A stretch of 23,123 nucleotides of DNA from a virus, in the IMG/VR virus record IMGVR_UViG_3300042397_000103, positions 1 through 23,123 of that record, one strand, 5' to 3'. The position numbers were made by a program, and so were the translations under genes. Under the pieces are notes generated by a model. It was not told where the DNA came from. It saw nothing but the letters and a program-made list of their open reading frames with translations, and did no database searches. Below, one piece after another: positions 1 through 23,123 of the stretch (within the stretch, counting starts at the first letter, position 1; each line of letters opens with the position of its first letter).

Positions 1-344
1 CCTTTTCCCTTGGTCGCAATCTTCGTGTTAATGTACTTTGTTACTTGCACCGTATCCGGCAAGCACGTCGCTTGCAATCGGATGGTATCAAAGTTTCTAA
101 CAATCTTAATCCGAATGTTGTCCTTTTGGACAACTACGGTATCTACATTGTTTAGTGTTAACGTATCCCATAAGTTACGTTCCTTCGTTACGATTGTGGT
201 ATCCCACTTGGTCTGCCAAACATTCGCACCTTTCTTTACGGCTTGGCGCAAATGGTATTCAGCACTACAACTACCCAGAGCAAGACTCGCAATCAGGATT
301 ATCAATGCTGCAAGCAGGGGGTGTGGGTATTTCTTCAAGCTCAT
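1..344 (-). CDS. Lipoprotein, putative spanin-like lysis accessory (partial, runs off left edge)
   Basis: The frame opens at the ATG at 344 and stays open to the window edge, giving 114 visible residues with no stop. The N-terminus is a lipoprotein signal: basic KK at residues 4-5, a hydrophobic core at about 10-23, then a lipobox L23-G24-S25 before C26, with serine at +2. The rest is hydrophilic and rich in Asp-Thr-Val/Ile repeats, suggesting an extended beta or rod-like periplasmic segment. It starts 12 bases after the endolysin stop, at the end of the lysis cassette, where Gram-negative phages often carry spanins that link or fuse inner and outer membranes. The lipoprotein signal is seen directly. 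The spanin role is inferred from position and type, because no family is recognised. Confidence 0.72.
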   Translation of the reverse strand, partial: MSLKKYPHPLLAALIILIASLALGSCSAEYHLRQAVKKGANVWQTKWDTTIVTKERNLWDTLTLNNVDTVVVQKDNIRIKIVRNFDTIRLQATCLPDTVQVTKYINTKIATKGK

Positions 345-355
345 TCAGCCAGTCG

Positions 356-784
356 TTAAAATTGGACGTACTTTGTTTTTCCACCTTTCTTAATTGCTTT
401 TAATACTTCTCCTTTGTTATTTGTAGCGTCGTAGGCAACGTGAATCCACTTCGGTTGAGCATCGGTACCAAATTCCCAAATAAGTTGCTTAAACGGCAGA
501 TTCTTGCGTATGTACTTAAATACCGAAGCCATATCCTCGCATTGGATGTCCGCAGCCCTTCCGTGTACGTGGTCGCTTGTTGCACTACCACCTACCGCAG
601 AGTTTACTGCTGGTGAACGGAATCCACTCGTTACGTTTATCACCCCGAACTTATCCCGCACCGGTTGCAGGACTTTCTGCACCAATAGTTTTAGATTACG
701 GATTTCGTCTTGGCTTGGATTGTTGGGCAATCCAGTATCGGTATCCGTAAACTCCGAAAGCATAAAGTCCCTTGAAAGTCGCAT
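356..784 (-). CDS. Endolysin, M15-family peptidoglycan peptidase
   Basis: This 142-residue single-domain enzyme has the M15 (D-Ala-D-Ala carboxypeptidase / L-Ala-D-Glu endopeptidase) zinc site. Visible elements are the SGFRSPAVN segment at residues 53-61, the HxxxxxxD pair H72 and D79 inside SDHVHGRAAD, and the late WIH motif with H115. The length matches the short M15_3-type phage enzymes, and there is no signal peptide. Release from the cytoplasm therefore needs a holin, and two small membrane proteins lie directly upstream (872-1265). Cleavage of cell-wall peptide cross-links at lysis is the expected role. The start is the ATG at 784, preceded in frame by a stop two codons earlier. The leader is A-rich with no Shine-Dalgarno sequence. 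Confidence 0.93.
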   Translation of the reverse strand: MRLSRDFMLSEFTDTDTGLPNNPSQDEIRNLKLLVQKVLQPVRDKFGVINVTSGFRSPAVNSAVGGSATSDHVHGRAADIQCEDMASVFKYIRKNLPFKQLIWEFGTDAQPKWIHVAYDATNNKGEVLKAIKKGGKTKYVQF

Positions 785-871
785 AGGTTATGTTTTTTGT
801 CACTTTTAAGACCCATTAGGTGCCTTTTATTGCTCTAATGATGGTTTTATCTGCCTTGACCCCGATAGGCC
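785..871 (-). other. Short intergenic gap before endolysin
   Basis: These 87 bases separate the holin-like gene from the endolysin. I see no convincing terminator or promoter. A small frame beginning near 813 enters the endolysin out of frame and is not supported as a gene. Confidence 0.4.
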
Positions 872-1114
872 TTACTCGTCGACTTTTTGTTTTGGCTTTT
901 TGTGTGCCGTCCGAGTTTTCTTTTGGACTTCTTGATTTTTTGAATCTCCTGCTGCTTCGCCATCTTTACTCATCATTAACGCAAATCCACCCATAATAAA
1001 CGCACTAAACTCCGTTAGCGACGCTTTCTCAAACCAAACGAGGATTCCCCCGAATGAAATTAAGATAAGCCCTATAACGGTCGTTTTTGGATTACTGAAG
1101 ATTCTACTTATCAT
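872..1114 (-). CDS. Small membrane protein, holin candidate 2
   Basis: From the ATG at 1114 this encodes 80 residues. Two hydrophobic stretches (about residues 12-27 and 33-48 of this version) are separated by a short charged WFEKAS turn. A highly charged, lysine-rich C-terminal tail follows. Two membrane helices with a basic cytoplasmic tail and a place directly before the endolysin fit a class II-type holin. A longer frame begins at 1153, but its extra 13 residues lie inside the preceding gene and add nothing hydrophobic. The 1114 start leaves an 11-base overlap with that gene, so it is preferred. No sequence family is recognised, and the holin call rests on topology and position. Confidence 0.7.
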   Translation of the reverse strand: MISRIFSNPKTTVIGLILISFGGILVWFEKASLTEFSAFIMGGFALMMSKDGEAAGDSKNQEVQKKTRTAHKKPKQKVDE

Positions 1115-1265
1115 TTTTAATATCTCGGTTCCAACGCCACAACGTGTACACAAAAGAGGTCAGCATTACAACCATCCCCGCTATCTGATGCACCTCGGCA
1201 ATCGTTAATCCTCCAACGGCTAAACTCCAAGACGTTGCTACTGCACTTGAGCTATCTGTTTTCAT
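1104..1265 (-). CDS. 53-residue membrane protein, holin candidate 1
   Basis: The ATG at 1265 overlaps the stop of the upstream gene as ATGA, and the frame ends at TAG 1104-1106, inside the start of the next membrane protein. The 53 residues contain a hydrophobic segment at about 14-42 (with a weak break at EVHQ), then a basic, aromatic tail (YTLWRWNRDIKNDK). This is the shape of small phage holins or antiholins. Together with the neighbouring 80-residue protein it gives two adjacent small membrane proteins before the endolysin, a common holin/antiholin layout. The coding call is supported by overlaps at both ends. The specific role is inference. Confidence 0.68.
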   Translation of the reverse strand: MKTDSSSAVATSWSLAVGGLTIAEVHQIAGMVVMLTSFVYTLWRWNRDIKNDK

Positions 1266-1645
1266 TCTTCGAATGGTGCTGGAGGTTGGCAGTATTCGGA
1301 ATCAGGATTCGCAACGCAGAACGCTTGTGCGTACTCGGTGTCCAAGGTGTAGCCAAAAGAGTTTACACCGCAGGGGTTAGGCCATACCAACGCACTTTCG
1401 TACGCAGCAAGAGCCGTATCCTGCCATACAATATCTACGGCGTAGAGTGGGTCTGTTGCTTCGCATACTGGCAAGCCCTCGGCATCGGTTCCCCATTGCG
1501 TACATAGGTGGCCAATTTCCACTACGCAAGAAACGATGTCTTGATTCCAGACGAGTTCTGTTCCTTCTGGTGTTGTTACTTCTTTTTGGATTGCTGCTTT
1601 GGATGTTGCCCAGTCAGCAAAGGTGTATTTTCTAAAGTGTTGCAT
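1262..1645 (-). CDS. 127-residue protein between fibre and lysis genes, function unknown
   Basis: I do not recognise a family with certainty. The protein is acidic, begins MQHFRKYTFADW, and contains a Tyr/Trp-rich middle and a C-terminal half with several cysteines (C49, C57 and C71 among others) and a Pro-rich end. It lies between the fibre gene and the holin candidates and overlaps the latter by an ATGA. Small proteins in this position in tailed phages are often fibre-assembly chaperones, fibre caps or tail-tip accessories. No motif here proves that. The lack of a signal peptide or membrane segment excludes a holin. The start is the ATG at 1645, 12 bases after the fibre stop. Confidence 0.65.
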   Translation of the reverse strand: MQHFRKYTFADWATSKAAIQKEVTTPEGTELVWNQDIVSCVVEIGHLCTQWGTDAEGLPVCEATDPLYAVDIVWQDTALAAYESALVWPNPCGVNSFGYTLDTEYAQAFCVANPDSEYCQPPAPFEE

Positions 1646-1657
1646 CGTATCTTGATT

Positions 1658-3457
1658 TTACAAACTGGTCAACTCGGCAAGCTCCGAATTTGTTAGGCGG
1701 GTCTTGAATAGTAGGGCTTGGTTTGTGTTGTATGCACCAATCCCCGTAGAGCCAGACCACAATACATTCGTTTGCAATTTGTCACACGCAGGAATCGTGG
1801 AAGCGTTCGTTCCCGAAGCTACAAGTGTTCCGTTTTTGTAAAACGCATACGAGCCAGCTTTGTAAGCAAACGCAAGTTTTATCGTTTGACCGACGCTTGG
1901 CGTTGTGGTTTCGTAAAATAAATTTGCAGAACCATTGTAGCTTTGAGCGTATAAGTTTGTGCCGTCTGCACCAAAACGAATTACAAAGTTTGAAGCTTCT
2001 TTTTCTACACCAAAAATAGTTTGGTCTACTGGGATTCCGTTAATTGAACCTTCCCAATATAAAGTCCCCTCCGTCTGCCCAATTAGTGAGCTTATCCCCG
2101 TCTTACTGCAAGCGTCTGCCCCACGTGTTGCGGATGCTGCAAGGGTTGGTATGTAGGATGTTGCGTAGGCTCCTGCTTCAAGTTGTGCGCCCCATAAAAA
2201 CATACCACTTGTGCCATTGCCTAAATAAGCTTCGGGACTTGCCGAGGTTGTGGTTTGCATTAAAGTAGCCATACGCACCTGGCCACCTACTAAAGCAGGA
2301 GAGGTAATAATTACACGGTAAAAACCGTTTGCTGCGCTTTGTATTGAAGCGGTAACTCCAGTGCTGAAATTTACCACAGTTCCCGTTTGCAAGTCAAAAA
2401 GAGCCGTGTGGTCTTTTGCTGGAGTTATTTCAGTTATGTTCAAACGTAAATACCTGCGCTCCGCTTGCTTTGCGTAAATGGAAGCCGTATAAACTCCCGT
2501 GCCACTTGCAAAATTGCTATCCATTGAATGGAAGTTATTTGCAGTATTCTCTACGAATTTATCAGCATTAACGTAACCGTCTGGTGAGGTTGTAGCGTTT
2601 ACTGTAATAGTAGTATTAAACTTGCTCCAATACGCATTATTAAACTGCTCGCTGAATGTTACTAAATTTTGTCGCTGCGGCTCCAGCAACAAGCGGGGGC
2701 AAGTGCTACCTAAATAGTCAAGTCGGGGTACGTTAGCAACGGGGCCAACACTTACCGCTGCTGTGGTGGTGGGGATGTAGTCTGTTGCTCCGAAGTCAGA
2801 AATTTCTACTTGTGCGCCAAAGGCATATCCAGCATTACCACTTGCACTTAACGCACCATCAGAAGCAACGAAGAACGGAACGAAAGAATAGTTAGTCGCA
2901 CTTGTTACTGAAAAGGTTAAACGAACACGATACCACCCGTTAGCCAAAGCCTCCGCAGAGCGACTTAAAATGGTAAACGTACCACCAGTAGTACCAAGCG
3001 CACCAGTAGTTAAATTAAACCAAGATTTAGAACTATTCGCTACGCCATCAGAAGCCTCAATTGAAACCCAGTCAACATTTGACTTCTTAACGTACAATGA
3101 AATGGTGTACGGAACCGCAGCCATTGCAAAAGCAGTTGAACTAACATATCCAACATTTGAAGTTGCGGTAATTAGGTCTGCGGTTGTTGCTCCATTTAAT
3201 GGGTTCGCAATAGCGTTAGACGTTACCGAAGCGTTGTTTTTAGTCCAAGCAGCATTCGCAAAATCCTCCGAGTAGGTAACAAGATTCGTCCGCACCTTCT
3301 CAATAAGGCCCGCAGAATTTACACGGGTAGCCGTATCGCCCGTGCGGGTGAAGGTTAGGTCGCCGCTGCCGTCGGTGGGCTTTTCAGCATATACCTTGCT
3401 TGTCTTATAGCCGCTTGGTATAACCACCAAACTTGCATCATCGTAAAAACTTGACAT
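1658..3457 (-). CDS. Tail fibre / receptor-binding protein with two carbohydrate-binding-like modules and a LamG-like end
   Basis: This 599-residue, Ser/Thr/Ala/Asn-rich beta protein has a modular layout. Residues 1-57 form an N-terminal section with the TFTRTGDTATRVNSAGLIE signature often seen in phage tail or spike proteins. Residues about 58-235 and 264-445 are two diverged copies of one module. Each opens with NLVT(Y/F)SE-F-NA-W, has a mid-module YT-S-Y-K segment and a late NG(W/F)YRV strand, and closes with GAQ(V/L)E plus YIPT. These resemble CBM4/9-type jelly-roll carbohydrate-binding domains. Residues about 462-599 look like a LamG/concanavalin-type sandwich (GTLYWEGSI, YKNGTLVASGT). 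Binding of host surface glycans is the expected role. Its ATG overlaps the stop of the 70-residue gene by one base (TAATG). Confidence 0.82.
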   Translation of the reverse strand: MSSFYDDASLVVIPSGYKTSKVYAEKPTDGSGDLTFTRTGDTATRVNSAGLIEKVRTNLVTYSEDFANAAWTKNNASVTSNAIANPLNGATTADLITATSNVGYVSSTAFAMAAVPYTISLYVKKSNVDWVSIEASDGVANSSKSWFNLTTGALGTTGGTFTILSRSAEALANGWYRVRLTFSVTSATNYSFVPFFVASDGALSASGNAGYAFGAQVEISDFGATDYIPTTTAAVSVGPVANVPRLDYLGSTCPRLLLEPQRQNLVTFSEQFNNAYWSKFNTTITVNATTSPDGYVNADKFVENTANNFHSMDSNFASGTGVYTASIYAKQAERRYLRLNITEITPAKDHTALFDLQTGTVVNFSTGVTASIQSAANGFYRVIITSPALVGGQVRMATLMQTTTSASPEAYLGNGTSGMFLWGAQLEAGAYATSYIPTLAASATRGADACSKTGISSLIGQTEGTLYWEGSINGIPVDQTIFGVEKEASNFVIRFGADGTNLYAQSYNGSANLFYETTTPSVGQTIKLAFAYKAGSYAFYKNGTLVASGTNASTIPACDKLQTNVLWSGSTGIGAYNTNQALLFKTRLTNSELAELTSL

Positions 3458-3669
3458 TAGTTAAAGTTTAATTTATCAATAGCAACAACTAAACACTCGT
3501 ACCCTTCGGTGGTTCCGCTATCGGCGGCAACACGAGCAACATACGCATCCGCATAAATATATGCGTTACCAAAGCAAGTAGGTACGTCTCCTATTGCTCT
3601 CGTATTGTAATCCTCGTCTCCCCAATTTGTAGAGCAGTAGATATTACCCCAACCGATGCTATTTGCCAT
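3457..3669 (-). CDS. 70-residue protein next to fibre gene, function unknown
   Basis: This small, Trp/Tyr/Cys-containing protein begins MANSIGWGNIYCSTNWGDEDYN and ends with a short beta-like segment. I associate similar GWG-IYCS-WGD openings with small proteins beside fibre genes in Bacteroidota phages, but I cannot name a family. It has no signal peptide and no membrane helix. It is translationally coupled to the fibre (TAATG) and follows the connector gene after a 44-base gap, so a fibre attachment or adaptor role is possible. It could equally be a minor virion protein. The coding call is supported by the overlap and by its dense in-frame fit between two real genes. Confidence 0.65.
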   Translation of the reverse strand: MANSIGWGNIYCSTNWGDEDYNTRAIGDVPTCFGNAYIYADAYVARVAADSGTTEGYECLVVAIDKLNFN

Positions 3670-3713
3670 TTTCCAGGTACTTTTTTAATTTAATTAGATT
3701 CTCGGTTTTTACT

Positions 3714-4214
3714 TTATAGAACCCACGAGGCCGGGCGGGAATCTCGGTCTGGGTAGATATCTTCGTTGACGTTGGCATTGTACTCCGGGAATAAAGATTG
3801 GTTAAAAGACATATAGTCGATAAAACGCTCGGTATAGTATTTTGCTATTGTGCGTTCCTTTTCTACTAAATAATCAATTTCTATTTTTTCTGCATTAACA
3901 GAGTTTTCGCTCGTGTGCTTGTACACACCCCCATTGGCTACCGTGTAAGCAGCAAACGGCAGATATTCTACCATAGCGAAGTGTATAAGCATTGGCTGTA
4001 AGTAGTCCGTTACAAGGGATAGGTAATTACCTGCAAGCGTATTGGCGATAATATCCGAGGAAATCTTATCGTACAATTTCGTACCCGTGTAATTCTGAAT
4101 GTGAATTTCTTGGGCAATCTTGATAAATTGGATAAACTTATCCGTATCGACGTTACCGGAAATAACCGTATTGCGTACAATATCCTCACGCTTGATAAAA
4201 AGAGCCGTGGCCAT
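3714..4214 (-). CDS. Head-tail connector / head completion protein (DUF6712-like)
   Basis: The 166-residue, mostly helical protein directly follows the portal, with the portal stop and this ATG overlapping as TAATG. The pattern of an N-terminal LFIKREDIVRNT helix, GNVDTDKFIQFIKIAQEIHIQN, GTKLYDKI, then a long YLQPMLIHFAM helix and a late YTERFIDYM helix matches DUF6712-type proteins of Bacteroidota phages, as I recall the family. The all-alpha fold and position after the portal are those of gp6/gp15-like adaptor proteins, which form the ring beneath the portal and prepare the tail-docking surface. The family match is from memory and the adaptor role is inference. Confidence 0.75.
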   Translation of the reverse strand: MATALFIKREDIVRNTVISGNVDTDKFIQFIKIAQEIHIQNYTGTKLYDKISSDIIANTLAGNYLSLVTDYLQPMLIHFAMVEYLPFAAYTVANGGVYKHTSENSVNAEKIEIDYLVEKERTIAKYYTERFIDYMSFNQSLFPEYNANVNEDIYPDRDSRPASWVL

Positions 4215-5977
4215 TATTTACGAGGTTTTAAGAATCCTTCATTGGGCATATCTACCGGACGCTTTGCAACCTTTGGGTTATTCGTCTCTGGCTTGACGCC
4301 TGCCTTACGAGCTTGGTTTACCGATACGTCTGCATTCGGGTTTTTAGCGTCTGGAGTTACACCTTCTGCTTTTGCTAAATACGTCTTACGCATCCAAAAG
4401 TGGTGGCAACGTGCGCCTCCCTTGTAGAGCCATATATCGTATGTTGCTGCGCCACGAGGCCCGAATCCTGCGTTAACTTCCTGCTTACGCATACGCATAA
4501 TATCCTCCTTGCGGTAGACCTTCTTTGCGTTTACCATTAACTTACAGAACTCTCGGCTGTTTGCTTTGGTTGCTCCCGGTGCGTAAGCATAACGAATCTT
4601 GTACTTACGTCCGTCTTTTGTTTCACCGTCTTGCTCGCTCTTTGCGTTTGGGAATGCTTCCCCGGTCTTGGCAAACTTTAAAATAGAATCTAAGTATTCC
4701 TCCTGCTCATAGTCTACCGGACGCTCGTCCACCAAATCCCAATTGTCCAAGTCTTCGTCTTCGCCAAACTCGTTTAGCGTTTGAAACATTTTGTTAAGCA
4801 CTTCATCCGACACATCAGCAGATAAAGCAACGCTGCTATCTTCTACGCCTGTATTTTCCTCAATCACCTCGGCAGGAGCGACAATCTCTTCCTTAAACTC
4901 CAACGGCTGCAACGTCTTAAAATAGATGTTTAAAGCAGCTCCGTTGTAGGATAGCACTTGCTCTATTGCATCAAGGATAATCTCCTGTAACGGTCTAATA
5001 ACCACGTTATCGAACAGGATAGATGCCGTCTTCAACTCGTCAGCATTATTACCCAAACCGCTATTGTCCTTAATGCCTAAAAGCATCGGGCTTGTTACCC
5101 GGTGGCCTACCATAATCTTCTTCGTGCATTCCTCGGAAAGGAATTGGTACTGCTCGCTTGCGTCCGATAATTGTACGGGTTCGATTGTTGCTGCGAGTTC
5201 CTTGTTATCGTTAAACGCCAAGATAAACCGACCCGCATTCGAGCTACCGGAAAACTTGTCCGCAATACGTGCCTCAATTAACGTCTGCTCGTCTTCGGTA
5301 GGTGTGCCGTTATTAAAGTTAATCAGCATCGACGGAGCAAGTCCGTTCTTGATGTTGCTGATATGGTAATTGGCTACTTCCTCCTCCAATTCGGCATAAG
5401 GAAGTGAACCTTGGTAGTCCGTTGGGGCGTAGTAGTAGTATCCTGCTTTGTAGGGCTTAATATACAGAATCTCGATTCCTGCTTTGCTCATCCCGTAGGC
5501 ATCAATGCGTACCGGGGTCTCTTTGCGTTGTGCGACCCTATCCCAACTCTTTGCGTAATAGTATGCCGGGATAAACCCTTCTTCGTTGCATTTTTCAGCA
5601 CGTAAGGTCTCCACCGGAATATGCTCAACCTTAACAATCTTGGAATGGTCTTGGTTGTAGATAACTTGGATAGCGGCATTGCCCATCATTTTGAAGTCGG
5701 AAACAACCTTCTTCATACAATCCTTGGTAAACAACGACATCATCATTGCGTACTCGTCGGGCTTTTGTGCGGCATCTGTTGCTGCAAGACCCTTGCCGTA
5801 AATCATATCAATAACGCCATTAATGATAGCATTATTGGTAGGGCTTCCGTTGTAGCGGTCGATTAGGTATTGGAAATAATCGTTACCATCCCCGTACTCA
5901 ATCCAGTTCTTTCCACTAACCTCCTTCACCTGCGGTTTAACGTAGGAGTTCAAGGCCATAAATCTTACATTGCTCAT
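4214..5977 (-). CDS. Portal protein with MuF-like C-terminal domain
   Basis: At 587 residues this is longer than the usual 400-500-residue portal. Residues about 20-360 are portal-like: NAIINGVIDMIYGKG (49-63), the FKMMGNAAIQVIYN strand (95-108), an ISNIKNGLAPSMLINF stretch, and the SPMLLGIKDNSGLGNNADEL region (296-315) followed by the long helix near 320-345. It forms the dodecameric channel for DNA packaging. After an acidic linker (about 365-425), residues 455-535 carry RREF-C type and GGARCHHFW features (C478, C524, H525, H526) like the end of MuF head-morphogenesis proteins. A Lys/Pro-rich tail follows. The gene overlaps its neighbours at both ends and is far from the terminase, which is unusual. 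Confidence 0.92.
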   Translation of the reverse strand: MSNVRFMALNSYVKPQVKEVSGKNWIEYGDGNDYFQYLIDRYNGSPTNNAIINGVIDMIYGKGLAATDAAQKPDEYAMMMSLFTKDCMKKVVSDFKMMGNAAIQVIYNQDHSKIVKVEHIPVETLRAEKCNEEGFIPAYYYAKSWDRVAQRKETPVRIDAYGMSKAGIEILYIKPYKAGYYYYAPTDYQGSLPYAELEEEVANYHISNIKNGLAPSMLINFNNGTPTEDEQTLIEARIADKFSGSSNAGRFILAFNDNKELAATIEPVQLSDASEQYQFLSEECTKKIMVGHRVTSPMLLGIKDNSGLGNNADELKTASILFDNVVIRPLQEIILDAIEQVLSYNGAALNIYFKTLQPLEFKEEIVAPAEVIEENTGVEDSSVALSADVSDEVLNKMFQTLNEFGEDEDLDNWDLVDERPVDYEQEEYLDSILKFAKTGEAFPNAKSEQDGETKDGRKYKIRYAYAPGATKANSREFCKLMVNAKKVYRKEDIMRMRKQEVNAGFGPRGAATYDIWLYKGGARCHHFWMRKTYLAKAEGVTPDAKNPNADVSVNQARKAGVKPETNNPKVAKRPVDMPNEGFLKPRK

Positions 5978-6309
5978 ATAATAACAAACGTATTATCTCC
6001 TGCGGTTTCTTGGTCGTACACCCCGGCGTTCACGGTGAACTTCTCAAAGTTAGTTTGGTCGGTGCAGAATACCCGGCCTCTGTATATCAAATTTACGCCA
6101 CTAAACACCTCCAATAGGTAAAAGTTTTGTGCCTTCAAAGTCCAAGCAGCATTCAAGGTCATATACCCGTTTGCGCTTGTAGGTGCGATTGTTTGCGTTT
6201 GGGTGGTATTGGTGGATTCGTTCGTTAGCCGTGCCGATACAGAAGCAGGAAACGAGCGAGGGATGATTTGCAAATTTTGCGCTGTTGCGCTTGTAGTTAA
6301 AATGTTCAT
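5974..6309 (-). CDS. 111-residue beta-rich protein before portal, function unknown
   Basis: The protein is Thr/Asn/Ser-rich and predicted by eye to be mostly beta strands (for example the WTLKAQNFYLLEVFSG and LIYRGRVFCTD segments), with no membrane helix or signal. It ends in an ATGA overlap with the portal start, so the two are translated together. It begins 42 bases after a strong terminator and so may be the first gene of the portal operon. Small beta-sandwich proteins near the portal are often head decoration, stopper or connector subunits, but nothing here decides between these. Coding is supported by the overlap and by its ATG placed just after the terminator. Confidence 0.7.
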   Translation of the reverse strand: MNILTTSATAQNLQIIPRSFPASVSARLTNESTNTTQTQTIAPTSANGYMTLNAAWTLKAQNFYLLEVFSGVNLIYRGRVFCTDQTNFEKFTVNAGVYDQETAGDNTFVII

Positions 6310-6350
6310 CCTCTAATTAACTCAAGTCGGACGTTTTGTTTTTCTTACAA

Positions 6351-6376
6351 ACAAAAAAGCCACCCGAAGGTGGCCT
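6351..6376 (-). terminator. Rho-independent terminator after coiled-coil genes
   Basis: On the minus strand a perfect 6-bp stem, GCCACC pairing with GGTGGC (6374-6369 and 6364-6359), closes the very stable UUCG tetraloop. It is followed at once by six T (6358-6353) and a T-rich stretch. It lies 18 bases after the stop of the second coiled-coil gene and before the portal operon, so it should end the tail-tube / coiled-coil transcript. Confidence 0.93.
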
Positions 6377-6393
6377 TTCTGAAGTTTATTAAA

Positions 6394-6759
6394 TTAAAAA
6401 ACTTGATAAGATTGAGAAAGTAATGATTTCAATTTAGATATTTTCTGTTGAACCTCATTATTTTTTCTCTTTGAAATTTCAATCTTATTAATCGTTGAAG
6501 CGTCAACGTCTACACCAAGCTCTTTTGCGGAGGAAATAATTTCCTGTCCCATTTTATATGCTTTCTCAAACTCGGCAGTAGCAGAATTTAACTTCGGAAG
6601 CATAGATTCTACCTTTCCAAGCATATCAACAACTTCGTTATATACCGCATATTCCTTATCGATTGCATACTGATAGGACTGCTCAAAATCTTGGCGAATA
6701 CCCAACTCAACTTTAACTGGCTTAGAGGCCAATATGTTGTAAACTGTTTGTTTGCTCAT
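6394..6759 (-). CDS. Coiled-coil protein B, function unknown
   Basis: From the ATG at 6759 this gives 121 residues, MSKQTVYNILAS onwards. Almost the whole protein is helical and charged with heptad-like spacing, and it holds an AKELGVDVD turn near two thirds of its length, then a Lys-rich terminal helix. A longer frame from 6792 adds 11 residues that overlap the previous gene. The 6759 start is preferred because it falls one base after the upstream stop and has GGAGG eight bases before it. That Shine-Dalgarno-like match is uncommon in this window. The gene sits between the tail-tube-like gene and a terminator. Assembly chaperone or minor tail protein are possible roles, and no family is recognised. 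Confidence 0.75.
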   Translation of the reverse strand: MSKQTVYNILASKPVKVELGIRQDFEQSYQYAIDKEYAVYNEVVDMLGKVESMLPKLNSATAEFEKAYKMGQEIISSAKELGVDVDASTINKIEISKRKNNEVQQKISKLKSLLSQSYQVF

Positions 6760-6760
6760 T

Positions 6761-7105
6761 TTATTGTCCTCCGTACATTTTACGCATACCATTAATAACT
6801 TGACTCAAACGCTGAATCAATTTAATGGAATCGCCCATATCTGGGATTTGGTTATAGTCAGTAATGCCTAATTGCTTTGCGTCCGCAATAGTAAAAGACA
6901 AATCGCTATCGACTGCATCTACTTTCGCTTCCGCTGACTTTAACGCCTGCAAAAACTTCTGCTGCGCTGAGTTGATGGCACTCTCCATAGAGCGGAGTTC
7001 GTCATCAATCTTCTTCAATGAAACCAACGCTTGTGCTGGCTTGATTGCTGCTAATTCTACCTTACGAGAGTTCATCTCGTTCATAATCTTCAACGCCTTT
7101 TCCAT
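6761..7105 (-). CDS. Coiled-coil protein A, function unknown
   Basis: These 114 residues are nearly all helical: a charged N-terminal helix (MEKALKIMNEMNSRKVEL), a long central coiled-coil region (SLKKIDDELRSMESAIN onward), an AKQLGITDYNQIPDMGD turn, and a final helix. The overall plan (long helix, AK(Q/E)LG(I/V) turn, terminal helix) is like that of the next gene, so the pair may be diverged paralogues, though identity is low. It starts 13 bases after the tail-tube-like gene, and both end before a terminator, so all three share a transcript. Co-expression with the tube suggests a role in tail or neck assembly. This is inference only. Confidence 0.75.
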   Translation of the reverse strand: MEKALKIMNEMNSRKVELAAIKPAQALVSLKKIDDELRSMESAINSAQQKFLQALKSAEAKVDAVDSDLSFTIADAKQLGITDYNQIPDMGDSIKLIQRLSQVINGMRKMYGGQ

Positions 7106-7118
7106 TTGTCAAAGATAA

Positions 7119-7652
7119 TTAAAAATCGGTTCCTGAGACGATAGTTGTAATTCCAGCAGCAGACAAAGTACCGTCCAAGAAGTTAGCAGGAACCTGCTCT
7201 TGTCCGTTCAGCGTCAAGGTGTAACCAGAAAGGTCTCCCATAGCAGCACCGGTAACAATCGTACCTCCGGTTACTTCGCAACCGTGTTCCAAACCAGCAA
7301 CAAAGTAGTTACCGTTGTAGTCCTCAACGATTACAATCGGACGTCCGTAAGCCATTAACTTGATTTCCTTGTTTGATTGCTTGCTCAATTTGTGCAAGGT
7401 CAAGTTCAAGGTTTGGTCAAAAAACGTGGTTCCGTTTTCACGGCTGGAGGTTACCGCTTGCTCGAATGAGGAGTTACCCTTCAATTCGTATTTGTAAGCC
7501 GTTAAACCGCTTCCCAGCGTGTCGATAGCGTCTGTATTGGTAACGTCATAAGTTACCGTCAAGCTCTGATAATTCAGAAAGTAAACCGCTGTGATTCCAC
7601 CTACAACGTCCTTGCAGGGTTCAATGCGGCCAAGGGAAAGTGCACAAGCCAT
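7119..7652 (-). CDS. Probable major tail tube protein
   Basis: The 177-residue, beta-rich protein has a short N-terminal MACALSLGRIEPCKD segment, a central strand series and a single long helix-like part (LNLTLHKLSKQSNKEIKLM). Strands follow with GLEHGCEVTGGTIVTG and the GDLSGYTLTLNGQE motif near the end. The GDL-GYTLT-xG-E pattern with an HK97 gpV / lambda-like tube-fold plan supports a tail tube. It is the first gene after the capsid, separated by a strong terminator, and has its own A-rich leader, consistent with high, separate expression of a major virion protein. No sheath gene is present, in line with a siphovirus. A head decoration protein is the main alternative. Confidence 0.65.
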   Translation of the reverse strand: MACALSLGRIEPCKDVVGGITAVYFLNYQSLTVTYDVTNTDAIDTLGSGLTAYKYELKGNSSFEQAVTSSRENGTTFFDQTLNLTLHKLSKQSNKEIKLMAYGRPIVIVEDYNGNYFVAGLEHGCEVTGGTIVTGAAMGDLSGYTLTLNGQEQVPANFLDGTLSAAGITTIVSGTDF

Positions 7653-7672
7653 TTTATTTTTGTTTAATTTGT

Positions 7673-7713
7673 TAAAAAAGAAAGGGGTGGGGCGTCATTA
7701 CACCACCACCCCT
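7673..7713 (-). terminator. Rho-independent terminator after capsid gene
   Basis: On the minus strand AGGGGTGG (7713-7706) pairs perfectly with CCACCCCT (7690-7683) across a loop of 15 bases. TTTCTTTTTT follows (7682-7673 region). It lies 21 bases beyond the capsid stop and should end or attenuate the capsid transcript before the tail tube gene. Confidence 0.85.
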
Positions 7714-7733
7714 ATCAGGATTTTTAAGAACGA

Positions 7734-8663
7734 TTAAGCTCCGTAGTAAACGATGTCGCTACCGATTCCGTATTGGATACCTGCGCTCATACGCATAATC
7801 AAGCGGAAGTTTTGCGAGCCGTCGATGTCAGCCATATCAATCAGACGAACCTCGTTCTTATCGCTCAACAAGCCAGTTCCGAAGAACAAGTTTGACTTCT
7901 GTGCAGCAACGATTTTGTTAGAAGGCAAACCTTCGGCCAGAGCAACCTTGATACCATCAAAGTACAGGTCTTGTGAACCGTACCACATAGTTCCTTTGTT
8001 GTCAACACCATTAGCACCTACTCCGGAAGCGGCGAAGCCACCCAAAGCACGTACGTAAGCCTTGGCTACGTTCTGTGGAACGAACAAGGTCAAGTCCTGC
8101 TTACCGTACAAGGCAGAAGGGATAGCGTCAACTACCTTGCCCAATTCAGCGATTACGTTAGAAGCAGTAACGGTCGTACCGGTTACGTCTACAACGTCAG
8201 AATCAGCAGCGAACAATACGGTAAATCCGTCGAACTGGCCAGCAGAAGCGTTAACACCAGCCCAAATGTTTTGCTCGATACGAGCAGCAACCTTCTCGGC
8301 AGCGTAAGCAACGATAAAGTCAGTAAAAGAGGCAGGTACATTCTTGAATGCAGAGTAACCCATCTCAACGGCTTGCCAGGTTTGTTCGAAGTCCTTTTTG
8401 CACATTTGCAAGTTAACCTGGAACTCCTCGGTGGTCAAAACACGCTCGGTCAAAGTAACGGTAGACGTAGGGTCGAAGTCGCAAGTAGCGTTCTTCAAGA
8501 TATCGTCAGTACCGACCTTTTGGATAACGGATTTGTAATACACGTTGGGCATTACCTCGATAAGACCTTTGTCCAAGGTTGGTGCGCTCAAAAGAGCAGC
8601 GGCAACGTATTTACCGGCAAACTCGCCAGCATACGTAGTAGTGATTGAAGTGGTCGTAGCCAT
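7734..8663 (-). CDS. Major capsid protein, HK97-fold
   Basis: The 309-residue protein has the sequence pattern I associate with capsid proteins of Bacteroidota siphoviruses. It includes an N-arm YAGEFAGKYVAAALLSAPTL, a PNVYYKSVIQKV strand, the CDFDP and TLTERVLTTEEFQVN strands, and a spine helix near ASFTDFIVAYAAEKVAARIEQ. An A-domain with DLTLFVPQNVAKAY and a C-terminal FRLIMRMSAGIQYGIGSDIVYY segment follow. It builds the icosahedral shell. The gene follows the scaffold by 15 bases, lies downstream of the protease, and is followed by a strong terminator. The leader is A-rich without Shine-Dalgarno sequence, which is typical of efficiently translated Bacteroidota genes. There is no long N-terminal delta domain, consistent with a separate scaffold protein. 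Confidence 0.93.
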   Translation of the reverse strand: MATTTSITTTYAGEFAGKYVAAALLSAPTLDKGLIEVMPNVYYKSVIQKVGTDDILKNATCDFDPTSTVTLTERVLTTEEFQVNLQMCKKDFEQTWQAVEMGYSAFKNVPASFTDFIVAYAAEKVAARIEQNIWAGVNASAGQFDGFTVLFAADSDVVDVTGTTVTASNVIAELGKVVDAIPSALYGKQDLTLFVPQNVAKAYVRALGGFAASGVGANGVDNKGTMWYGSQDLYFDGIKVALAEGLPSNKIVAAQKSNLFFGTGLLSDKNEVRLIDMADIDGSQNFRLIMRMSAGIQYGIGSDIVYYGA

Positions 8664-8678
8664 TTTTTATTTGTTGGT

Positions 8679-9230
8679 TTATTTGTTAAGACGTGCGAGA
8701 ACTCGGTCGATAGCAGTCTCCGGGCTGTTCTGTGCGAGGTTAACTCGTGCAGGCGCAGGGGCTGCTTCTGGGTTGTGGCGGATAGGTGTAGCGGCAGGCA
8801 TATCGCTTGACATCTCCTGCTTCTTTTTAGCCATCTCCTCTTTCATTGCGGACAATTCAGCCCGCATCTCCTCAAGGATAGGCATTACTACCTCCTTGAT
8901 TTTGTCCTCCATAGTTGGCTCGGCGGCTGCTTCAACCTCGATTTCAACTGATGGGGCTTCTTCTTCTACCTCGGCTGTTGCTTCTTTGATTTCACCGATA
9001 ACACCTTCTTCGGCTACAACCAAGATGCGGCCATCCTCCATTTCGTACTCACCGACTGGGACAGCGATACGGTCTTCCTCTGATACGATGAAAATGGGTT
9101 GGCCTGCCTCAAATGATTCAGCTTCCAAGACGGTGCCGTTATCGAGCTTGGCTTGCGCCAACTCAACTTCGGAGGTCTCAACTGCGGACAGCTCGGCAAA
9201 GAATTTTTGGAAAATTTCTGTTGCTTTCAT
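8679..9230 (-). CDS. Capsid scaffolding protein
   Basis: These 183 residues are strongly acidic. An N-terminal beta-type section (about 1-85, with DNGTVLEAESFEAGQPIFIV and EYEMEDGRILVV) is followed by a Glu-rich low-complexity stretch (EVEEEAPSVEIEVEAAAEP). A coiled-coil helix comes next (EDKIKEVVMPILEEMRAELSAMKEEMAKKKQEM), then a Pro/Ala linker and a small basic C-terminal helix (TAIDRVLARLNK). An acidic coiled coil with a basic helical C-terminus directly before the capsid gene is the plan of tailed-phage scaffolds. The protein would line the procapsid and be digested by the protease encoded upstream. The start is the ATG at 9230, with a divergent HNH gene beginning 66 bases away. Confidence 0.85.
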   Translation of the reverse strand: MKATEIFQKFFAELSAVETSEVELAQAKLDNGTVLEAESFEAGQPIFIVSEEDRIAVPVGEYEMEDGRILVVAEEGVIGEIKEATAEVEEEAPSVEIEVEAAAEPTMEDKIKEVVMPILEEMRAELSAMKEEMAKKKQEMSSDMPAATPIRHNPEAAPAPARVNLAQNSPETAIDRVLARLNK

Positions 9231-9296
9231 AGTTTTTATGTCTATAAAGGAGACTCAACAATTTTGATATGTTACATTTTTGACCTACATTGCGAT
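9231..9296. other. Divergent intergenic region between scaffold and HNH gene
   Basis: This A+T-rich 66-base gap is the only place in the window where two starts face away from each other. It would have to hold a plus-strand promoter for the HNH gene. I see TTTTG and TTACATTTTTG, loosely like the Bacteroidota -33 TTTG and -7 TAnnTTTG elements, but they are too close together to call a promoter. Confidence 0.3.
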
Positions 9297-10076
9297 ATGG
9301 TTAAGCGACAATACAAGGTTAAGGATTCAAATGTTGAGTTATTGAATGACTATATTAAAAACGTAAACATTGTATTTCAGGATGAGTTGTTAGAGGAGGA
9401 GACTGGCGATGGTGATGATTTTTATATAAACTATTTTCCAATTTTGCCTGGTACTATTATAGAGGCGCAACAAACTTGTGGCGTTTACGGAAAAGACGTT
9501 CCAGGGATTGTTGGCTCACACGTTATGTGTAGTGGGTGTGATAAAATAGGCAAAGTAATAAAACATACCATATTATCAAGATTTGAAATGCACGATAGTT
9601 GCGTATCGTTCAAAGTTTCAAATTGCTCGTCTTGTCAAGCTAAAAAGGTTAGCAAAAGCAATAAAAAGAGAATGGCTGCTGATGAGGACTTTGAATTTTT
9701 GACAAAATTTAGAATTGCTCACGCAACAAGGTTAAGAATGTTGCTTATGTCCGGAGAGAAGAAAAAATCATTCTACAAGCTAATCGGTTGCGATGCTGAA
9801 ACATTGATAAAACACATATCATCACATTTTGAGCCAGGTATGTCAGCAAACAACTACGGTAAAAAGGGATGGGCAATAGACCACTTGATTCCTTTAAGCT
9901 GGGCAAGGAGCAGGGAGGAACTCTTTAAGCTTTGTCATTATACGAATCTTGCGCCAAAATGGAATGCGGACAATATCCGCAAGGGTAACAAGTATGGGGA
10001 AATCATTACCGAACAAGGAATTATACGCATAACAAGGGAAGATTACAACAATCTTATTGAGGAACCTTCACGGTAA
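9297..10076 (+). CDS. HNH endonuclease, probable free-standing homing enzyme
   Basis: This is the only convincing plus-strand gene. From the ATG at 9297 it encodes 259 residues. The frame is open further 5' but that part lies inside the scaffold gene. Two CxxC pairs (C78/C81 and C110/C113) suggest a zinc-ribbon. The C-terminal third carries the HNH core: GMSANNYGKKGWAIDHLIPLS (D195, H196), CHYTNLAPKW (N217), and NADNIRKGNK (N228). This is the form seen in many phage-encoded HNH nucleases that cut DNA and spread by homing. It breaks the protease-scaffold operon, is visibly more A+T-rich than its flanks, and overlaps the end of the 46-residue gene tail to tail by 23 bases. All of this points to an inserted element. 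Confidence 0.9.
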   Translation: MVKRQYKVKDSNVELLNDYIKNVNIVFQDELLEEETGDGDDFYINYFPILPGTIIEAQQTCGVYGKDVPGIVGSHVMCSGCDKIGKVIKHTILSRFEMHDSCVSFKVSNCSSCQAKKVSKSNKKRMAADEDFEFLTKFRIAHATRLRMLLMSGEKKKSFYKLIGCDAETLIKHISSHFEPGMSANNYGKKGWAIDHLIPLSWARSREELFKLCHYTNLAPKWNADNIRKGNKYGEIITEQGIIRITREDYNNLIEEPSR

Positions 10077-10194
10077 CGCCTACGCCTTGTGCTTGCAACG
10101 AACCATCGCAGCACTTCGAGGAATAGGTGTTATCCTTACAAAGGCATCCACGCTTGCCCCCTTTGGGGGAGGAACGGCTTGGGGTCTTTTTCAT
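10054..10194 (-). CDS. 46-residue Cys-rich protein, function unknown
   Basis: The ATG at 10194 overlaps the protease stop as ATGA, and the frame ends at TAA 10054-10056. The product has a basic, Ser/Pro/Gly/Lys N-terminus (MKKTPSRSSPKGGKRG), then four cysteines in C17-L-C19 and C28-C29 within KRGCLCKDNTYSSKCCDG, and a final LQAQGVGVTVKVPQ. I recall short proteins with this GCLC-D-TYS-KCCDG-LQAQG pattern in other Bacteroidota phages and prophages, but with no known function. Four closely spaced cysteines could bind zinc or form disulfides. Its last 23 bases are shared with the convergent HNH gene, so the C-terminus may have been altered by that insertion. Confidence 0.75.
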   Translation of the reverse strand: MKKTPSRSSPKGGKRGCLCKDNTYSSKCCDGSLQAQGVGVTVKVPQ

Positions 10195-11126
10195 AGTTTA
10201 CCTAATTCTTTTAGTTTAGATTCTGCCCAACGCTTGGCGGCAAGACCGCCCCATAGCAAATAGGAAATAGTACCGCAAGCTTGCGTATCGTTCTCGTCGT
10301 AGTACGCTTCCGCACGGGATAGGTACGAGTACATACGGGTAATGGTCTCTACGCTGATAGGCTTGCCGTCTGCAAGTTGTTGCGCTCTAATCTTGCCTAC
10401 TGCCGTGGCGCACTTGTTACCGCCCTTCTCGTTTAGTTCAATTCCTCGCTTGGCGTTATTGCGTACCGCCTCTGGGTAGTCGGTGTAGGATTCCATCTCG
10501 ATTCGCTTCTTGCTCTTTAAGCGGCCATCCTTTTTAATCTTGGCAATAATGTTAGAAAGCATAAATTCTGCTTCCTCCTCCTCAATGCGCTCAAGGTGGG
10601 ATTCCATTTGCATCTTGTCAACAAAATACCCTTCAATAGAAAAGCCCTTAACCCGTCCGGTCTTAACGTAGTTATTCCAAATGTTTTCGTTGTTAACCTT
10701 CATTGATACCATCCACGTACCTTCGGGTAATTCCATTCCGTAGATAGCGGTCTTGTCCTTTTGTGGGTCTTCAACAATCCAAGATTCGACTACCGATAAA
10801 CCGCTTAACTCTGCGGCGTGTTCGAGTGTGGTGTTTCCCTGATAACCACGCATCAAAAACAACTCCGATGCCTTGCGTACCGTCTCCTTGGAAAAGTACA
10901 CGTAAAACTCCTCTCCGCCTTGGTTGCGGTAGATTGTTTTATTCGGGATAAGGGCTGCACCCATCAGGATACGCTTCTCCTCGTCTTGTGCTTTGAACTC
11001 TACTTCGTACTCCTTTGCAAGGGTAATAAAGTTTTCTTCAATCGCTGGGTGTTCAACGATAGAAATAGCGTTGATTCCGTTTAGTCCTTCGGTTTCCTCA
11101 AGGACAAGTTCAATTACTTTTTTCAT
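10191..11126 (-). CDS. Prohead serine protease (XkdF-like) with extra C-terminal domain
   Basis: The 311-residue protein starts with ELVLEETEGLNGINAISIVEHPAIEENFI, typical of XkdF-type phage proteases. Residues about 50-170 form the protease, with the catalytic His in TLEHAAELSG (H103) and Ser in VKGFSIEGYF (S163), matching the His and Ser of herpesvirus/HK97-type prohead proteases. After an acidic linker (180-190), residues about 212-308 are a separate domain: YPEAVRNNAKRGIELNEKGG, CATAVGKIRAQQLADGKPIS, TRMYSYLSRAE, and CGTISYLLWGGLAAKRWA. Expected roles are cleavage of scaffold and capsid during maturation. It sits upstream of scaffold and capsid in the standard order and abuts the tape measure gene without a gap. 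Confidence 0.85.
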   Translation of the reverse strand: MKKVIELVLEETEGLNGINAISIVEHPAIEENFITLAKEYEVEFKAQDEEKRILMGAALIPNKTIYRNQGGEEFYVYFSKETVRKASELFLMRGYQGNTTLEHAAELSGLSVVESWIVEDPQKDKTAIYGMELPEGTWMVSMKVNNENIWNNYVKTGRVKGFSIEGYFVDKMQMESHLERIEEEEAEFMLSNIIAKIKKDGRLKSKKRIEMESYTDYPEAVRNNAKRGIELNEKGGNKCATAVGKIRAQQLADGKPISVETITRMYSYLSRAEAYYDENDTQACGTISYLLWGGLAAKRWAESKLKELGKL

Positions 11127-12965
11127 TTATCCGAATGTTGCTGTTCTTGCTCTGCGTCGTGCTAATTGTTGTGCGCTTGTTACTTGACCTGCTACCACGT
11201 ATGCTTGAATCGGTTGCTGATTGCGGCCGTTTACACTTGCGGCTAATTGGTTTATTCCACCTTGGCCTACCACGTTAAATTGCGGGGACATAGAACCTGC
11301 GGAACTCATATCAGGAGCGTTCGTATCCGGGGTCGGTGATTCGGATGCGCTAAACTTTGTAGCTGCAATCTTTGCTACGTTAGCAGCACCAATAACACCC
11401 GCTGCAACGGCGTTAGCAACCCGTACCGGGAACGGTAACAAACCATCCGCACCCTTTGCGCCTAACGCACCTACAACAGCGGTATAAGTCGCCATTGTGG
11501 CGTCTGCAATTTGTAATGCCTTGTTAAGTTGGAATGCCTTACGTTGACGGGCTTCGTTATCGCCCGCAAACAATTCGGACAAAGAAGCAAGAGCCGATAA
11601 CGATTGCTGCGCTAAATTCATATACGCATCATTAACCATTTTGCGGTCTTCAATATCCTTCTGGTTAAGGTCTTTCTTAATCTTTGCCGTTTCAGCTGCG
11701 GAGTTTTGCTCAACCTCGGCACGTTGGTTAATAAGCTCGTTGTAACGTGCGGTTCCTTCTTTGGTTACTGCTAATTCGTCTTCAATAGCGGCAATACGTG
11801 CGGTCTTTAATAATTCAATGTTTTGCAGCTGCACGTTCAAACGCTCACGCTCGGAGTTAATCAATTCCGCATCAAGGTTTAATTGTGCTTCTAACCGAGC
11901 GATATACGCCTCCGTATTGGTGCGTTCAATATCCTTCTCCTCACGCAATAACGAAATGTAATTCATTTTTTGCTCGGAGCGTTGCCCTTCCAAGCGTTCC
12001 TGCAAGTCCGTAAGTTCCAAGTTGGCCTGCGCCAATGCTACGGCGTTCTCCGTGGTTGCATTGATATTGTACTGCGCCTGGGCAAAGGCAATCTTCTTTT
12101 GAATCTGCTCGGCTTCTAATTTGTATTGCGTTTCCAGAATCTTGCCCAAATTCTCATTGGCCTTAATCCTATCCTCAATAGAAGCAAACTCATCGTCCCG
12201 TTGTTGACGTTGTATTTCGGCTAACCGCTGTTGCTCTAACTGAATCTTTTGCCGTTTAACATCTGCAAGCGCTGCGGCCTTTTCAAGTGCGGTTAACTTT
12301 TGTCCTTCCTTGATTGCCTCCTTTACTCGTTTGGTTACACGCTCTGCGGCCTTGGCCACAATCTCAAGCCCACCTTCCTCAACGCCTACAACACCGTCTA
12401 CAACCTCGCTAAACGCTTCCTTAGCTTGTTTAGCAGCCGCTTTGAAGTCCCCGGTAAAGAACGCTAATGCGGCCTTACCCAATGCACCAACGGCGTTTCC
12501 GATTTGTTGAAAATAGTTAAGTACGTAATCTTTGATAATCGTAGCAAAGTCCTTAATCGCTTGCACCGGGTCAGTAAACAGAGCGTCCAACGCTTTCTGC
12601 ACCATCGGGAATACCACCTCCGCAAGGTCGGAGAATAGCACCTTGATTACGTTCATTGTGGTATTGAAAAGGTCTACCACTTTTTGGTTGGAAGTAAACA
12701 CCTCCATAATAGCATCGCCAACGAGGGAAACAACCGTAAGGCTCTTAATGGTGTTGGCCAGCTTTGATATAGCACCTCCAGTTTTCCCGGCTTGCTTCTC
12801 GACGTTCTTAACGCCTTTGGCCATTGAATCGAATCCTTGCTTGGATTCCGTCTTTACGTTATCAATGGAGTTCGCTAATTTGTCAACGGATGCGTTGAGC
12901 TTCTCCAGGGTTGTTTCTAACCCGGAAGCATCGCCCTCGATTTTTACTGTTTCAACGACCGCCAT
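11127..12965 (-). CDS. Tail tape measure protein
   Basis: This 612-residue protein opens with MAVVETVKIEGDASGLETTLEKLNASVDKL, a common tape-measure start. A hydrophobic stretch at about 66-120 (SKLANTIKSLTVVSLVGDAIM onward) follows. Next comes a long Gln/Glu/Arg-rich coiled coil at about 225-455, then a second apolar Ala/Val/Gly region near 490-550 and a Ser/Pro/Asn/Gln-rich end. It sets tail length and may help DNA pass the host membrane. Using the established ratio of about 0.15 nm per residue, the tail would be roughly 90 nm, a short siphovirus tail. The gene starts inside the 49-residue gene (22-base overlap). Unlike most phages, it lies far from the tail tube gene and upstream of the head module. 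Confidence 0.88.
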   Translation of the reverse strand: MAVVETVKIEGDASGLETTLEKLNASVDKLANSIDNVKTESKQGFDSMAKGVKNVEKQAGKTGGAISKLANTIKSLTVVSLVGDAIMEVFTSNQKVVDLFNTTMNVIKVLFSDLAEVVFPMVQKALDALFTDPVQAIKDFATIIKDYVLNYFQQIGNAVGALGKAALAFFTGDFKAAAKQAKEAFSEVVDGVVGVEEGGLEIVAKAAERVTKRVKEAIKEGQKLTALEKAAALADVKRQKIQLEQQRLAEIQRQQRDDEFASIEDRIKANENLGKILETQYKLEAEQIQKKIAFAQAQYNINATTENAVALAQANLELTDLQERLEGQRSEQKMNYISLLREEKDIERTNTEAYIARLEAQLNLDAELINSERERLNVQLQNIELLKTARIAAIEDELAVTKEGTARYNELINQRAEVEQNSAAETAKIKKDLNQKDIEDRKMVNDAYMNLAQQSLSALASLSELFAGDNEARQRKAFQLNKALQIADATMATYTAVVGALGAKGADGLLPFPVRVANAVAAGVIGAANVAKIAATKFSASESPTPDTNAPDMSSAGSMSPQFNVVGQGGINQLAASVNGRNQQPIQAYVVAGQVTSAQQLARRRARTATFG

Positions 12966-13093
12966 TTTCTAAACTTTGCGTTTTTACCACCTATCTTGTA
13001 CATTCCCTTTGCAATATCAATCTCCGGCGATACGCCGAAGTAATGCTCGCTATTCAGGAGTGCAATCAAATAACTCAAATAAGATTCCCTCAT
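12944..13093 (-). CDS. 49-residue protein before tape measure, function unknown
   Basis: The ATG at 13093 overlaps the stop of the 674-residue gene as ATGA, and the frame closes at TAA 12944-12946, 22 bases inside the tape measure. The protein is MRESYLSYLIALLNSEHYFG at its start, then VSPEIDIAKGMYKIGGKNAK and a basic end. The sequence has normal composition and a helix-turn-helix-like run, and would otherwise be an unexplained 120-base gap in a tightly packed operon. Its place immediately before the tape measure is that of a tail assembly factor, but its small size and lack of motifs leave the function open. Confidence 0.68.
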   Translation of the reverse strand: MRESYLSYLIALLNSEHYFGVSPEIDIAKGMYKIGGKNAKFRKWRSLKQ

Positions 13094-15114
13094 ACATCAT
13101 TTAATAGTTCGAACTCTGCCTTGCCCGTGGTAAGGTTAATCTGCACGTTGTTCACAATCCACCTTTCGCCGTTCCATAAAAGCTTATTTGCAAGGTCGAA
13201 GTTTAGAATCTTGCCCAAAGGCAATATAGCAGGAATGCGTACCAATCGACGGGATGGGTCGTACAAGTCCGTAACATAATCACTCCAATAAGTATTGTAG
13301 AGCGAATTGTTTACTGATTCAAAAAACCACGGGTCGAGGTCGGCTCCGTAGTTTAACGAATAGGTTAATGCGGTGTTTGTATTTTTATTGGATGCGTTTG
13401 CGTACACAACGGTTGTAACGGATACGGCGTCGTGCCCGGTAATCGTATTTGTCGGGTCGAGAAACGATAATGTTGCAGGGCTAACAGTTACCGGGGAGTT
13501 AACATAGAATAAAAAGGGTTGCCCTAAATACGTTTCCAACTCACGGGTTACTGCGTATCCTGCTAACAATTTTGTTAACGCTCCACCGTCTTGGTCGGTT
13601 AAGCGGGTGAATAGCATCTGGTCAAATTGCGGTTGCACCGTCAACTCCTCGTCAGTATCGAATACAAACTCCGAGCGCAAATCGCCATAACCAACGTCGT
13701 TAGTTAGTCGGTATTCCTCCCCGGTAATTGCACCCGTCTCGTTGTATTGAAATTGGATTTGCTTGTAAAGTTGCGGACGCTCTACCTGGCTTTCTGTAAT
13801 ATCAAAGTATTGGGATAGGTCAACATCCGTTCCTGCTGCATACCAATCCTTGAGTGGTTTTAATTCAAACTCCCTATCGTTTATCGGAATAATAACCAGA
13901 TTAAACATCTTGCACAGCGAAGCCAAGAAGTCGGTAACCTTTTGCTCTGGCATCAAAGAAGGTATATCTATAACAGCAATCGCTGATTGCGCTCCGGGGT
14001 TGTATGCTGAAACATATTGCGTGTTCGGCGAAAAAGATAATTGTATCGCCACTTCGTCAACTGTGCAGGTGGTCGTTTCGTTGGTGGATTGCTTAAAAGC
14101 AAAATACACAACTGAATTGTTAGTTACCGGTATTTGTGAGAATACTAAAACAGCACTTCCGTTTTCGACTTGCTGCGCCACCAATACCTCGTCAACGAAA
14201 ACACCCACCGTGTAATCATTGGCATAAGCCCCAACGTCTACCGAAATAATCATATCGTAAACATTCCCGGAACCAGTTATTCCTTGTGGGGTAAACGTGC
14301 TATTTGCATAATTCCACCAATCAGTTGCAATTACAGCATACGGGGTCGGTGCAATTAACGAAACCCACCGCATAGCATTCGGAATATCCTTATACATATA
14401 CCCAGCCCGGCGGTGGCACCACATATACAAGTTCTCGTAGTCCTCAATACCAGATTCGCTTATGTTAATGTCGTACTTAAGTTCAATAGCGTTAATAATC
14501 GCCTCAATAGTAATGGCGGGCTTCAAGTCGTAGTATTGAACTCCGTGCTTTTGGTTTATGCTGTGAAAGTATATATTGTTCGGGTCGGTCTTGGTGTTAT
14601 CACTTTCGTAAAACCAAACGTCCTGCGCTGTGATTAACGGAAAAACAATCGGATACAACGTACGTCCACGCAAGCCCGTATAAACATTGTTGGGGGTGTA
14701 ATCTAAATTGTGAGTTGAAAGGGGTTCAAGGTCGTATAAATAATCCTCCCCAAACAAGTCCGTAAGATTCACCAACAGCCCGTAGAACGTAATATCGTAA
14801 GCATAGGGCGCATTTTGGCGCATCTGTACACCTTCCAGTTCAATAGAACCATAACGGAATAGCAAGCCGTTAATTTCAATGTAGCCCTCGGCACGCAATC
14901 GGTAGTCCGCACCACCCACAATATCCGTACGGTAGTAATGGGAAAAGATAGCGTTATTCCTTGGCGTTGCTGGAACGCTGAACCCCTGGGTAAAGTCAGT
15001 AAAGACCTTGCTTATATCTTGAATGTTTTGTACGGATAGGTTAATTACAATGTCCTCATCCCCGAACATATCAAGTTCCTCGTCCCCTACAAATAGCGTT
15101 ACCTTATTTTTCAT
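13090..15114 (-). CDS. Large tail protein, putative distal tail / hub component
   Basis: The 674-residue, beta-rich protein begins MKNKVTLFVGDEELDMFGDEDIVINLSVQNIQDISKVFTDFT. The section at about residues 50-140 (FSVPATPRNNAIFSHYY, IEINGLLFRYGSIELEGV, YAYDITFYGLLVNLTDLFGED) reads like the first beta domain of phage tail hub or distal tail proteins. The middle contains a ConA/CBM-like section (about 270-380), and the part after EQKVTDFLASLCKMFNLVIIPI (about 400 onward) resembles the hub-type domain with FELKPLKDW. The order of tail genes (terminator, completion, two tail proteins, then tape measure) fits a baseplate-hub or tail-tip role. The exact subunit cannot be fixed from sequence alone. 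It shares 4-base overlaps with both neighbours. Confidence 0.65.
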   Translation of the reverse strand: MKNKVTLFVGDEELDMFGDEDIVINLSVQNIQDISKVFTDFTQGFSVPATPRNNAIFSHYYRTDIVGGADYRLRAEGYIEINGLLFRYGSIELEGVQMRQNAPYAYDITFYGLLVNLTDLFGEDYLYDLEPLSTHNLDYTPNNVYTGLRGRTLYPIVFPLITAQDVWFYESDNTKTDPNNIYFHSINQKHGVQYYDLKPAITIEAIINAIELKYDINISESGIEDYENLYMWCHRRAGYMYKDIPNAMRWVSLIAPTPYAVIATDWWNYANSTFTPQGITGSGNVYDMIISVDVGAYANDYTVGVFVDEVLVAQQVENGSAVLVFSQIPVTNNSVVYFAFKQSTNETTTCTVDEVAIQLSFSPNTQYVSAYNPGAQSAIAVIDIPSLMPEQKVTDFLASLCKMFNLVIIPINDREFELKPLKDWYAAGTDVDLSQYFDITESQVERPQLYKQIQFQYNETGAITGEEYRLTNDVGYGDLRSEFVFDTDEELTVQPQFDQMLFTRLTDQDGGALTKLLAGYAVTRELETYLGQPFLFYVNSPVTVSPATLSFLDPTNTITGHDAVSVTTVVYANASNKNTNTALTYSLNYGADLDPWFFESVNNSLYNTYWSDYVTDLYDPSRRLVRIPAILPLGKILNFDLANKLLWNGERWIVNNVQINLTTGKAEFELLNDV

Positions 15115-16361
15115 CGAATGTTGTTCCTAATGTTCCAAGCAATCTCAAACGTCAAGGTGTAATTAATCATTTTGGCGTTCACCTCCTTGAAGTATTCAAC
15201 ACCTCCGTCGGTTGGGTTAGCCGTAAACTCCTGCCCATCGTACAACAAGGATACCTTCTCGCTCATTAAAAGCTCACGGATAACGTCGTCGTAATTCTCG
15301 TCTACCCATCCCGTGTTTACGGTTATCGTTTCTCGGCTGTTGACGTCAAAGTTACGGTATTGCAACTGCTGGGTTACGTCGTAAGGACGTGGCAACTGCG
15401 GCATATAACTTTCCCGTGTGAATCCTCCGCTTCGGGTAGATACCTTGAAGCAAGTTAGGTAATCGCTTACTCCGTATCGGTTAATGAAGGTAACACGTAC
15501 CGGCGTGTACTTGGGTTCGCAAACCAACTCGTAATTGTAATCGGTAGCGTTCTCCTCGTAACCCAATTCGGCAAGTGCTGCACGTAGGCAAGCAAACCCC
15601 TCGCACGTACCGCCGTCGGCTTCTACCCGTGCTTTGTAGTTGACTGCTGCGCTATCGCTAATCAATGAAATCGTGTAATCCTCAATCGGTTCAACACCCA
15701 AGAAAGAATCTACGCTATTCGGGCCAGCGGGAATGTAAACAATCTTTTGGCTTGACTGGGTGCTTGTGTTTGAGAATCCCAGCTCGTCAGATAGCACGTA
15801 AAAATAGTCGGTTCCGTTTACGTTGTACAGAACGCCGTTAAGGTCGGTGTTTGCATCGTACAAGGCGGGCAAGGATTGCTCGTATCCTTCCATTACTTGA
15901 ATGGTGCGGTTGGTGATTAAACCTGCACCCGCAACGATTCCCCCGGATTGCGTCGTAAACGGCAGCCAGCCGTCAGTACATAGGAACGATTGATTGGCCA
16001 CAATTAAACCGGTTGCAGGGGTTCCCGCATCCACATAGTCAGACGATATAGTGAACTTGCACCATACGTCCTCGGTTGTTGCTGTTTCCCAATCGCTAAT
16101 AGCATCGTTCTTTAATACGGTTGTAATCTTCTCACGTATTAACTCGCTGATTTCAAACACGATAGGTTCGTCGTTAATCGAGCTTTTGATTAACGTGTAG
16201 TCCGTCGTTGGGCTTGATGCGCTGCTGCCCTGGAAAATACGCAGGGTAAGCGTAGCATTAACAAGGCCATCGTTAACGGCTGTGCCTTTGGTTAGCGTGA
16301 TAAATATCGGAGACCTTGTAAACTGCAACGAGGTCGGAAAGGCGGCTATTGGTAGTCCCAT
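15111..16361 (-). CDS. Structural tail protein, function unassigned
   Basis: These 416 residues are rich in beta strands and Thr/Tyr/Asn. The first 100 residues (MGLPIAAFPTSLQFTRSPIFIT, LTLRIFQGSSASSPTTDYTLI, IVFEISELIREKI) look like an immunoglobulin-like or beta-sandwich domain. The end (TLTFEIAWNIRNNIR) is a typical tail-protein closing strand. Cysteines near the middle (GGTCEGFACLRAAL) are notable. I associate such proteins with the tail-tip region of Bacteroidota siphoviruses, because they lie between the gp10-like completion protein and the large hub-like protein, and the two large genes overlap by ATGA. No enzyme motif is seen. Distal tail protein is a reasonable guess. Confidence 0.6.
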   Translation of the reverse strand: MGLPIAAFPTSLQFTRSPIFITLTKGTAVNDGLVNATLTLRIFQGSSASSPTTDYTLIKSSINDEPIVFEISELIREKITTVLKNDAISDWETATTEDVWCKFTISSDYVDAGTPATGLIVANQSFLCTDGWLPFTTQSGGIVAGAGLITNRTIQVMEGYEQSLPALYDANTDLNGVLYNVNGTDYFYVLSDELGFSNTSTQSSQKIVYIPAGPNSVDSFLGVEPIEDYTISLISDSAAVNYKARVEADGGTCEGFACLRAALAELGYEENATDYNYELVCEPKYTPVRVTFINRYGVSDYLTCFKVSTRSGGFTRESYMPQLPRPYDVTQQLQYRNFDVNSRETITVNTGWVDENYDDVIRELLMSEKVSLLYDGQEFTANPTDGGVEYFKEVNAKMINYTLTFEIAWNIRNNIR

Positions 16362-16867
16362 TATTTTCTTGTGAATGCTTGGAAGTCATCGGGCGTAAGC
16401 TCAAACGCCTGGACTATTTCTTGTGGTAGTTTCTTGAAGTTTACTTTGAATGGTGCGCTAAAAAAGTAACTCGGCTTGATGCCGTTGTTGTACACCGACT
16501 TTGCTATTGCCCATTGCAAGTTCTTGCGTGGAATGAATCTGCCGTTCTTATCCCGAACACCTTGCAAGCCCTTACGCACTACCCAGTTTGCAAACGCCTT
16601 GGGTGGTGGCATCTTGTTGGTGTATTTGTATGGGGTGTTGAACTTACGCTTTACGCCGCTTACTCCCTTGTCTTGGTACTCGCCATAGTCCTCCATCGAG
16701 AACGTAAGCGAGAACGAGTTAGGGCCAACTGACAAGTCGTAATCCAAAGAATTGTACAGCTCCTTTGTGCTGTTCTTTTTTTTCTTGGTGAGGTTCTGCT
16801 TCGCTTGTTGAATTACACGCTTTGCAAACGTCGTTAATGCGGCTTGTACGAGTTCTTTGCGGCTCAT
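16361..16867 (-). CDS. HK97 gp10-like tail completion / neck protein
   Basis: From the ATG at 16867 the product has 168 residues. Six bases more (a TTG at 16873) is possible, but 16867 gives a TGATG junction with the upstream stop. The pattern is that of the HK97 gp10-like family: an N-terminal basic helix with RVIQQAKQNLTKKKKNSTKEL, a beta strand SFSLTFSMEDYGEYQDKGV, a GVKRKFNTPYKY loop, a KAFANWVVRKGL helix, a long basic arm and a C-terminal ESFFF-like SYFFSAPF strand. Family members lie between the connector and the tail terminator and help join head to tail. The following gene starts at its stop (TAATG). Confidence 0.82.
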   Translation of the reverse strand: MSRKELVQAALTTFAKRVIQQAKQNLTKKKKNSTKELYNSLDYDLSVGPNSFSLTFSMEDYGEYQDKGVSGVKRKFNTPYKYTNKMPPPKAFANWVVRKGLQGVRDKNGRFIPRKNLQWAIAKSVYNNGIKPSYFFSAPFKVNFKKLPQEIVQAFELTPDDFQAFTRK

Positions 16868-17334
16868 CAGCAAATTGATATTTCCGTATTGGGTACAATC
16901 AAGTCAAAGGTCAGGTTCCAACCGGTGAGCAAGTTCTCGAATCGCTCGGTAAACGGTTCGCAAACAATATCGCCTTCGATTTCGTATTTCTCCGTGTATA
17001 ACGTACCACGGCGTAATTGGGATTGCAATCCGTTCAAGATAGCCAAGGTCGTATTCAAAATATCCTGCTGGTTATCCACGCCAAAGAACGGCTCGTTCTG
17101 GTCTCGTATATCCTGCTTGGTCTCATCCACAATATCCATACACAACACCGATACGTTGAATCTTATTACGTGGTCGGCGAATGTTGCTTGGTTAACCATA
17201 ATATGCGCCAACGGGAATATCGTTTGCTTGTTAAGGTCAACGTCAAAAATATCCCCAAAGGTTACAACCTTCACCAACGGGTGCGAGGATAGGTATTCGT
17301 TTATCTTTTCGGTGGCTAAATAAAAACTTCTCAT
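16867..17334 (-). CDS. Putative tail terminator protein
   Basis: The 155-residue protein has an N-terminal helix (FYLATEKINEYLSSHPLVK), then VTFGDIFDVDLNKQTIFPLAHIMV strands and a long helix with ADHVIRFNVSVLCMDIVDETK. A DILNTTLAILNGL helix follows, and a final GWNLTFDLIVPN strand. This alpha-beta plan of about 150 residues matches gpU/gp17-like tail terminators, which cap the tail and contact the head. Adjacency to the gp10-like protein supports this, because the two are normally neighbours. Its ATG overlaps the stop of the -1 frame of the preceding gene as ATGA, which supports the frameshift fusion described there. The assignment rests on length, fold plan and position. Confidence 0.72.
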   Translation of the reverse strand: MRSFYLATEKINEYLSSHPLVKVVTFGDIFDVDLNKQTIFPLAHIMVNQATFADHVIRFNVSVLCMDIVDETKQDIRDQNEPFFGVDNQQDILNTTLAILNGLQSQLRRGTLYTEKYEIEGDIVCEPFTERFENLLTGWNLTFDLIVPNTEISIC

Positions 17335-17576
17335 TTTTTAATCATTGAAATTTCAATATCGTTTTTCTCTTTCTCAAAGGTTAGGTACGTCAGGGCCTGG
17401 TTTATTGGAAGTTTAGTAACGTCTCCAAATTTAAGGACATCTCCTTGAGCAAGCGCATAGATTGATTGATACCATCCCCATCGCTGTCCGAACTGGGCTT
17501 CTCTGGTGTATGGGTTTTCACTTCTTTCTCCAAAGAGCGAAGGGTATGCGCCGCTAATACGTTCCCTAAACGATAA
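17331..17576 (-). CDS. -1 frame extension of the tail assembly chaperone (GT-like C-terminal domain)
   Basis: This -1 reading frame is entered at the nine-T run and stays open for 81 codons (LSFRERISGAYPSLFGERSE at its start), then continues with an aromatic QRWGWYQSIYALAQGDVLKF block and LPINQALTYLTFEKEKNDIE, to TGA 17331-17333. It has no ATG until the last five codons and no start of its own, yet it has normal protein composition and a WGWY-GD-LKF pattern. It ends as an ATGA overlap with the tail terminator ATG at 17334. The fusion with the first 160 residues of the zero frame would be 241 residues. By analogy with lambda gpGT, this C-terminal domain would bind the tail tube protein while the shared part binds the tape measure. 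Confidence 0.85.
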   Translation of the reverse strand, partial: LSFRERISGAYPSLFGERSENPYTREAQFGQRWGWYQSIYALAQGDVLKFGDVTKLPINQALTYLTFEKEKNDIEISMIKK

Positions 17577-18055
17577 AAAAAAACCAGCGCACCAAGCACT
17601 ACCGAAGCGGGCATCTGCTTCATTAGTTCGTCTCGTTCGTCTGTTGCTTCGTATTTCTCAATGTCGTAGCGTTCGCCCTTTTCCTTTACTACCGGACGGT
17701 AGAGTACAGCCATTGCACGGTGCATCGTTGCCCAATCGGATAGGTACGAATCAAGGTCAACAAACTCACCCAATGAAATTTCGTTAAGTGCTGGAATGAA
17801 TCCGTATTTAACTTCGTTGAGTTCAAAGAATTTAGTCAATCCAGGCTTCTCGGATAGGGTCTTGGTTAGCTGTTGCAATACGTTTACCGCATCTACCAAG
17901 CGGACGTTAGGCAGTTCTGAAAATGGAACCCCGCAGAAGATTTCAAGCATCTTCATTTGCTTGAACTCACCCTCACCTTCAATACGAGCAAACCGCTGGT
18001 ATTGTTCGAGCGTGATTTCGTCTAACGAAGTTGGTACTACTAATTTAAGTTCCAT
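17402..18055 (-). CDS. Tail assembly chaperone, zero frame (gpG-like)
   Basis: From the ATG at 18055 this is 217 residues (a TTG at 18070 would add five). The N-terminal part has MELKLVVPTSLDEITLEQYQRF, a series of amphipathic helices, a KYGFIPALNEISLGEFVDLDSYLSDW segment and an RAMAVLYRPV motif. At residues 158-160 (GTT TTT TTT) the gene crosses a slippery nine-T run. The zero-frame remainder is YRLGNVLAAHTLRSLEKEVK, an acidic-polar linker SSDSDGDGINQSM and a final amphipathic helix. The two products, 217 residues and a 241-residue fusion, share the first 160. This matches the G/GT chaperones that keep the tape measure soluble. The gene sits 11 bases after the large terminase. Confidence 0.85.
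   Translation of the reverse strand: MELKLVVPTSLDEITLEQYQRFARIEGEGEFKQMKMLEIFCGVPFSELPNVRLVDAVNVLQQLTKTLSEKPGLTKFFELNEVKYGFIPALNEISLGEFVDLDSYLSDWATMHRAMAVLYRPVVKEKGERYDIEKYEATDERDELMKQMPASVVLGALVFFYRLGNVLAAHTLRSLEKEVKTHTPEKPSSDSDGDGINQSMRLLKEMSLNLETLLNFQ
17541..17583 (-). promoter_or_regulatory. Programmed -1 ribosomal frameshift site: nine-U slippery run with possible stem-loop
   Basis: On the minus strand nine T lie at 17583-17575. In the zero frame they read GTT TTT TTT TAT, so a U UUU UUU heptamer sits in the register needed for -1 slippage. After a seven-base spacer (17574-17568), AGGG (17567-17564) can pair with CCCT (17544-17541), and TAT with ATA inside. This is a bulged stem-loop at the distance usual for stimulatory elements, though not a strong one. 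The slippery run is certain. The stimulatory structure is tentative. Transcriptional slippage at the same run is an alternative route to the same fusion. Confidence 0.85.
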
Positions 18056-18066
18056 AGATAAATAAC

Positions 18067-19227
18067 TCAACGGATAGAATACCTACCGTAGTTTGGTTTA
18101 GAAAGTTTATTGTACACGGCGTAACGTGCCGCATCGAGGGCGTGATTCATTACGTCTATCGGCTTGTTAAGCAGGTTGCCGTTCTTGTCCTCCGTCCATT
18201 TATAGTTTTGAAGCTCTTTAATTAGGTTGTTGCTTCGTGCTGTTGCAAACAACTTATGCCGTTTAAGAATATCAATACCTGCGTTAATTGAATCTTGCCC
18301 CTTGGCTGTTGGCTTTACGTTCCACCCGAATCGGTGCAGTTCCTCGATTGATTTCGGTTCTGCGCTATCCGCAAAGATTTCATCCCTCCGGTCAAGGCCA
18401 AGCGACTGCAAATGGTTGTGCAGGTCTCGGTTTGTCATCCCGGTTCGGTAGAGCAACTCGTCCAAGTAAAGATTGTCCCCGTGTTGGTAGATTGCCACAA
18501 TAGCGGACGGGTCATTTGTAAAACCAAAGTCAAGGCCATAGGAAAGTAGTTTTGCTTCTTGCGGGATTTCGGACGTTCCGAATTGAAAGATTGTTGCTCG
18601 GCTCATACCACGTTCACCCAGGCCGTAGATACGCCAATAGTCTTCGTCCGTGTATTGCAGACGTTCAATCTCGTTTACTATATTTTGGTCAAGGAATGGG
18701 TTATCCTTGTAGGTACTTTGTATGTACGTTACATCGTCTCTTGTAAGCAAGCGGTCGTAAATCCAATGGAAAGATTCTGAAGGGTTGTAGTCTATCCATA
18801 TCTTTCCAGTAGTACGAACCAAGAGCTGAAAGAAGTCCTCCCAAGTCAGTTCGTTTGCTTCGTTGCAGAATAGGTAGTCCCGCCTTGCTCCACGTTTCTT
18901 TTGCGGTTGGTCTAACGAAAGGAACTCAAACAAGTTTCCGTTAAGCGTGTAGGTAAGGTCTGATTTGTTATGCTGCTTTTCGTCGTACAAGTCCATCGCC
19001 TTTACGATTTCCATAAAGTCCCGATAAGCGGTCATTTTAAGCGACGGCAGCGACTTACGCACAATAGATATAACCTTACCCCGTTCTTGCATTGCCAGGA
19101 TAACCAGCATCTGCAATATGGAATAAGTTTTGCCACTTCGTGAGCCACCTTGATTAACTACTATCCGTGTTGGTGCGGTGTAGTTCTTCTCAAAGAGTTC
19201 ACTTGTCTTGACTTCCAGAACGGACAA
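18067..19227 (-). CDS. terL: Terminase large subunit
   Basis: This 386-residue ATPase-nuclease motor of DNA packaging has Walker A GGSRSGKT (27-34), a Walker B-type region RRDYLFCNEANE (115-126), and the coupling segment KIWIDYNPSESFHWIYDRLL (142-161). The linker TYKDNPFLDQNIVNEIERL (172-190) follows. The RNase H-like nuclease has D233 in YGLDFGFTNDP, D287 in DEIFADSAEPKS and D365 in NHALDAARYA. It is like PBSX-family terminases and is on the short side, which is normal for this group. The frame has a stop just upstream and no ATG before codon 40, so translation should start at the TTG at 19227, 29 bases inside the small subunit gene. Confidence 0.95.
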   Translation of the reverse strand: MSVLEVKTSELFEKNYTAPTRIVVNQGGSRSGKTYSILQMLVILAMQERGKVISIVRKSLPSLKMTAYRDFMEIVKAMDLYDEKQHNKSDLTYTLNGNLFEFLSLDQPQKKRGARRDYLFCNEANELTWEDFFQLLVRTTGKIWIDYNPSESFHWIYDRLLTRDDVTYIQSTYKDNPFLDQNIVNEIERLQYTDEDYWRIYGLGERGMSRATIFQFGTSEIPQEAKLLSYGLDFGFTNDPSAIVAIYQHGDNLYLDELLYRTGMTNRDLHNHLQSLGLDRRDEIFADSAEPKSIEELHRFGWNVKPTAKGQDSINAGIDILKRHKLFATARSNNLIKELQNYKWTEDKNGNLLNKPIDVMNHALDAARYAVYNKLSKPNYGRYSIR

Positions 19228-19513
19228 TCTCTACCTTAATTGAAGTTAGTTCCTCTGCTACCTCGTGCGAGTTCTCTACCCGTGCCAGCTTTGGAGTTGT
19301 ATACTCCGCCATCTTGTTTAAGATATCGAGTGCTGCTTTTGGGTCTTCTGCTGCTACGTCAGATAACCAAATGGTCATATTCTCCAAGTTATCCTCAATG
19401 AGCTTTTGGAACGCTTCTCGGATTTTGCCTGTTGATTTGTTAGGAACTCCAGCGGGTCTACCATTGGGGTTGCCTGATACGCCTTTAACAAGATTGGGAT
19501 TACCTCTTGGCAT
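19199..19513 (-). CDS. terS: Probable terminase small subunit (DUF5681-like N-terminal motif)
   Basis: The 104-residue protein starts MPRGNPNLVKGVSGNPNGRP, the Gly-Asn-Pro-Asn-Gly-Arg-Pro motif of DUF5681-type proteins found next to terminase genes. A basic helical segment (KIREAFQKLIEDNLENMTIWL) and a Lys/Ala helix (DPKAALDILNKMAEYTTPKLA) follow, then a short Val/Ser-rich end. Small, helical and directly upstream of the large subunit, it is the expected DNA-recognising partner. The large subunit starts inside its last 29 bases, so translation is likely coupled. It is shorter than many small subunits, and the DNA-binding part is inferred, not proven. The ATG at 19513 lies beyond a perfect 15-base palindrome. 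Confidence 0.78.
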   Translation of the reverse strand: MPRGNPNLVKGVSGNPNGRPAGVPNKSTGKIREAFQKLIEDNLENMTIWLSDVAAEDPKAALDILNKMAEYTTPKLARVENSHEVAEELTSIKVEIVRSGSQDK

Positions 19514-19523
19514 TTTGTATTAT

Positions 19524-19538
19524 TTAGAATTATTCTAA
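19524..19538. repeat. Perfect 15-base palindrome between glycosyltransferase and small terminase
   Basis: TTAGAAT (19524-19530), a single central T, then ATTCTAA (19532-19538) form an exact inverted repeat that fills most of the 25-base gap. It is A+T-rich and followed on the minus strand by a short A-rich run, not a T-run. It is therefore weak as a terminator and could be an operator or a chance repeat. Confidence 0.5.
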
Positions 19539-20510
19539 TTAACTCAATTTCTGCAAACGCTCCAACCGCAAGTCGTTAAAGTCGTGAATGTTAAAGTTGG
19601 TGGTCATATCCTCGTGCAGGGTCAAGGCAATATCCCCGGCTTTGTTTGGGTTCTCGTGTAGGTATTTAATTGCCTTATTCCAATCGCCGTTATGCTTTAC
19701 AGCGATGCAGTTCTTATCCGTTAGGTGTTGTGAGTATGGTGCAACATCACTTACAATTAACGCACAACCAGCAAAGCCTGCTTCTACCATTTTTAGGTTG
19801 GACTTACAGCGATTGAACTCACTTGGCAGTAATGGAGCCAATGCAACGTCAAACGCTTGGTATAACTTTCCGTATTCCTCTGGGGATTGTGTTTGTAATG
19901 CGAATCTTGCTTTTGCAGCTTCGGGGTATCCACCAAGGTCGGCAACATAGGATTCGTAAGGTGAAAGGTCTATCTTGTTTTGGATAAGGTCTGGAAGGTG
20001 GGATATACCTGCCACGTAACCAAAGCGCACCTCGTCAGATTCTTGACGGGTTATTTGCCATTGCGGGTCTGCGGGGTCTAATCCGTTTGGAATGATATGC
20101 ACGTTACGGTTTACCTTCTTAATCTTATCGGCTAAATACTTTTGGGTAGTCCATACCTCGTCTGCGAAGTACATTGAGTTTACTATCCTCCCTGATAAGT
20201 TTGCTTTGTCGTATGTTGCTTTTGAAGGGTGGTCTAATGCCAAGTGCCACCAATCGTCGTTATCAATTATAACCTTCTTTCCGGTTGCCTTGCAGATAGC
20301 AAAAAAGTTAGCAAAGGATTCACCGGAGAACGGAAGCGCACGGGAAAATATAACGTGGGTAACGTCCTCCCAATCGGCTTCGGGTATTGGCTGTTTGTAG
20401 TTGAGTATCTGAAAATCTAAAAGCCCTTTCTCCTTTAACAGAGTGAAGGGCTTGTAAATCCGGTGGTACACCACTCCGGAGTTTTGGTCTCCAAGGCAAA
20501 GGACTTTCAT
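19539..20510 (-). CDS. Glycosyltransferase, GT-B-like (GT4-type)
   Basis: The 323-residue protein begins MKVLCLGDQNSGVVYHRIYKPFTLLKEKG, a Rossmann-type start. The first half has KKVIIDNDDWWHLALDHPS (78-96) and DEVWTTQKYLADKI. The hinge has HIIPNGLDP (138-146). The second half has RFGYVAGISHLPDL (162-175) and the donor-binding-like MVEAGFAGCALIVSDVAPYS (about 243-262). This matches the two-domain GT-B plan. The usual EX7E motif is only loosely present, so the donor cannot be named. The gene is coupled by a 4-base overlap to a GT-A-type transferase upstream and precedes the terminase, suggesting the two act together on DNA, virion or host glycan. Confidence 0.8.
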   Translation of the reverse strand: MKVLCLGDQNSGVVYHRIYKPFTLLKEKGLLDFQILNYKQPIPEADWEDVTHVIFSRALPFSGESFANFFAICKATGKKVIIDNDDWWHLALDHPSKATYDKANLSGRIVNSMYFADEVWTTQKYLADKIKKVNRNVHIIPNGLDPADPQWQITRQESDEVRFGYVAGISHLPDLIQNKIDLSPYESYVADLGGYPEAAKARFALQTQSPEEYGKLYQAFDVALAPLLPSEFNRCKSNLKMVEAGFAGCALIVSDVAPYSQHLTDKNCIAVKHNGDWNKAIKYLHENPNKAGDIALTLHEDMTTNFNIHDFNDLRLERLQKLS

Positions 20511-21037
20511 TTCAAATAGTTATAGTAACAAAGATAAGCATCGAGCGTCTTGGTATTCCATTTAGCCATCTGTTGAGCAAACAATCCATCTGCTTCGTAT
20601 TCGTTTCCGAATCTTACTTCCCCTATTGCATCGCAACGTACCATAAACGAGGCGGTATCTATTGTGCCTACTCTTGGTTCTTTGGTTGGGTGTAATCTTG
20701 GTTGGCCATTCTTGAATACCTGCCCCCAAGTGATAAACGGATAGGATTCGTTTTTAACGGCTTCGTACCAATCCGGGTGGATTATATTGTCATCGTCGAG
20801 AAAGTATATGTAATCGCTTCTTTTGGCCTTTAGAGCCAATATAAACTCCATACCGACGTTTCGTAGTGGATGACCCCAACTACCGGATACGTTTGGGCGT
20901 AGGTAAGTAATTCCGTTTGGGAACTCGCCTGTTGCTTTCTCGTCAACGACTACCGTCCAACTGCAATCCTCCGGGATGGTTTGTTTGATTGTTGTTAAGT
21001 TCCCAGGGCGGGAACACGGTGTAATGATGTGAATCAT
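20507..21037 (-). CDS. Glycosyltransferase, GT-A-like (family 2-type)
   Basis: The 176-residue protein begins MIHIITPCSRPGNLTTIKQTIP, the nucleotide-binding start of GT-A transferases. It has SGSWGHPLRNVGMEFILALK (51-70) and the metal-binding DDD motif in YIYFLDDDNIIHPDWYEA (D81-D83). A later DTASFMVRCDAIGEVRFGNEYEADGLF segment fits the acceptor side, with EAD as a possible catalytic acid. It is shorter than most family 2 enzymes and has no membrane segment. ATGA overlaps tie it to the HNH gene upstream and to the GT-B-type gene downstream. A pair of different folds acting in sequence would transfer two sugars. The acceptor is unknown. Confidence 0.8.
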   Translation of the reverse strand: MIHIITPCSRPGNLTTIKQTIPEDCSWTVVVDEKATGEFPNGITYLRPNVSGSWGHPLRNVGMEFILALKAKRSDYIYFLDDDNIIHPDWYEAVKNESYPFITWGQVFKNGQPRLHPTKEPRVGTIDTASFMVRCDAIGEVRFGNEYEADGLFAQQMAKWNTKTLDAYLCYYNYLK

Positions 21038-21288
21038 TTGTTGAGCTTTTTTAGGTGTACGGCTTTTAGGAAATCTTTTGACAATTCAACACCAAAGTCT
21101 GCTTCGTGGTGACATTCCCGGCACAAGGCCATTAAGTTCTCTGGCGTATCTAAAAGTTTACTACCGCCCATACCTCTCGGTTCGATATGGTGAATATCTA
21201 CCGCACGGCGATTGCACACCTCGCAAGGAATAAACTCGACTGGGGATAACCCCATTGCCTTTAAGTAAACTTTAGTGTGATTCTTCAT
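21034..21288 (-). CDS. Small HNH endonuclease
   Basis: From the ATG at 21288 the product has 84 residues. An earlier ATG at 21318 adds ten residues but overlaps the preceding gene by 47 bases, and MKNHTKVYLKAMGL is a natural start. The zinc-binding HNH core is complete: C22xxC25, H33 and H34 in DIHHIEPRGMGG, N51 in TPENLMALC, and C56xxC59-H60. Small HNH proteins upstream of the terminase are common in tailed phages and in some systems (HK97) are needed with the large terminase for specific cutting at cos. A cos-type packaging role is therefore possible, although two glycosyltransferases separate it from the terminase here. Confidence 0.88.
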   Translation of the reverse strand: MKNHTKVYLKAMGLSPVEFIPCEVCNRRAVDIHHIEPRGMGGSKLLDTPENLMALCRECHHEADFGVELSKDFLKAVHLKKLNK

Positions 21289-21511
21289 AATGTTCTCCCG
21301 TGTTTCCGTTTTGGCCAATGATATTCATTCGCTTATTCAATTCCTCTTCCTCGTCTTGCCAGCGTGCGTGGTTAGCGCATACGGACTTTTTAGCAAGATT
21401 CTTGTCAACAAACCGAACCCACATCTTTGCGGCTACCGCTTGGCGTTGGGGTTTGAATGGATAGGTGCTGCGTAAACGAGCCATTGCTATCCGCATAAAT
21501 TGTTCTTTCAT
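21272..21511 (-). CDS. 79-residue basic protein, function unknown
   Basis: The protein begins MKEQFMRIAMARLRSTYPFKPQRQAVAAKMWVRFVDKNLAKKSVCANHARWQDEEEEL (about 60 residues summarised) and ends polar. It is Arg/Lys-rich in the first half and acidic in the second, with no membrane helix. The start codon overlaps the preceding gene by ATGA. It overlaps the HNH gene by 17 bases, so all four genes from 21869 to 21034 are coupled. I do not recognise a family. A small nucleic-acid-binding or regulatory protein would suit the composition and the position, but there is no motif for this. Confidence 0.6.
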   Translation of the reverse strand: MKEQFMRIAMARLRSTYPFKPQRQAVAAKMWVRFVDKNLAKKSVCANHARWQDEEEELNKRMNIIGQNGNTGEHYEESH

Positions 21512-21654
21512 TTTTTGAAATAGTTTTTTATTGTGATTTCAATCTCACTCAATCTTTGCTCCGCTGATAGGCCGCTATTCTCCGAATCTATGATTTGACC
21601 GATTTCATCAAGCAAATGATAAAGTGCCATCAACTCTTGGATTTGTGTTTTCAT
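21508..21654 (-). CDS. 48-residue helical protein, function unknown
   Basis: The ATG at 21654 overlaps the preceding stop as ATGA, and the TGA at 21508-21510 overlaps the next ATG as ATGA. The protein reads MKTQIQELMALYHLLDEIGQ at its start, then IIDSENSGLSAEQRLSEIE and a basic ITIKNYFKK end. It is entirely helical and amphipathic, with no cysteines or membrane segment. The double overlaps and helical composition support it as a real gene. The role is unknown. Small helical phage proteins often bind host proteins or regulate early functions. Confidence 0.75.
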   Translation of the reverse strand: MKTQIQELMALYHLLDEIGQIIDSENSGLSAEQRLSEIEITIKNYFKK

Positions 21655-21869
21655 TCGATGTCAAGGTTGTTTGCTCGCAAGTAGTTGTGCAGGTCTTTTC
21701 TTATCCTCTCGTAACACTTGTGTTCGCAGTCCGTCAAGGTTTCATACTTCAACTTACCTCGCAGGTCTTGGTCAATCTTCCAAAGTACGTGCTTAAACAT
21801 TCCTCCGTTGACGGCTTCCATAAATTCGGGTTCCTCGTCAGGGAGCGTGAACTCCAATACGGCTTTCAT
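21651..21869 (-). CDS. 72-residue conserved-type phage protein, function unknown
   Basis: The protein begins MKAVLEFTLPDEEPEFMEAVNGG and continues with FKHVLWKIDQDLRGKLKYE and a Cys-containing CEHKCYERIRKDLHNYLRANN end. I recall this plan (short beta strand LEFTLPEE, helix with A-NG, LW-iD--LR-KLKYE, then ...R--L---L) as a common small protein of many tailed phages, but with no known function. It lies in the chain of four-base overlaps from 22081 to 21034. The ATG at 21869 overlaps the upstream stop as ATGA. There is no signal or membrane segment, so it is likely cytoplasmic. Confidence 0.72.
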   Translation of the reverse strand: MKAVLEFTLPDEEPEFMEAVNGGMFKHVLWKIDQDLRGKLKYETLTDCEHKCYERIRKDLHNYLRANNLDIE

Positions 21870-22081
21870 AAGGTAAAGAATAATTTACCTACCATTGCGG
21901 CTACGCCACCAACCAAAGTGTACACAACGTCCCAAACGCTATCGTTATAGTCCCTGCGGCCGTCGAGTAGGATTCCTTTTAATTCTCTGCCGAATGCTGC
22001 TGCGATAAGAATCGGCCAGCTACCCGTAACAGCAAGGATTGCCATCCCTGCCCAAAAATGTGCGATATGGTCTATTTTCAT
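21866..22081 (-). CDS. 71-residue membrane protein with HxxHFxxG motif (DUF2279/YfiM-like)
   Basis: From the ATG at 22081 the product begins MKIDHIAHFWAGMAILAVTG (a longer frame starts at 22123). A first hydrophobic segment carries H5xxH8F, then comes a soluble stretch with GRELKGILLDGRRDYNDSVWD, and a final hydrophobic helix VVYTLVGGVAAMVGKLFFTL. The H-x-x-H-F-x-G plus E-x-K-x-x-x-D pattern resembles the YfiM/DUF2279 type of small membrane proteins found in many phages, as I recall it. The 22081 start is chosen because it follows the 35-residue gene stop (22083) by one base. Function is not known. A membrane or lysis-control role is possible. Confidence 0.72.
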   Translation of the reverse strand: MKIDHIAHFWAGMAILAVTGSWPILIAAAFGRELKGILLDGRRDYNDSVWDVVYTLVGGVAAMVGKLFFTL

Positions 22082-22082
22082 A

Positions 22083-22190
22083 CTAAATATATTCATAAAA
22101 GTAAAATCCAATAAAGCATCCAAGCGTAACGCAAAGTACGCACAGAACTACAACGTCTCTGATTGCCTTGTCCATTTGTAAGGGTTTCAT
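22083..22190 (-). CDS. 35-residue single-pass membrane protein
   Basis: ATG 22190 lies four bases after the ParB-like stop (22195-22197), and TAG 22083-22085 is one base before the next ATG (22081). The protein is MKPLQMDKAIRDVVVLCVLC at its start, then VTLGCFIGFYFYEYI. It has a polar 12-residue head, a clear hydrophobic helix of about 20 residues and an aromatic end. The tight spacing on both sides and the composition support a gene, but it is short enough that chance cannot be ruled out. A holin-like or regulatory membrane peptide is possible. Confidence 0.6.
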   Translation of the reverse strand: MKPLQMDKAIRDVVVLCVLCVTLGCFIGFYFYEYI

Positions 22191-22194
22191 TGTA

Positions 22195-22944
22195 TTAGTT
22201 TTCTTCACGGATAATTTCAATCATCTTGTTAATCCAATCCTGCAAAGCCTGCTCACCATCCGGAACCTTGTTGCCGCTTGCTACAAGTTTACGCATTTCG
22301 TGAATTAGGTTATTGATTAACCTTGTATCGTTATCCAAGTTCCAGACGCACGCAACAAAGATTGAAAGCAAACGGGATGGAAAATTTTTCTTCCCATCGG
22401 ATATTACCACTTGATGCAATCGCATTAACAGCCATTCGCTAAAATCATTGTTTAAGTTCTTGAAGTTTCCTTCTCGGATTATTGAATGGCCTCTTGCTCG
22501 CCCGGTATGGCAAGACGCTACAACACCATTAGATAACGTATCCCGGTATTGAATCATCCGCTCTTTTAGTTTCTTGTACTCGTCGCTTCCACGGTCAGCA
22601 AAACTCTTTACAAAGTCGTAAATAGTCCAGACCTTGTTGTTGGCATTTAGCGATATAATGATATTTTGTATTTCGTCATCATCGCAGCCATCTAACCAAT
22701 CAATAACGTAGCAAGGAAATTCATTCATTCCAAGACGCTTGCCCGCCTCAAAGCGGTGTTGGCCTTCTACAATCTGGTAGCACCCGTCTCCGGGAACAAC
22801 TTTCAAGGCGTCCATAAAACCGTACTCTGTAAGCAGGGTTTCAAACTTTCCAATGTGAGAATCGTAGACCTCACGGTTTCCAAGCGTGAAGCACAATTCT
22901 TTTGCTTGAATCATTTTTGCCTCACCAATTTTTATTTCGTTCAT
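22195..22944 (-). CDS. ParB-like nuclease domain protein
   Basis: The 249-residue protein has a ParB/sulfiredoxin-type N-terminal domain (about residues 10-85) containing VPGDGCYQIVEGQHRFEAGKRLGM, with the E60-G-Q-H-R64 box that in this fold binds nucleotide or DNA and, in some members, gives nuclease activity. This is followed by FPCYVIDWLDGCDDDEIQNIIISLN, then a helical C-terminal region with NKVWTIYDFVKSFADRG and several helices. Phage ParB-like proteins are found near terminases and replication genes. Their roles include DNA nicking, methyltransferase partners or regulation. The C-terminal part is not recognised. The leader upstream (22945-23001) is A+T-rich and no convincing promoter was found. 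Confidence 0.8.
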   Translation of the reverse strand: MNEIKIGEAKMIQAKELCFTLGNREVYDSHIGKFETLLTEYGFMDALKVVPGDGCYQIVEGQHRFEAGKRLGMNEFPCYVIDWLDGCDDDEIQNIIISLNANNKVWTIYDFVKSFADRGSDEYKKLKERMIQYRDTLSNGVVASCHTGRARGHSIIREGNFKNLNNDFSEWLLMRLHQVVISDGKKNFPSRLLSIFVACVWNLDNDTRLINNLIHEMRKLVASGNKVPDGEQALQDWINKMIEIIREEN

Positions 22945-23001
22945 AATACGAAATTTATTAGTTGCCTACTCTAAAAGGTTTTCGGCTTCCCCTTGTCAAT
23001 A

Positions 23002-23123
23002 TCAAAGTTGACCGATGATAGTATAGTTGTCAAGCTCTGGGTTGTCATTTCCCATAAAGAACTCCTTGTACAATTCAATCGCCTCGTGCGCTTTCTGCTC
23101 ACCTATCGCTACAAACTCCGGGG
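23002..23123 (-). CDS. C-terminal fragment of a gene running off the right edge
   Basis: A minus-strand frame is open from the window edge and closes at TGA 23002-23004, giving about 40 residues that begin PEFVAIGEQKAHEAIELYKE and end NDNPELDNYTIIGQL. It is acidic, partly helical and shows no recognisable motif. The normal amino-acid composition suggests a real C-terminus, but with so little sequence the function cannot be guessed. The following 57 bases up to the ParB-like start hold no other feature that I can support. Confidence 0.5.
   Translation of the reverse strand, partial: PEFVAIGEQKAHEAIELYKEFFMGNDNPELDNYTIIGQL

Follow-up and report, generated by a model that had tools for sequence, protein, structure and literature searches.

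The window, by which we mean the whole stretch of DNA analysed here, a linear virus record of 23,123 bases, carries two overlapping genes for glycosyltransferases of different predicted fold placed just before the terminase genes. All close relatives in the analysis that extend far enough to show the pair have it, with or without DNA-modification genes beside it. We propose that the two enzymes are soluble and act sequentially on one acceptor, most likely a virion protein, building a short glycan that is often methyl-capped; we regard the chances that this reading is correct as evenly balanced. Phage-encoded glycosyltransferases are common, and their acceptors are rarely known. It was known before that phages have clusters of glycosyltransferases, that virions can be glycosylated and that DNA can be glucosylated. 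What is new is the GT-A family itself, which has no PHROG, along with its fixed GT-B partner of PHROG 7162, the TylF-like methyltransferase that usually joins them, and the constant presence of this family among the relatives covered here. No description of such a cassette was found among the open-licence papers listed in literature searches.

Two overlapping glycosyltransferase genes upstream of the terminase

All genes of the locus lie on the minus strand. Their order is an HNH nuclease gene (21034–21318; Pfam HNH, 1.2e-7); directly downstream of it, the gene for the GT-A-fold glycosyltransferase, of 176 aa (20507–21037); the gene for the GT-B-fold, GT4-like glycosyltransferase, of 323 aa (19539–20510); a putative small terminase subunit (19199–19513), so called from its position and from a weak Pfam match to DUF5681 (8.9e-5, below the cut-off); and the large terminase subunit, TerL (18067–19227; Pfam Terminase_3, 2.1e-28, and Terminase_3C, 1.6e-18). 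The stop of the GT-A gene and the start of the GT-B gene overlap in an ATGA (20507–20510), and the stop of the HNH gene overlaps the start of the GT-A gene in the same way, which suggests translational coupling. A scan for promoters and terminators gave values near shuffle level. An earlier note on this DNA had described two coupled glycosyltransferases of different folds, overlapping just upstream of the terminase; both ORFs are in place, the overlap is read from the sequence and AlphaFold models give the two folds, so that this description stands. The best-placed matches of TerL in cultured phages belong to phages of Parabacteroides, Bacteroides and Phocaeicola (about 42%; best 20 of 1,124 records), which points to a host that is probably a member of the Bacteroidota.

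The GT-A gene product is predicted to be a domain of GT-A fold, GT2/GT43-like, with an acidic DXD-type motif. It matches Pfam Glycos_transf_2 at 1.1e-3, below the cut-off, and no PHROG, as is also the case for its relatives in loci L174 and L140; sequence-based searches against solved structures yielded nothing useful. The AlphaFold (AF2) model, built with 25 aligned sequences, has a mean pLDDT of 93.7. When this model was used in Foldseek, human GlcAT-P/S/I (GT43) came at the top (GlcAT-P, 3.9e-10, the others weaker), followed by AvpGT and TarP. On VIA-align, WrtF (Z 19.5, rmsd 2.2, 166 aligned), TarS (Z 18.9, rmsd 2.3, 165 aligned), SpsA (Z 17.7) and GlcAT-I (Z 17.5, rmsd 3.0, 172 aligned) score close together, so the protein resembles the GT-A fold and no single family. 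Fold and acidic motif are shared with the GT43 enzymes GlcAT-P/S/I and the GT2-type enzymes TarP and TarS, but the window protein differs from them in being a core only and in having no GT43 profile match: PF03360 does not match it at E up to 1, and against one GT-A relative this profile reaches 0.022 (15.0 bits, below the cut-off of 27). The DDD motif that had been pointed out at residues 81–83 is real: D81, D82 and D83 are invariant in 25/25 aligned rows, and so are N84, H87, P88, R114, D127 and D150. A distant relative of this protein (32%) lies in a Pelagibacteraceae chromosome stretch (L143, 7974–16349) near what were recognized by eye as sugar-nucleotide/glycan genes.

For the GT-B gene product, a two-domain GT-B fold of GT4-like type is predicted. 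The protein belongs to PHROG 7162, 'glycosyltransferase' (E 3.1e-49), residues 8–321 aligning with positions 9–307 of the 309 in the profile, that is, over its full length; the match to Pfam Glyco_trans_1_2 (2.3e-5, 24.8 bits) falls 0.2 bits short of the cut-off of 25. Its AF2 model has a pLDDT of 87.4, and the lead Foldseek matches are 7qsg (1.5e-12), PglA (4.1e-12) and BshA. On VIA-align, sucrose-phosphate synthase (Z 25.6, rmsd 3.1, 306 aligned) and MshA (Z 25.0, rmsd 3.1, 300 aligned) are among the best 50 matches listed, which span Z 25.6–20.6 over 276–306 residues; none of these 50 is a T4 alpha-GT or beta-GT chain, an absence that carries no evidential weight.

Constancy of the pair and its methyltransferase partner

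Both genes are genuine and not chance ORFs, as judged by the 68 loci found with the GT-A query, the 111 stretches (80 of them kept) found with the GT-B query, and values of dN/dS similar to those of TerL. In pairwise comparison with the window, dN/dS is 0.052–0.070 for GT-A (5 relatives), 0.017–0.075 for GT-B (4 relatives) and 0.033–0.081 for TerL (4 relatives).

Relatives were fetched by TerL in order to keep their selection independent of the glycosyltransferase genes. The set comprised the best 80 of 480 matches, with a TerL identity of at least 81%; 78 were used, TerL being cut by the contig end in the other two. Where a locus reaches at least 4 kb upstream of TerL, both glycosyltransferase genes are always present (35/35), and the count is 61/61 when the limit is set at 2 kb. 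The 17 loci with less than 2 kb all lack one or both genes and are too short to count. Among 130 distinct contigs (the finds of the glycosyltransferase queries and the window itself), the pair is present in each of the 66 that contain HNH together with TerL, but here the glycosyltransferases had served to select the contigs. For the census of neighbouring genes, the loci were scanned with HMMs made from seeds. Addition of the TerL set raised the total to 183 contigs, 113 of them with both landmarks (HNH and TerL); in these, GT-A was found in 105, GT-B in 103 and the methyltransferase described below in 72. In all ten contigs in which a glycosyltransferase is missing, the stretch before TerL is shorter than 2 kb.

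The constancy of the pair in close relatives points to a shared sugar-adding role, most likely on the phage particle. Its reach is that of a clade. When 395 more distant genomes were searched, 16 had a TerL match at 1e-60 (40–50% identity in the matches listed), and in none of these 16 was GT-A matched at 1e-10; two of the 395 had a GT-A match at this threshold, both without a TerL match at 1e-60. Therefore, the pair marks a clade and not a terminase type, and phages of this kind do not depend on it generally.

A third gene accompanies the pair in most loci. It codes for a TylF/Methyltransf_24-like methyltransferase (Methyltransf_24, 8.3e-18; TylF, 4e-4) and is present in 25/35 of the loci that were chosen by TerL and reach at least 4 kb upstream, and in 41/61 of those reaching at least 2 kb. 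TylF-type enzymes methylate sugars. The three genes cluster in varied order (GTA-GTB, GTA-MT-GTB, GTA-GTB-MT and GTB-GTA-MT), and in a few contigs GTB is located after TerL. The association extends to more distant DNA: in a contig of a Chitinophagia MAG, a GT-A gene (36% identical) is followed by a methyltransferase gene (53% identical), and in a contig of a TM6 MAG a Methyltransf_24 gene precedes a distant GT-A gene. Searches of cultured phages by tblastn with the window GT-A and with its Chitinophagia relative gave zero matches, and so did a scan of viral contigs with the Chitinophagia relative.

DNA-modification genes in the same interval

In many relatives, the interval before TerL also holds DNA-modification genes. 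Among the 113 two-landmark contigs there are 18 with Mom, 18 with an N6/N4-methyltransferase (MTase), 18 with a C5-MTase, one with TET and one with TAGT; within the stretch covered, none of these five families occurs in 65 of the 113 contigs, nor in 21 of the 35 TerL-selected loci. The identities were checked with Pfam in relatives (TAGT, PF20691, 3.5e-10; Tet_JBP, PF12851, 2.6e-10; C5-MTase, 1.8e-68). Patchy genes of this sort around constant glycosyltransferases indicate that the region is a hotspot of exchangeable DNA-modification genes, and that the pair is independent of any one of them. The earlier note had seen no sugar-nucleotide or base-modifying gene beside the pair, which fits the window but does not carry over to the relatives, where base-modifying genes stand at the same place.

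Several of these neighbouring genes deserve mention. A Mom-family gene (PF25680, 3.7e-49) lies near TerL at L121, 10620–11372, and many relatives have Mom after a ParB-like gene. In some relatives, a PAPS-reductase-like gene (PHROG 424, 2.3e-18; no Pfam match above the cut-off) stands between HNH and GT-A, as at L119, 3822–4676. The order at L190, 3765–9234, is HNH, GT-A, ParB, TAGT and TET/JBP, then TerL and a GT-B-family gene; there, the PHROG labels are 'queuine tRNA-ribosyltransferase' for TET and 'beta-glucosyl-HMC-alpha-glucosyltransferase' for TAGT. The contig to which L190 belongs (G011; 43,471 bases, L190–L192) was rejected as a single genome and looks like two related phages that were joined in the assembly: it has two TerL and two GT-A genes, its matching stretches are 71–81% identical, and a C5-MTase gene lies in the second half.

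As the locus is a hotspot of DNA modification, hypermodification of DNA remains a real rival, although we consider it unlikely. According to this explanation, the glycosyltransferases would add sugar to an altered phage base before packaging, as a means of counter-restriction. The pair adjoins the terminase, genes of the five families share its locus in relatives, and the 5 of 183 contigs that bear TET or TAGT all carry GT-B as well (the L190 stretch, which has both, lies outside this count). Also in line with it, the PHROG label of the partner methyltransferase is 'DNA methyltransferase'. DNA glycosylation of the known kind requires a hydroxymethylated base. For T-even phages, PMC13216743 describes DNA glucosylation by glycosyltransferases as established, and as needing such a base. 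The folds of the T-even alpha- and beta-GT and of TAGT, GT-A and GT-B, are those predicted for the window pair, and a few relatives have TET/TAGT at the same locus. However, the window enzymes stand outside these families: at E up to 1, neither of them matches TAGT (PF20691), T4 alpha-GT (PF11440) or beta-GT (PF09198) in Pfam.

To look for hydroxymethylated-base markers, 15 records of 22–34 kb, namely the window (a fragment) and 14 relatives, were searched with profiles of four families. The thymidylate-synthase family was found in one record (G013) and not in the window, a C5-MTase in one other (G016), and TAGT and TET in 0/15; the TET model matched none of 14 control genomes but did match the L190 protein. 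Thus 13 of the 15 records lack all four families, and from these the pair seems independent of hydroxymethylated bases. In four of the 13 (G003, G004, G014 and G015), classed as linear in IMG/VR, the ends overlap by 123–152 bases at 98.7–100% identity, and these records are probably complete at about 29–31 kb. The end-overlap test covered eight records and gave 90.8% over 2,455 columns for G001, unequal partial overlaps for G012 and G013, and none for G007. In G003, a near relative, matches at 1e-3 were obtained for 41 ORFs and came from 19 Pfam families; a ParB-N6/N4-MTase was among these, whereas thymidylate synthase, TET, sugar-nucleotide enzymes, flippase and GtrA were not. The thymidylate-synthase-family gene of G013 (9135–9761; 6.1e-15) lies upstream of the pair; its product may be an ordinary ThyA, or else an enzyme that hydroxymethylates nucleotides.

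Glycosylation of hydroxymethylated DNA, an idea raised by the TAGT and TET genes of a sister phage, is therefore lowered by the constancy of the pair where they are absent, and the same contrast between a constant pair and patchy modification genes weighs against DNA as the acceptor in general. The cluster of phage phi92 bears on this question from both sides. Its gp164 and gp163 belong to the same GT-B family, PHROG 7162 (about 30% identity over 98–99% of the length; best 40 of 141 records), and likewise lie within a cluster of several glycosyltransferases, one protein of which is weakly TAGT-like (6.5e-5, below the cut-off); yet the phi92-like phages, in which this family occurs, are reported to be restriction-sensitive. 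The phi92 cluster differs from that of the window: gp166 and gp165 have no detectable kinship to the window GT-A, the phi92-like records listed are genomes of 140–155 kb, and no terminase lies within the 17 kb of phi92 examined. Kinship of the window GT-A to gp166, gp165 or TAGT was looked for with BLASTP or hhalign and not found; the best hhalign probability was 7%, obtained when the GT-A alignment was compared with the L190 TAGT.

Proposed acceptor on the virion and other possible targets

The reading that we favour, glycosylation of a virion protein, would proceed as follows. The GT-A enzyme, inverting by analogy, would add one sugar taken from host nucleotide sugars, and the GT-B enzyme, retaining by analogy, would add one from the same source to the same acceptor, the two acting one after the other. 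The product would be a short, probably two-sugar glycan, to which in many relatives the third enzyme, of TylF/Methyltransf_24 type, would add a methyl group. As the genes are joined to packaging and structural genes, late expression would be expected, the acceptor being most likely a capsid or tail protein. There is precedent in mycobacteriophages, whose own glycosyltransferases attach sugars to capsid and tail-tube proteins (PMC12363180 and PMC12619734). These systems (Che8, Corndog and Myrna) have phage-encoded glycosyltransferases in common with the window, and among the BFVD structural matches of the window GT-A a Che8 glycosyltransferase (Q855A2) ranks 49th (E 5.4e-6). They differ in their hosts, and the likeness is at the level of the fold only.

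The earlier suggestion of a Ser/Thr-rich fibre as the acceptor is weakly borne out. When S+T was counted in the minus-strand genes listed, a tail protein (1658–3457) had the highest content (22.7%) and a small protein at 5974–6309 the richest 30-residue stretch (40%), but no strong Ser/Thr tract or marked cluster in the virion proteins singles out an acceptor.

It is improbable, in our judgement, that the sugars are added to a small molecule or protein of the host, for instance to disarm a defence factor, with the position of the pair beside the terminase being incidental. Many DNA-modification genes of counter-defence type lie in the locus, and the structural matches of GT-B include the small-molecule transferases BshA and MshA. 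Counter-defence genes are usually patchy, however, while this pair is under purifying selection and without exception in the 35 terminase-selected loci.

Gtr-type serotype-conversion cassettes consist of a membrane glycosyltransferase and a GtrA flippase. In the window, the highest KD19 hydropathy is 0.76 for GT-A and 1.40 for GT-B, so neither enzyme has a clear membrane segment, and the cassette does not resemble the Gtr type in this respect or in the Pfam matches of G003, which are without GtrA. Modification of a host cell-envelope glycan, which would serve receptor masking, superinfection exclusion or a serotype-like change, is very doubtful: the structural neighbours do include cell-wall and glycan enzymes (TarS, TarP and WrtF for GT-A, PglA for GT-B), and the distant Pelagibacteraceae relative does lie in a glycan-gene neighbourhood, as judged by eye, but the missing membrane segments count against a membrane-anchored role and neither flippase nor GtrA is among the 19 Pfam families of G003. 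From the list of acceptors proposed earlier (phage DNA, virion, host surface), decoration of the virion is therefore retained as the favoured candidate, the evidence having lowered the options of hydroxymethylated DNA and host envelope.

Taken at the level of the clade, virion glycosylation may be a core trait of small (about 30 kb), probably Bacteroidota phages, a possibility to which we give somewhat less than even weight. Their particles would bear a coat of phage-built, often methylated short glycan, made by two transferases usually accompanied by an O-methyltransferase, and in the interval next to the terminase there would be free exchange of genes for Mom, for TET-TAGT and for the methylation of adenine and cytosine. 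A single locus would then be the site at which the glycosylation of particles and the modification of genomes evolve in parallel. If this is true, virion glycosylation, documented in mycobacteriophages, extends to small phages of another phylum.

Outside this locus, the window has an ORF on the opposite strand (9153–10076, plus strand), flanked on one side by a protease gene and on the other by the structural gene that comes next. It has no Pfam match and looks HNH-nuclease-like by eye; in G001 its place is taken by a short gap only. It is a possible free-standing homing endonuclease gene.
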